From an uncultured Alphaproteobacteria bacterium (GTDB taxonomy: Bacteria > Pseudomonadota > Alphaproteobacteria > HIMB59), in contig CACKEA010000002.1 of the NCBI GenBank assembly GCA_902599045.1, positions 124,001 to 188,000 of the forward strand: DNA of 64,000 nt. Direction: 5' to 3'. The position numbers and the translations under genes were made by a program. Positions 1 to 64,000 of this stretch are shown here, one piece after another (the stretch's first letter is position 1; each line of letters starts with the position of its first letter). The notes below the pieces were generated by a model. That model was not told where the DNA came from. It ran no database searches and saw only the letters and a program-made list of their open reading frames with translations.

Positions 1-1
1 A

Positions 2-349
2 CACGGTGTAAGTTCAGGATACGATACGTTTGATTGTGTGTCACCAACTAGAATTGCAAGACATGGTATCATGATGTCAAAACTAAGTAGTAATGGAATT
101 AATTTAAATAATTCAAAATACAGAGATGATCATTCCAGTTTAGATGAAGATTGTGAAATACAGGAAATTAATAAATTCTCAAAATCGTATTTACACCATT
201 TATTTAAGTCATATGAAATGTTAGGGATGATTATTTTATCAATCTATAATATTTGGTTTATGAATAAATTTTTTGAGGAAATAAGAAAGTCAATAAATGA
301 GAATAAGTTTGAAGAGTATAAGAGTAGTATTTTATCTAATTTTAGTTAA
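2..349 (+). CDS. tgt: queuine tRNA-ribosyltransferase-like protein, 3' part only
   Basis: The gene enters from the left edge; the reading frame is open from base 2, so the N-terminus lies outside the window. The visible 115 residues align with the C-terminus of bacterial Tgt, which swaps guanine 34 for a queuosine precursor in tRNAs with GUN anticodons. The catalytic-Asp region [17 protein letters not shown] matches the usual GIDMFDCVMPTRNARNG, and SKSYLHHLF matches SRAYLHHL. The family zinc site (CxCxxC plus a His about 25 residues on) reads C-E-I-Q-E-I, then Tyr in SIYNI, so three of four ligands are gone. It converges with cobT with an 8-base overlap. It is probably a divergent Tgt; a Tgt paralogue is possible. 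Confidence 0.82.
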
Positions 350-2135
350 ATAATGATTCTATTTTCTCAAACATAATACCGCCTAACTCTTCTACATCAT
401 GAATGGTAATAGCCTTACTGTAATACTGACCAACATTATGCCCTATACCAATTGCTAATAATTCAATATTTGATTTCTGCTCTATTGCAACAATAGTGCT
501 TTTCAGATGTTTTTCTAAATAATTACTGTTATTCACAGATAATGTAGAGTCATCTACTGGAGCCCCATCAGATATTACAATTAAAATTTTTCTACTTTCA
601 GGTCTCTTTGAAATCCTCGAGCTAGCCCAAAGAAGTGCTTCACCATCAATATTTTCTTTTAAAAGGCCTTCTTTTAACATTAGGCCTAAATTAATCTTTG
701 ATTTTTTTGAGTTTTGGTCTGCTGATTTATAAATGATATGCCTAAGATCATTTAGCCTTCCTGGATTTTTTTGCTTCCCATTTTTGAGCCAATGCTCTCG
801 AGTTTTCCCACCTTTCCAAGCCTTTGTTGTAAAACCAAGTATTTCAACTTTGATCTTACATTTTTCCAAAGTGGCTGCGATCATATCTGTAGTTAAAGCA
901 GCAATCATAATTGGTTTTCCTCTCATAGATCCAGAGTTATCAATTAATAAAGTTACGGTTGTATCTTCGAATTTCATTTCCTTCTCTTTTTTGAAAGATA
1001 GTGAATTGTTTGAATTAGTTATAACTCGTGTGAGTTTAGATGTATCTAATACACCATCATCTAAATCAAAATTCCATGATCTATTTTGCTTAGATTGAAG
1101 CTTACGGTATAGTTTATTAGCAAGTCTTGATATCTGTTTTTGATATAAGTCACATTTTTCATCGAGCTGTTTTCTCAGAGCAACTAGTTCTTCATGGTCA
1201 CATAGTTTAAAAGCTTCAATTATCTCATCGTATTGATTTGTTGCAGTTTTATAGTTTCGACTTAAGTTTCTGTAACTATCAATTGACTTAATTGTATCAT
1301 CAATTTGTTGGTCTGAAATTTCAATATCGACCTCCTCTCCTTGAACACTTGATTGATCATTATCTGTGTCACTTTCAGGAGTATGCATACTATCTTCTAA
1401 TTTGCTTTCTTCAGGTTTCTGAGCTTGATTTTCTTCTTGATTTTCTTGCTGATTAAAATCTTCTTCGTCTTTTCCTTCATCAAGGTTTTTATCATCTGGC
1501 TTGTTTTCTTTTTCAAGGGACGGAAAGATAATTCTAAGAAGATCTACAGATAAAGATAAGTACTCTTTTTGTTCTTTTATATTTTGAGATAATTCTTGAA
1601 GTGTATTAAAAAATTCAGATACATTGTCCTTAGACGTTATATTCTTAAGATATTTATTATTTAGTTTCCACTTTTTACCATTAACAAAATCAATAAAAAA
1701 AAGTGTTAAAGTAAAGTAAAATAAATCTTTAGAGTCCTTTTGTTTTTTTAGATTTAAAATCTCTAATCTTTTTAGCCACTTATTCACAATATTTTTAACT
1801 ATGCCTTTAAAAGGTCTCGAGCCATAGGTTTCATATCGCAAACGTTCTAAAAAGATAATTTCTTCTTTAATATCAACATTTTGAGAGGTTATTTGGTTTA
1901 ATTGTTTTTCATTATGGTATTTTTTCTTTAGGGCAAAGGAGTCTGATGCACTTCGCATATCTTCATAATTGAAAATATTTGAAATAGATGGAAGATTTAA
2001 AGTATCATCTTTTTCTAAAACAATATTTGAATTTACATTTATTTTTAAGTCTTTGTTTTCAGATATAGTCTTATTAACAGAGTTGAGTGTATTTGAGATT
2101 TGTTTAGGAAGTTTTAATTGTTTGAGATCGGCCAA
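342..2135 (-). CDS. cobT: CobT-like VWA-domain protein (cobaltochelatase subunit family)
   Basis: 597 residues. The C-terminal third is a von Willebrand A domain with a MIDAS motif DNSGSMRG at about residue 399, followed by CobT-typical [23 protein letters not shown] and [13 protein letters not shown]. The middle (about 215-285) is very acidic, the usual CobT linker. In aerobic B12 synthesis CobT and CobS form the AAA+ motor that drives CobN to insert cobalt. No cobN or other cob gene is in this window. The same dnaJ-cobS-cobT block is common in alphaproteobacteria, including ones without B12 synthesis, so the real substrate may differ. It starts on the base next to the cobS stop and is surely co-transcribed with it. 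Confidence 0.88.
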
Positions 2136-3089
2136 TTAAATATCAGTTGCAAAAGTTCTCTGAAAATACTCTTTATAAATATCGATTTCACTTTCATCAC
2201 ACTTATTTAAAAAAGTAAAGTTCAATGAGCTTTTTATATCTTTGATAATTTTATAATTTTCTGCCCACATTATTACTGTTCTTGGGCTCATGACAATAGA
2301 TATATCTTTTTGTTCAAAGCCTTTTCTTGTCAAATTAGCCATTTGGACCATCGATCCAATAATTTTTTTTTCTTCATTACTAGCTGAAACTTTTTTTGAT
2401 ATTATTTCTATTTCTTTCTCTTCTTCTAAGTAGTTTAACTTTGCAACTATATTCCATCTATCCATCTGACCTTGATTGATTTGATTTGTTCCGTGATAGA
2501 TACCGGAGGTATCTCCAAGGCCAACAGTATTAGCAGTAGCAAATAATCTAAAATAAGGATGTGGTAAGAGAACTTTGCTTTGATCAAGGAGTGTTAATTT
2601 TCCCTCCGCTTCAAGAATTCTTTGAATAACAAACATAACATCTGGTCTTCCAGCATCATATTCATCAAAAACTAATGATATGTTATTTTGAAAAGCCCAA
2701 GGAAGAATGCCCTCCTGAAACTCAGTAACTTGTTTATTATCTTTTAAAACTATCGCATCTTTTCCTATTAGATCGATTCTAGATACATGACTGTCTAAGT
2801 TAATTCTAATACATGGCCAGTTTAATCTCGCACACACCTGTTCAATATGAGATGACTTCCCAGTTCCATGCAGACCTTGTAAGAAAACCCTTTTATTAAA
2901 TTTTAAACCCAACAAAATTGCAGTTGTTGTACTCTCATCAAATACATAATTTAAATCAATTTTTGGGCAGTGTTCTGATGTTTGATTAAATCGTGGAACT
3001 TTTATGTCAGTTTTCATGCCAAAAATTTCTTTTGATGAAACTTCTGTAATTTGTATTAAGTCTTTTTTGAGAGCTTCAATTTTATTCAT
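2136..3089 (-). CDS. cobS: CobS-like AAA+ ATPase (cobaltochelatase subunit family)
   Basis: 317 residues, close to the usual CobS length. Walker A GLHGTGKSS lies at residues 72-80 and Walker B LVFDEYD at 139-145. The segment ATANTVGLGDTSGIYHGT, then QGQMDRWN, is the sensor and arginine-finger region typical of CobS. It should assemble into a hexamer with CobT and remodel a partner protein using ATP. It overlaps the upstream J-domain gene by 4 bases (ATGA) and abuts cobT, so the three are translationally coupled. Family assignment is secure; whether cobalt chelation is its task here cannot be told without finding cobN elsewhere. Confidence 0.9.
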   Translation of the reverse strand: MNKIEALKKDLIQITEVSSKEIFGMKTDIKVPRFNQTSEHCPKIDLNYVFDESTTTAILLGLKFNKRVFLQGLHGTGKSSHIEQVCARLNWPCIRINLDSHVSRIDLIGKDAIVLKDNKQVTEFQEGILPWAFQNNISLVFDEYDAGRPDVMFVIQRILEAEGKLTLLDQSKVLLPHPYFRLFATANTVGLGDTSGIYHGTNQINQGQMDRWNIVAKLNYLEEEKEIEIISKKVSASNEEKKIIGSMVQMANLTRKGFEQKDISIVMSPRTVIMWAENYKIIKDIKSSLNFTFLNKCDESEIDIYKEYFQRTFATDI

Positions 3090-3595
3090 TTTTTGTATCT
3101 TTCAATTAAGTAATTATATGCTTCTACTATTTCTCTAAATTTATCAATAACTTTTTTACTATTGCCCATTACATCTGGATGATGCTCTTTAACTAATGCT
3201 TTATAGCTTTTTTTTATTAATTTTATATCAGTATTTATATCTAATTTCAAAATGGTAAGTGATTTTAACAATTTATTTGACTGCGGTTGATATGCAGCAG
3301 GGTTATCAAATGAATCCATATCCTCACCATTAATTGTAAAATTATAGAATTTTTTTCCTGATCCGAAAAAATTTGTTGGTCTTCTCCAGATAGTGTCAAA
3401 ACGAATATCTTTTTCGATTTCATTAGCATCCATTTTTTTATGGTAATTCCACTTTTTATTAAATTCTTTTATATGTTCCATACAAAACCACTGATAATCA
3501 CTTAAATTATCATAATCCAAAGGAGCTTTATAAATACCTTCCTCTTTACAATTTGGATGATTACATAAATTTTCTATTTTATTTTTATTATTCAT
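3086..3595 (-). CDS. J-domain (DnaJ-like) co-chaperone with N-terminal Cys/His cluster
   Basis: 169 residues with the J domain at the C-terminus (about 112-168). The HPD tripeptide that stimulates DnaK ATPase is at 139-141, in KEHHPDVMG. The N-terminus carries C11, C16, C38 and H41, a likely metal-binding knuckle, then KEFNKKWNYH, a hallmark of the alphaproteobacterial protein found upstream of cobS. It lacks the Gly/Phe and zinc-finger regions of true DnaJ, so it is a specialised co-chaperone, perhaps for CobS/CobT assembly (inference from linkage). It is transcribed divergently from bolA with only 13 bases between start codons. Confidence 0.85.
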   Translation of the reverse strand: MNNKNKIENLCNHPNCKEEGIYKAPLDYDNLSDYQWFCMEHIKEFNKKWNYHKKMDANEIEKDIRFDTIWRRPTNFFGSGKKFYNFTINGEDMDSFDNPAAYQPQSNKLLKSLTILKLDINTDIKLIKKSYKALVKEHHPDVMGNSKKVIDKFREIVEAYNYLIERYKK

Positions 3596-3608
3596 TTAAG
3601 ATTAAATT

Positions 3609-3866
3609 ATGAATTTAGATAATATTAAAATCCTTTTATATGATATTAGTCAATTCGAAATTTTAGAAATAATTGATAATAGTGAAAAACATAGGGGACA
3701 TACTGGTGTTGAAAATTCATCTACTATGTTAACTCATGTGGAAATTAGAATATTAAATAAAAATAACCTTAATAAAATAGATATTCACAGAACAATTCAT
3801 AAAAAACTTGACTCAGTTTTTAAATTTGGTCTGCACTCTCTTGAAATAAAAATATCAAATAGATAA
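3609..3866 (+). CDS. bolA: BolA family protein
   Basis: 85 residues with the BolA fold signature: an internal histidine-containing loop (GHTGVENSSTMLTHVEIRI) and the C-terminal helix HRTIHKKLDSVFKFGLHSLEIKI. BolA-family proteins partner with monothiol glutaredoxins in iron-sulfur handling and regulation. Its position next to the J-domain/cobS/cobT block is the usual alphaproteobacterial arrangement. The sequence is somewhat divergent, so which BolA subtype it is cannot be settled. The last 12 bases overlap the end of the convergent CNNM gene. Confidence 0.82.
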   Translation: MNLDNIKILLYDISQFEILEIIDNSEKHRGHTGVENSSTMLTHVEIRILNKNNLNKIDIHRTIHKKLDSVFKFGLHSLEIKISNR

Positions 3867-5099
3867 CTTTACTTTATTTATCTTATTAATAGACCTAGAT
3901 ATAATTTGTAATTTTATATCTTCAACATAAAAGATTTTGCCAACTTTAGGAATTTCTTTAGCCAAATCGTGTATTAAACCTGATAAAGTTACAAATTGAT
4001 CAGGTAAATTAATTTCTAAGCTTCTATTAATTTCCCTGACACTAGCATTTCCATTAAACAAATAATTACTATCATCAATCTTCTCTAGATAAGTTTCATC
4101 AGTATCAGTTTCATCAAAAATTTCTCCAATAATTTCTTCTATAATATCCTCTAATGTAATTAAACCCTGTATTTCTCCATATTCATCTACAATTAAAACC
4201 ATATGTTCTCTTGAAGATTTGAAATCAATAAGCTGTTTCATGGCTAGTTTGTTTTGTGGAATGTAAACTGGTTGAGTGGTATTTCTTTCGATACTTTCAT
4301 TTGATTCTTCCATACTAGAATCTTTCAACAAGTCTCTTATATCGAAAATACCTATGAGGTTATTAAAATTACCCTTAATAACGGGTATTCTTGTATATGC
4401 GGATGTACTTATTATTTTGAGATTCTGTTTATAAGGATCATCTAAATTAATATATAAAATTTCATTTCTATGGGTCATAAGCTCATCAACTTTTAACTTT
4501 TTTAACTCAAGAATATTACTCATATAATCTGCTTCATATTCCCCATCTTTCGAATATTGTTTTTGTAATTGTACAGCACCTTCAAATTCCTCTTCAATGA
4601 TTTTTGATTGATCTGCATTTAAATTTAAACCAACAATTTTAATTATTTTGTTAGAAATCTTATTAATCAGATTTACTATTGGTTTAATTAATTTTGTATA
4701 AAAATAAAAAAACTTAGAGACTCTCAAAGCAAAAGTCATTGGCTTATTAATTGCAAATATCTTAGGAGTCACTTCAGAAAATATAACAATCATTAATGTC
4801 ATAAAAATTGTTGCAACTGTTACACCTAAACCACCAAATTCTGAAACAAGTAATTCCGTCATTAATGCTGTAGCTAAGATATTAAATAAGTTATTAGCAA
4901 GTAAAATTCCTGTAATGAATTCATCTTTAAAATCTTTAATTTTTAAAATGAAATTTGCATTTTTTGCCCCTTTATCTCTTTGTCTAAAAGCTCGCTGTTT
5001 TGATACTGCTGTTAAAGCAGTTTCTGAACCAGAGGATAGTGCAGATAATAAAAGTAGAATTATTATCGCCAAAATTTTTATAATAACAATTAAAGTCAT
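3855..5099 (-). CDS. HlyC/CorC (CNNM) family membrane transporter
   Basis: 414 residues. The N-terminal CNNM membrane domain (about 1-150, several hydrophobic segments) has SGSETALTAVSK near residue 23 and IVIFSEVTPKIFAINKP near 110. A pair of CBS domains follows (about 190-320, with HMVLIVDEYGEIQGLITLEDIIEE), then the small CorC_HlyC domain. Family members export magnesium or cobalt, or act as Mg2+/Na+ exchangers; the old haemolysin name is misleading. It starts at the last base of the aroB stop codon, so it is probably the third gene of an aroK-aroB operon. Confidence 0.88.
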   Translation of the reverse strand: MTLIVIIKILAIIILLLLSALSSGSETALTAVSKQRAFRQRDKGAKNANFILKIKDFKDEFITGILLANNLFNILATALMTELLVSEFGGLGVTVATIFMTLMIVIFSEVTPKIFAINKPMTFALRVSKFFYFYTKLIKPIVNLINKISNKIIKIVGLNLNADQSKIIEEEFEGAVQLQKQYSKDGEYEADYMSNILELKKLKVDELMTHRNEILYINLDDPYKQNLKIISTSAYTRIPVIKGNFNNLIGIFDIRDLLKDSSMEESNESIERNTTQPVYIPQNKLAMKQLIDFKSSREHMVLIVDEYGEIQGLITLEDIIEEIIGEIFDETDTDETYLEKIDDSNYLFNGNASVREINRSLEINLPDQFVTLSGLIHDLAKEIPKVGKIFYVEDIKLQIISRSINKINKVKLSI

Positions 5100-6151
5100 T
5101 AATTAATTTGATAAAGAATAGATTTTAGATCCCTTATTGAAATCTTTTTAATAAAACCCCCACTTTTCCCAATTAGAACAAAATTAACATCTTTATTTAT
5201 AATTTTTTTATCAAATGCAATTCTTTTTATTAAAGTAGGAATAGTTTTTTTATTTACATACTTACTGTAGTTAACTGGTAATTTAAATTTTTTTAATAAT
5301 TCAATTAGATTAGTAACTTTTTTAGGATAGTAATTATATAAACTTGAGATTTTCAATTCTACTATCATACCTAAAGAGATTGCCTCCCCATGCTTAAGAT
5401 TGCCTTTATAAAAATTAGAATTTTCAATGGCGTGACCAATAGTGTGACCAAAGTTTAGAATTGCTCTCGAATTTTTAGAATTCAATTTTTCCCTATAATC
5501 GCAAATATATTTAAATTTTGAATTAATGGAGAGCTTAATTAGTTTATTTATATCAATTTTAGATTGAGAAATAAGAAGTTTATATAATTGCTTTGAGTCA
5601 ATTAGGCTATATTTTATGATCTCTGCAAAGCCACATGAGATCTCTCTCTTAGGTAAAGATTTCAAAAAATCAGAAGAAATAAATACTTTTTTAGGGAGGT
5701 TAAAAGTTCCAATTAAATTTTTACCAAATTTACTGTTAATTCCTGTTTTACCGCCTATAGCACTATCTACCATAGCCAAAAGAGAGGTTGGTATCATTAC
5801 ATGCTCAATGCCTCTCATGATTGTAGAAGCTAAAAAACCAGAGAGGTCTCCAATCGTCCCACCACCAAATGAATAAATAATACTTTTGCGTTGAATGCCC
5901 TTTTTAATAATTTTTTCAACTAAAGATGAGTAATTCTCTATACTTTTAATCTTTTCTTCACCCTTAATAATCAATGATCTACTTGAAAACTTGCTTAAAA
6001 GTTTTCTGACTAATCGATTTTTAATAATCTTTCGATCAAATATTAAAATATCTAGATTTGAAATATCATTGATTAGTTTTTTTTCTAATTGAGCTATGTT
6101 TACAAATTCAACTTCGTGAGCTTTTCTATCAATTAATTTTTTAATTTTCAT
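5099..6151 (-). CDS. aroB: 3-dehydroquinate synthase
   Basis: 350 residues, the normal AroB length. It converts DAHP to 3-dehydroquinate, step two of the shikimate pathway. The NAD-binding stretch SFGGGTIGDLSGF (about 94-106) and the lid MVDSAIGGKTGIN (128-139) are intact. Zinc ligands are visible as E177 (GFAEIIKYSL), His in GHTIGH (236/240) and H254 (KHGEAISLGM). It follows aroK with a 1-base stop/start overlap and is followed in the same way by the CNNM gene. Confidence 0.96.
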   Translation of the reverse strand: MKIKKLIDRKAHEVEFVNIAQLEKKLINDISNLDILIFDRKIIKNRLVRKLLSKFSSRSLIIKGEEKIKSIENYSSLVEKIIKKGIQRKSIIYSFGGGTIGDLSGFLASTIMRGIEHVMIPTSLLAMVDSAIGGKTGINSKFGKNLIGTFNLPKKVFISSDFLKSLPKREISCGFAEIIKYSLIDSKQLYKLLISQSKIDINKLIKLSINSKFKYICDYREKLNSKNSRAILNFGHTIGHAIENSNFYKGNLKHGEAISLGMIVELKISSLYNYYPKKVTNLIELLKKFKLPVNYSKYVNKKTIPTLIKRIAFDKKIINKDVNFVLIGKSGGFIKKISIRDLKSILYQIN

Positions 6152-6654
6152 TACTTTAAGTGATCTAATATGTTTCTTATAGTTTTTTGAGTATTGCTTG
6201 TCGCATTAATAGTTAAATTGGATAATTGATTGTAAGTTTCTTTTCTATCATTGAAAAGTAATTTAATATTTTTTTCGACATTATTTTTTAATAAAGGTCT
6301 ATTTTTATTTCGAGAAGTTCTTTTTATTAAAGTCTCTAAATCACAATTCAAGTATATATTAAATGTCTGCTTTAAAAGATCTTTATTTTTTAAAATTATA
6401 CCTCCACCAGCTGAGATAACTATATTTCTATTTAATAATAATTTTTTGAATATCGACCTTTCTAGCTTTCTAAAATAATCCTCACCTTCATTTATAAATA
6501 TATCTTTAATTCTAGATTGACTTTCTAATTCAATTTGCTCGTCAGTATCATAAAAGTTGAATTTTAAATGATCAGATAAAGCTCTTCCAATTGTAGATTT
6601 ACCCGAGCCAGGCATACCTATCATACATATTTTACCTAATTTTTTATTCATCAT
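6151..6654 (-). CDS. aroK: shikimate kinase
   Basis: 167 residues. It phosphorylates shikimate with ATP in aromatic amino acid and chorismate synthesis. Walker A GMPGSGKST is at 13-21, the substrate-binding DTDEQIE at 36-42, and the glycine-rich SAGGGIILK at 81-89; the lid region has NRPLL. It heads the aroK-aroB-CNNM operon and is divergent from the 43-codon gene at 6709, leaving a 54-base promoter region. ATGATG at the start offers two adjacent initiators. Confidence 0.95.
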   Translation of the reverse strand: MMNKKLGKICMIGMPGSGKSTIGRALSDHLKFNFYDTDEQIELESQSRIKDIFINEGEDYFRKLERSIFKKLLLNRNIVISAGGGIILKNKDLLKQTFNIYLNCDLETLIKRTSRNKNRPLLKNNVEKNIKLLFNDRKETYNQLSNLTINATSNTQKTIRNILDHLK

Positions 6655-6683
6655 TGTTATTTGTTATGTTTTAAATATATAAT
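6654..6683 (+). promoter_or_regulatory. promoter of the 43-codon gene/xerD/accA run
   Basis: A -35-like TTGTTA (6654-6659) is followed after 18 bases by a perfect TATAAT (6678-6683). The predicted start of transcription is near 6690, about 19 bases before the ATG at 6709. The -35 overlaps the aroK start codon. No Shine-Dalgarno sequence is seen between. Confidence 0.5.
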
Positions 6684-6708
6684 ATTAAAAACCAACAAAT
6701 ATATATTT

Positions 6709-6840
6709 ATGAGAAAAATAGCATTACTATCAACGATTATTATACTAATTTTAGCTGGTTTCGTTTCATTAAACTCTATAAGTATACCTTCACCATCCAA
6801 AGACAAAGAATATAATATTCCTATTAATCAATTCATATGA
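6709..6840 (+). CDS. 43-residue membrane-anchored or secreted small protein
   Basis: This short gene has an uncleaved-anchor-like N-terminus (basic MRKI, then about 20 hydrophobic residues, LLSTIIILILAGFVSL) and a short hydrophilic tail with SIPSPSKDKEYNIPINQF. Its stop overlaps the next start as ATGA, typical of real coupled genes, and it follows a good promoter. Small proteins of this shape (one TM, then a Pro-containing tail) occur near aroK/xerD in other alphaproteobacteria as far as I recall, but I cannot name a family. Function unknown. Confidence 0.62.
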   Translation: MRKIALLSTIIILILAGFVSLNSISIPSPSKDKEYNIPINQFI

Positions 6841-8294
6841 AGTATCTTGTCTTATTTTTATTACTAATAATTCCCACTATTGGAGCAGATGAATTTAATG
6901 AAGAAATAATATTTCAAGAAAAATCATTCTCTCAAAATAATATTATATCGTCTATTAAATCAGAAGAAATTCTTTTAAAACTAATTAATTCTACTGAAAA
7001 TAAAAACAATTTTTTCTATTCTCTTTTTGACCCATTAACTAATAATACTATTTATCCAGAATATTCGAATGAAGTGGATTTTTTTTTCGAAAAAATAAAT
7101 TTATTTAATGAAAAAGATTATAGATATCAAATTAATTCAAATTTGTTTGAAAAAGTTATTTTTGAAAATTTTAAAAATACAAATAATAATAAATCTTATT
7201 TGGCTTATTTATCTGACTCAAATCAATTTGAGGAATTATGTAGGTATTTATTCGAGTTAGATAATAGTCATAAGAAATTTGATGATATTTTAATTTATAA
7301 TATATTATGTTTAATTAAAGACAAACAATTTGAACAAATAAACTTTATTATAGAAATTTATGACCAAACAGATTTCGCTAAACTTAATACAAAATTTTTA
7401 TTGGACTTTCTTTCAAAAAGTGAAAATAATAGTAATTATAATTTAAGTGAATTAGGATTAATTGATAAGTATATTGTTTTAATCTCTGATTTAATAACTG
7501 TCAATGTAGATGAAATAAGTAATATTCTTGAATTAGAAATATATTTAAAATCAAATAAAATAGATTTATATCAAGTAAATTATCTTTTTAAAAATAGAGT
7601 AATAAATAAATCTCAATATATATCTATGCTTAAAAAACTAAAAGATGAGCCTAATGAATTAGAGATGTATGAAGAAATGCAAAAACAAATTAATTATAAT
7701 AAAAAACTTGAAATTTTAGAGAGTTATATCCCCTCATTGCAATTAGATTTATATGATGTGTCTCGATTAATTAACGACCAATTTAGTGAGATGAGAATTA
7801 CATCAAGAAACTTAAATTATATAAATGGTCTAATGCTTTTATCACTTTATGAGAATTCAAGTTTCTTAGAAAATTTATTGATCTTATTAAAAGATGTGCC
7901 AAATGGATTAATAGAAAACAATGATATAGCAATTGCTTTAAAGAATTATTTAATTCAAAATTTTGATAATAAATACTACGCAGATAACAATGAATATATA
8001 AATAGCCCTCTAATGAAATTTTTATTTTTAAACAGAAATATCAATTTTATTGAAAGCGAAGATTTAAAAATTATACAAACTGATACTATTTCAGTTAATC
8101 CTGTGTATTTGGCTAGCCTAGCCGAAAATTTGAATTTAATTGATTCTTACATTTATTATATCAATCTGAGTGAAAAATTTTATTCGATTAATGAATTTGA
8201 TTTGTACTTTTTAAATAACTACATCATAGACAATCAATTCCTAAATAATGAATTAATAAAATTAGCTTTTAGGGCACATTTAATTAATTTATGA
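6837..8294 (+). CDS. secreted protein of unknown function, upstream of xerD
   Basis: 485 residues with a clear signal peptide (MKYLVLFLLLIIPTIGA, cleavage probably after GADE). The mature part is hydrophilic, Asn/Glu/Leu-rich and looks all-helical, without cysteine motifs or recognisable catalytic residues. Repeated helix pairs such as FEELCRYLFEL and FEQINFIIEIYDQT suggest a TPR-like or alpha-solenoid fold. Rhodospirillales carry a large low-complexity secreted protein just upstream of xerD, and this may be a diverged form (inference from position). It overlaps both neighbours by ATGA, so four genes from 6709 to accA probably form one operon. Confidence 0.7.
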   Translation: MKYLVLFLLLIIPTIGADEFNEEIIFQEKSFSQNNIISSIKSEEILLKLINSTENKNNFFYSLFDPLTNNTIYPEYSNEVDFFFEKINLFNEKDYRYQINSNLFEKVIFENFKNTNNNKSYLAYLSDSNQFEELCRYLFELDNSHKKFDDILIYNILCLIKDKQFEQINFIIEIYDQTDFAKLNTKFLLDFLSKSENNSNYNLSELGLIDKYIVLISDLITVNVDEISNILELEIYLKSNKIDLYQVNYLFKNRVINKSQYISMLKKLKDEPNELEMYEEMQKQINYNKKLEILESYIPSLQLDLYDVSRLINDQFSEMRITSRNLNYINGLMLLSLYENSSFLENLLILLKDVPNGLIENNDIAIALKNYLIQNFDNKYYADNNEYINSPLMKFLFLNRNINFIESEDLKIIQTDTISVNPVYLASLAENLNLIDSYIYYINLSEKFYSINEFDLYFLNNYIIDNQFLNNELIKLAFRAHLINL

Positions 8295-9148
8295 AATATG
8301 AAAAATACAAAGACTTATATACTCAATTTCTTATATCTGAAAAAAATCTTTCAAAAAATTCTCTAAATAATTATTTAGTTGATCTTGACCAATTTTTTTT
8401 AGATCAAGTTTCAAATTCTAGTAATATCAATATCAAGATTAAAACGTATATTGCCCAATTAAGAAAAAAAAATTTAAAAACGTCTAGTGTGAATAGAAAA
8501 ATTTCAACTTTAAAAAATTATTTAAAGTTTCTTCACACTGAAAAAATAATTGACCAAATTGATTTTCAAGAATTTGAGAGTTTATCTAGTGTTAAAAAAA
8601 TACCAAAAGCTATTTCAAAATCACAAATGGAGCAAATATTTGAGGACTTAAGAAAATCTAAACAGACTAATTCGAGGCTTTATATTTTAATATTAAAGTT
8701 AATTTATTTATCAGGCTTGAGAATATCTGAGGCATTAAACTTGAAGTGGTCTGATATTAACCATCAAGATAATTCTATTTATGTCTATGGAAAAGGGTCA
8801 AAAGAAAGAAAAGTTTTCATCATAAAGGATTATTTGGTTCAATTGAAAAATTTAGAAAAAAATAATCAATACATTTTTACTATCAACAAAAAAAAAATTT
8901 CAACAAGATCAGTAAATAAATTCCTCCAAAATTGTTATGACAATTCATTAATTAAAAATAAATTATCTTCACATATATTTAGACACTCATTTGCTACTAC
9001 TATGTTAGAAAATAATGCTGACATCAGACATATTCAAAAATTATTAGGACACTCAAGTATTTCTACAACTGAAATTTACACCAAAGTAGCTAAGTCAATG
9101 AAAAAGAGAGTTTTAGACTCTTATCATCCTCTAAAAAATAAATTATAG
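8291..9148 (+). CDS. xerD: tyrosine recombinase XerD/XerC
   Basis: 285 residues. N-terminal SAM-like core-binding domain (about 5-90) and C-terminal catalytic domain with the full set R144 (GLRISEAL), K168 (YGKGSKERKV), H228-R231 (HIFRHSFAT), H254 (LLGHSSISTT) and Y263 (EIYTKV). It should resolve chromosome dimers at dif with a second Xer protein and FtsK. The accA-linked chromosomal position and lack of nearby mobile genes argue for the housekeeping enzyme rather than a phage integrase. XerD versus XerC is judged mainly from position. Confidence 0.9.
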   Translation: MKYEKYKDLYTQFLISEKNLSKNSLNNYLVDLDQFFLDQVSNSSNINIKIKTYIAQLRKKNLKTSSVNRKISTLKNYLKFLHTEKIIDQIDFQEFESLSSVKKIPKAISKSQMEQIFEDLRKSKQTNSRLYILILKLIYLSGLRISEALNLKWSDINHQDNSIYVYGKGSKERKVFIIKDYLVQLKNLEKNNQYIFTINKKKISTRSVNKFLQNCYDNSLIKNKLSSHIFRHSFATTMLENNADIRHIQKLLGHSSISTTEIYTKVAKSMKKRVLDSYHPLKNKL

Positions 9149-9155
9149 TCTTTTG

Positions 9156-10097
9156 ATGTTTTATTTGGACTTCGAAGAAAAGCTAGAAAAATTTGATATT
9201 GAGATCCAATCTTTAATCAAACTATCAAAAGAGAGTGATATAGATGTTGATGGAAAAATTAATAGTATTGAGAAAAAAAAACAAATTGAGCTTAATAGGA
9301 TTTATTCAAACTTATCTCCTTGGCAAATAGTTAAACTTGCAAGGCACCCTAACAGACCTAAAACAAAAAATTTTATAAATAGTATTTTTACACAATTTAC
9401 TCCACTATATGGAGATAGACTTTATTCAGAGGATAATGCAATTATATCTGGTTTTGCATTTTTAGACAAATTACCTGTAATTATTTTAGGCACTGAAAAA
9501 GGAAATGATATGAATACTAGAATAAAACATAATTTTGGTATGGCTAAACCTGAGGGTTATAGAAAATCTCAAAGAATTATGAAACTAGCATCAAAGTTGA
9601 ATTTACCTTTAATCTGTTTTATTGATACATCTGGTGCTTACCCTGGTAAGGACGCTGAAGAGAGAGGTCAAGCTGAGGCTATAGCTCAATCAATGAAAGT
9701 TGCCTTAAATTGTGAGACTCCCTGTATTTCTGTGGTAATAGGTGAGGGCGGATCTGGAGGAGCAATTGCACTGGCTACGAGCGATATAGTTATCATGCTT
9801 AGTAATTCAATATATTCAGTAATTTCTCCTGAGGGATGCTCGTCTATACTTTGGAAATCATCTGATTTTGCTGAGACGGCATCTAATTCTCTAAAAATAA
9901 CTGCAAAAGATTGTCTTGAATTAAAAATTATTGATCAAATTATTGAGGAACCCGTAGGTGGTGCACACAGGCACCATGAAAAAGTTTCCTCTGATCTAAA
10001 AAAAGCGTTAGTTAAGAGTATTGAAGATCTTAAACTACTAACAAAAGATGAGTTGATAAGAAAAAGAAATAATCGATACTTAAATTATATTGTTTGA
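9156..10097 (+). CDS. accA: acetyl-CoA carboxylase carboxyltransferase subunit alpha
   Basis: About 313 residues. With AccD it transfers the carboxyl group from carboxybiotin to acetyl-CoA to make malonyl-CoA. Diagnostic stretches are PWQIVKLARHPNRP, ISGFAFLDKLPVIILGTEKG, FIDTSGAYPGKDAEERGQAEAIA and GEGGSGGAIALATSD. I chose the ATG at 9156 (MFYLDFEEKL), which fits the family N-terminus, rather than the TTG one codon earlier. It lies 7 bases after xerD and its end overlaps convergent secA by 18 bases. Confidence 0.96.
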   Translation: MFYLDFEEKLEKFDIEIQSLIKLSKESDIDVDGKINSIEKKKQIELNRIYSNLSPWQIVKLARHPNRPKTKNFINSIFTQFTPLYGDRLYSEDNAIISGFAFLDKLPVIILGTEKGNDMNTRIKHNFGMAKPEGYRKSQRIMKLASKLNLPLICFIDTSGAYPGKDAEERGQAEAIAQSMKVALNCETPCISVVIGEGGSGGAIALATSDIVIMLSNSIYSVISPEGCSSILWKSSDFAETASNSLKITAKDCLELKIIDQIIEEPVGGAHRHHEKVSSDLKKALVKSIEDLKLLTKDELIRKRNNRYLNYIV

Positions 10098-12566
10098 GTT
10101 ATTACTACCGTGACATTGTTTATATTTTTTTCCTGATCCACATGGACAAGGGTCATTTCTACCAATCTTTTTATTGATAGGTTCTTTTGTTTCAACTTTT
10201 TCGTTTTCGTTCTTTTTTTCTACTCGTATATTATTTAATACCAATACCATTTGCTTTTGTATCTCATATATTAATTGATTAAATGCTCCTAAGGATGCCT
10301 TGCGAAATTCATTTACAGGGTCTTTACCACCGTAGCCGCTAAGGCTAACAGACATACGAATATTAGTAAGTTCTTGTATATGATTATGCCAATTTTTATC
10401 TAAAATAGAGAGGCTTACTTGTCTTAATATGTAAATATAAGCGTTGGTATGCTTTGCATAGTTTTCATCTTTAATTTTTTTAAATGATGATAAATAGTGC
10501 TCTTTATCATCATTTTTTTGCTCATCAATAAAAGACAATATATCTGAGAAATTCTTTATCTCTTCATTTTCACTTTCTAGTAAATTGGTAATAAACTCAT
10601 CTTCAGTTTCTTGTATAAAATTTATAATATCTTCATTAATGATAGTCTCTCTTTTTGAGTAAATTATATTTCTTTGTTTATCTATTATGTTATCGAATTC
10701 TAATAACTGCTTTCTAATATCAAAGTTATGACCTTCAACTCTTTTTTGAGCACGTTCAATTGATGAAGTCAGCCACTTATGTTCTATTACCTCTCCTTGC
10801 TTAAGCCCTAAAGTTGAAAGCATAGATTGGAGTTTTTCTGATCCAAAAATTCTCATTAGGTCGTCTTCCAAAGAAACAAAAAATATACTTTCCCCAGGGT
10901 CTCCTTGTCTGCCTGATCTTCCTCTTAATTGATTATCTATTCTTCTACTTTCATGTCTTTCAGTTCCTAAAATACACAATCCACCTAAATCAATAACTTT
11001 TTGATAATCACTCTCATTATAATTTTTATCAATATCTGGGTTTCCGCCTAATTTTATATCAGTACCTCTTCCTGCCATATTAGTCGCTACTGTTACTTGA
11101 AATGGTTTACCTGCTAGGGCAATAATTTCAGCCTCATTTTCATGATTTTTTGCATTTAGAACATTATGAGGAACTTTGTTAGTTTTTAAAATATCTGAAA
11201 TATAATTAGATTTTTCAATTGAGGTTGTTCCTACTAAGATTGGTTGACCTTTTTCATACTTCTCTTTTACTAAATCTAGTACTGCTTTATATTTTTCATC
11301 AGGGGTTTTATAAATTTGGTCATTTTGATCAATTCTGATCATTGGTTTATGAGTAGGAATTTCAATTACGCTTAAACCATATATTTCTAAAAACTCTTCT
11401 GACTCAGTCAGAGCAGTTCCAGTCATTCCAGATATTTTTTGATATTTTTTAAAATAATTTTGAAAGGTAATGCTAGCAAGAGTAATACTTTCCTCCTGTA
11501 TCTTAAGGTTTTCTTTGGCTTCTAAAGATTGATGAAGACCTTCACCGAATCTTCGTCCCTCTGATAATCTTCCAGAAAACTCATCAATAACGATAATTTG
11601 TCCATTTTTGACAACATAATCTTTATCTTTTTCATATATAAACCTAGCTTTTAATGACTGATTTATAATTTGATAGGCCTCTAAATTTTCATTATCAAAT
11701 AAACTATTCCCTTTCAAAAAATTTATTTTTTTTAAATTAAATTCTATTTTCTTAATACCGCTATCTATGAGTAAAACATTTTTTCTTTCTTCATTTATCT
11801 CCACATCATCTTTTGAGAGATCTTGGGTAATTTCATAGCATAATTTAAATAGCTGTATGGGAGTTTTAACAGGTCCTGATATACCTAGAGGCGATCTAGA
11901 CTCATCGATTAATACAGAGTCAGCTTCATCAATTAAAGCTATATGATGACCTTTTTGCATTTTTGGTTGGTTGATACCTCTCAGGTTATCCCGAAGGTAA
12001 TCAAAACAAAATTCATTATTGTTTCCATAAACTATATGAGATTGATAGCTTTTAACTTTTTCTTCAACCGTCTGGCTGTTCTGAATATATGAACAACGAA
12101 TATTTAAATATTCAAAAATTGGCCCCATCCAAAGACAGTCTCTTTGGGCCAAGTAATCATTGACAGTAATTAAGTGAACTTTTTTATCTAAAACAAAATT
12201 TAATACCATAGGAATAGTAGCAACGAGCGTTTTACCTTCTCCTGTTTTCATTTCAGCAACAAATCCATGATAAAGGGCAATACCACCAATGATCTGGGAG
12301 TCGTAGTGTCTGAGTTTAATCGTTCGTTGAGAGACCTCTCTAACTAAAGCACAGATAAAACTTATATCCTTATCAGAAAGTTCAGTCACTTTATTAGAAA
12401 TATAATCCTGTTTTAATTCCTCAATTTGAGTAATCATTTCTTCTTTTGTTAAATTTGAAATTTGCTCTTCAAGTTGATTTACTTGATGTAAATATTTATT
12501 TGAAACTTCTTTTATTAAATTTGTATTTTTTTTTGATGAAAAAAAGTTATTAATTTTTTGAAACAT
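10080..12566 (-). CDS. secA: preprotein translocase ATPase SecA
   Basis: 828 residues, slightly shorter than the usual 850-900. It is the ATPase motor that pushes preproteins through SecYEG. Walker A MKTGEGKT (106-113), the DEAD-like LIDEADSVLIDE, GRGTDIKLGG and the helicase motif QLRGRSGRQGDPG are all present. The extreme C-terminus keeps the zinc-binding SEC-C tail (GRNDPCPCGSGKKYKQCHG) that contacts SecB and ribosomes. It is a single gene facing away from the methyltransferase-like gene behind it (26-base gap, same strand). Confidence 0.97.
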   Translation of the reverse strand: MFQKINNFFSSKKNTNLIKEVSNKYLHQVNQLEEQISNLTKEEMITQIEELKQDYISNKVTELSDKDISFICALVREVSQRTIKLRHYDSQIIGGIALYHGFVAEMKTGEGKTLVATIPMVLNFVLDKKVHLITVNDYLAQRDCLWMGPIFEYLNIRCSYIQNSQTVEEKVKSYQSHIVYGNNNEFCFDYLRDNLRGINQPKMQKGHHIALIDEADSVLIDESRSPLGISGPVKTPIQLFKLCYEITQDLSKDDVEINEERKNVLLIDSGIKKIEFNLKKINFLKGNSLFDNENLEAYQIINQSLKARFIYEKDKDYVVKNGQIIVIDEFSGRLSEGRRFGEGLHQSLEAKENLKIQEESITLASITFQNYFKKYQKISGMTGTALTESEEFLEIYGLSVIEIPTHKPMIRIDQNDQIYKTPDEKYKAVLDLVKEKYEKGQPILVGTTSIEKSNYISDILKTNKVPHNVLNAKNHENEAEIIALAGKPFQVTVATNMAGRGTDIKLGGNPDIDKNYNESDYQKVIDLGGLCILGTERHESRRIDNQLRGRSGRQGDPGESIFFVSLEDDLMRIFGSEKLQSMLSTLGLKQGEVIEHKWLTSSIERAQKRVEGHNFDIRKQLLEFDNIIDKQRNIIYSKRETIINEDIINFIQETEDEFITNLLESENEEIKNFSDILSFIDEQKNDDKEHYLSSFKKIKDENYAKHTNAYIYILRQVSLSILDKNWHNHIQELTNIRMSVSLSGYGGKDPVNEFRKASLGAFNQLIYEIQKQMVLVLNNIRVEKKNENEKVETKEPINKKIGRNDPCPCGSGKKYKQCHGSNNSNNII

Positions 12567-12592
12567 TAGCTAACCAATATACTAAATTAATT

Positions 12593-13300
12593 TTATTTCC
12601 ATGATGTAAATGTAGCAATCTCTATTTCAAGAGGAATATATTTATGTTTTTCGACTAGTTTTGAAAATATTTTATTTGTTAAACTTAAAAAATCTTTTTT
12701 AAATTTATATTTTTCATTAAAATAATTAGAAATCCCAAATTTTTTGAAATCACTTCTCAGTTTATTTAAAGAACTATAGTTAATTTCTAGATTATCTATC
12801 CCAACAACTACATCTTGAAATTTATTTTTATTCATGTCATCTATCAATTCCGAAGTCTCTAAAAATGGGCCAAACCTTCTATAAGCTCCTCCATGAATTT
12901 TTTCATCAATTTCTAAGAAGATATTTTGAAGAGTTCTCATTGAATTGTTAGTGATGACATTGAAGCAAAATAAACTGTTATCATTTAATTTAGATAAGAT
13001 CTTAGTAAAAACATTTGTGCTATTTATAAATAATGGTATTTGTAATGAAAAATTAGATATAACAGCATCAAATTTACCCTCAACTAAACTAATATTATTT
13101 ATATCTGTAATTTCTGAATTATTATGATTAATGAAATCTAAAATAATGTCCTCATCAAGAATTAAATAATTATCTAACTTCTTAGATATAAATTTAAATT
13201 TATTTGCTATTAAATCTGACCCATTTTTTGTTAGTAAATTAGATTTATCGAAATGAGCCTCTCTTCTCATGTTCTTCTTTTTTAAATTAAATTCGTTCAT
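12593..13300 (-). CDS. degenerate NDUFAF5/BioC-like methyltransferase homologue
   Basis: 235 residues. The central and C-terminal parts match the alphaproteobacterial NDUFAF5-like family: FDAVISNFSLQIPLFIN, IHGGAYRRFGPFLETSELIDDM, then LEINYSSLNKLRSDFKKFGISNYF and a final FTSWK. The N-terminal Rossmann part that should bind S-adenosylmethionine (D/E-x-GxGxG) is missing: the sequence runs through LDNYLILDEDIILDFINHNN with no glycine loop and is about 50 residues shorter than expected. It may be a non-methyltransferase scaffold. Human NDUFAF5 hydroxylates an arginine of a complex I subunit, so a complex I assembly role is a reasonable but unproven guess. Confidence 0.7.
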   Translation of the reverse strand: MNEFNLKKKNMRREAHFDKSNLLTKNGSDLIANKFKFISKKLDNYLILDEDIILDFINHNNSEITDINNISLVEGKFDAVISNFSLQIPLFINSTNVFTKILSKLNDNSLFCFNVITNNSMRTLQNIFLEIDEKIHGGAYRRFGPFLETSELIDDMNKNKFQDVVVGIDNLEINYSSLNKLRSDFKKFGISNYFNEKYKFKKDFLSLTNKIFSKLVEKHKYIPLEIEIATFTSWK

Positions 13301-13321
13301 AATATGTTAAAGTAACGTAAC

Positions 13322-13630
13322 ATGATATCGAGATTTAATTTAGATCAAAAAAGATTATCCTTTTACGAAAATCCTGAAATATTTCATAAGGAATTTGCTG
13401 ATATAGTTTCTTCTAATAACGAAAATGAATTAATTTATTCTGCTGAAGAGCCTATAGTAGTCCTCAATAAAGATAAGACCTTAAAGTTAACTCTAATAAA
13501 AGAGGATAAACAGTTAGATTATATTTTATTTTCTAATCATAGCATTTCAATTTTACCCCAAGAAAAAATAAAAATTCATAAAGCGATTAAGGATGTTTCA
13601 AGCTTTACTATTTATAAATTAAATACTTGA
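13322..13630 (+). CDS. hypothetical protein, 102 residues
   Basis: No family recognised. The product is a soluble, charged protein with no signal peptide, membrane segment or cysteine. The segment EPIVVLNKDKTLKLTLIKEDKQLDYILFSNHSISILPQEKIKIHK looks like a run of beta strands. It is probably real: it has an ATG, directly precedes the nitrilase (stop ends the base before the next ATG), and shares a divergent 21-base region with the methyltransferase-like gene. In many alphaproteobacteria comF and a glutaredoxin gene occupy this place; this protein has neither a CPxC nor a PRTase motif. Confidence 0.6.
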   Translation: MISRFNLDQKRLSFYENPEIFHKEFADIVSSNNENELIYSAEEPIVVLNKDKTLKLTLIKEDKQLDYILFSNHSISILPQEKIKIHKAIKDVSSFTIYKLNT

Positions 13631-14419
13631 ATGAAGGTTGCTCTAATTCAGATCACTGTTGGTTCAAATTTTGAAGAAAATTTTGAAAAATCAAAAAAAT
13701 TTCTCAATGATAGTTTGGCCTTAAATCCAGATTTTATTTTACTCCCAGAGTGTTTTCTTTTTTTATCAAATAAATCCAAAATTTCGCTTGATATGCATCA
13801 TTTCTCTATTGAATATTTCAAAGAGTTTTCAAAGATTAATAAGCTTCATTTATTATTGGGATCACTCCCTATAACTGAAAATGATAAACTATATAATCGA
13901 TCTATTTTGATTAACCCTGAAGGCAATATAGTGTCTATTTATGATAAAATTCATATGTTTGATATAATTTTAAAAAATGGTGAAAGTTATAAGGAGAGTG
14001 ATTTTTATACATCTGGTAGTGAATTGAAAATGACAACAGTATTAGGTCAATCAATTGGTCATTCTATTTGTTACGATTTAAGATATCCGAAATTGTATAG
14101 AGCCTTAGCTAAAAAGGGAGCAGGAATTATTGTAATCCCATCTGCTTTTACATATACAACAGGAAAAGCTCATTGGCATTCTCTAATTAAGGCAAGAGCA
14201 ATAGAGAATGGCGTTTTTATATTAGCCCCTAATCAATGGGGGGTAAACAATGAGAATAGATCAACTTATGGACATAGCTTAATCGTAGATCCTTGGGGAG
14301 AAATTTTAGCTGAGGCTGATGACAGTGAGATGATCATAACATCCGAACTTCACTTAAATAAAGTTCAAGAGTGTCAGAATGCGATACCAGTCTTAAATCA
14401 TGATAGAAATTTTGACTAA
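13631..14419 (+). CDS. carbon-nitrogen hydrolase (nitrilase superfamily, Nit/omega-amidase type)
   Basis: 262 residues. The Glu-Lys-Cys triad is visible as E40 (ILLPECFLF), K106 (YDKIHMFDI) and C147 (GHSICYDLRYPKLYRAL), followed by VIPSAFTYTTGKAHWHSLIKARAIEN. This pattern is typical of the Nit1/Nit2 branch, whose members remove deaminated glutathione or act as omega-amidases. Exact substrate cannot be read from sequence. It starts immediately after the 102-residue gene and precedes DUF1178, an order common in alphaproteobacteria. Confidence 0.88.
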   Translation: MKVALIQITVGSNFEENFEKSKKFLNDSLALNPDFILLPECFLFLSNKSKISLDMHHFSIEYFKEFSKINKLHLLLGSLPITENDKLYNRSILINPEGNIVSIYDKIHMFDIILKNGESYKESDFYTSGSELKMTTVLGQSIGHSICYDLRYPKLYRALAKKGAGIIVIPSAFTYTTGKAHWHSLIKARAIENGVFILAPNQWGVNNENRSTYGHSLIVDPWGEILAEADDSEMIITSELHLNKVQECQNAIPVLNHDRNFD

Positions 14420-14459
14420 TAATATTGAAAATCTTAATTGATTGACTAAATAAAAAAGT

Positions 14460-14894
14460 ATGATTAAATTTGATTTAGTTTGTGAAAATGGACATATTTT
14501 TGAAGCTAGTTTTGATGACTCAGCGTCATTCGAAAAACAAAGAAAAAAAAATCAAATTGAATGTCCTTTCTGTAATTCATCAAAAATATCAAAATCAGTC
14601 ATGGCACCAAATGTAGCTAATAAGTCAACAAGCTCGTCAAAAATAAATCGTAAAAAAAATAAGTTATTTTCAAATTATAATAAGCAATTAAATAAAATTA
14701 AATCTGAGATTGAAAAAAATTTTACATATGTTGGAAAAAAATTTCCAGAGGAAGCAAGAAAAATTCATTATGGAGAAACTAAAGATAAGCCTATTTATGG
14801 TGAAGCAACTGATAAAGAGAGTCAAGAACTAGTTGAGGAAGGTATACAACTAATTAAACTTCCTTTTAATCAAAAAGAAAAAAAGAAAAATTAA
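14460..14894 (+). CDS. DUF1178 family protein
   Basis: 144 residues. The N-terminus matches DUF1178: IKFDLVCENGHIFEASFDDSASFEKQ, then CPFCNSSKISKSVMAPNVA. Cys9, His13 and the CPFC pair probably make a small zinc ribbon. The rest is Lys-rich with a conserved-looking VGKKFPEEARKIHYGE segment. Function unknown; linkage to the nitrilase upstream is standard in alphaproteobacteria. It ends convergently on ubiG with a 4-base overlap. Confidence 0.88.
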   Translation: MIKFDLVCENGHIFEASFDDSASFEKQRKKNQIECPFCNSSKISKSVMAPNVANKSTSSSKINRKKNKLFSNYNKQLNKIKSEIEKNFTYVGKKFPEEARKIHYGETKDKPIYGEATDKESQELVEEGIQLIKLPFNQKEKKKN

Positions 14895-15547
14895 TACTTT
14901 AAAGCACCAATATAATTTATTAAATCAACCTTTCCTAATTTAAAGGACTTAATAATTGGATTATATTGCAGACCCTCTATGTTTAATAAACTTAACTTAT
15001 ATTTTTGACTAAGGGTCTGTAACTGAGTTGGTGATAAAAAAAGATCGTATTCATGAGTTTTTTTGGGAAGTAACTTCAAAATATTTTCAGCAATATCTAT
15101 TGCTAAATATTTAGATAATAAATTCTTATTAAGTGTTGATACAAAAATTAAAGCATTTTTATTTAGTATTTTAATAAGACTTTCAAAGAGTTTATGCTTA
15201 TCTCCCTCTTCTAAATGTTCTAAAAATTCAAATAAAAAAATAATATCAAATTTTTTTTTACAATTTTTTAAAAAAGTATTTGCATCCAAGTTATAGAGAT
15301 TAAAGTTTTTTTTATTTTTTAATTTGAAATTTTTTTCTATATCAATACCAGTGCATTGAGCTCCCATTTCGAAATAATTATTTAAGAACTCACCTGTACC
15401 ACATCCAAGATCTAAAACTTGTTTATTTTGGAAAAAATTATAAATATCCTGATCTGTATGATCCCTTAATATTTTGGACATATACTGATGCCTTACAGCC
15501 ATCATTTGCTCCAAAGGTTCGTAATATTCTTTATTATATTTAGCCAT
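14891..15547 (-). CDS. ubiG: ubiquinone biosynthesis O-methyltransferase UbiG (probable)
   Basis: 218 residues, a little shorter than typical UbiG (about 240). A complete SAM-binding motif VLDLGCGTGEFL (about 46-57) is followed by FDIIFLFEFLEHL and the UbiG-like YLAIDIAENILKLLPKKTHEYDLFLSPTQL. UbiG carries out both O-methylations in ubiquinone synthesis. The N-terminus is shorter than usual and lacks the LNPVRL box, so a related methyltransferase remains possible. Its position between DUF1178 and lysC matches other alphaproteobacteria. Confidence 0.75.
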   Translation of the reverse strand: MAKYNKEYYEPLEQMMAVRHQYMSKILRDHTDQDIYNFFQNKQVLDLGCGTGEFLNNYFEMGAQCTGIDIEKNFKLKNKKNFNLYNLDANTFLKNCKKKFDIIFLFEFLEHLEEGDKHKLFESLIKILNKNALIFVSTLNKNLLSKYLAIDIAENILKLLPKKTHEYDLFLSPTQLQTLSQKYKLSLLNIEGLQYNPIIKSFKLGKVDLINYIGALKY

Positions 15548-15551
15548 GTTC

Positions 15552-15579
15552 TTTACATCATAAATGTTAAATGTATATT
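15552..15579 (+). promoter_or_regulatory. lysC promoter
   Basis: TTTACA (15552-15557), 16-base spacer, TATATT (15574-15579). Only 10 bases separate the -10 box from the lysC ATG, so the predicted transcript starts 3-4 bases before the start codon and no ribosome-binding site fits. The same layout is seen at 25325 and 56267. Confidence 0.5.
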
Positions 15580-15589
15580 ACCGTAATTC

Positions 15590-16804
15590 ATGAAAATTAA
15601 AGTTTTAAAATTTGGCGGCACATCAGTCGGAAGCGTTGAGGCTATAAAAAGATCAGCAAATATTATTTGTGATTGGTCAAAAAAGTCAAAAGTTATAGTT
15701 GTGCTATCTGCAATGTCTGGTGAGACTGATCGTCTTATCAATTTAACTAAATCTTTTTCAAAATCCCCAAATCCTGTTGACTTTGATAACGCCATTTCCA
15801 CAGGAGAAAATCTTTCTTGCGCTTTAATGTCTATTTATCTTAATAATCAAAAGACTAAATCTAAATCTCTTCATAGTTGGCAAATACCTATAATGACCTC
15901 TTCAGAGCATATGAAGTCAAGAATTTTGTCCATTAACAAAAAATTTTTATTAAATGAATTAGAGAATTTAGATGTTTTAGTAGTACCTGGGTTTCAAGGT
16001 ATAAATGAGAGGAGAGAAATAACTACTTTAGGCAGAGGTGGCTCTGATACTAGTGCTGTCGCAGTAGCTGCAGCTATGGACGCTGAGTGTATTATTTATA
16101 CCGATGTGGAGGGTGTTTTCACTACTGATCCAAACATAGTGCCTAACGCAAAAAAAATAAATAAAATTTCATATGAAGAAATGCTTGAATTAGCCTCTCA
16201 AGGGGCTAAGGTCCTTCAAACTCGTTCTGTCGAATTAGCTATGAGAAAAAATACTAAATTAAGTGTTAGGTCATCTTTAAAAACAAAAAAAATTGGCACA
16301 ATCATAACTGATGAGAAAAGTGTTTTAGAGAAAAATACTGTTAGCGGAATAGCTTATACTAAAGACGAAGCGAAGATTACTCTCTCGAGAGTTTTAGACA
16401 AACCTGGTGTTTCTTCTAAGATCTTTGGACCTTTAGCCAAAGGAAATATAAATGTGGATATGATACTTCAAAATATTTCCCAAGATGGTAAGTTTGCAAA
16501 CTTATCTTTTACACTTCCAAGAGCGGATCTAGAAAAAGCATTAAAAATATTAAAAAAAGAGAAATCCAAAATAGGATACAAAAAGATTATTTCTTCTAAT
16601 AATATTTCAAAAATTTCAGTAGTTGGAGTAGGGATGAGATCCCATGCTGGAGTAGCCCAGACCTTATTTGATACTCTAGGAAAAAATAAAATAAATATTC
16701 AAGTTATTACTACTTCTGAAATCAAGATAAGTATTTTAATAGATGAAGAACATACTGACTTGGCTGTACAAAAGTTACATCAAGCCTTTAAACTACACAA
16801 ATAA
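15590..16804 (+). CDS. lysC: aspartate kinase
   Basis: 404 residues. Phosphorylates aspartate, the first step to lysine, meso-diaminopimelate, threonine and methionine. The N-terminus VLKFGGTSVGSVEAI, the central TTLGRGGSDTSAVAVAAAM and YTDVEGVFTTDPN are family signatures. Two C-terminal ACT domains (about 265-404) include LDKPGVSSKIFGPLAKGNINVDMI and VGVGMRSHAGVAQTLFDTLGKNKIN, which usually mediate feedback inhibition by lysine or threonine. It is the first gene of a long run reaching DUF4167. Confidence 0.96.
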   Translation: MKIKVLKFGGTSVGSVEAIKRSANIICDWSKKSKVIVVLSAMSGETDRLINLTKSFSKSPNPVDFDNAISTGENLSCALMSIYLNNQKTKSKSLHSWQIPIMTSSEHMKSRILSINKKFLLNELENLDVLVVPGFQGINERREITTLGRGGSDTSAVAVAAAMDAECIIYTDVEGVFTTDPNIVPNAKKINKISYEEMLELASQGAKVLQTRSVELAMRKNTKLSVRSSLKTKKIGTIITDEKSVLEKNTVSGIAYTKDEAKITLSRVLDKPGVSSKIFGPLAKGNINVDMILQNISQDGKFANLSFTLPRADLEKALKILKKEKSKIGYKKIISSNNISKISVVGVGMRSHAGVAQTLFDTLGKNKINIQVITTSEIKISILIDEEHTDLAVQKLHQAFKLHK

Positions 16805-16810
16805 GAATTT

Positions 16811-17530
16811 TTGAAGAATTTAATTTCAATCAAAGAGGCAAGAGAAAAAAAAGGATTATCTATAAATGATTTATCCAAAGCTTTAAAATTAGACCCTGAA
16901 ATAATCCGCTTGCTAGAGGAAAATTTACAGTTACCTGATAAATTTAAAGCTTACCAATCAACATATAAAAAATCTATATACAGATACTTAGGTTATGAGG
17001 TTAAATACAAAAACTCTATTAGTGATATTCCTATTAATTACACAAGACTTTCAATAGTTTACTTCTTGTTACTGCTTGTTTTTACAGTATTAGTTTTACT
17101 ATCATTTAATATTTATAATAAATTTAATAATCAAATTTCAATTAGAAATATTGATAAAGACCAAGTTTATATGGATGTTTTAAATTTATCCTCTCAGTAT
17201 GACTTAAATGAATTAAGTCATGATGAATTTATAAATAATCTTACTTTATCAAGTAGGGTAAATTACTCTCAAAAAATATCAATTTTTTCAAAATCTAATA
17301 AGACTATTTATTATAAGATTCAAAATAAAAATAGAAAAACCATACAATTTGGCGAGATATTTCAATCAAGTGAACTTAATCTTGATTTAGACAATGATTT
17401 TTTGATTGATTTATCTAATATAAATAATGTCGAAAAGATAATATACAGAGGTATAGAAATTAAAGTTAGTGAGGGATTAAATTCTTATTTATTAAACTTT
17501 AATATTAAAGATTTAGAAGCTCTATTATGA
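16811..17530 (+). CDS. RodZ-like membrane protein with N-terminal HTH
   Basis: 239 residues beginning at TTG; an ATG later would remove the HTH. Residues about 5-60 form a RodZ-type helix-turn-helix ([21 protein letters not shown], then [17 protein letters not shown]). One transmembrane helix follows (about 80-100) and then a periplasmic domain of about 140 residues. In other bacteria RodZ links MreB to the membrane and the cell-wall machinery. A RodZ-like gene directly before ispG is typical of alphaproteobacteria. The periplasmic part is too divergent to compare. It overlaps ispG by 4 bases. Confidence 0.78.
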
Positions 17531-18621
17531 AATATTCCCACTCAATAAAGAGAAAAAAAACAAAAAAAATTCAAATTGGGAATATTTACGTTGGGGGAGA
17601 CTCGCCAATTACAGTTCAAACAATGACAAATACTCTTACACATGACATTGATGCAACGCTCGAGCAGATATCACAAATCGAACAAGAAGGATGTGACATA
17701 GTTAGAGTTTCAGTTCCTGATGAAAAATCATCACAAGCATTAAAAAAAATAATTCCAGAAATAAATATTCCTTTAGTAGCTGATATACACTTTCATTATA
17801 AAAGAGCACTTGAGGCAGCAGAAAATGGAGCACATTGTTTACGAATAAATCCTGGTAACATTGGCTCTAAAGATAAGGTAAGAGAGGTCGTTGAGGCCGC
17901 TAAACAGAATAAAATACCTATTAGAATAGGTGTTAATGCTGGAAGCTTAGAAAAAACAATTTTAGAAAAATATAAAAGCCCAACCGCTGAAGCTTTATTT
18001 GAAAGTGCTAAATTAAATATTAAACTATTAGAGGATCTTAATTTTGATAATTTCAAAATAAGTGTTAAAGCCTCAAATGTTTTCACTGCTGTAGAGTCTT
18101 ATAGAATGTTATCTAATTTTTGTGAATATCCCCTTCATTTAGGTATTACTGAGGCTGGAAGTTATTTTAGTGGTTCTATTAAGTCATCTATTGGTCTTGG
18201 GTTACTCCTTTATGATGGTATCGGTGATACTGTGAGAGTCTCACTTTCTGATCATCCAACACAAGAAGTTAAGGTGGGATTTGAAATGTTAAAATCATTA
18301 AATTTAAGAGACTATGGTGTTACCATAATATCATGCCCGTCCTGTGCTAGACAGCAGTTTGATGTGATTGAGACAGTTAAGAGCGTTGAAAAAAAACTTT
18401 CTCATATTAAAAAACCTATTACAGTTTCTATTATCGGATGTGTTGTTAACGGACCTGGAGAGGCCACCATGACAAACATAGGTATTACAGGGGGTGGTAA
18501 TAATACTCATATGGTCTACGTGGATGGTGAAAAAAGTCATCGAATTCAAAATGAAGATTTAGTTGAATACTTGGTTGAAACTATCGAAGATAAAGTTGAA
18601 CAGATACATCATTTAAAATGA
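17527..18621 (+). CDS. ispG: 4-hydroxy-3-methylbut-2-enyl diphosphate synthase
   Basis: 364 residues. Catalyses the penultimate step of the MEP isoprenoid pathway. The N-terminal TIM barrel has [22 protein letters not shown] and [30 protein letters not shown]. The 4Fe-4S ligands are C270, C273 ([12 protein letters not shown]) and C305 ([11 protein letters not shown]). ATGA overlaps with the genes on both sides imply coupled translation with RodZ-like and hisS. Confidence 0.97.
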
Positions 18622-19865
18622 AAAATAATATTAATTTAGTTAAAGGCACACATGATATTTATGGAGCTGAGATGGAAAAGTTTGAATTTATTATTGAAAG
18701 TTTTTACTCAGTTTGCAAAAAATTTAATTTTCAATCTATACAAACCCCTATCATTGAACAACAGGAGTTATTTTCAAGGTCTGTTGGTGAACAAACTGAC
18801 ATTGTCTCTAAAGAAATGTATTCATTTCTAGATAAAGGTGAAATTAATATATGTTTGAGACCTGAGGCTACTAGTGGTCTAGCAAGGTTTGCTGCTTCAA
18901 ATTATCAATCTGGTTTAATGAAATTAGTTACCCACGGTCCTATGTTTAGAAGAGAAAGGCCCCAGAAGGGCAGATATAGACAATTCCATCAGATAAATAT
19001 TGAGACTATTGGAGAAAAAAGTACTTATATTGATTTTGAACTAATTCTAGTTGCAAGGCTATTATTGGATGAACTTGGGGTGATTAAAAATAAATACAAG
19101 CTATTGATAAATTCACTTGGATCAAAAGAGGATCAGCTCAGTTACTCTAAATTATTAAAAAAATATTTAAGCGATTTTAAAAATCAGTTATCTGAAACAT
19201 CAATTTCAAGGTTAGATAAAAATCCACTGAGAATTTTGGATAGCAAAGACCCAGAAGATACTGAAATTTTAAAAAATGCTCCAAAAATCAGTGAACACTT
19301 ATCTACTGAAAGTAAAAATTATTTTGAGCAGGTAAAAAAACTTCTAAATAGTAATGAAATAGAATTTTTTGAGGAACCAAAATTAGTAAGAGGATTAGAT
19401 TATTATTCGCACACAGCCTTTGAATTCCAAACAACAGAGGATAAAAGACAAAATGCAATATTAGCTGGTGGTAGGTATGACAAGTTAATTAGTATGATTT
19501 CATCTAGGGATATTCCAGGAATAGGCTGGGCAGCTGGTGTTGAAAGATTAATGGATTTAATAACAATTGAAGATGAAAAATCAAAGTCAAAGAATAAAAT
19601 ATTATTTGCTGTTCAAGATGAGGCTTATTTAATTAATAATAGAATTTTAAAACAAATATATAATTTTAAATATAATCACGAAGTAAGAGTAAATAAAAAT
19701 ATCAAAAAACTTTTTAGCTACGCTGATAAAAATAATTTTAGCTTTATTCTTCTAATTGGTGAGGAAGAAATAAATTCTAATAAAATAATCTTAAAAGATT
19801 TAAAAAATAAAAGTCAACAAACTTTTGAAATTTCTAAATTCGAGCTAAAAAATGAAATTAGATAA
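18618..19865 (+). CDS. hisS: histidyl-tRNA synthetase
   Basis: 415 residues. Class II synthetase: an N-terminal GTHDIYG, motif 2 [17 protein letters not shown], the His-specific [15 protein letters not shown] and motif 3 GGRYDKLI with GWAAGVERL. The C-terminal anticodon-binding domain runs from about residue 325. It overlaps ispG by 4 bases and prfA by 14 bases. Confidence 0.97.
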
Positions 19866-20931
19866 ACAAATTAATGACTTAAAAAGTAAATTCGATCATT
19901 TAAACGAAAAACTTTTAAACTCACAAAACTTAGATAACAAGGAAATCATTCAAATTAATAAAGACTTATCAAAATTAGAACCAATTATTACTTTATCTAA
20001 TGTCATAAAAAATTTAAATAAGGAGATTAAAGATTACAAAGAAATTCTTGAAAATGAGAGTGACGAAGATCTGAGAGACTTAGCAAAACAAGAATTACCT
20101 ATTTTTGAAAAGGATTTAGAAACTAAAAATAGAGAATTACTAATAGCTCTATTACCTAGAGATGAGGCTGATGACAAAAATGTAATTTTAGAAATTAGGG
20201 CTGGTACTGGTGGAGATGAGGCTGCTTTATTTGCAGGCGATTTGTACAGAATGTATGAGAGGTACTCTTCATTGAAAAATTGGAAGTTCCAGCCAATGGA
20301 AAAAAGTGAGACTGGCTTGAAGGGGATTAAAGAGGCAATAATTGAGATTAAGGGAGATGGTGTATTTAAATTTTTAAAAAATGAGTCTGGCGTTCATAGA
20401 GTTCAACGTATCCCAGAAACTGAGTCTGGTGGTAGAATTCATACATCAGCTGCTACAGTAGCTGTTTTACCAGAGGCTGAGGATGTAGATTTAGATATAA
20501 AAGATACCGACCTTAGAATAGACGTTTATAGATCAGGAGGAGCAGGAGGACAATCAGTCAATACTACAGATAGTGCAGTAAGAATCACACACCTTCCTAC
20601 AAACATAGTGGTAACTCAACAAGATGAGAGATCTCAACATAAAAATAAAGCTAAAGCGTTAAAAATTCTACGTTCAAGATTATATGAGGTAGAAAGAATT
20701 AAAAAACAGGAAGAGGAGTCATCAAATAGAAAAAATCAGGTTGGCTCTGGAGATAGATCTGAAAGAATTAGAACTTATAACTTTCCACAGGGCAGAGTTT
20801 CTGATCATAGAATTAACTTAACACTTTATAAATTAGATCAGTTCTTAACTGGTGAGGCATTGGACGAAATGATATCAGCTTTGTCGGCAAGTGAACAAGC
20901 TGATAAGCTGAGTCAATTAAATGTTAAATAA
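19852..20931 (+). CDS. prfA: peptide chain release factor 1
   Basis: 359 residues. RF1 recognises UAA and UAG. The GGQ motif that triggers peptidyl-tRNA hydrolysis is in [13 protein letters not shown] near residue 232. The RF1 codon-reading tripeptide appears as PET in [15 protein letters not shown] (about 187). The start lies 14 bases inside hisS. Directly followed by prmC, which methylates the GGQ glutamine, so enzyme and substrate are co-expressed. Confidence 0.97.
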
Positions 20932-21793
20932 TAATGTCCACTTAAGTAAATTAGAAATAAAAAAAAGACTACTTGAAAAATTAAATACAATTTCAGGTAA
21001 TCAAGCTGAGCAAGAGTCTCAAATAATGATTTCTTATTCTGCAAAAAAAGAAAATTATTTAGACGTCAACAATGATGAAATTGATAAAGAATTAATTAAT
21101 AAGATCTTAAATGAAAGAATTAAAGGAAAACCATTAGCAAAAATTATTAATGAAAAAGGCTTCTGGAAAAATATTTTTTATACCGATGATTATACCTTAG
21201 ATCCCAGGGCAGACTCTGAAATTTTAGTCGAACATATATTAAATGATTGCACGCAAATTAAGAATAAGAAAAAATTTAATTTTCTTGATTTGTGTTGTGG
21301 CACTGGCTGCTTAGGTATCTCTATTATTGATGAATTAGAAAATTCTTTTTGTGACTTTATTGATATTTCTAAAAAAGCCCTCAATGCTTGCAAAAAAAAC
21401 ATAATAAAATTTGAAAAACAAAAAAATTCTAAATTATTTCATTCAAATTTATTTGAAAATTATCCAATAAATAGACTAAAAAATGTTGATGTTATTGTTT
21501 GTAACCCTCCCTATATACCAACAAGTAATTATTTGAGTTTAAATAATGAAACGTTGTATGACCCTAGAATATCACTTGATGGTGGAGAATTAGGTTTAGA
21601 TTATTATATAAAAATTATTGATTATTTAATTAATGTTAAATTTAAAGGGTCTTTATATTTTGAAATTGATCCAATTATCAGTGAAAATATGTATAAATAT
21701 TTATTAGAAAAAGGTATAAAAATAGTCTATAAAAAGGTTGATTATCTTAGTTTAGATAGATTAATGAAGATAACACTCCCTAGCACTAATTGA
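20921..21793 (+). CDS. prmC: peptide chain release factor N5-glutamine methyltransferase
   Basis: 290 residues. The N-terminal helical domain ends in [15 protein letters not shown]; the SAM-binding domain has [15 protein letters not shown] and the catalytic NPPY at about 195 ([12 protein letters not shown]). It methylates the glutamine of the RF GGQ motif. It overlaps prfA by 11 bases, an arrangement typical of bacteria. Confidence 0.95.
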
Positions 21794-21826
21794 TGGGCTT
21801 CTTTTAGGATAATCGAATAAAAATTT

Positions 21827-22216
21827 ATGAAAAATTTTGTAAAACGAAAGCCCTACGGTGGGCAAAGAAAAATCAACTCTTCTAGAGGTGGAGTAGCAGA
21901 TTCTCCATACTTACAGACCAATGGAAATTCCAATGGCTATAAAAGAAACGGTAAGAATCCAAAAGACCAATATAATGATTATCTTAACAAAGCAAAAGAT
22001 GCTAAAGGCCAGGGTGATGACGTATTAGAACAGTTTTACCTTCAACATGCTGAGCATTATTTTAGACAAACAGATAACTCAAATAGAGGTTTTGTCGCTA
22101 GAAAAATTATTAATAAAGATAAATCTGAAAAAAATGATATTGATACAAAAAAAGAAGATAAGACAGAGCAATCCTCAAACTCTGATTTTGATGATTTAGC
22201 TAGCCAATTAGCTTAG
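21827..22216 (+). CDS. DUF4167 domain protein
   Basis: 129 residues. The N-terminal basic, Gly/Asn-rich stretch (RKPYGGQRKIN, NGYKRNGKNPKDQYNDYLNKAKDAKGQGD) followed by LEQFYLQHAEHYFRQ matches DUF4167, an alphaproteobacterial family found next to prmC. The basic tail could bind nucleic acid, but function is unknown. The C-terminus is acidic and low-complexity. Its last 4 bases overlap the convergent M23 peptidase gene. Confidence 0.88.
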   Translation: MKNFVKRKPYGGQRKINSSRGGVADSPYLQTNGNSNGYKRNGKNPKDQYNDYLNKAKDAKGQGDDVLEQFYLQHAEHYFRQTDNSNRGFVARKIINKDKSEKNDIDTKKEDKTEQSSNSDFDDLASQLA

Positions 22217-23682
22217 TTGATCATATCTTTATAAATACCTACTTCTTCATCTACATCCAAAACTAGATTCTTAAACTCGTAAAGCTGTTGTTCGTTAAGC
22301 TTTCTTCCAGAGGGAAGTTTAAGTGTTGCTGGGTTAATTTGAGCACCATTGACAATAATCTCATAATGTAAATGAGGCCCAGTAGATTTTCCAGTTGAAC
22401 CAACATAGCCAATCACATCACCTTGTTTAACTCTCACACCACTGGATATTCCTTTTTTATAACTCTTCAAGTGAGCATAAGCAGTTTTGTAAGTACTATC
22501 ATGACGTATTCTTATGTATTTTCCATATCCTCCGTTTCTACCTGCATACTCTATAACACCATTTCCAGCAGCAAATATCGGAGTTCCTGATGGGGCAGCA
22601 AAATCAACCCCTTTGTGCATTTTATTATATCCAGATATAGGATGTTTTCTCATACCATAACTAGAGCTAAGCCTCGCTCCATTTATAGGAGTTTTCATTA
22701 AGCTTTTTGTCATTCCCTTTCCTTTTTCATCAAAATATTCACTGAATTCATCTGTATCGTAAAGATAGTAAAATAGCGGGGTGCCCCTTGATGATAGCAT
22801 AAGATATTTTGGATCCTCAATTTGAACCGTCTCACCATCTTTATTTGTTTTTTTTGTAAATATCATTTCAAACTTATCGCCTTCATAAATATCTCTCTGA
22901 AAATCAACATCAAAACTATAAATCCTTATAATTTCATTTATTACTATTTCTGATAATCCTTGATCTTTCATGGCTTTATACAAACTTGTTTTAATTTCTC
23001 CAGATACAAAAATTTTTTCAGAAATAAGAGGGATTTCTTTAATTTCGTAAATAAAACTATCTTCTAAATAAGAAATTATTAGCTCTTTTGTGTCAGAATA
23101 TTTGTAAATGAGATTAAATAATTTTAATCCTTCACTTCCATAATCACTAAAAATTCTAATAGTATCCCCAATATATAATTTTGAAAAATCATAATATTCC
23201 TCTCCATTAAGAATAACTAAGTCTATATCTCTACCTTTTAAGCCTCCTTTTTTTAATATCTTTGCAAAATTATCTCCTTTAGAGACTTTAATTTCATTAA
23301 ATTCATAAATATTTTCCTCATCTCTTTTAACTTCATTGGGTTTCAAATTATCTAAAGAATTTAATTCAACTGTGTTATTTTCTTTTTTTATATCTTTATC
23401 AAAAATATTAGATAAATTTTCCAGTGTAATATTTTCAAAATAACTATTAGATTTTTCTTCATCAAAAATTGGATCAGTTAAACTCTCAATACTTATTATT
23501 TCATAATATTTTTGAAATTTTTTTTTATCAAAATAATTGATATCCATTTCATCATAAATAATAGTTTCTTCATCTTTTATTTTCATAAAATCTGGATAAC
23601 TAATGTAAAAGCAAATTAGGCTAATTAAAAACAATAATGTTGTTAATGAAGCTTTTATTGTAAAACTATTTGTTCTTGCCAT
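22213..23682 (-). CDS. M23 family peptidase (LytM-like murein endopeptidase)
   Basis: 489 residues. One N-terminal transmembrane segment (about 10-30) anchors a periplasmic protein. A LysM/OapA-like stretch (EIKVSKGDNFAKILKKGGL, about 130-150) precedes the C-terminal LytM domain. The zinc ligands are visible in HKGVDFAAPSGTP (about 355) and HLHYEI (about 440), with the usual AHLKSY between, so it looks active. It should cut peptide cross-links in peptidoglycan during growth or division. The middle part has the pattern of MepM-like proteins. A single gene, divergent from the Gate-domain gene. Confidence 0.9.
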   Translation of the reverse strand: MARTNSFTIKASLTTLLFLISLICFYISYPDFMKIKDEETIIYDEMDINYFDKKKFQKYYEIISIESLTDPIFDEEKSNSYFENITLENLSNIFDKDIKKENNTVELNSLDNLKPNEVKRDEENIYEFNEIKVSKGDNFAKILKKGGLKGRDIDLVILNGEEYYDFSKLYIGDTIRIFSDYGSEGLKLFNLIYKYSDTKELIISYLEDSFIYEIKEIPLISEKIFVSGEIKTSLYKAMKDQGLSEIVINEIIRIYSFDVDFQRDIYEGDKFEMIFTKKTNKDGETVQIEDPKYLMLSSRGTPLFYYLYDTDEFSEYFDEKGKGMTKSLMKTPINGARLSSSYGMRKHPISGYNKMHKGVDFAAPSGTPIFAAGNGVIEYAGRNGGYGKYIRIRHDSTYKTAYAHLKSYKKGISSGVRVKQGDVIGYVGSTGKSTGPHLHYEIIVNGAQINPATLKLPSGRKLNEQQLYEFKNLVLDVDEEVGIYKDMIN

Positions 23683-23726
23683 TTATTTCTTTATAAAGAA
23701 GTAAAATCATTTGATTTGTTATCATA

Positions 23727-24683
23727 ATGAAAAAATCTAAAAAAATACTAGTCAATATATTTCAAGAAACTACTAAAATTTTTTGGATTTTATTCAAAGT
23801 AATTCTTCCGGTAGTAATAGTTATCAGAGCTCTTGAGCTTATTGGAGCTATCCCTTTTTTAGCAAAATTTCTTGAACCATTAACAAGCTTTATTGGAATT
23901 GATGGTTCACTGGGATTAGTTTGGATGGCTGCGATATTGGTAAATATTTATGCAGGATTAGCTGCTTTTGCATCGCTTCAAGCTATTTTTGATTATTCTG
24001 TAGCTGAAACTACAATTTTAGGTTTAATAATATTGATAGCTCACAGTCTGCCAATTGAGGTAGCTATTGCAAAAAAATCAAGAATTTCGTGGATATTCAA
24101 TTTAAGCTTTAGATTTATAAATGCAATTGTAGCAGGCAAAATATTGAACCTGCTATTTACTAAATATGAATTATTTAATGAGCCTAATCAGTCAGTTTTA
24201 CAAGTTCCAAATGAATTAGTTTCTAATTTTGAATGGGCCACCCTACAAATTCAAAATTTCTTTATAATTTTTTTAATAATATTTTTTATTATATCAACAA
24301 TTAATGTCTTAAAGGCCTTTGGTGTTTGGTCATTTATAATTCATATAATGAAAATACCTTTGTCCTATTTAGGCATGTCTGAGAAAGTAGCTAATATAAT
24401 CTTAATTGGTTTAACTTTGGGAATATCGTTTGGTGGGGGTTTTTTAATTGAGGAGTCCAAGAAAAATAATATCTCAAAGAAAGATATTTTATTATCCCTG
24501 TCATTCCTTAGTCTCTGCCATAGCATAATTGAAGATACAATATTGATTTTACTATTAGGTAGCCATATTTCTGGCATTTTATTTTTTAGATTTATTTATA
24601 CTGTAATTATAATTTTATTAATGAAAATATTGTTAGAAACAAAAATGCAAAAGTTTATACTAAGTAAACTTACAGATGGATAA
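23727..24683 (+). CDS. nucleoside-recognition (Gate) domain membrane protein
   Basis: 318 residues with about eight hydrophobic segments. Two Gate-like halves can be seen: ILPVVIVIRALELIGAIPFLAKFLEPLTSFIG followed by AHSLPIEVAIAK, and again SFIIHIMKIPLSYLGMSEKVANIILIGLTLGISFGGGFLIEES. Gate-domain proteins include nucleoside carriers and sporulation membrane proteins; the transported compound is unknown. The end overlaps the DUF1045 gene by 8 bases, which couples it to a putative 2H phosphoesterase. Confidence 0.8.
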   Translation: MKKSKKILVNIFQETTKIFWILFKVILPVVIVIRALELIGAIPFLAKFLEPLTSFIGIDGSLGLVWMAAILVNIYAGLAAFASLQAIFDYSVAETTILGLIILIAHSLPIEVAIAKKSRISWIFNLSFRFINAIVAGKILNLLFTKYELFNEPNQSVLQVPNELVSNFEWATLQIQNFFIIFLIIFFIISTINVLKAFGVWSFIIHIMKIPLSYLGMSEKVANIILIGLTLGISFGGGFLIEESKKNNISKKDILLSLSFLSLCHSIIEDTILILLLGSHISGILFFRFIYTVIIILLMKILLETKMQKFILSKLTDG

Positions 24684-25293
24684 CTACATTCAATTTCCAC
24701 GTTACTCAATTTACTTAATTCCTAATTTATTATTTATTGATCAAGTAAATGATTTACTTTTGAAAAATAATATTAAATTTGATAGCCAAAAATTGTCAAA
24801 ATATGGTTTACATTATACAGTAAAAGCCCCTTTTTATTTAAGTCATCTTTATAGTGAGGAAAATCTAATAAAATCTTTTCAAGACTATTTTAAATCTAAT
24901 CAAAATGTTTCTTATAAAGATAAATTTAACGTCTTAGGTCTTAAAAAGCATAAAAATGTTTTTGCTTTAGAGTTGAATACAAATGATAAGTTTAATTTTC
25001 TATGTAACGATATAATGAGATATTTTGATCTTTTTAGAAAAACTCTCAATCAGCAAGAGACTCAAGTTGATCTTAAGCGTTTCAGTAATTTATCCTCTCT
25101 AGAGATGGAATATTATTTAATATGGGGCTATCCTTATTTATTTGAGTTTAATACGCATCATGTTTCAATTGCGGATATGTCAAATGAGATAGTATATAAC
25201 GACACTATAAGATCCCTAGAATATTCCAGTATTAGTCTTATGAAACAAGACGTTGTAAATGGAAATTTTCAGACCATTTGCAAAATTAATTAA
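24676..25293 (+). CDS. DUF1045 family putative 2H phosphoesterase
   Basis: 205 residues. Both HxT/S motifs of the 2H fold are intact: HYTVKAPF (about 46) and HHVSIAD (about 166), with RYSIYLIP at the first strand and YYLIWGYPYLFEFNTHH leading to the second motif, as in DUF1045. 2H enzymes hydrolyse or ligate 2',3'-cyclic phosphates. In other alphaproteobacteria DUF1045 is usually found in phosphonate gene clusters; none is visible here. The 8-base overlap with the Gate-domain gene suggests joint work on a nucleotide-like compound (inference). Confidence 0.8.
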   Translation: MDNYIQFPRYSIYLIPNLLFIDQVNDLLLKNNIKFDSQKLSKYGLHYTVKAPFYLSHLYSEENLIKSFQDYFKSNQNVSYKDKFNVLGLKKHKNVFALELNTNDKFNFLCNDIMRYFDLFRKTLNQQETQVDLKRFSNLSSLEMEYYLIWGYPYLFEFNTHHVSIADMSNEIVYNDTIRSLEYSSISLMKQDVVNGNFQTICKIN

Positions 25294-25324
25294 TCTAAAT
25301 TTTTCAATAAAAATATTTCTATTA

Positions 25325-25353
25325 TTTACACTATAATAATACTCAAATATTAT
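25325..25353 (+). promoter_or_regulatory. promoter of the DsbA-like/murJ pair
   Basis: TTTACA (25325-25330), 17-base spacer, TATTAT (25348-25353). The -10 box ends 12 bases before the ATG at 25366, so the transcript would have a leader of about 5 bases and no ribosome-binding site. Confidence 0.5.
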
Positions 25354-25365
25354 ATTTTTCGAATT

Positions 25366-26250
25366 ATGGGTATTTATGTAAAAAAAAGAAATTTTGCAGG
25401 TCTAAAAATATTATTAATATGTGTTTTAGTAATTACTATAGTTATTATCGCCTCTTACTATTTTGTTTTTCTAGAAAATAATAAAATCAATCCAGATAAT
25501 GATTTAAATAGTTCTAACACACAGTTAGAGAAGAATATTAATTTTATTCAAGAAAAAGATCTTAGTGTTTATCTAAAAAAAGAAGATATGAATGAATACT
25601 TAACCAATTTTGAATTTGATCAGAGTATAAAGAAATTTATTGAAGAAAATCCAGATCTTATTTTAAATGTTTTGCGTGAATACCAATTAAATCAAAATAA
25701 ATTAGAGCAAGAAAAAATTAACAAAAAAAATATATCAAGCATACAAAATTTAAATTTACAAGCTCACCCTATGTATCTAGGTGATGCTAGTGGTACAAAA
25801 GTTATTTATGAATTTGTCGATTACAATTGTGGATACTGTGAAAAATATCACCAGGAATTAATTAATGTGATGAAAGAGGATACTTCAGTAAAAATAGTTA
25901 TAATACAAATGCCAATCTTAGGAAATTCTTCAAAGGATTTAACAACAATTGCATTAGCTTCCTCATTACAAGGGAAATTTAAAACTGTTCATAATTATTT
26001 ATATTCATCTGAAAGAAAATCAAACATGGAGGATATATTAGCAGATCTATTTCTAAAGGGCGTCGATCTTCAAACACTTAAAAAAGATATGGACTCCCAA
26101 GAGGTGAAAAATTTTCTGTCAATTCATAAAAGTTACGTTGATGAGTTTAAAATTACCGGTAGCCCAGCAACAATCATAGGAAATCAAATTATTCCAGGTT
26201 TTATTGACCAAAGAAAAATTATTGAGATTTTGGAAAAAGAATTTTCCTGA
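25366..26250 (+). CDS. DsbA-family thiol oxidoreductase, membrane-anchored
   Basis: 294 residues. An N-terminal membrane anchor (about 15-37), a charged helical linker, then a thioredoxin/DsbA fold with the active site CGYC at 155-158 (FVDYNCGYCEKYH) and a cis-proline near TGSPATIIGNQIIPGF. It resembles the Com1/BdbD-type DsbA proteins of alphaproteobacteria that form or isomerise disulfides in the periplasm. It is followed after 5 bases by murJ, likely in one transcript. Confidence 0.88.
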   Translation: MGIYVKKRNFAGLKILLICVLVITIVIIASYYFVFLENNKINPDNDLNSSNTQLEKNINFIQEKDLSVYLKKEDMNEYLTNFEFDQSIKKFIEENPDLILNVLREYQLNQNKLEQEKINKKNISSIQNLNLQAHPMYLGDASGTKVIYEFVDYNCGYCEKYHQELINVMKEDTSVKIVIIQMPILGNSSKDLTTIALASSLQGKFKTVHNYLYSSERKSNMEDILADLFLKGVDLQTLKKDMDSQEVKNFLSIHKSYVDEFKITGSPATIIGNQIIPGFIDQRKIIEILEKEFS

Positions 26251-26255
26251 ACTCA

Positions 26256-27776
26256 ATGAAAATTAGTAATTTCTCTAAAATTTCAACTAATATTTTTGGA
26301 TCTCGTGTAACTGGGTTCATTAGAGACATACTTTTTGCAAATTATTTAGGTGCAAACTTAATGTCAGATGCATTTCTTTTTGCTTTTAGGTTACCAAATT
26401 TATTTAGAAGAATCTTTGCTGAGGGTTCAATGAATAGTGTTTTTATACCCCTATTTGTTAATCAAGAAAAAATAAATTCGAAAATAGCCAATGATTTTAT
26501 ATGGATAATTTTTAATTTTTTTTTTGGAATTACATTATTTCTATCTTTTTTAATATTTCTATTTACTGAACAAGTAATATCATTACTAGCACCAGGATTT
26601 TTATTAAATGAAAGTCAATTTTTATTTGCGAATGATTTATTAATCATAACTTTTCCTTTTTTAATATTTGTAACTTTGTCGTCAGTATTGAGTTCAGTAT
26701 TAAATGTTAAGGGAAAATTTTTCCTACCTTCTTTTTTATCAGTCATTCTTAATATTTTTATGATTTCATCATTGGTTATTTTTAAATCTGAGTCTCACTT
26801 TGCACTTGCTTGGTCAATGATTGTTGCAGGTTTTACTCAATTAATACTTTTATTTATTAACATAGGCGCTATTAAAATATTTTGGAGTACTGGATTAAAA
26901 AGTATTAACGAGCTATCTGGTCAGCTAAAAAAATTCTTTAAAAGATTTTCATATTCTTTACTTGGCTCTGGTATTGTCCAATTAAACATTTTTATCTCAA
27001 TGTTATTTGCTTCTTTAGTAGGTGAGGGTGCAATAAGCCAAATATATTACGCAGATAGAATAATTGATTTACCGTTTGCTCTAATTGCAGTTGCCATGTC
27101 TTTTACACTCCTTCCCTACTTGAGTAAAAATATTAGTGATGAGAGTAAGAATTCAAGAGCTTTCAATGAAACTGTTATCTTTTGTTTTCTCTTTGCAATA
27201 CCTAGTGCATTTGGCATTTTTATCCTAAGTGAGGAAATTATTAGAGTGTTATTTGGTAGGGGAGAATTTAGTAATAATGATGTACTAATCACATCGAAGA
27301 TTTTACTAATATACTCTTTTTCATTGCCCGGTTATATGCTTGCAAGAATTTTCAATCAAGTATTTTATTCTTACGAGAGAGTTGAGTACCCAGTTAGTGC
27401 GGCAGTTCCTACTTTTATTTGTAATCTAATTTTATGTTTTTTACTTTATAAGCCTTTAGGGGTTATTGGGTTAGCTTTAGCTGGAGCTACAAGCGTATGG
27501 TTAAATCTATTTATTCAAATTTATTATCTAAAAAAACATTTTAACAGTTTTTTTAAAAAAATAATTATATTAGACACTAATAAATTAATTAAGATTTTAT
27601 TGAGCGCTTTTAGTATGTCTATTTCAATATTATTCATTAAAAAAATTATATATCTAAATATATATTTTGACCTGTTAATTCAAATTCTTATTGGTCTAGT
27701 AATATATTTCCTCATACTAAATTGGCTTAAATTAAGTGAATTAAAACTTATTTTTCAATTGAAAAAATTTAATTAG
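26256..27776 (+). CDS. murJ: lipid II flippase MurJ
   Basis: 506 residues with about 14 transmembrane segments, the MurJ length. The N-terminal FGSRVTGFIRDILFANYLG and RLPNLFRRIFAEGSMNSVFIPLF are family signatures, with charged residues in the substrate cavity. It flips lipid II across the inner membrane for peptidoglycan synthesis and complements the mur genes at the right end of the window. Confidence 0.95.
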   Translation: MKISNFSKISTNIFGSRVTGFIRDILFANYLGANLMSDAFLFAFRLPNLFRRIFAEGSMNSVFIPLFVNQEKINSKIANDFIWIIFNFFFGITLFLSFLIFLFTEQVISLLAPGFLLNESQFLFANDLLIITFPFLIFVTLSSVLSSVLNVKGKFFLPSFLSVILNIFMISSLVIFKSESHFALAWSMIVAGFTQLILLFINIGAIKIFWSTGLKSINELSGQLKKFFKRFSYSLLGSGIVQLNIFISMLFASLVGEGAISQIYYADRIIDLPFALIAVAMSFTLLPYLSKNISDESKNSRAFNETVIFCFLFAIPSAFGIFILSEEIIRVLFGRGEFSNNDVLITSKILLIYSFSLPGYMLARIFNQVFYSYERVEYPVSAAVPTFICNLILCFLLYKPLGVIGLALAGATSVWLNLFIQIYYLKKHFNSFFKKIIILDTNKLIKILLSAFSMSISILFIKKIIYLNIYFDLLIQILIGLVIYFLILNWLKLSELKLIFQLKKFN

Positions 27777-27832
27777 GAATTTTATTTACTAATCTATTAT
27801 TTAATTTAAAAGTATTTTTGCCCTAAATTTAT

Positions 27833-27909
27833 GGGCGTGTAGCTCAGCTGGTTAGAGTACTTGCTCGACACGCAAGGGGTCACAGGTTCGAATCCTGTCA
27901 CGCCCACCA
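27833..27909 (+). tRNA. tRNA-Val (GAC), with C at position 33
   Basis: A complete 77-base cloverleaf with encoded CCA: acceptor GGGCGTG/CACGCCC, D stem GCTC/GAGT, anticodon stem CTTGC/GCAAG, T stem ACAGG/CCTGT with TTCGAAT loop and discriminator A. The anticodon loop is T-C-GAC-A-C, so the anticodon is GAC (valine) but base 33 is C instead of the nearly universal T. A35, C36 and A73 fit valine identity. It lies 56 bases after murJ and 3 bases before the convergent lyase-like gene. Confidence 0.88.
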
Positions 27910-27912
27910 TGA

Positions 27913-29778
27913 TTAATTGAATTTTTCAAGATCAAGTGTTCCACCTATAAGTATTAATCCTTGAAAAAGGTTTTTTAAACTCTCATGTTCTACATTTCTA
28001 GCATAGCAAGAAAATACCTCCTCTAATTCTTCCCATCCATCACGAATTGGTACCTCGATTTCATATGTATCTGAGTCCTCTAATTTTCCGCACTCTTTAA
28101 GTAATTTTAGCCAATCTAAAAATGACGTTGGATTTAAGTTAAAAAAATCTTTTAGGATATAGTTAATATTTATTCTTTTTTCTTTTACATAGTAATTTAT
28201 TTCTCCCTTTATTAAGACACCACTGTCACGATGCTTAACCTCATCAAAAGAAAAAATATATTTCGTAGATTTCCCATCAACTTTTGGAAGTTTTTTTTCA
28301 ACCAACGTATAATTCCCAATTGAAAAATCTTTTGAAGATTTTAAATTATATTTATTTGAAGTGTCTAAAACGACTCCAATATTTTTAAGTGCTTCTGGTA
28401 ATTTTTTAGAATGATCATCTTTTTGAGTTTCTTCTATTTTTTCTATGTCTAAATTTGATAATTCATCTTTACAAAGGGTAGGAGATTTATTTGCTAGATA
28501 GACCTCACGAATATCTACTGTAATAAAAGATCCTATTGCACTGATATTTCTGTCAGTAGGTAATGAATCACATGGAGCTAGATTTGCTAATTCTGGCTTA
28601 TAATTTTCAATGTATCTTGGTGATTTATAAACAACATGTGATTTAGTCCACTTTATCAATCGATCTTCATTAGTTAATTTTGTCCAATCTTTATATATTG
28701 TGCCTTTTGTAGCCCACTCACGCTTTGCATATTTTTCTAATAAAGAAATATTATCTACAATTTCAAATTGCTTATCCATAATTTCTTTGACTGTCATCCC
28801 ATGGCGATTTTGATATTCAAAAAAATTAAAATTTAGAGAATGAAAAGCCTCAGCTAATATAGAAATCATTGGTGCAACATCTTTAGAATAATCCCATGCT
28901 AAAGCCCCTCTAGTTGCCCATGTCACAAATATTCCCTCTTCGTCAAAAACTTCAAGCATGAAACGAATATTATAAATAGCTAAATCTAATAGCTCTTGAT
29001 CTTGAAATCTAATAGCAGAAAATAATTGAGCGACACTCATCTTCCAACGATTAGATCCACAAGTATTTACATCTGGAGGTTTTTTTAAATTCTTATTTCC
29101 AATATTTTTTTGCTTAAATGGGTCACAAAGAACTCTATCATTATAATTTCCTACTTTTTCCATATCTAATGTTTTGAGTTTTAACAAAAAATACTTTTTT
29201 AAAATCTCTCTCTCATCTTCTGAATAATCAAAATAATCATAGTAAAAAGAATAAAAAGTTGCATTTGTAGTAATAAAAGCCACAGAATCATACCTGGCAC
29301 TTGAGAAATCATTTGGGAGAACTTTACCTTTTACAGAGTCTGTCTTTGCAACCTTCAATAAAACTTCTTGATGAAAAGATATGTCTCTCGATGTATGAAA
29401 GTATAATGGAAAAAATCCATTGCATTTATTACTACCCTTTATATCAAAATTAATTGTATAGTTTTCTATACATTCTTTTGCTTTTTCTAATTGGTTTGAA
29501 GGCACTTCTCTAATTTTTATTAAATTAAAATTATTAAGAGCATTGTTGTCACTTGAAAAAGGCCAAATGTTATTTATTTTAATTTTTGTTATTGGATCAT
29601 TATAATATTCTTCTCCAAATACTCTTTTAATTCTCTTTTGTAAGTCTATTATTTTTTTATTTGACTCAATTTTTTCAGTTGTATCAACTTGTTTTCCATC
29701 TTTAAAAGTTAAAGCGTTTAATGAATAAGTATTCGTAATTAACAGAAAAAGGAAGAAAAAATTTCTAATCAAAATCAT
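27913..29778 (-). CDS. secreted alginate lyase-like (PL5-type toroid) protein
   Basis: 621 residues with a signal peptide (MILIRNFFFLFLLITNTYSLNA). Residues about 240-340 resemble the alginate-lyase alpha/alpha toroid: SNRWKMSVAQLFSAIRFQDQELLDLAIYNIRFML, then EEGIFVTWATRGALAWDYSKDVAPMISILAEAF. The Arg and Tyr of the PL5 active site have counterparts (TRGALAWDY), but the NNH motif reads C-G-S-N-R-W, so the Asn-His pair is not kept. The N-terminal 200 and C-terminal 200 residues match nothing I recognise; several cysteines may form disulfides. A polysaccharide-binding or altered-specificity role is possible. It converges on the tRNA. Confidence 0.5.
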   Translation of the reverse strand: MILIRNFFFLFLLITNTYSLNALTFKDGKQVDTTEKIESNKKIIDLQKRIKRVFGEEYYNDPITKIKINNIWPFSSDNNALNNFNLIKIREVPSNQLEKAKECIENYTINFDIKGSNKCNGFFPLYFHTSRDISFHQEVLLKVAKTDSVKGKVLPNDFSSARYDSVAFITTNATFYSFYYDYFDYSEDEREILKKYFLLKLKTLDMEKVGNYNDRVLCDPFKQKNIGNKNLKKPPDVNTCGSNRWKMSVAQLFSAIRFQDQELLDLAIYNIRFMLEVFDEEGIFVTWATRGALAWDYSKDVAPMISILAEAFHSLNFNFFEYQNRHGMTVKEIMDKQFEIVDNISLLEKYAKREWATKGTIYKDWTKLTNEDRLIKWTKSHVVYKSPRYIENYKPELANLAPCDSLPTDRNISAIGSFITVDIREVYLANKSPTLCKDELSNLDIEKIEETQKDDHSKKLPEALKNIGVVLDTSNKYNLKSSKDFSIGNYTLVEKKLPKVDGKSTKYIFSFDEVKHRDSGVLIKGEINYYVKEKRININYILKDFFNLNPTSFLDWLKLLKECGKLEDSDTYEIEVPIRDGWEELEEVFSCYARNVEHESLKNLFQGLILIGGTLDLEKFN

Positions 29779-29821
29779 TATTTAATATTTTAATATTGTC
29801 TAAACATAAGATAAATCAAGA

Positions 29822-29880
29822 ATTATGTAATTAATAAATTTTCATAAAAGATAGTTACATAATTATCAGTTTACTGATAA
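29822..29880. promoter_or_regulatory. two inverted repeats in the lyase/pagL divergent region
   Basis: ATTATGTAA (29822-29830) is perfectly inverted as TTACATAAT (29855-29863), 24 bases apart, and the second arm runs into a perfect 7-bp palindrome TTATCAG-TTTA-CTGATAA (29863-29880). No T-run follows, so a terminator is unlikely. The site lies in the 118-base gap between divergent genes, where an operator would be expected. Confidence 0.45.
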
Positions 29881-29896
29881 AATTAATAAGTTATTT

Positions 29897-30382
29897 ATGT
29901 TTAAAAAATTTCTTTTAACTATCATTTTATATTACTTAACTAGTGGATCACTTCATGCAAATAGCTACTCTATTTTTGGAGGCACTTATGATTATGATGA
30001 TGATAACACAACTAATTTAATTGGATTAAATTACCATATATCAAATAGTGAAATAGATTTATTAAGTATTTTAACAATAAACCCTGTTGTTGGTGGATTA
30101 GTCACTGCTAAAAGTGCAAGTATGTTTTATGGTGGTTTTGAAACAAATTTAGGTTCTGATTTAATTTATTTAAATCTTTCTTCTTCAGCAGGTATTTATA
30201 GTAATGGTGATGGTAAAGATTTAGGAAGTGCTATCCAATTTAAGTCAGAAGTTAATTTACTCTATAGTTTATCTGATAAGACTCGAATTGGCATTGGTTC
30301 CCATCATATTTCAAACGCTGGTTTAGACTCTGTAAATCCAGGGACTAATAATTTTTACTTGATTTTTAATAGAAATTTCTAG
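29897..30382 (+). CDS. PagL-like lipid A 3-O-deacylase family outer-membrane protein
   Basis: 161 residues: signal peptide ending LHA-NS (about residue 21), then alternating beta strands ending in Phe, as in an 8-stranded outer-membrane barrel. The PagL signature is clear: IQFKSEVNLLYSLSDKTRIGIGSHHISNAGLDSVNPGT. H137 and S139 match the catalytic His and Ser; the acidic residue expected at 151 (NPGxE) is Asn. PagL removes the 3-linked acyl chain of lipid A. Activity here is uncertain because of that change. Confidence 0.78.
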   Translation: MFKKFLLTIILYYLTSGSLHANSYSIFGGTYDYDDDNTTNLIGLNYHISNSEIDLLSILTINPVVGGLVTAKSASMFYGGFETNLGSDLIYLNLSSSAGIYSNGDGKDLGSAIQFKSEVNLLYSLSDKTRIGIGSHHISNAGLDSVNPGTNNFYLIFNRNF

Positions 30383-30439
30383 ATTTTTTAATTATTTATT
30401 CATTTGTTAATTTGTTAAATTCGTTTATTTTTATCACTT

Positions 30440-31297
30440 ATGACTAAAAACTTCTTAGCCTATCTTTCATTTTCAATCCTAATTGTAATAATTTTAGTAA
30501 TTGGCTATGAAGAAATTAAAATTTACTTCGATGCTAATCCTTATATAAACGGAATAATTCTTCTAACACTTGTGATTGGATTTCTCCTTTACTCATTTAA
30601 AATATTTTCATTGAGTTCCGAGTTTAGGTTCATGAACTCTGTGGCTTTTGGAAAATTAAAACTTAATGACTCATCTTTAAATAACTACCCGATGACAAAA
30701 TCTATTGCAAATAATTTAGGAATAACAACAGTAAATAAAAATATTACAAAAACACTTGATGAAATACTTGATGATCTTCTATCTTCTATAGAAAGTGGGA
30801 GTGATATATCCAAGTACCTTGTCAATTTAGCTATTTTTTTAGGATTAATTGGAACTTTTTATGGATTACTTTTGACTATAGGTAGTGTCTCAAATGTGAT
30901 CGATGGTTTAACAATTGAACAGCAAGACTTTGGAGCGTTTTTTAACAATTTAAAAGACGGATTGAAGTCACCTTTATCAGGAATGACTATTGCTTTTAGT
31001 TCCTCATTGTTTGGTTTAGTAACTTCTTTGATATTAGGCCTTTATGAAATTATTACTAGAGGAGTCAAGCAAAGTTACTATGAATTCTGTGAAAATCAAA
31101 TTCGCCTTTTTTATAGATCTAGCCCAAATGTAAAAAAAATTACTCAAAATTTTGATAATTCATCTTTGGCCCAAAACATTGCTTCTAAACTTGATGATCT
31201 AGTTGATGGAATTAAAAATTCTAGTGATGATTTAAGAAAAGAAGTTATTACAGAGCTTAAGTCTGTAAGTAAGTCTATCAAAGACCTAGAAAAATAG
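30440..31297 (+). CDS. MotA/TolQ/ExbB-like proton channel subunit
   Basis: 285 residues with four hydrophobic segments: two near the N-terminus (about 8-25 and 37-57), then NLAIFLGLIGTFYGLLLTIGSV (about 130-150) and GMTIAFSSSLFGLVTSLILGL (about 181-201). The GLIGTFYGLL and SGMTIAFSSSLFGL stretches are the channel-lining signatures of MotA/TolQ/ExbB. A C-terminal coil of about 60 residues lies in the cytoplasm. With the next gene it should form a proton-driven stator. It shares 1 base with the next gene (TAGTG). No flagellar or Ton/Tol genes are nearby. Confidence 0.82.
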   Translation: MTKNFLAYLSFSILIVIILVIGYEEIKIYFDANPYINGIILLTLVIGFLLYSFKIFSLSSEFRFMNSVAFGKLKLNDSSLNNYPMTKSIANNLGITTVNKNITKTLDEILDDLLSSIESGSDISKYLVNLAIFLGLIGTFYGLLLTIGSVSNVIDGLTIEQQDFGAFFNNLKDGLKSPLSGMTIAFSSSLFGLVTSLILGLYEIITRGVKQSYYEFCENQIRLFYRSSPNVKKITQNFDNSSLAQNIASKLDDLVDGIKNSSDDLRKEVITELKSVSKSIKDLEK

Positions 31298-32790
31298 TGA
31301 GCTATCTCTCAAAAACTCAAAGCTCAGACAACGATAATATAATTTGGCCCGGATTTGTGGATGTATTGGCTTCCACTTTAATGGTTATAATCTTCATTGT
31401 TTTACTTTTTACAGTAGCGCAAGTTTATCTGGGTGACTTAGTTGTTGGTAAAAATGAACAAATCCAAAATCTTGAAAAAACAATAGAGATTCAAGACGAA
31501 ACAATAGTCGAACAAGATATTACTTTAACAGATAAAGAAATAGCTTTGTTGGAAAGACAAGAGATAATTGAACAACTGGATACTGAGATAGAAATTTTAG
31601 ATGATGAGATACAAATTAAACAATCTGAAATTTTTGAAAAAGAAGATTTATTATCTGCTAAAGATCAAGAAATATCTTTGCAGGATGCACTAATTTCTGA
31701 AAAAGAAAATTTATTATCTTCTAAAGATCAAGAAATATCTTTGCAGGATGCACTTATTGATCAAAAAGATGAAAAAATACTTACACTTGATGATTTAATT
31801 GAAAAACAAGCTTTAGATATTGACAAATTAAATCAGATGATTGCCCAAATTACTGAAGAGTTATCTCTTTCTCTTCAAGATAAGAAACAACTTCAAGGAA
31901 AGTTGGAAATCTTAAATAAAGAGCAAGAAATATTAAAAAATAATTTGAGCAAATTAGGAGGACAAAACGAAGCTCTTGTAAATCAACTTTCTGACTCTCA
32001 AGGAAAAATTCAATCTCTCCTGAATTCTTTAAGTTCAACTAAAGAATTTAATCAAAATTTGCAGAGTCAGATATCTAAAGTTGAAGGACAGAATCAAGAA
32101 TTAAGAGATCAAATCACTAACTTAGAGGATGTGTCCTCAACAAAAACAACTGATTTAAATGAAGCTTTGGCTAAAATATCTCGATTATCAGATGATATCA
32201 AAATACTGAGCAATGAGATCCAACTCTTAAATAATTTACTAGACTCAAAAGAAGCAGAGATAGCAAGCAGTAAGATTGAGCTTGGAGAACTTGGAGATAG
32301 GCTTAATAGAGTTTTAACAAGTGAATTATTTAAATTACAACAATATAAATCTGAATTTTTTGGGAAACTGTCAGAGGCGCTTGGTGATAGGGATGATATC
32401 CAAATAAAAGGAGATAGGTTTATATTCCAATCAGAAATTTTATTTGACTCAGGTACTGCTGAAATTCAAACTCAAGGAAGAGTGGCATTATCTCTGATAG
32501 CTAAAACTTTAATAGATTTGTCTGACCAAATACCATCAGAACTTAACTGGATACTTCAAGTAGACGGACATACAGATAAAGTTCCTATTTCGACTAATCA
32601 GTTTCCCTCTAATTGGGAATTGTCACATGCTAGAGCTTTAGAGGTTGTGAAATTCTTTATACAACAAGGCATCCCAGCGAATAAATTATCTGCTAATGGA
32701 TATGGAGAGTTTCAACCTATTAATTTGGGAGACGCTATTGAGGACTTAAAACAAAATAGAAGAATAGAGTTAAAAATTACTCAAAACTAA
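31297..32790 (+). CDS. MotB/OmpA-like protein with long periplasmic coiled coil
   Basis: 497 residues from a GTG start. Near the N-terminus WPGFVDVLASTLMVIIFIVLLFTVAQ is a MotB-type membrane helix with the proton-carrying Asp at D22. Residues about 50-345 are a nearly uninterrupted coiled coil, including a duplicated 21-residue unit. The C-terminal OmpA domain (about 355-497) has ILFDSGTAEIQ, VDGHTDKVPI, NWELSHARALEV and NRRIELKI, the peptidoglycan-binding signature. It should be the stator partner of the MotA-like gene, reaching peptidoglycan through an unusually long stalk. ZorB of the Zorya defence system is related but no zorC/D/E is present. Confidence 0.82.
   Translation: MSYLSKTQSSDNDNIIWPGFVDVLASTLMVIIFIVLLFTVAQVYLGDLVVGKNEQIQNLEKTIEIQDETIVEQDITLTDKEIALLERQEIIEQLDTEIEILDDEIQIKQSEIFEKEDLLSAKDQEISLQDALISEKENLLSSKDQEISLQDALIDQKDEKILTLDDLIEKQALDIDKLNQMIAQITEELSLSLQDKKQLQGKLEILNKEQEILKNNLSKLGGQNEALVNQLSDSQGKIQSLLNSLSSTKEFNQNLQSQISKVEGQNQELRDQITNLEDVSSTKTTDLNEALAKISRLSDDIKILSNEIQLLNNLLDSKEAEIASSKIELGELGDRLNRVLTSELFKLQQYKSEFFGKLSEALGDRDDIQIKGDRFIFQSEILFDSGTAEIQTQGRVALSLIAKTLIDLSDQIPSELNWILQVDGHTDKVPISTNQFPSNWELSHARALEVVKFFIQQGIPANKLSANGYGEFQPINLGDAIEDLKQNRRIELKITQN
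31636..31761 (+). repeat. 63-bp tandem duplication in the coiled-coil coding region
   Basis: Two adjacent nearly identical 63-base units (31636-31698 and 31699-31761). Each encodes 21 residues: EKEDLLSAKDQEISLQDALIS and the near-copy beginning EKENLLSSKDQ. Twenty-one residues is three heptads, so the coiled-coil register is kept. Confidence 0.9.
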
Positions 32791-32793
32791 GTT

Positions 32794-33351
32794 TTATTCA
32801 ATCCACATTTTTATAATTTTATCAGGATCATCCACTAAACCATTTTTTACGGGATCACCCATTTTTATAGCATCAACAAATTCCATACCTTCGATTACTT
32901 CACCCCAAACAGTATATTGCCCATCTAAGTGTGGTGTATCTGCAAAACATATAAAAAATTGACTGTCAGCACTATTAGGGTCCTGAGATCGAGCCATACT
33001 CAATGTACCTCTTTTGTGAGGTAAGTCATTAAATTCAGCTTCAATATTTTTGCCAGATCCGCCAGTACCAGCCCTTCTTAAATCATAGTTATCAGAGTCA
33101 GAATTACCAAATTGGACGTCTCCTGTTTGAGCCATAAATCCATCAATAACTCTATGAAAAACTACTCCATTGTAACTACCTTTAGCGACTAGATCAGTAA
33201 TTTGCTTAACATGCTTGGGTGCCTTATCTTCGAAGGTCTTGATTTTGACGATACCGTCTTTAAGTTGTAAATTAATAACATCCTCCTTGGAATATAGATT
33301 ATTAGAAAATAATAAAAATGAAATTGAAACTAGTAACTTAATCAAACTCAT
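32794..33351 (-). CDS. periplasmic cyclophilin-type peptidyl-prolyl isomerase
   Basis: 185 residues with a signal peptide (MSLIKLLVSISFLLFSNNLYS-KED). The cyclophilin core is clear: YNGVVFHRVIDGFMAQTGD, GGSGKNIEAEF, RGTLSMARSQDPNSADSQFFI and YTVWGEVIEGMEFVDAI. The catalytic Arg (FHRV) and the QFFI motif are intact. It should speed proline isomerisation of exported proteins (PpiA/PpiB type). Its end lies 3 bases from the convergent MotB-like gene. Confidence 0.93.
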   Translation of the reverse strand: MSLIKLLVSISFLLFSNNLYSKEDVINLQLKDGIVKIKTFEDKAPKHVKQITDLVAKGSYNGVVFHRVIDGFMAQTGDVQFGNSDSDNYDLRRAGTGGSGKNIEAEFNDLPHKRGTLSMARSQDPNSADSQFFICFADTPHLDGQYTVWGEVIEGMEFVDAIKMGDPVKNGLVDDPDKIIKMWIE

Positions 33352-33386
33352 AATGAGAAATTAACATAGTTTATAATCAATAAAAT

Positions 33387-33803
33387 TTATTTATTTGATA
33401 ATTCTGTCGCTATAGATGTAATTTTTTTTCTAAGTGAATTAAGACCATTTGACCTTGATTGTCCTAAATGATTGGAGAGGCCGATTTCTTCAAAAAAAGA
33501 TAACGGATTATTTATAATAGTTTCAGGAGTTTCCTCATTGTAAGTATAATAAACTAAATAAAACAGACCTTTTACAATTACAGAGTCACTTGAGCCGGAA
33601 AGATTAATCTTTCCATCAATAAATTCTGGTACCATCCATAAATTCGATGTACATCCTTGTACACGATATTCCTCAGTTCTATAGCTATCATCAAGAACAG
33701 GGAGTTTTTTTCCTAAATCAATTAAATATTGATATTTGTCCTCCCAATTATCAAAAAACGAAAAATCCTCTTTAATTTTGTTGATTTTTTCATTAATTAA
33801 CAT
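33387..33803 (-). CDS. sufE: SufE family sulfur acceptor protein
   Basis: 138 residues. SufE takes persulfide sulfur from the SufS cysteine desulfurase for iron-sulfur cluster assembly. The acceptor cysteine is C51 in YRVQGCTSNLWM, the same position as in E. coli SufE; the C-terminal SLRKKITSIA helix also fits. No other suf gene is in the window. It is separated from the divergent rpmJ by 39 bases. Confidence 0.92.
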   Translation of the reverse strand: MLINEKINKIKEDFSFFDNWEDKYQYLIDLGKKLPVLDDSYRTEEYRVQGCTSNLWMVPEFIDGKINLSGSSDSVIVKGLFYLVYYTYNEETPETIINNPLSFFEEIGLSNHLGQSRSNGLNSLRKKITSIATELSNK

Positions 33804-33842
33804 AAATTTTTGCCTTATTATTAATAACTAATACATTAAATT

Positions 33843-33968
33843 ATGAAAATTAAAAGTTCTCTTAAAACAGCTAAAACCAGAGATAAAAATAATCAACTGG
33901 TTAGAAGAAAGGGTAGGTTATATGTGATCAACAAAACAAACCCAAGAATGAAAGCCAGACAAGGCTAA
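33843..33968 (+). CDS. rpmJ: 50S ribosomal protein L36 (cysteine-free type)
   Basis: A 41-codon gene: [14 protein letters not shown], then [25 protein letters not shown]. This is the alphaproteobacterial L36 form with the conserved RRKGRLYVI core but no zinc-binding cysteines. It ends 3 bases from convergent trxB. It is too short for most length cut-offs but the match is unambiguous. Confidence 0.95.
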
Positions 33969-33971
33969 CAA

Positions 33972-34892
33972 TCAATCTAGATATTTCTCAACTTCCAATG
34001 CTGCCATACATCCCATACCAGCAGCTGTCACAGCCTGTCTGTAGATTTTATCTTTTACATCTCCAGCAGCAAATACACCATCAATAGAAGTTTTTGTGCT
34101 ATCTGGATCTGTGATGATATATCCTCCATCATCCATCTTTAATTGACCTTTAAATAATTGTGTTGCCGGATCGTGCCCTATTGCAATAAATACACCATCT
34201 ATTTTTAGGGTTGAGGTTTGATTATCTTTTTTATTGAGTAAGTCTAATGATTCTAAATCATCATTACCATTAAACTTAGTTACTTCGCTGTTCCATATAA
34301 ATTCAATTTTTGAATTTTCTTTTAGTCTATCTTGCAATATTTTTTCTGCTCTTAGTTTATCTCTTCTATGAATAAGATAAACTTTAGTTGCAAACTTTGT
34401 TAGAAATAAAGCTTCTTCAGCTGCACTATTTCCTCCACCAATTACAGCAACTTCTTTATCTTTAAAGAAAAAACCATCACAAGTGGCGCAAGCTGATAGT
34501 CCATGACCTTGAAATTTAGATTCATTTTCTAAACCAAGCCATCTCGCTTGAGCTCCAGTGCTTATTATCACAGTTTTTGCATTTAGAGTTGTGCCATTAT
34601 CTAAATTTAATTTTTTTACATCTTCATTTAAAAAAACTTCAGTTACTTGTGAATTGATAATTTCGGTACCAACGTGAGCAGCTTGTTTTTGCATTTGATC
34701 CATTAACCAAGGACCTTGAATAGGGTCTTCATATCCTGGATAATTTTCTACATCAGTTGTTATCGTAAGTTGACCACCTGGTTGCAATCCACTGACTAAA
34801 ATGGGTTTTAGATTAGCTCTAGCAGCATATATGGCAGCAGTATAACCTGCTGGACCTGATCCTATAATTATTACATTATTAATTTCAGCCAT
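33972..34892 (-). CDS. trxB: thioredoxin reductase
   Basis: 306 residues. FAD-binding GSGPAGYTAAIYAARANL at the N-terminus, the redox-active CATC at 135-138, the NADPH-binding GGGNSAAEEALFLT and the C-terminal GVFAAGDVKDKIYRQAVTAAGMGCMAA are all intact. It reduces thioredoxin with NADPH. It is last in the greA-ELM1-oxygenase-trxB run and overlaps the oxygenase gene by 8 bases. Confidence 0.97.
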   Translation of the reverse strand: MAEINNVIIIGSGPAGYTAAIYAARANLKPILVSGLQPGGQLTITTDVENYPGYEDPIQGPWLMDQMQKQAAHVGTEIINSQVTEVFLNEDVKKLNLDNGTTLNAKTVIISTGAQARWLGLENESKFQGHGLSACATCDGFFFKDKEVAVIGGGNSAAEEALFLTKFATKVYLIHRRDKLRAEKILQDRLKENSKIEFIWNSEVTKFNGNDDLESLDLLNKKDNQTSTLKIDGVFIAIGHDPATQLFKGQLKMDDGGYIITDPDSTKTSIDGVFAAGDVKDKIYRQAVTAAGMGCMAALEVEKYLD

Positions 34893-35511
34893 TTATTGGC
34901 CAACTAGTTGGAAAAGTTACATAATTAATTTGCATACATCTTCTCTCAATTTTAATTTCTTTTTTTTCAAGTCCGTGCCATGTATTTTTGCCTGAAGCAA
35001 AAAAATATCCCGTATTATGTCTATAAGGGACGGTCTTAACAAGTTTCATATCGGTATCATAAAAATCTGTTCCAAGTTTCTCTGACTCATCATAAGTGTT
35101 AATAAACAACATCATTGTCATAAGCTTTTCCTTTATGTCCAAATGTGGTTTTAGCCAAAATCCCTTACGATCAGAGATATATTCAATCCTAATAAAACTA
35201 TTTGAGAGATCTTTTTTGATTTTATCTTGAATAGACTCAATAACATCTTTATCCCTCAAATCTTCAATTAGTTCCATTCCATTAGATAGGTTTTCGGAAT
35301 TATCGCTTTCTAGAAAGACTCTCAGCTTACCATCCAAACCATCCCCACCAGCATCAGCAGCTCGAGTACCATCAAAGGACCTAGGTGCATCAGATATATT
35401 TACATCATTAAGCTCGTTTATAAGCTTATTTGTAAAAGGAGAGTCTAGTTCCCAATGAGGAAAAGGATCAGAGTATGTAGTGCAACGATTTAAAATTGAT
35501 TCCTTAAGCAT
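34885..35511 (-). CDS. 2OG-Fe(II) oxygenase (prolyl hydroxylase-like)
   Basis: 208 residues. The iron ligands HxD...H are visible: H123 and D125 in WLKPHLDIKEKL, and H179 in GKNTWHGLEKKE; R190 or R191 would bind 2-oxoglutarate. The strand TMMLFINTYD and GYFFASGKNTWHGL are typical of the prolyl-4-hydroxylase-like fold. The substrate is unknown. It overlaps ELM1 and trxB by 8 bases each, so it is tightly coupled to both, unlike the usual ELM1-trxB order. Confidence 0.78.
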   Translation of the reverse strand: MLKESILNRCTTYSDPFPHWELDSPFTNKLINELNDVNISDAPRSFDGTRAADAGGDGLDGKLRVFLESDNSENLSNGMELIEDLRDKDVIESIQDKIKKDLSNSFIRIEYISDRKGFWLKPHLDIKEKLMTMMLFINTYDESEKLGTDFYDTDMKLVKTVPYRHNTGYFFASGKNTWHGLEKKEIKIERRCMQINYVTFPTSWPING

Positions 35512-36445
35512 CTTCAGAAATTAACCTTAAATTAGATTGTATCTTATTCAAGATCTTAGTTTTTAGTGCTTCATTATACTCACTTATAGAAATTTCATAT
35601 GGTTTTATATTTTGGTCATAGAATTGTGCAAAATTGCTACTTGTGATTTTATCAAAAAATTGATGATATCTTTTTGGACACAACTCCTCTTCAAACTTAA
35701 ATAAAAATGTACCAGCTTCAGATGATATAGCTTCAGATATCATAGATATTGAGTCCCAAGTTACAATTTGTAAATGTGCCTGCGATAAAAGCTCTCCATA
35801 TTCTTTAGGGTTAAATAAATCATCAGACATATATATGTTTTCAGTATTAATTTTTGATAATTCCTCTAAAAGACTATTTGGTGTTCTTCTTGAGGGAATA
35901 ATATTTACATTAAATTTTTCACTTAGAAATTTAATTTCGTTAAGAATTTTTTTTTGCGTTTGTGGATTAAATTTAAAATATTTATTAGGACCGCCGATAA
36001 TAAAATTAATAATTTTATCATTTCTAACATTTTTATTAAATTTTATGTTATGTATTGCTAGCAGTGTTGAAATACAATTCTCTGAGTCTAAATTATCGTG
36101 CTCTGGGCAAACTATTAAATCAAATAAATTATGATTAACTTTCGGATTTTGAATATGAATATTAAAAATAAATTTTTTATATTTATTTTTTAAATATATA
36201 GAGGCTTTTACACTTTTTTTTCCGCAACTAATAAGAATGGTATTTTTATCAATTTTTAATGAAGAGAGATTAATATAAGCAAAACTACTGCTTGGTATTA
36301 ATTCAATTGGTAAGTATTTAAAAAAAGATTTTATTTTTAAATCAAAGTTTTTATAGTCCTCAGATATTAAGCTCGCTAATCCCTCTATCTGGCTTCTCAT
36401 ACCAGCAGCACCTTCGCTGATGGTAATTACATTAAATTTATTCAA
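35504..36445 (-). CDS. ELM1/GtrOC1-family putative glycosyltransferase-like protein
   Basis: 313 residues. Family signatures include SEGAAGMRSQIEGLA at the start, HIQNPKVNHNLFDLIVCPEHD, NFIIGGPNKYFKF, IIPSRRTPNSLLEEL and IVTWDSISMISEAISS. The family includes plant ELM1, linked to mitochondrial fission, and bacterial members with a GT-B-like fold; the biochemical role in bacteria is unknown. It starts 6 bases after greA and overlaps the oxygenase gene by 8 bases. The greA-ELM1-trxB association is common in alphaproteobacteria. Confidence 0.85.
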   Translation of the reverse strand: MNKFNVITISEGAAGMRSQIEGLASLISEDYKNFDLKIKSFFKYLPIELIPSSSFAYINLSSLKIDKNTILISCGKKSVKASIYLKNKYKKFIFNIHIQNPKVNHNLFDLIVCPEHDNLDSENCISTLLAIHNIKFNKNVRNDKIINFIIGGPNKYFKFNPQTQKKILNEIKFLSEKFNVNIIPSRRTPNSLLEELSKINTENIYMSDDLFNPKEYGELLSQAHLQIVTWDSISMISEAISSEAGTFLFKFEEELCPKRYHQFFDKITSSNFAQFYDQNIKPYEISISEYNEALKTKILNKIQSNLRLISEDA

Positions 36446-36451
36446 ATTTTA

Positions 36452-36925
36452 TTATTTAAATCTTACTGACTTAATTTCGTATGAGGTAATACCTTTTGGT
36501 GTAGAAACTTCTATGTAGTCACCTTTTTTTTTACCTATTAGTGCTCTTGCTATAGGGCTAGTAACAGATATTTTTTTTTGTTCAATGTCAGCTTCTACTT
36601 CTCCAACTAGTTGATACTTTGACTCTTTATCATTATCTAAGTTAATTATCGAAACTGTGGCTCCAAACTTTACTACAGTTCCTGATAGTTTTGATACATC
36701 AATCAGTTCAGCTTGAGAAATTATACTCTCTATTTCAGCTACTCTACCTTCAATAAAACTCTGTTTTTCACGAGCAGCGTGATACTCAGCATTTTCAGAG
36801 AGGTCTCCATTACTTCTAGCATCAGCAATTGCTTTTATAATAATTGGTCTTTCAACAGTTTTAAGATGCTTAAGTTCATCGAGGAGTTTTTTTTGCCCCT
36901 CTTCTGTCATTGGTATTTTTTCCAT
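36452..36925 (-). CDS. greA: transcription elongation factor GreA
   Basis: 157 residues, the normal length. The N-terminal coiled coil carries the acidic tip residues in DARSNGDLSENAEYHAAREKQ that reach the RNA polymerase active site to promote transcript cleavage; the C-terminal FKBP-like domain has SPIARALIGKKKGDYIEV. It is 70 bases downstream of carB on the same strand and begins the greA-ELM1-oxygenase-trxB run. Confidence 0.97.
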   Translation of the reverse strand: MEKIPMTEEGQKKLLDELKHLKTVERPIIIKAIADARSNGDLSENAEYHAAREKQSFIEGRVAEIESIISQAELIDVSKLSGTVVKFGATVSIINLDNDKESKYQLVGEVEADIEQKKISVTSPIARALIGKKKGDYIEVSTPKGITSYEIKSVRFK

Positions 36926-36995
36926 TTTTTAATACAATTTTTATTAAGTTGTAAAAAATATTGAATTTTCTTGGTTATTACAAATGAATTTTAAA

Positions 36996-39900
36996 TTAAA
37001 AAGAATGATGAATTTGTATAGGTTTTACAGAAATTGGCTTATTTTTTAATGTTATCAATGATTTTATTAATATTTTTGCACTTCTAAGGTTGGTATAGTA
37101 GGGAACATTAAGATCCACAGATGTTCTTCTTATTGTGAAACTATCAATTATTGCCTGTTTGTCCTCAGTTGTATTGATTACCAAATCTATCTTATTTTCC
37201 TTGATATATTCAACCACATGGGGGGATCCCTCAGCCACTTTATTAACTAAATTTGAAGAAATTCCCTCTTTCATCAAATAGTCGTGGGTGCCTTTCGTAG
37301 AAAATAAATTATAGCCATTATCTGTGAATGATTTAGCCATCTCAAATATATTTTGCTTATCCTCATCTTTAACAGAGATGAATATATTTTCTATATCATT
37401 TAGTTTCTGACCAGCACCAATTTGACTTTTTAAATAAGCTAAATAAAAATCCTCATCAATTCCCATAACTTCACCAGTGCTTTTCATCTCTGGTCCTAGA
37501 ATAACATCAGTATTTGGGAATTTGTTAAATGGAAATACAGCCTCTTTGATTGCAAAATATGGTAAAGAGCTATTATCAAATTCCTGATATTCTTTAGATA
37601 AAGTCTTACCAACTATTAATTCAGCTGCTATTCTAATAAATGGTATTCCTATGGCCTTTGCAAGAAATGGAATGGTTCTGCTAGCTCTAGGATTTGCTTC
37701 AAGAATAAAAATCTCATCATCTTTGATGGCATATTGAATATTCATTAAACCAAGTGTCTCTAGTTCAGTTGCAAGAGATATACTAAATTTTTTAATATCG
37801 GATATCACTTTATCATTAAGAGAGAAGGGGGGTATACTACAAGCACTATCACCCGAGTGAATACCAGCCTCTTCAATGTGTTCCATAATACCAGCTATCA
37901 TAGTATTACCTTGAATATCTCTTAATACATCAACATCAACCTCTTTTGCATTTTGAAGAAACTCATCAATTAAAATTACATTATTTTCTAATGCCCAGTA
38001 GTTTTGATCTATATAATCTTGCACATCATCTAAATGTGCCATTTTTTCCATCATCCTTCCACCCAAGACATATGAAGGTCTAAGCAGAATAGGAAACTTT
38101 AGTTTGGAAGACTTAGCAACAAGCTCTTTTGTTCCTAAAGAAATATCACTCTTTGGTTGTTTTAAACCTACTTTATTGATTAATTTTTGAAATCTCTCTC
38201 TGTCTTCTGATAAATCTATTGCTTCAAAAGAGGTGCCGAGTATCTTATAACCATACTCTTTGAGTTTGTTGGCTATTCTTAAAGGTGTTTGTCCACCAAA
38301 TTGGACTATTACCCCTTCTACAACACCGGTCTCATTTTCTTTATCAATTATATTTTTGACGTATTCAAAATCCAAAGGCTCGAAATAAAGTTTATCTGAA
38401 GTATCATAATCAGTTGAAACGGTCTCAGGATTACAATTAATCATAATTGTTTCATAACCAAGTTTCTGAAAAGATTTTACAGCTTGGACACAACAATAAT
38501 CAAATTCAATACCTTGTCCTATTCTGTTAGGACCAGAACCAAGAATGATAATCTTTTTTTTATCAGTAGGTCTAGACTCGCAGCTAAATTCGTTTATTTC
38601 AGAGACGAAAGTTGAATAAAGATAAGCAGTAGAGGAGTCGAATTCATTTCCACATGTATCTACTCTTTTAAATATCGTCTTTAAATTATTATTTTTTTGA
38701 AGATTATAAATCTTATCTATATTAATTTTTGTTAAATTACTTATGTGGTGATTTGAAAATCCAGTTTTTTTAGCTAATGTAAATAAATTTTTATCAAAGT
38801 TATTCCCTGCCTTTACTAACAACTGTTCGATATTGATAATTTCATTAATCTCTCTTAAAAAAAATAAATCTATATGTGTTAACTCACTTATTTTATTTAA
38901 AGATATTTTACGTCTTATAGCTTCTGCAACTACTAATAGCCTATCAGGTCTTTGTTTTGTAAGTAGATTTTTTAAATACTCATCTTCGAGATTTAACAAT
39001 TCGTGGCTAATATCCAAACCAAAGTTATCAGATTCTATCGAATAGAATGCTTTCAAAAGAGACTCTTTGAAAGTTCTACCTATAGACATAATTTCACCTA
39101 CTGATTTCATAGCAGTATTTAATTCACTAGGTGTTCCCTGAAATTTTTCAAAATTAAATTTTGGAATTTTGGTTACAATATAATCAATTGCTGGTTCAAA
39201 ACTCGCTGGAGTTACTTTGGTTATATCATTCTCCAACTCATCTAATGTGTAGCCAACTGCTAAGAGAGCAGCTATCTTAGCAATAGGGAACCCAGTGGCC
39301 TTGGATGCTAAGGCAGATGACCTACTGACCCTAGGATTCATTTCAATAATTAAAATTCTTCCATTTTTTGGATTTACTGCAAATTGAACATTAGAACCAC
39401 CAGTCTCTACACCTATTTTTCTTAGTATTGCAATACTTTGATTCCTTAATTTTTGATATTCTTTATCTGTTAAAGTAAGTGCTGGGGCTATGGTTATACT
39501 ATCGCCCGTATGTATTCCCATAGGATCTAAATTTTCTATTGAACAAACTATTATTGAATTATCTAAATTATCTCTTACTACTTCAAACTCAAACTCTTTC
39601 CAACCAATTAAAGATTCTTCGACAAGAGTCTTTGATACAGGACTCAAATCAATAGCATTTTTAACTTTGGAAATAAATTCATCTTTATCGTACACAATTC
39701 CACCACCCGTCCCCCCCAGCGTGTAAAAAGGTCTTAAAATTAATGGGAAACTGACTTCACTAACCATTTTCTTAAGGTCAGACTTATCATCAACTATAAT
39801 ACTAAATGGTGTCTCAAGCCCAATGTCAGACATAGCTTCAGCAAATAACTTTCTATCTTCTGCTACATCAATGGATCTAGGACTAGCACCTAAGATTTTG

Positions 39901-40238
39901 ATAGTGCTATTTTTAAAAAAACTCTCTTTATTTAATTCTCTAATTATATTTAGAGCTGTTTGACCTCCCATTGTTGGTAAAATTGCATCAGGTTTCTCTT
40001 TATCAATTATTTTTTTTACAATTTCTTTATCAATAGGTTCAATATAAGTTTTATCTGCAAACTCAGGATCTGTCATTATAGTAGCAGGATTTGAGTTAAC
40101 TAAGACAACCTCATAACCTTCTTTTTTTAGAGCTTTACACGCCTGACTACCAGAGTAATCAAATTCACATGCCTGCCCAATAATTATTGGACCCGAGCCA
40201 ATTACCAATATTTTAGAGATATCTTTTCTAGCTGGCAT
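36996..40238 (-). CDS. carB: carbamoyl-phosphate synthase large subunit
   Basis: 1080 residues, the full length. It makes carbamoyl phosphate for arginine and pyrimidine synthesis. Two homologous ATP-grasp halves are evident: [20 protein letters not shown] at the N-terminus and [20 protein letters not shown] about 560 residues later, each followed by its own ATP-binding loop ([24 protein letters not shown]). The C-terminal allosteric domain (about 940-1080) is present. The start overlaps carA by 11 bases. Confidence 0.98.
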
Positions 40239-41367
40239 TTTTATCCATTAGATTTATAAATTCATCAAAAAGATATCTACTATCATGTGGTCCTGGACTT
40301 GATTCCGGGTGATATTGTACAGAGAATAAGGGTTGATCTTTTGATTTCATCCCATCTATAGTTTTATCGAACAATGATTTATGAGTAATCTGTAATGAAG
40401 TTGGAAAATTATTTTCTAGAACAACAAATCCATGGTTTTGAGATGTTATTTCTACTTTGTCAGTATCTAAATTTTTTACTGGATGATTTCCTCCTCGATG
40501 ACCTTTTTCCATTCGAGCTGTTGAAGCATTAAATGCTAAGCTTAATATTTGATGACCTAGACATATACCAAATGTTGGAATTTTTTTATTTAGTAATTTA
40601 TTTAATTCAGGTTTTATATTCTCATAAACTTTTTTGGGATCACCTGGGCCATTACTTAAAAAAATGCCATCAAATTTTTTATTTATTATGTCGTTGGCTT
40701 TAAAATTCATATCAAATTCTTCTATATTACAATCTCTTGAGTATAAATTTTTCTTAATGTTATCCTTTGCACCAAAGTTTAAAAAAGCTATTAAGTATTT
40801 TTTTTTATTTTTTTCTTGCTCTTTTATTGTTAACTCTGAGGTAAAATCTTTAATAACATCATTTTCTTCTAGAGAAAGACTTTGATCTATTTGTGTACAA
40901 ATTTCTTCAATATTTTTGGTTTTAAAGTAATCTTCAGAGCATAACATAATGTTTTTTGGTCCAAAATTTCTTATAATTTTTGTTAAAGATCTTGTATCTA
41001 AATCAAAAAAAGCACAAGAATTTTGATCCATTATCCATTTTGCAAAACTAGTTTGAGCTCTCCAATTTGAACTTTGTTCAAATAATTCATTACTTATAAG
41101 ACCGGATGCATGTATTTTCCAAGACTCATAGTCTTCGTCGTTACATCCAACTATTCCTATTAATGGAAAGGTAAAGTTTATAAATTGGGATTTATACGAA
41201 GGGTCAGTTAAAATTTCTTGATAACCAGTCATACTGGTATTGAAGCAGATTTCAGCTATCTTAAAGTCTTCTTTTGATAGAAACTTACCTTTGAAAATAT
41301 AATTTTTATTATAAATTAAGTAACCGTTTTGATAATTAAGTTTTATTTTATTATCTAATACGGTCAT
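40228..41367 (-). CDS. carA: carbamoyl-phosphate synthase small subunit
   Basis: 379 residues. The C-terminal class I glutamine amidotransferase domain carries the catalytic Cys in [14 protein letters not shown] (about 266) and His/Glu in [17 protein letters not shown]. The N-terminal CPSase small-subunit domain has [17 protein letters not shown] and PLIGIVGCN. It supplies ammonia from glutamine to CarB. It overlaps carB by 11 bases and is divergent from yqeY with a 43-base gap. Confidence 0.98.
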
Positions 41368-41410
41368 ATTAAATCATGTGTATTAGTATATTATTAGAGG
41401 GGAAATTCAA

Positions 41411-41869
41411 ATGAGTTTGGCAAAAAAAATTTCTGAAGATGTTAAAAGTGCTTTAAAAGGCGGAGATAAGAAAAAACTTTCAATAGCAAGGTATATCTAT
41501 TCTGAGTTGAAAAATTTTCTAATCAAAGAGAATCTAGATAGGGATGTGATCAAGTTATCTGATGAAAACATAATCAAAATTATTAAGATCCAACTAAAAC
41601 AAAAAAAAGAATCATTGGAATTTGCCTTACAGACAAAAGTTCAAAGTAAAATCGATGACTTAGAATTTGACGTTAATTACCTAAATAATTTTCTCCCCAC
41701 TTTGATGGATGATGATTCCACTAAGAATATTATACTAGATCATATCAAAGAAAATAATTTAGAAAATAAAGATTTTGGAAGAATAATGGGTTTTTTGAAG
41801 CAAAATTATAATAATAAAATTGATATGAGTTTAGCTTCTAAAATTATCAAACATATTTTTAAAGAATGA
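41411..41869 (+). CDS. yqeY: GatB/YqeY domain protein
   Basis: 152 residues. Matches YqeY: an N-terminal KISEDVKSALKGGDKKKLSIARYIYSEL and C-terminal GRIMGFLKQNY, related to the tail domain of GatB that contacts tRNA in transamidation. Precise function unknown. A Shine-Dalgarno-like AGAGGGG lies about 10 bases upstream, unusual for this window where most starts lack one. It overlaps dnaG by 4 bases; yqeY-dnaG-rpoD is a common alphaproteobacterial order. Confidence 0.9.
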   Translation: MSLAKKISEDVKSALKGGDKKKLSIARYIYSELKNFLIKENLDRDVIKLSDENIIKIIKIQLKQKKESLEFALQTKVQSKIDDLEFDVNYLNNFLPTLMDDDSTKNIILDHIKENNLENKDFGRIMGFLKQNYNNKIDMSLASKIIKHIFKE

Positions 41870-43449
41870 CAGATGATAACATTAAAGAAGTTATAAATAG
41901 AACTTCCATAGTAGAAATTATTAATTCATCAGTTCCTTTAAAGAAAAAAGGAAGTAATTATTTTGGCCTTAGTCCTTTTAAAAAGGAAAAAACACCATCG
42001 TTTTCTGTTAATGAAGAAAAGAAAATATTTCATTGTTTTAGCACAGGAGAACACGGTAATGTGATTGATTTTTTGATTAAAGTGAAAGGATATAGTTTTA
42101 AAGATGCTTTGTATGAACTAGCTGATAAGGCAGGTATTGAATTAAGCTTTAAATTATCAAAATTAAATAATATTATTTATGAAATAAACTCATTTACAAA
42201 AGATATTTTTCATCAAAATTTATTAAATTCTAATAAACATTTAAATTATTTATTAAAAAAAAGAAAATTTGATATGAATACAATCCAAAGCTTTGAATTA
42301 GGATCATCTTTAAATTCATTTGATATTCAAAAAAAACTCTTAAATAATTTTGAAATTAAAAATTTGGTATCTGCTGGGATTTTCAGCAAAAATAAAAATT
42401 CTAAATTATTTTTTTCTAATAGAATTATGGTTCCCATAATTAATATGCAAAACAAAACTTTAGGCTTTGGTGGGAGAGTTATTGACGATAGTTTGCCAAA
42501 GTATATAAATACAGCTGAAACTAAGATTTTTAAAAAAAAACAAATCTTATTTAACGAAAAAATACTTAATAAACAAAATAGTAAAAAAATAATTCTCGTA
42601 GAGGGTTATTTTGATGTTATTAAATTGGAACAATGTGGTTTTAAAAATTGTATAGCTCCTCTGGGAACATCTATAAATCATGAGAAATTAATTGAAATAA
42701 CTAAAAAAGGTTTTGAGATAATAGTATGCCTCGACGGAGATGTAGCAGGAAGAAATGCTACTATAAGATTAATGAGTAACCTTCTGGGAGATAAAAATTT
42801 TGAACTTGGGATTAAATTTGTATTATTACCCAAAAATTTTGATCCAGATCAATTAATAGAGTCTAAAATGTCTGATACACTAAGCAGACTTATAGATCAA
42901 CCACTATCTATTGATGAACTAATAGAAAAGTATTTAGAAAAATTTAATAAAAGTACAGACATAGAGAGCCAGTTTAAAGGGTCAAAGGTATTAAAAAGTT
43001 TACTTACAAACATATCTAATGTTGATCTAAAGAAAATTCTTACTAAACATTTTGATAATATTAATTCAAAAAAAGTTAATCAAAAAGCCAGTAATAATTA
43101 TAATACTCAAAATCTAGTACTTAAATTTGATTTGAAATCAAAATTTTCTGCCGCTTTGATTATATTCTTTATTGAAAATCAATCTCAAAGAGAAAGGGTT
43201 TATGATTTAATAGCAACTGCTAAATTTGATGGTAAATTTAAAGAAATTAGAGACTTAGTTATTAAAAAAACTCTATTTAAATCAACAACTATTGAGATTT
43301 ATGCAGAATTAGACTCTAAGGGATTGAATTTTGCAAAAAATTTACTATTTTCTAATGAAGTTCGAAGACTGTGTAGATTTGCATCACCTAAGTTTAGTCA
43401 CGACCCTTACAATGAGATTGAAAAAACAATTAGTTTTATAAATAGTTAA
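41866..43449 (+). CDS. dnaG: DNA primase DnaG (zinc ligands mostly replaced)
   Basis: 527 residues, shorter than the usual 600 or so. The TOPRIM catalytic core is intact: [17 protein letters not shown], then [16 protein letters not shown]. The N-terminal zinc domain is recognisable ([15 protein letters not shown], then [17 protein letters not shown]), but the CxxH/CxxC ligands read S36, K39, C57 and T60, so only one is kept. It lays RNA primers for replication and contacts DnaB through its C-terminus, which is shortened or diverged. It starts inside yqeY and is followed 2 bases later by rpoD. Confidence 0.94.
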
Positions 43450-43451
43450 AA

Positions 43452-45503
43452 ATGGCAAAAAAAAAAGTTACAACAAAAACTCCAAAAAAAAAAATTATTA
43501 AAAAAAAAGCTGTCTTAAAAAAAAATGCAAAAATATCAAAGACAAATAAAAAATCTAATAGCTCATCAAATCCATTAGAATTAATTTATAAAGAAAACGA
43601 AAACCAGCTTATTTCACTAATCACAAAAGAATTTGATAAAGATATTTCTTCAAAAGCAAAAACATATATCAAGTCTTACTCTAAAATTGAGGACCCTATT
43701 ATAACTGTAAATGATTTTTTAAACTACATTGAAAATCTTGATGAAGATCTCTTTAAATTATTCAAAGCTTATAACTCCTCTACAGACACAGTATCTTCAT
43801 CTTCAAACGACGAAACAGAAGAAGAAGAAAAATCTCCTGGGGCAAAGAGTGATGATCCTGTTCGAATGTATCTCAAAGAAATGGGTAACGTTGAGCTGCT
43901 TTCTAGAGAAGGCGAAATAGCAATTGCAAAAAGAATTGAGTCTGGGTTGGATAGAATGATGAATTCAATTCTTGAGTGTCCAGCTTCGATACATATTCTT
44001 AAAAAATGGATTGATCAAGTTAAACATAATGAAATTAATCTTAGAGAAATAGTTGACTTTGATGAATATTTTAATGAAGACAACGACCCTTATGCTAATT
44101 CTTCAAAAAGAAAAGAAATCCAGAAAATAATTAATGACAAAAAGAAAGCTCTTTTAAAAGAAAAGCAGCAATTGATGAAAGAACAAGGGATAGAAATAGA
44201 TAAAGAAAAACTTCAAGAAACATCAAATGAGGAAGATATTGAAAATGAGAGCTTTTCTATTTCTATAATAGAAGAGTTTTATAAACCTGAAATCTTAAAA
44301 AAATTAGATAGAGTTCTAGTACTGTCTGAAAACATAACTAAAATTAAAAAAAATAAGAATATTGCAAAAATTTCTGATTTAAAATCACTAAAAGAACTTA
44401 AAAAATATCAGGATGAGATACTTAATTACTTTAATGAAATAAAAATTAAGCCTCATAAGCTAGAAGAGATAATTACTCATCTTTATTCAATTAATAAGGA
44501 GATACAGTCAAAAGAGGTCTCTTTATTAACCTTGGCAACACAAAATAAAATAGGAAGAGATGTCTTTTTAAAACACCATAATTTAAAAGACACTTATACA
44601 CTTTACCAAAAACATATGATTTCTGCAGATGAGTCGTTTAAAGCTCTATTTCAAAAAAATACTGATAAATTAAAAGTAATCTATAAAGAAGTTTTAAGTT
44701 TATCTAAAATAGCAAATCAAAATACAATTGAATTCAAGGAGAAGGTCAGAGAAATACAATCTGGCCAAAGAACAGCTAATCAAGCTAAAAAAGAGATGAT
44801 TGAGGCTAATTTACGCTTAGTTATTTCAATTGCAAAAAAATATACAAATAGGGGTCTTCAGTTTTTAGACCTTATTCAAGAGGGAAATATAGGCTTAATG
44901 AAAGCAGTTGATAAATTTGAATATAGAAGAGGTTATAAATTCTCTACTTATGCAACATGGTGGATTAGACAGGCAATTACTAGATCTATCGCAGATCAAG
45001 CGAGAACTATTCGTATACCAGTGCATATGATTGAAACAATAAATAAAATAGTTAGATCAAGTAGACAATTAATTTTAGAGTTGGGAAGAGAACCTACGCC
45101 AGAAGAATTATCTGTTAGACTTAAAATGCCAATTGAAAAAGTTAGAAAAGTTTTAAAAATAGCAAAAGAACCAGTTAGTTTAGAGACACCGATAGGTGAT
45201 GATGATGATAGTTTTCTTGGTGATTTTATCGAGGATAAAAACGCAGTTATCCCTGAAGATGCAGTAATGCAATTAAATCTTAGAGAAACAACAACCAAAA
45301 TACTTTCTACGTTGACACCTAGAGAGGAAAGAGTTTTGAGGATGAGATTTGGTATAGGAATGTCATCTGACCACACTTTAGAAGAAGTAGGTCAGCAATT
45401 TAGTGTTACTAGAGAAAGAATTAGACAAATTGAGGCAAAAGCATTAAGAAAACTAAAACACCCTATAAGATCTAAAAAACTTAAGTCTTTTATGGACTCT
45501 TAA
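43452..45503 (+). CDS. rpoD: RNA polymerase primary sigma factor
   Basis: 683 residues. The Lys-rich N-terminus ([14 protein letters not shown]) and acidic region precede the conserved sigma-70 regions: 1.2 ([21 protein letters not shown]), 2 ([20 protein letters not shown] and [20 protein letters not shown]), 3 and 4 ([20 protein letters not shown]). A long non-conserved insert lies between 1.2 and 2. It should direct the housekeeping promoters, consistent with TTTACA/TATAAT pairs seen in this window. It is the third gene of yqeY-dnaG-rpoD. Confidence 0.98.
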
Positions 45504-45544
45504 AATTATCGTTAATTAAAATTCTTGTTTTTTTTTCATAAGAT

Positions 45545-45550
45545 TATAAT
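45545..45550 (+). promoter_or_regulatory. -10 box of the tRNA-Ile promoter
   Basis: A perfect TATAAT sits 18 bases before the tRNA. A TTCTTG at 45522-45527 is at 17-base spacing as a weak -35. It suggests the tRNA has its own promoter rather than depending on rpoD readthrough. Confidence 0.4.
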
Positions 45551-45568
45551 AGTAACAATTCTAATCAC

Positions 45569-45645
45569 GGGCCTGTAGTTCAGTTGGTTAGAACGCGGTG
45601 CTCATAACGCCGTTGTCGCAGGTTCGAGTCCTGCCGGGCCCACCA
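45569..45645 (+). tRNA. tRNA-Ile2 (CAT, probably lysidine-modified)
   Basis: A complete 77-base cloverleaf with encoded CCA: acceptor GGGCCTG/CGGGCCC, D stem GTTC/GAAC, anticodon stem CGGTG/CGCCG, loop CTCATAA, T arm GCAGG-TTCGAGT-CCTGC. The anticodon is CAT. G1-C72 pairing excludes an initiator. The C4-G69 and C5-G68 pairs are those TilS uses to choose tRNA-Ile2 over elongator tRNA-Met in E. coli, so isoleucine (AUA) is favoured. Elongator Met remains possible. Confidence 0.88.
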
Positions 45646-45659
45646 ACATAAAAATAATT

Positions 45660-46226
45660 TTATATTTTTTGTATCTCGATTATTAAAGCTTCTAAACTAC
45701 CTCTATTTTTTCTCAATATTTTATTAAATTCTGATTTTTTGGTTACAAAATAAGATGTGTTCTCAACTATAACATCTATAATTTTAAATGATGACCCTGT
45801 ATCTATAACCTTCCAATAGAGATTAGCTGAGGATTTTTTATCAGAAATTATTGATTTAACTATGAAAATATTATCTTTTATATCAACATCTTTAAGTATT
45901 ATCGAACTTGAAGAATTTGAATTGGCTAATTTGTATATAGTCTTTATCAAATAATCTGTAAAAACATCCAAATATAATGATAATTCATTTTTGGAGCTTT
46001 TGTTAACTATATTCTCTCCAATAAGGCCATAGGCGATTGACTTAATAGCAAAATTTTTGTTTATGAAATACTTATAATTTTCGTAATTTTCATTCTCAGT
46101 TCCTTCATTATTATTAATTATTTCTAAGAACTGATTAGACTCCTTTTTAAACCATTCTGAAACCTCTGAGGCTTGAAGGTTAGAAAAAGAAAAAATAATA
46201 CTAAATAGAATTAGTAAAGTTCTCAT
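45660..46226 (-). CDS. mlaC: MlaC-like phospholipid-binding periplasmic protein
   Basis: 188 residues with a signal peptide (MRTLLILFSIIFSFSNLQAS). The size, INKNFAIKSIAYGLIG near residue 55, the helical LYLDVFTDYLIKTIYKLA and the final IVENTSYFVTKKSEFNKIL agree with MlaC/Ttg2D, which ferries phospholipids between the Mla outer- and inner-membrane complexes. It follows mlaA by 27 bases on the same strand. The mlaBDEF genes are not in the window. Sequence is quite divergent. Confidence 0.8.
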   Translation of the reverse strand: MRTLLILFSIIFSFSNLQASEVSEWFKKESNQFLEIINNNEGTENENYENYKYFINKNFAIKSIAYGLIGENIVNKSSKNELSLYLDVFTDYLIKTIYKLANSNSSSSIILKDVDIKDNIFIVKSIISDKKSSANLYWKVIDTGSSFKIIDVIVENTSYFVTKKSEFNKILRKNRGSLEALIIEIQKI

Positions 46227-46253
46227 AATGCCAAGTAAATATAGTTTGACAAA

Positions 46254-46994
46254 CTATTCAATATAAATTTTTGGTACAGGTAAATTTTGTATATATTCCT
46301 CTTCAAGTTGAGCATTTCTGTTTTGATAATAAATAGACTTTATCATTTCATATCTATCTGAGGAAGCGCCTCTAACTTTATCTAATTGATCGTCTACTTC
46401 AACTCTCTCATTCAATCCATTTCCTATTGCCACATATCCCCTATTTGGAACACTATTTGAAATAGGATCCACAAAATATTCAACTACATCTCCACTAAAA
46501 TCTCTTAGATTGCTTGGGCCTATAATTGGTACAATTATATAAGGACCACTTGATACACCACCTTTGGCAAGAGTAATTCCAAAATCTGTCTCATTCTTTT
46601 CCATTCCTACTCTTGAGGCTACGTCAATAGTACCTATGCTAGTAATAGTATTAATTGTAAATCTTCCCAACGAATTGAGTGATTTATAAAATTCTCCTTG
46701 AAAAATAAAAGATACAGATCTTATTGGTTCCTTTAAATTACTAAAAAAATTAGATACTCCTTTTTCTACTGGTTCTGGGGCTATAAATTTGTAAGTTTTG
46801 ACAATTGGCCTAATAGCAATATCGTCAATAAAGAAATTAAAATTTAAAATTGCTCTGTTTATTGGCTCTATTGGATCATATATTTCATCATACGAAATTC
46901 CTGATACTGTCTCTTCCTCATTAGAGTAAGAGAGAGGTATTTGTAAAAATGTTACAGATATTATTAAAAGAATTACTTTCAAATGTTTTTGCAT
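46254..46994 (-). CDS. mlaA: MlaA/VacJ family protein (no lipobox)
   Basis: 246 residues. The family core is intact: DPIEPINRAILNFNFFIDD, FFSNLKEPIRSVSFIFQGEF, GPYIIVPIIGPSNLRDFSGDVVEYFVDPI. MlaA removes phospholipids from the outer leaflet of the outer membrane. The signal peptide (MQKHLKVILLIISVTFLQIPLSYS) has no cysteine, so it is not a classical lipoprotein as E. coli MlaA is. With the next gene it forms a two-gene operon, as in other alphaproteobacteria. Confidence 0.9.
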   Translation of the reverse strand: MQKHLKVILLIISVTFLQIPLSYSNEEETVSGISYDEIYDPIEPINRAILNFNFFIDDIAIRPIVKTYKFIAPEPVEKGVSNFFSNLKEPIRSVSFIFQGEFYKSLNSLGRFTINTITSIGTIDVASRVGMEKNETDFGITLAKGGVSSGPYIIVPIIGPSNLRDFSGDVVEYFVDPISNSVPNRGYVAIGNGLNERVEVDDQLDKVRGASSDRYEMIKSIYYQNRNAQLEEEYIQNLPVPKIYIE

Positions 46995-47031
46995 TACGTA
47001 AAATCTTGATTCATTATATTACAATCAATTT

Positions 47032-49046
47032 ATGGATCTTAGTAAATTAAATAAAGAACAAAAAATAGCAGTTGAACATAAAAAAGGACCACTTTTGGTA
47101 CTTTCAGGTGCTGGAACGGGGAAAACTAGAGTTTTAACATCTAGATTTGTTTATATAGTTAAAAACTTAAATGTTAATTTTAATAAAATTATAGCTGTTA
47201 CCTTTACAAATAAGGCAGCTAATGAAATCAAAGAAAGAGTAAACATTGAACTCAAGAGTAATATTGATACTCCATGGGTGGGTACTTTCCATTCTATATT
47301 TGCTAAATTTTTAAGAAAGCACTCAGGTTTAGTTAATTTAAAATCTAATTTTACAATATTAGATATCGAGGACCAAAAAAAACTTTTAAAACAAGTTTTA
47401 GAGTACTGTAAAATTGAAAAAGATATAAATGAATCCATTTATCATAACGAAATTCAAAATTTAAAAGATAATAAAATACTTTTTAACGAAAATAAAAAGA
47501 TTTCTAAATTTTCATCTATTGAAAGGTTAGACGATATTTATTCATATTATCAACAAAGATTAATTGAAATAAATGCTGTAGATTTTGGCGATATCCTTTT
47601 ACATAGTTATCACATACTTTCTAATAATCCTGATATAAAAAAATCCTACGAAAATTTTATTGAACATATTTTAATAGATGAGTTTCAAGATACAAACTTA
47701 ATCCAATATGATTTAATAAAACTAATTTTAAATTCAAACAAAAATTTATTTTGCGTTGGAGATGACGATCAATCAATTTATGCATGGCGCGGAGCAAACA
47801 TTGAAAATATTATCAATTTTCCAAAAGAGTTTGACTCCCCTGTAGTTCGCTTAACAAAAAATTATCGATCAAATAGCTCGATTTTAGAAGCAGCAGCTTG
47901 CATAATAAGTAATAATAAAAATAGATTAGGTAAGGACTTAGTAAGTTTTAATGAAAAAATACCTGAGCAAAAAATAAATTTAAATTCATTTTATTCTCAA
48001 GAAGAGGAGTCATTATGGATATCTGATAACATATCTAAAAAGTTTCAGGAAGATAATAGTATTGGTATTTTAGTCAGACTGACTGCCCAAATGAGAAGTA
48101 TTGAGGACAAGTTAATAAAATACGCTTTACCTTATGAAATTATTGGCGGACCAAGATTTTTTGAGAGAAAAGAAATCAAAGATATCTTGGCATATTTAAA
48201 ACTAGCAAATAGTTATAGTGATGATCTTTCTTTTGAAAGAGTAATCAACTTACCTAAAAGAGGTATAGGAGACCAATCAGTTAAATTAATTATTAACAAC
48301 GCGAGAGAAAATGAAATTTCTTTTTTTGAGTCTTTAGAAGTTTTATCTAACGAAAATAACTTACCCGGACCGCTTATAGTTAAAACTAAACCATTTATAG
48401 ATATTATAAAAAAAACATCTGATCTCATAAATAAAACCACTTTAGAGGATATAGGAGTCTTTATTATTGAGGAGTCAGGTTATTTAAAAATGCTTGAAAA
48501 TGAGAAAAATAAATTGAAACAAATAGAAAATGAGTCGCGAATAGACAATTTAAAAGAATTTGTAAATGCTTTATCTGAATTTGAAAATTTAGATGATTTC
48601 TTAGAACATGTTGGTTTGGTAAACGAAAATCAAAAAAAAACACATTCAAATTCTGTCAAACTAATGACTTTGCATGCAGCTAAAGGTTTAGAGTTTGATC
48701 ACGTATATTTACCAGGCTGGGAGGAGGGTATCTTTCCAAGTTCTCGAGCATTAGAGCAAAATTCTTCAAAATCTCTTGAGGAAGAGAGACGACTTGCTTA
48801 TGTAGGAATTACTAGAGCAAAGTTTGATTTAAACTTAAGCTATGCTACTTCAAGATACACATATGGAATGAATAATTACTCATTACCATCAAGATTTTTG
48901 AATGAAATTTCAAAAATTGATAAAAATACAAATAACTTAATTGATGAACATTCCCCGTCTAACTTAGAAAAAAAGATTACTTCTGATAATGTTCAATTGA
49001 GTCCTGGTAAAAAAAGGATGCTAGAATTTTTAAAAAAAAATAGTAA

Positions 49047-49050
<4 letters not shown>
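47032..49050 (+). CDS. UvrD/PcrA/Rep-type DNA helicase
   Basis: 672 residues. Superfamily 1A helicase: Walker A LSGAGTGKTRV at 25-34, GTFHSIFAKFLRKH, Walker B ILIDEFQDTN, motif III GDDDQSIYAWRGA, motif IV VRLTKNYRSN, motif V VKLMTLHAAKGLEFDHVYLPG and motif VI EERRLAYVGITRAK. UvrD and PcrA act in nucleotide excision and mismatch repair and displace RecA. It is somewhat shorter than UvrD (about 720). A TATATT at 47015-47020 lies 11 bases before the ATG. It overlaps the M24 gene by 4 bases. Confidence 0.93.
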
Positions 49051-54393
<5,343 letters not shown>

Positions 54394-54398
54394 TACAA

Positions 54399-55271
54399 TT
54401 AATTGATAGGTTGGATTGAACTATTATTTGAATAATTTTCCTCATCTTGTTTTAATAATTTTATTGGATTGAGTTTTTCAAACCACTTTTTGTCATTATT
54501 TATATCATCTAATCCATTAATCAAATTATAAGATTTTTTATACCAATTACTTTCAGGAAAATTATATGCTAATATAGATGCATAATTTTTTGCTAATTCA
54601 TATTCACCTAATGAGTAGTATATTTTAGTTATTAAAAATAATGTCTCCTCAATCGATAGACTTGAGCTATAATTTTTAAAAATATCAATTAAATAAACTA
54701 ATGATCCATTGGTATTACCTTTCTCTAAATAAAATTTTGCTATACTAAGTTTTTCAGCAGCTAAATTATTATTAATGAGTTTCATTTTTATAAGTATATC
54801 AATCTCATACTTACTATTTGGATAAGCATTCAGTATGAAATCAAATTTTTCTATTGCTTTATATGTTAGTTCTTGACTGTAATCAGATTTTTTCATTAAA
54901 ACGTAATAAGTCATAGCCTCTAAATAATTAGCATAGACTATGTCATTACTGCCAGGGTAGTAGCTTTTATACATTTCGGCTAAAGCTCTTGTTTTCTCAT
55001 AATCTTTATCTAAAAAATGAACATATGATTTTACAAGCATGCTTTTACTGGCAAATGGGCTACTTGGGTAAAGCACTTCTAATTTATCTAATTCAATTAA
55101 AGCTAATTCGAATTGTTTTGAACTAATGTAACTATTAGCTAACTCAAATAGCTCAAAATCTTTTAATGTATTATTCTCATAAACACTTTGATCATTTTTA
55201 TATTCATCTTTATCATTACTTGAACAAGAAATTATAAAGAAAGATAAAAGTATAAGAATCGACTTTTTCAC
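54399..55271 (-). CDS. bamD: outer membrane assembly lipoprotein BamD
   Basis: 290 residues from a GTG start. The lipobox IISC places the lipidated cysteine at C16. TPR-like repeats follow (ELANSYISSKQFELALIELDKLEVLYPSSPFA; KFDFILNAYPNSKYEIDI), the BamD layout. It is part of the BAM complex that inserts beta-barrel proteins into the outer membrane. It is divergent from the amidase with only 2 bases between start codons, and heads bamD-recN-ligA. Confidence 0.92.
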   Translation of the reverse strand: MKKSILILLSFFIISCSSNDKDEYKNDQSVYENNTLKDFELFELANSYISSKQFELALIELDKLEVLYPSSPFASKSMLVKSYVHFLDKDYEKTRALAEMYKSYYPGSNDIVYANYLEAMTYYVLMKKSDYSQELTYKAIEKFDFILNAYPNSKYEIDILIKMKLINNNLAAEKLSIAKFYLEKGNTNGSLVYLIDIFKNYSSSLSIEETLFLITKIYYSLGEYELAKNYASILAYNFPESNWYKKSYNLINGLDDINNDKKWFEKLNPIKLLKQDEENYSNNSSIQPIN

Positions 55272-55273
55272 AG

Positions 55274-55915
55274 ATGAATTATAGCTTTAGAAAAAAAAAT
55301 AAAATAGTCAAATATATCATCATTCACTATACAGGGATGAAAACTCTTAAATTAGCTTATCAAAAATTAACAAATAAAAGTTCTAATGTAAGTGCCCATT
55401 ATCTAATTACCAGAAAGGGTGTAATATTTAATTTATTATGCCCCAAATATAAAGCTTGGCATGCTGGTAAATCTAAATGGAAAAATAATGTAAATATTAA
55501 CGATTATTCAATTGGAATTGAACTTGAAAATAAAGGTCATAATTTTGGTTATACTGATTATTCAAAAAAACAATATGACTCACTAAAGAGTTTAATTTTT
55601 TTTTTAAAAAAAAATTTCTATATTTTAAATGAGGATATTGTTTTTCATTCTGATATCGCACCAAATAGAAAAGAAGATCCAGGAGAGAGGTTTTTTATTA
55701 ATAAAATTGGAATTAATAGATTCAATAATAAGAAAATAAAAAAAAAATACACTATAGATGAGATGTTGAAGTTATATGGTTTTCATATGTCATACATTGA
55801 AAATAATAAAAGATTTTGCATTATGGCAGTAAAAAGATCTTTAAATTACAATGTAATTAATCCTGCTCAATCTAAAAAATTCGTAAAAGATTTTTATAAT
55901 TTAATATTTAGTTAA
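55274..55915 (+). CDS. N-acetylmuramoyl-L-alanine amidase (Amidase_2/AmpD type)
   Basis: 213 residues. The zinc ligands H18 (YIIIHYTGM), H125 (VFHSDIAP) and D135 (EDPGERF) and the catalytic Glu in SIGIELENKGH are all present; AHYLITRKGVIFNL is the substrate-binding strand. A C-terminal PG-binding-like domain of about 60 residues (DEMLKLYGF to KDFYNLIFS) follows, as in alphaproteobacterial AmpD homologues. No signal peptide is visible, so it probably acts in the cytoplasm on recycled muropeptides. It ends 17 bases before rnpB. Confidence 0.9.
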   Translation: MNYSFRKKNKIVKYIIIHYTGMKTLKLAYQKLTNKSSNVSAHYLITRKGVIFNLLCPKYKAWHAGKSKWKNNVNINDYSIGIELENKGHNFGYTDYSKKQYDSLKSLIFFLKKNFYILNEDIVFHSDIAPNRKEDPGERFFINKIGINRFNNKKIKKKYTIDEMLKLYGFHMSYIENNKRFCIMAVKRSLNYNVINPAQSKKFVKDFYNLIFS

Positions 55916-55931
55916 TTTTATGTATTATGTA

Positions 55932-56262
55932 TTTGGGTAGCGTGCAGTCGCTTTGTAAAACAAAGAGGAAAGTCTGAGCTTGCGTAGAAAGTGATAACGG
56001 ATAACATCCGTCGAGGGTAACCTTAGGGAAAGTGCAGCAGAAATATACCGCCGCAAGGTAAGGGTGAAAAGGTGAGGTAAGAGCTTACCGGATACATAAA
56101 TAGTATCGCAATATGCAAACCCTATCACAAGTAAGATCAAATAGAGGCTAAAACTATTTCTACAGTTGGCCTGGGTTGATCGCTAGAATTAATTAGTAAT
56201 AGTTAATCTAGATAAATGACTGCAATTTTTATAATACAGAACTCAGCTTATAGCTACCCAAC
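55932..56262 (+). ncRNA. rnpB: RNase P RNA
   Basis: About 330 bases. Helix P1 is formed by TTGGGTAGC (55933-55941) and GCTACCCAA (56253-56261). The universal GAGGAAAGTC is at 55965-55974, the AGGGTGAAA and GGTAAGAGC elements near 56062-56088, and the 3' ACAGAACTCAGCTTA at 56236-56250, whose CTCAG pairs with CTGAG at 55974-55978. It is a type A RNA. A TATTAT at 55923-55928 may be its -10 box. The translatable stretch on the other strand is spurious. Confidence 0.95.
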
Positions 56263-56266
56263 ACTA

Positions 56267-56295
56267 TTTACATATATATTAAAATCCCATATAAT
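56267..56295 (+). promoter_or_regulatory. promoter of the mraZ/dcw cluster
   Basis: TTTACA (56267-56272), exact 17-base spacer, perfect TATAAT (56290-56295): the best promoter seen in this window. The transcript should begin near 56302, giving an mRNA with a leader of 7 to 13 bases. It begins 5 bases after rnpB. Confidence 0.7.
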
Positions 56296-56310
56296 CCCAT
56301 GAAATACCAT
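56285..56310 (-). promoter_or_regulatory. MraZ operator: three 10-bp-spaced repeats
   Basis: On the minus strand the repeats read TGGTA-TTTCA-TGGGA-TTATA-TGGGA, which is TGGGN-N5 repeated three times at 10-bp period (plus-strand TCCCA at 56285 and 56295, TACCA at 56305). E. coli MraZ binds TGGGN repeats separated by 5 bases before mraZ. Here they overlap the -10 box and start site, so binding would block transcription. Confidence 0.7.
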
Positions 56311-56314
56311 GATA

Positions 56315-56725
56315 ATGTTTTTATCTTCATTTTATGGAATTATAGATTCCAAAAATAGAGTAGCTATACCATCTTCTTTTAGATCAACTATTAGTTATTC
56401 TAAAGAAAAGATATATATATTTAAAAGTCTTAAATATGAATGCTTAGAAGTACACCTATCTTCAAAAATTAATGTATTGATCAAAACCTTCGATGAGAAG
56501 GATTTTTTTTCAAAAAAAAATGATCATTTTAAAACTGCAATACTCTCAGATTTAGAGGAAATAAATATAGATAAAGAAGGTCGTTTTATTGTCAAAGAAC
56601 AACTCCAAAAATTCTCAAAATTATCAAAAGAAATAATATTTATAGGTAAGGGAAACCATTTTGAAATTTGGGAAAAAAAATTAGGTGAGACGCATAAAAA
56701 AATTTCAAGAGCAAAATTCAAATGA
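56315..56725 (+). CDS. mraZ: transcriptional regulator MraZ
   Basis: 136 residues from the ATG at 56315, chosen because MFLSSFYGIIDSKNRVAIPSSF is the standard MraZ start; an in-frame ATG at 56309 lies inside the operator. Two AbrB-like half-domains are seen, with DSKNR and IDKEGRFIV, the DxxxR-type DNA-binding loops. MraZ binds its own promoter and tunes the dcw operon. It overlaps rsmH by 4 bases. Confidence 0.92.
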   Translation: MFLSSFYGIIDSKNRVAIPSSFRSTISYSKEKIYIFKSLKYECLEVHLSSKINVLIKTFDEKDFFSKKNDHFKTAILSDLEEINIDKEGRFIVKEQLQKFSKLSKEIIFIGKGNHFEIWEKKLGETHKKISRAKFK

Positions 56726-57624
56726 TCAGAGATCAACACATCCCTATTATGACAAATGAAATTTTTTCATTTATTAATAGAAAGAAAAACCTCTCTATTT
56801 TAGATTGTACATTTGGAGGAGGGGGACACTCTAAAAGATTTTTAGAAAATGGACATTTTGTAACTGCAATTGACCAAGATGATAATTCATCAATTATTGC
56901 TAACCAATTAAAAAAAAATTTTCCTAATATTTTTTTTCATAAAAATAACTTTAAAAATTTAGATTTATTAAATTTAGGTACAAAAAAATTTAATTTTATT
57001 TTATTAGATCTTGGGTTTTCATCTAATCAGTTAGACGATAATGATATTGGATTATCTTTTAAAATAAATTCTGATTTAAATATGAATTATTTAGGTGGTG
57101 ATTTAAATGCATATAAAATAATTAATTATTACAATATAGATGAACTCAAAAGAGTCTTTTATGTGTATGGTGAAATTAGACAAGCTGAAAAATTAGCTAA
57201 ATTTATTATAAATCAGAGATCTATAAAGAAAATAGATACTAACTTTGAATTCATAGAGATTTTGAGAGAAAGTGGTGTTAATTTTAGATCAAAAAAAATA
57301 CATTTCGCAACTCAAGCATTTCAGGCTCTTAGAATTGAGTCTAATAATGAACTAGAAAATCTAGAAATATTCTTAAAAAAAGTACATGATTTTTTAGATA
57401 ATGAAGCTTACCTAGCAATAATTTCCTTCCATAGTTTAGAAGATCGAATAGTTAAAAATTACTTCAAAGATAATAAAGTTAAGAATAACAGTAGCTTTCA
57501 AAATAATAGAGGTTGGGGTTTTGAAATTCTTACAAAAAAACCATTAACTCCATCAAAGTTAGAATTAATTGAAAACAACAGATCTAGATCTGCAAAATTG
57601 AGAGTAGGAAGGTTTATAAATTGA
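56722..57624 (+). CDS. rsmH: 16S rRNA (cytosine-1402 N4)-methyltransferase RsmH
   Basis: 300 residues. The N-terminus HIPIMTNEIFSFI, the SAM-binding LDCTFGGGGHSKRF (about 30-43), LLDLGFSSNQLDD and the C-terminal ISFHSLEDRIVKNYF are RsmH signatures. It methylates C1402 in the ribosomal P site. Encoded as usual between mraZ and ftsL, overlapping ftsL at TTGA. Confidence 0.96.
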   Translation: MIRDQHIPIMTNEIFSFINRKKNLSILDCTFGGGGHSKRFLENGHFVTAIDQDDNSSIIANQLKKNFPNIFFHKNNFKNLDLLNLGTKKFNFILLDLGFSSNQLDDNDIGLSFKINSDLNMNYLGGDLNAYKIINYYNIDELKRVFYVYGEIRQAEKLAKFIINQRSIKKIDTNFEFIEILRESGVNFRSKKIHFATQAFQALRIESNNELENLEIFLKKVHDFLDNEAYLAIISFHSLEDRIVKNYFKDNKVKNNSSFQNNRGWGFEILTKKPLTPSKLELIENNRSRSAKLRVGRFIN

Positions 57625-57917
57625 TAAATCATATTTCTAAATTTTTTTTATTATTTATATTTATTATTTTATTTTTAAGTTTTAAAAATCAAACCAAAAT
57701 AATTGAAAGTGATTTAAAATATATAAAAATCAATTACAATAATGATTATCAAAACTTCATAAATAAAGAAATACTCCTTACAAAAGAAATTAATCAATTA
57801 CAAATTAATGAACTAAATAATTATAATTTTGTGGAAAATAAAAAAATTATTAAGTTTGACAGAAATGAATTTGATGACTTTACAATAATAAAGGTCAATT
57901 ATGTTCAATCTAAGTAA
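57621..57917 (+). CDS. ftsL: cell division protein FtsL (by position and shape)
   Basis: 98 residues from a TTG start that overlaps the rsmH stop. One N-terminal membrane helix (SKFFLLFIFIILFLSF), then a coiled-coil-like periplasmic part (KEILLTKEINQLQINELNNYN). FtsL is poorly conserved; identification rests on size, topology and place between rsmH and ftsI. It would bind FtsB/FtsQ and activate FtsWI. It overlaps ftsI by 17 bases. Confidence 0.72.
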   Translation: MINHISKFFLLFIFIILFLSFKNQTKIIESDLKYIKINYNNDYQNFINKEILLTKEINQLQINELNNYNFVENKKIIKFDRNEFDDFTIIKVNYVQSK

Positions 57918-59364
57918 TGAGACAGATTATAAACTATTATCTAAAACAAAAAACTACTACAATTTTTTTATTTTAACTATTTTATTCCTTTTTATTGCCA
58001 TTTTTACACGACTAATTTTTTTAAGTCTTGATAATTCTAATAGTTATTTATCAAGTGTAAGAGTTTCAAGTCTTAATGCCTTACCCTCTATTTATGATTA
58101 TAATAAAAATACTTTAGCATACTCTGATTACAATTATTCGGTTAAAAATATAAAAAATAAAGTTAAATATTTAAAAAGAAATGTCCCACTTAATAATATC
58201 TTAGAGTTAATATATAAAGGTGATCCTTATATTAAATATGAAAAAATTCTTACTAGGAAATATCCTTACAGTACTATTATAAATAATATGATTGGGCATA
58301 CAAATATTGATCATCAAGGTGTATCCTTGATAGAAAAATTTATAGATAAAAATAATAATGATGTTGATTTATCTTTAGATATTCGAGTGCAAAAAAAAAT
58401 ATATGAATCTTTGTATAATGATACCAAAAATTTAAATCCAGATTATGCTATGAATGTTTTAGTTGATTTAAGTAGTGAAGAAATTGTCAGTAATGTTTTT
58501 TTAGATAACAGAGAAGTTAATAGATTTGATCAAACTTTATTACCTTTGAAGGATTTAAAATTTGATTTTGGATCAGTTTTTAAAACATTTACTGTTTATT
58601 CTGCTTTAAAAAATCAAAAGATAGATCTAAATGAATATTTTGACGTCGATCAACCTGTATATATTGAAAATAAATTAATTAATGACTTTCCAAGGAATAG
58701 TAACATCCCTATGCAGGTTGCAGATATTTTAAAAAAATCCTCAAATAGGGGCGCAATTTTAATAAGAAGAACTTTAGATTGTCAAAATGAATTTAAATTT
58801 GATTTAGATCAAATAGGACTTTTAAAATCAACTAAAATTGGTTTTGGGATGAAATCTGTCGAACCAACTATTAATAATTTTAGAGGGAGTTATTGTGATA
58901 ATATTCCCTTTGGCTACGGTTTATCAATTTCTCCAATACAATTAATCAATGCATATGGAAAAATAATTACCGGAAGAGAAAATTTTGAGGCTTCTTTTGA
59001 AAAAAAAGAAAAACAAAAGGAAAACAAATATAACAAAATTTCAAATACCATTAATAATCTATTATTTTATGCAAATGAGACTAATAACGATCTCTATAAA
59101 AACTTTTTAGTAGCAGGTAAAACTGGAACCGCAGATCAAACTATCTCAAAAAATGAAAAATTTCAAAACGTTACTTATATAAGTTTCTTTCCATACAACA
59201 ATCCAAAATATTTAAATTTTACCTTTATGCAAAACCCAAAAGAGAAATATGGTAAATTCATGACAGCTGGTAATACAGTTAAACCAACTTTTTATAATCT
59301 TCTAAAAGAGATTTATATGTACCTAGACTTATCTATAATTAATACAAAAAGCACAGACATTTAA
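57901..59364 (+). CDS. ftsI: division transpeptidase FtsI (PBP3), short form
   Basis: 487 residues against about 550-590 usually. One N-terminal membrane helix (about 22-42). Catalytic motifs are intact: S225-VFK (FDFGSVFKTF), SSN at about 280 and KTG at 407 (VAGKTGTADQ). The pedestal motif RGxIxDRxG is replaced by ALPSIYDYNKN. It cross-links septal peptidoglycan with FtsW. Domain shortening is probably lineage streamlining. It ends on the first base of murE. Confidence 0.92.
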   Translation: MFNLSNETDYKLLSKTKNYYNFFILTILFLFIAIFTRLIFLSLDNSNSYLSSVRVSSLNALPSIYDYNKNTLAYSDYNYSVKNIKNKVKYLKRNVPLNNILELIYKGDPYIKYEKILTRKYPYSTIINNMIGHTNIDHQGVSLIEKFIDKNNNDVDLSLDIRVQKKIYESLYNDTKNLNPDYAMNVLVDLSSEEIVSNVFLDNREVNRFDQTLLPLKDLKFDFGSVFKTFTVYSALKNQKIDLNEYFDVDQPVYIENKLINDFPRNSNIPMQVADILKKSSNRGAILIRRTLDCQNEFKFDLDQIGLLKSTKIGFGMKSVEPTINNFRGSYCDNIPFGYGLSISPIQLINAYGKIITGRENFEASFEKKEKQKENKYNKISNTINNLLFYANETNNDLYKNFLVAGKTGTADQTISKNEKFQNVTYISFFPYNNPKYLNFTFMQNPKEKYGKFMTAGNTVKPTFYNLLKEIYMYLDLSIINTKSTDI

Positions 59365-60740
59365 TGAATTTAGATGAATTAAAAGATAAGGGATATAAAA
59401 TTGTTACTAACTGGCAAGAATGTAATAAGAAGTCTATTTTTCTATTTAATAGTAATAATAATAGTAAATTTATTTATTATAAAAAATTAGCAATTAAAAA
59501 AAATTGTAAATTTATTATTTGTAATATTAAATTCAAAAAAGATATTAAACAAAACCTAATCAATTATTTTTTTTATAAAAATCAAAAAGATTTACAGAAT
59601 ATTGCTAAAATTTTTTATAATATTAATAATCTTAAAATTATTTTTGTTACTGGTACAAATGGTAAAACCTCAATAGCGTACGGTGCAAATAAATTGTTTA
59701 ATATCAATGCGATAAAGTCTTGTTACATCGGTACATTAGGTTTCTATATCAATTCAAAAAAAATAAAAAAACTAAATAATACTACACCTTCATATTTTGA
59801 ATTACTCAATTTACTTCAAATTGCAAATGACAATTATGTAAAATATACTTTTATGGAAGTTTCTAGTATTGGTTATAGTTCAGGAAGGATTGGAAATTTA
59901 ATGTATAATTATGCCATTCTAACTAACTTAGAGTCAGATCATTTAGATTATCATAAAAATATTAAAAATTATCATTTAGCCAAAGTAAATTTAATAAAAA
60001 ATCATAAACTAAAAAACTCAATTTTATTTTTACAAGACGATAAATTAAAAAATAAATTTAAAATTTTTAAAAGTAAATTATTTACTCAAGGTAAATTCTT
60101 ATCTAACCATAAAATATCCGTCACACAAAAAAAAAATGACAAATTTCAAATATCTACAAATAATTTTTTATTTAATATTAGTTCTTTTAATAACTTTATG
60201 GCCAAAAATATAATAACTATATTGATGATTTATCACAATATCACAAAACAATTCCCATTAAAAATAAGTGATTCTTTATTTCCACCTGGTAGATCTGAAA
60301 TTATTTTTAACAAAAAAAATAGAGTGATAATGATTGATTATGCTCATTCAAAAGATGCTTATGAAAATTTGTTAAAAGAACTGCCTTTAAATAAAAATAT
60401 AATAATTGTATATGGCTGTGGAGGAGATAGAGATAAAACTAAAAGACCACAAATAGCCAAAGTTATTTCAAAGTACACAAACTTACAGATTATAACTGAT
60501 GATAACCCAAGAAGTGAAGATCCAGCAATGATTAGAAAAACTCTGATAGAACATTCCTTTAATCCAATTGAGGTACCTAATAGAAGAAAGGCTATTAAAA
60601 TTGGTATTAATTATATTAAAAAAAATGAGGGTATTTTGATAATTGCTGGTAAAGGCCATGAAGACACACAAACCTATAAAGATAAAAATTATATTTTTAA
60701 TGATAGAGTAATTTCATCTAATTATGCAAAAAATCTATAA
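59364..60740 (+). CDS. murE: UDP-MurNAc-L-Ala-D-Glu:meso-diaminopimelate ligase
   Basis: 458 residues. P-loop VTGTNGKTS at about 95-103; TTPSYFELL and LESDHLDYHKN in the central domain; DDNPRSEDP near residue 380 is the motif that selects meso-diaminopimelate over lysine. It adds the third residue of the peptide stem. It starts at the last base of the ftsI stop codon and overlaps murF by 17 bases. Confidence 0.95.
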   Translation: MNLDELKDKGYKIVTNWQECNKKSIFLFNSNNNSKFIYYKKLAIKKNCKFIICNIKFKKDIKQNLINYFFYKNQKDLQNIAKIFYNINNLKIIFVTGTNGKTSIAYGANKLFNINAIKSCYIGTLGFYINSKKIKKLNNTTPSYFELLNLLQIANDNYVKYTFMEVSSIGYSSGRIGNLMYNYAILTNLESDHLDYHKNIKNYHLAKVNLIKNHKLKNSILFLQDDKLKNKFKIFKSKLFTQGKFLSNHKISVTQKKNDKFQISTNNFLFNISSFNNFMAKNIITILMIYHNITKQFPLKISDSLFPPGRSEIIFNKKNRVIMIDYAHSKDAYENLLKELPLNKNIIIVYGCGGDRDKTKRPQIAKVISKYTNLQIITDDNPRSEDPAMIRKTLIEHSFNPIEVPNRRKAIKIGINYIKKNEGILIIAGKGHEDTQTYKDKNYIFNDRVISSNYAKNL

Positions 60741-62022
60741 AATTATTTATGATTTAAAATCAAAATATAATAGCAACATAGTTTTTGATACAAGACTTAT
60801 AAAAGAGAATGATATTTTTATAGGTTTAAAAACAGATAAAAATGACGGCAACTTATACTATAAAGATGCTCTCAAAAAAAAAGCATCTCTGGTAATTGTC
60901 AACGTAAAGACAAATAATTCCAAATTAGTCTATGTTAAAGACTCTCAGTTATTTATAATAAAATTTTGTAAATATATATTAGACAATTACAAGGGTAAAA
61001 TTATTGCTATTACTGGTTCTGTTGGAAAAACAACATTTAAGGAGAATATTTATCATATTTTAAAAAATAATAATTTTAAAACATACAGATCATATAAAAA
61101 TTACAATAATATTCAGGGTTTGCAATTTTCTATTATGAATATGCATTTAAACACTGATTATTCTGTATTTGAACTAGGTATTAATAACTCAAATGAAATG
61201 ACTAAATTAATTAAAACTTTACAACCACATTATTGCTTGGTGACAGGTATTGAAAATTCTCACATTGGAAATTTTAGAAATTTTAATCATTTAATTGATA
61301 ACAAATTGAAAATATTTAAATCAAAAAGACTTATAAGTGGTTTAATTAATTATAACTACAACTCTCATTATATTGAGAGCAAAATTGACTCAAATGTTCA
61401 ACTCATAAATGTTGATAATATAAACAAAAATATTCTAAAAAGAAAAAAAAAATATGTAGTAAATTTTATACTAAATAAAAATCGATATTCTATCGAGTCA
61501 TCTAAAGGAAGTTTTTGTATAAATATAGCTATAATTTCATTTTTGTTTTTAAAGACATTTGTGAAGAAAATTAATTTAAATATATTTTTTTATGAGGAGT
61601 CTATAATTGATTCTAGGGGAAATGAAGTCCCAACTTATATAAAGAACAAAAAAGTTATATTCTTCGACCATAGCTATAATGCCAGTCCATATTCACTTAA
61701 TAAGCAAATTCTAATATTTAATCAGCGGAATATTAAACAAAAAGTTTACATATTGGGAGCGATGAAGGAATTAGGAGTTCAGTCAGATTTTTTTCACCTA
61801 CAAATAATTGAATTGGTAACAAATTTAAATCTAAAAAAAATAATTTTTATTGGTGAAGAATTCTATAAATTTAAAAAAAAATCATATAACTTTAATTTTT
61901 ATAAGAGCTATATGCCAGCTATAAAATACTTAAATAAAGAATTTGATAGTATAAAGAATGTATTTGTTATGGGGTCAAGATCAAATCAACTAGATAGGCT
62001 AATAAAACAATATGTTAAGTGA
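60724..62022 (+). CDS. murF: UDP-MurNAc-tripeptide:D-Ala-D-Ala ligase
   Basis: 432 residues. P-loop ITGSVGKTTFKENI near 96-109 (GSVGKT is the common MurF form); FELGINNSNEMTKL, then IENSHIGNF and YNASPYSL as in MurF. It adds D-Ala-D-Ala to the UDP-MurNAc tripeptide. It overlaps both murE and mraY (17 and 11 bases). Confidence 0.94.
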   Translation: MQKIYKIIYDLKSKYNSNIVFDTRLIKENDIFIGLKTDKNDGNLYYKDALKKKASLVIVNVKTNNSKLVYVKDSQLFIIKFCKYILDNYKGKIIAITGSVGKTTFKENIYHILKNNNFKTYRSYKNYNNIQGLQFSIMNMHLNTDYSVFELGINNSNEMTKLIKTLQPHYCLVTGIENSHIGNFRNFNHLIDNKLKIFKSKRLISGLINYNYNSHYIESKIDSNVQLINVDNINKNILKRKKKYVVNFILNKNRYSIESSKGSFCINIAIISFLFLKTFVKKINLNIFFYEESIIDSRGNEVPTYIKNKKVIFFDHSYNASPYSLNKQILIFNQRNIKQKVYILGAMKELGVQSDFFHLQIIELVTNLNLKKIIFIGEEFYKFKKKSYNFNFYKSYMPAIKYLNKEFDSIKNVFVMGSRSNQLDRLIKQYVK

Positions 62023-63088
62023 CTTATTATACTCACTAAAAGAGACAGAATTTTTCTTTAATTTGTTTGGGTATATTTCCTTTAGATCAGGTTTATCTTT
62101 AGTTACTTCATTTTTTATAGTTATAATTTTAATGCCTCATTGGATTAGATTTCAAAAGAGTATTTTTCCAAGTGGGCAACCTATTCGAAATGACGGCCCA
62201 GATACACATTATCGTAAAAAAGGAACTCCAACATTAGGTGGAGTGCTAATACTGTTTTCAATTATTTTAAGCTCAATATTATGGACCTCAAATTTCTCAA
62301 GTTTTAATTACATATTAATCCTGACTTTAACACTATTTGGTCTTATTGGCTTAGTTGATGATTATCGTAAAGTTAAATTAGGAAAGGGTATATCTTCTAA
62401 AACTAAATTTTTAAGTCAGTTATTAGCTACATTAATTATTTATTTTACAATTAAATATAATGGATTTGATTTAAACAAATTTAGTATTCCTTTTTTAAAA
62501 GATGTTTCCATTGAGCTTGGTTATTTATATTTTGTATTAATTTTACTTATTGTTGTAGGATCAACGAATGCAACTAATTTAACAGATGGTTTGGATGGAT
62601 TAGTCTCTATGCCTTTGATATTTGTTTTCCTTACATTTGCTATATTTGCATATGTATTGGGCAATATAAATTTTTCTGACTATCTTTTAGTTAATTATAT
62701 GAAAGGCTCGGGCGAGATAGTAATTTTTTGTACTGCAGCAATTGGATCTTTGCTTGGTTTTCTATGGTTTAATTCGAGCCCTGCTTCTATTTTCATGGGA
62801 GATACAGGATCTCAATCGTTAGGAGCTTCATTAGCAGTAACTTCAATTTTACTAAAACAGGAAATAGTATTGGCTGTAGCAGGTGGTCTTTTTGCCATAG
62901 AGACAATATCAGTGATGCTACAAGTTACATATTTTAAAATAACAAAAGGCAAAAGATTATTTTTAATGGCACCTTTACATCATCACTACGAAAAAAAAGG
63001 AATATCAGAACAAAAGATTGTGATTAGATTTTGGATATTAAGTTTTCTTTTTTGCCTGTTAGCCTTATCACTTCTAAAAATAAGATAA
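62012..63088 (+). CDS. mraY: phospho-MurNAc-pentapeptide translocase MraY
   Basis: 358 residues with about ten transmembrane segments. Signature stretches: PIRNDGPDTHYRKKGTPTLGG, GLVDDYRKV (the metal/substrate Asp pair), TNLTDGLDGL, FMGDTGSQSLGA and PLHHHYEKKG. It makes lipid I from UDP-MurNAc-pentapeptide and undecaprenyl phosphate. It ends directly before murD. Confidence 0.97.
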   Translation: MLSDLLYSLKETEFFFNLFGYISFRSGLSLVTSFFIVIILMPHWIRFQKSIFPSGQPIRNDGPDTHYRKKGTPTLGGVLILFSIILSSILWTSNFSSFNYILILTLTLFGLIGLVDDYRKVKLGKGISSKTKFLSQLLATLIIYFTIKYNGFDLNKFSIPFLKDVSIELGYLYFVLILLIVVGSTNATNLTDGLDGLVSMPLIFVFLTFAIFAYVLGNINFSDYLLVNYMKGSGEIVIFCTAAIGSLLGFLWFNSSPASIFMGDTGSQSLGASLAVTSILLKQEIVLAVAGGLFAIETISVMLQVTYFKITKGKRLFLMAPLHHHYEKKGISEQKIVIRFWILSFLFCLLALSLLKIR

Positions 63089-64000
63089 TTGATAAATTTA
63101 AATAAAAAATTTTTAATATATGGATATGGCATAAGTGGTGAATCAATAGAGAGATACCTTAAGAATAAAAATTGTAATTATAATATCTATGATGATTTTA
63201 AAAAAATCACTAATAAAAAAACTATAAATAAAGATTACTTATATAATAACATTAATGAATATGATTATTTTATTGTTTCCCCATCAATTAAAATTAATAA
63301 AAAGCATCTTTTATATAAATATAAAAATAAAATTTTAATTGATTTAGATTTTTTAAGCGTAGAGTTATCTAAACAGAAAATAATAGGTGTGACAGGCACA
63401 GAAGGTAAATCTTCAACATGTTGCTACCTAAAAGAGATACTATCAAAGAAATATAAAACAGAGATTATTGGAAACTTTGGCAATACTATTTTAGACAAGA
63501 GGGATCTTGTTAATTATTTATCCAAAGTTGATATTTTGATTATTGAATTAAGTTCATATCAATTAGATAAAGTAAAATTTTTAAAATTACATTATGCAAT
63601 TATAACAAATATATTCAGTGATCACTTAAATTATCATGATAATATAAAAGAATATATTAATTCAAAATTTCGAATACAAAATTTATTATATAAAAATTGT
63701 AATTTGTATTTATCAAAAAAACTATTTTTAAAATATCAAAGAAATTTAAAAATAAATAAAAAAAGATTGGTTTTTACAAATAATAGGATACCTATAAAAA
63801 AGGATCTTGTTGATTATATTAAGGAACTTAATTTAAATTCTATAAGTAAATTAGTTTATAATATTGACCCACAAATAAAAATAGATACTAGTTTAGTATC
63901 CAATGTATTAAATTATAGAAATCAACTTATTTATAATTTAAATAACCTAAAAATATATAATGACAGTAAGTGTACAAATTTAAATAATGCTATTTTTAAA
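63089..64000 (+). CDS. murD: UDP-MurNAc-L-alanine:D-glutamate ligase, 5' part only
   Basis: The gene runs past the right edge; 304 residues are visible from a TTG that touches the mraY stop. N-terminal GYGISGESIERYL, P-loop GVTGTEGKSST at about 101-111 (Glu where Asn is usual), ELSSYQLD, IFSDHLNYHDNIKEYINSK and NDSKCTN identify MurD. It adds D-Glu to UDP-MurNAc-L-Ala. The linker between about 240 and 290 is weakly conserved. No ATG near the start gives a full N-terminal domain, so TTG is the likely start. Confidence 0.9.
   Translation, partial: MINLNKKFLIYGYGISGESIERYLKNKNCNYNIYDDFKKITNKKTINKDYLYNNINEYDYFIVSPSIKINKKHLLYKYKNKILIDLDFLSVELSKQKIIGVTGTEGKSSTCCYLKEILSKKYKTEIIGNFGNTILDKRDLVNYLSKVDILIIELSSYQLDKVKFLKLHYAIITNIFSDHLNYHDNIKEYINSKFRIQNLLYKNCNLYLSKKLFLKYQRNLKINKKRLVFTNNRIPIKKDLVDYIKELNLNSISKLVYNIDPQIKIDTSLVSNVLNYRNQLIYNLNNLKIYNDSKCTNLNNAIFK

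Follow-up and report, generated by a model that had tools for sequence, protein, structure and literature searches.

A ZorA-like channel protein and an OmpA-type partner with a coiled-coil rod of heptad-locked length form a conserved gene pair in Alphaproteobacteria

The gene pair and its surroundings

The window analysed here is a stretch of 64,000 nucleotides from an uncultured alphaproteobacterium of the HIMB59 lineage (assembly GCA_902599045.1, contig CACKEA010000002.1, positions 124,001 to 188,000). Two adjacent open reading frames on its forward strand encode a protein of 285 residues (A; 30440..31297) and one of 497 residues (B; 31297..32790). The frames overlap by a single base, with the TAG stop codon of A at 31295-31297 and the GTG start codon of B at 31297, and the two proteins are therefore probably translated together. 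A matches Pfam PF01618 (MotA_ExbB) with 26.7 bits (cut-off 22.9), and B matches the Pfam OmpA family (PF00691, over residues 382-488) with 57.8 bits (cut-off 27.2), in agreement with the first-pass annotation, which had described a two-gene unit of a MotA-like and a MotB/OmpA-like protein. B also scores 325.5 bits against NCBIfam NF006543 (PRK09039.1-2, 'peptidoglycan-binding protein'), above the curated cut-off of 305, and is thus a member of that family. This membership was computed directly, as were the conservation of residues, the genomic context and the heptad-locked length reported below.

The AlphaFold2 model of A (mean pLDDT 83.6) displays four long helices, as expected for a channel protein of the MotA/ExbB/ZorA type with four transmembrane (TM) segments. 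Only short helices are predicted between TM2 and TM3, and the C-terminal tail is short, helical and cytoplasmic. In B, a TM helix with a channel aspartate, Asp22, is followed by a coiled coil (residues 49-362; 31441..32382, forward strand) and an OmpA-type peptidoglycan-binding domain (residues 373-497; 32413..32787, forward strand); in its AlphaFold2 model, residues 20-220 and 225-362 are helical, separated by a break, and residues 368-496 adopt an OmpA fold. The solved sequences nearest to this last domain are those of MotB and MotS. Three residues of A (T139, T146 and S189) are invariant among 58 homologues, as are Asp22, Asp427 and Arg446 of B among 37. Asp427 and Arg446 are the peptidoglycan-binding Asp and Arg, and Asp22 together with T139 and S189 of A corresponds, in an alignment to ExbB T148/T181 made by eye, to the ion-path residues of ExbBD-type motors.

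A PagL-like outer-membrane protein is encoded 58 bp upstream of A on the same strand (29897..30382; Pfam PF09411, 50.4 bits), as had been recognised at first pass. Most genus members carry its gene just ahead of A, but two deeper ones (L038 and L039) and the sister family do not have it at this locus; it is a genus-level neighbour that lies outside the wider A-B family unit. Further upstream, a frame of 621 residues that had been called lyase-like (27913-29778) adjoins a tRNA-Val gene and gave nothing above threshold in Pfam or NCBIfam. It interrupts the order MurJ-PagL-A-B (27833-29778 in the window). Among the compared relatives it was detected in L006 alone, and it is therefore probably a small recent insertion at tRNA-Val. 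In other lineages, A and B are accompanied by EF-P-like and inositol-monophosphatase-like (efp-suhB-like) genes (Rhizobiales and Rhodospirillales), by a ChaC-like gene (Rhodobacterales) or by a CFA-synthase-like gene (sister family), names that reflect sequence recognition and not Pfam matches. The neighbourhood analysis that had been suggested as a check thus returned B as the only constant neighbour of A, and since the others change between lineages, the context names no single partner. The lipid A and polysaccharide surroundings are uninformative on the function of the pair. We considered a functional tie to PagL, MurJ, DsbA, cyclophilin and the 'lyase' and rejected it, these neighbours being lineage-specific; the proposal that the pair forms one system with the PagL-like and lyase-like proteins finds no support.

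A further gene, C, was found directly upstream of A at 19 loci (L103:8831-9829, L108:9207-9851 and L081:9089-9967, plus 16 more) in Rhodospirillales, Acetobacteraceae and some marine lineages. Its product is secreted and combines a Pro-rich linker with an OmpA-like domain that has degenerated: the Asp of the peptidoglycan site is lost and the Arg retained. C is a possible third component in the lineages that carry it. As a general third component it was rejected, there being no A-linked copy in 40 genomes of this order; most other lineages likewise have no gene C beside A. Sister-family genomes contain an unlinked frame of about 300 residues with a degenerate OmpA-like domain (G051:C12:18152-18418 and similar places), which may be a copy of C moved to another site or, alternatively, a porin of the OmpA type.

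Relatives of A and distribution of the pair

Profile comparisons of A using hhalign yielded 96% for ZorA, 38% for ExbB, 28% for TolQ and 7% for MotA. Comparison of the A model with folds in the PDB returned ZorA (8vvn) as the best match, albeit a weak one (E 1.3e-3). By profile and by fold, ZorA is therefore the nearest characterised relative of A. When the phylum was searched with A, all strong matches were alphaproteobacterial except for five genomes, and the next-best group, consisting of genuine ZorA, followed after a large gap (200 versus at most 68 bits). In a tree of A with MotA, TolQ, ExbB and ZorA, the A protein of the window clusters with those of its order-mates; the deep part of this tree is unreliable, with ZorA and MotA/TolQ at the end of branches 5 to 8 changes per site long, so that profile scores were preferred, and the joining of ZorA inside the A family is probably due to long-branch attraction.

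The kinship with ZorA brings up the possibility that the pair is a Zorya-like anti-phage device, i.e. a ZorAB sensor-motor whose effectors are encoded elsewhere or have been lost. Both systems have a B subunit of the OmpA type, and the published Zorya defence requires the peptidoglycan-binding domain of ZorB as well as the cytoplasmic extension of ZorA (PMC11890865). However, the tail of A is far shorter than that of the ZorA proteins, which comprise about 700 residues, and none of the ZorA/ZorB models matched the pair with a family-level score (26.2 bits for NF033915, cut-off 100). Nothing above weak ZorA matches was obtained from 190 genomes of the class, and the pair occurs as a single copy in about two-thirds of alphaproteobacterial genomes, unlike scattered defence genes. 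No ZorC, ZorD or ZorE was seen near the pair, the identified flanking genes in the window belonging to housekeeping families (PADLOC covered A and B only), and no shared effector-like gene was found beside it in other lineages. With the ZorA score below cut-off and no adjacent effector, membership of Zorya was rejected, and a defence function of this kind appears very unlikely.

A is present in 51 of 60 genus- and order-mates, and in 16 of the 17 of these that are at least 90% complete. Across the class Alphaproteobacteria it was found in 165 of 241 genomes, as one copy each with few exceptions; the carriers include Bradyrhizobium, Azospirillum, Acetobacter, relatives of Roseobacter and SAR116, among others. 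About one-third of the genomes are without the pair, which is thus not universally essential. B directly adjoins A in every usable locus of the 92 obtained, two or three being cut by contig ends or carrying mis-called frames. The family is defined by A followed directly by B in single copy, which is the arrangement in the window. The pair was also seen on contigs L079, L131, L141 and L144, labelled Gammaproteobacteria (Tahibacter, Thiohalocapsa) and Desulfobacula; these occurrences represent either transfer or mis-binned contigs of metagenome-assembled genomes.

Automated names, as well as the literature on Komagataeibacter hansenii discussed below, call such pairs MotA/MotB, and the proximity of the OmpA domain of B to those of MotB and MotS would fit a conventional stator of the flagellum (MotAB/PomAB), encoded in a genome whose flagellar genes are missing or incomplete. 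Nevertheless, no flagellar gene was found beside the pair, and no match to FliF was detected in this genome (95% complete), in G029 (a genus member in one contig, 99% complete) or in two more genomes of the genus and order. Over the 241 genomes, 102 contained both the pair and FliF, 63 the pair only, 43 FliF only and 33 neither (Fisher p = 0.48); the presence of the pair is thus independent of FliF, which 63 of its 165 carriers do not have. As A also fails the homology comparison to E. coli MotA, membership of a flagellar stator was rejected, and we regard this explanation as extremely unlikely. The non-flagellar character claimed at first pass is borne out.

This genome encodes only two MotA_ExbB proteins, A and a second one (G000:C3); a Pal-like OmpA protein is encoded about 3 kb away from this second one, which we therefore read as TolQ. 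Because TolQ lies elsewhere, A has four TM segments and B is of the OmpA type, the pair was also rejected as a member of Tol-Pal or Ton. The pair is also not part of a split Tol or Zorya operon, the other identity against which it was to be checked.

The coiled-coil rod and its length

The coiled coil predicted at first pass is indeed present and heptad-periodic, although it measures 314 residues rather than about 295. Its hydrophobic residues recur with a period of 3.5 residues at a power of 21.4, compared with 5.8 for the 95th percentile of shuffled sequences. To compare rods between genomes, we measured their length between two invariant points, the channel residue Asp22 and Gly372 of the OmpA domain; in the window, these are 350 residues, or exactly 50 heptads, apart. 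In nine members of the genus, the differences in rod length were all whole numbers of heptads (-13, -10, -9, -6, -3, -3, -1, 0 and +1). Among 85 loci we found 41 distinct lengths, of which 21 equal 0 mod 7 and 35 equal 0, 3 or 4 mod 7 (p about 2e-8 for chance alone), remainders 3 and 4 being half-heptad shifts that preserve the hydrophobic seam. In a second set of loci, 26 of 27 lengths fell into these same three classes (p about 4e-9); both p-values are indicative, as lengths from related genomes are not fully independent, and the two sets agree. The same comparison showed no heptad pattern in the lengths of the A tails. A variable coil length that is mostly locked to whole or half heptads is the new observation made here.

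The coils of B homologues range from 146 to about 860 residues, corresponding to 22 to 128 nm if straight. The longest one seen belongs to a Rhodobacteraceae homologue of 1045 residues (L102:4096-7233) and is out of heptad phase (1 mod 7). For B of the window, the straight length would be 47 nm, while the whole periplasm is about 20-30 nm wide. Since the register is kept whatever the length, B is probably one uninterrupted rod that exceeds the width of the periplasm and along which torque or strain could pass between the channel and the wall. A straight rod of 47 nm is longer than the gap between the inner membrane and the wall, and the rod would therefore be tilted, lie flat or be folded back, possibly at the break at residues 221-224.

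Rod lengths differ by 10 heptads between relatives whose A proteins are 95-97% identical, so that rod length is no gauge of the distance between membrane and wall. The idea of a stalk that spans a long way across the periplasm to reach peptidoglycan is not supported, given this difference and the straight length of 47 nm. How stalk length can change is shown by a tandem repeat of 63 bp within the coil (31629..31769, forward strand; 2.2 copies, Tandem Repeats Finder), the unit of which encodes 21 residues, or three heptads. The question posed by such a rod is why its register should be fixed while its length reaches several periplasm widths.

A putative envelope motor and its place among known systems

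K. hansenii, a species without flagella, has adjacent motA and motB genes encoding 348 and 321 residues (PMC6570709, PMC6315621). Judging from lengths, adjacency and taxonomy, these are probable orthologues of A and B; the corresponding lengths in Acetobacter (L081) are 351 and 328 residues. Their overexpression led to longer cells, looser cellulose and more colony spreading, and GFP fusions localised to the poles (PMC6570709, PMC6315621); spreading was threefold faster (PMC6570709). With B belonging to a family that is already known (NF006543), the pair present in most alphaproteobacteria and a probable orthologue studied, the proposal of a local, lipid-A-linked and wholly undescribed system is not upheld. 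We found no loss-of-function phenotype for the pair in the literature, the work on K. hansenii being on overexpression only, and nothing relevant on PRK09039 or in Tn-seq phenotypes. Overexpressed membrane or channel proteins may lengthen cells and drive GFP fusions to the poles non-specifically.

The accelerated spreading might suggest that the pair powers spreading over surfaces or some other motility apparatus without flagella; AglRS in Myxococcus, a non-flagellar motor driving movement, offers a precedent. Altered cell shape or cellulose can itself cause spreading, however; moreover, no conserved neighbour of the pair was seen that would hint at gliding machinery, and the organism of the window probably lives freely in the sea and has a streamlined genome. 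We consider such a motility function unlikely. Alternatively, the pair could be a second force transducer of the Tol/Ton type, in which the motor would act on a partner in the outer membrane, pulling or releasing it, instead of working between ring and wall. The lengthening of K. hansenii cells resembles the effect of tolQ/tolR overexpression, as discussed in PMC6570709, and gene C, lying directly before A in several lineages, would be a candidate partner. This explanation must contend with the weak profile links of A to TolQ and ExbB, with a B subunit that carries a full peptidoglycan-binding domain and not the TolR/ExbD fold, and with the lineages, including this order, in which C is missing beside A; we judge it doubtful, though it deserves consideration.

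Our preferred reading, towards which we lean modestly, is that A and B constitute a non-flagellar, ion-driven and wall-anchored 5:2 envelope motor, of a family conserved across Alphaproteobacteria, with a housekeeping role at the poles or in division. By homology to ZorAB, MotAB and ExbBD, which would provide its stoichiometry, rotation and ion coupling, five A subunits would ring the transmembrane helices of two B subunits, and ion flow past Asp22 of B and the Thr/Ser residues of A would rotate the A ring relative to B. The two B chains would form a parallel coiled coil that begins at the channel and leads to the OmpA-type domain, by which peptidoglycan would be held. This rod would link channel and wall mechanically, transmitting torque or strain, and, with a length exceeding the periplasmic width, would lie oblique or flat, or fold back. 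The motor would probably perform envelope housekeeping at poles or division sites rather than serve motility or defence, a role to which the overexpression and localisation of the probable K. hansenii orthologue perhaps point. More speculatively, the family may be a class-wide, wall-anchored rotary motor akin to the ancestor of ZorAB, its coil acting as a torsion shaft or lever along the periplasm that would drive polar growth or outer-membrane constriction in parallel to Tol-Pal; we offer this extended version tentatively.

To our knowledge, functions have been established for only a few of the ion-driven 5:2 motors. The putative motor described here occurs in the majority of alphaproteobacteria, marine cells with streamlined genomes among them, and the pair goes under the annotations 'flagellar MotA/MotB' or 'peptidoglycan-binding protein'. 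It would offer a non-defence relative for tracing the origin of Zorya, and the K. hansenii 'motAB' studies would be recast as studies of the A-B motor.

Comparison with known systems places the pair as follows. Proteins of NF006543/PRK09039 share with B the order of TM helix, coil and OmpA domain and a score above cut-off, but the coil of the window's B is longer, with 314 residues versus 160 in many members from Rhizobiales. The K. hansenii proteins likewise are an adjacent A and B, the latter with one TM helix and an OmpA domain; in contrast to the pair of the window, they were published as flagellar MotAB homologues, their B is much shorter and their host produces cellulose. MotAB and PomAB share the four-TM A subunit and a B subunit with a TM Asp and an OmpA-type domain, whereas the window's pair has no association with flagellar genes, a coiled coil in place of the plug and linker, and an A subunit with no sequence-level link to MotA and without its large torque-generating cytoplasmic domain. 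TolQR and ExbBD have the ion-channel core and the GT motif in the third helix in common with the pair, which differs in having four TM segments in A instead of three, an OmpA domain in B and no adjoining TolA or TonB. A survey of MotAB proteins from 2025, which does not name Alphaproteobacteria, describes 'generic ion transporters' (GIT), whose B subunits are without an OmpA-related domain (PMC12505986). These are non-flagellar operonic A/B pairs, as is the pair of the window, but its B carries such a domain and falls outside the published split, making the family a widespread exception to the rule that non-flagellar B subunits are without it. ZorAB, a 5:2 complex (PMC11890865), comprises the nearest characterised relative of A and a B subunit with a channel Asp and an OmpA-type domain; differences are the long coil on B, the much shorter tail of A, scores far below the family cut-offs, a vicinity in which no ZorC/D/E was seen and the conserved, class-wide distribution. 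Among motors of the 5:2 kind, the A-B pair would be a variant of its own, combining a ZorA-like channel, an OmpA-type anchor and a heptad-locked rod.
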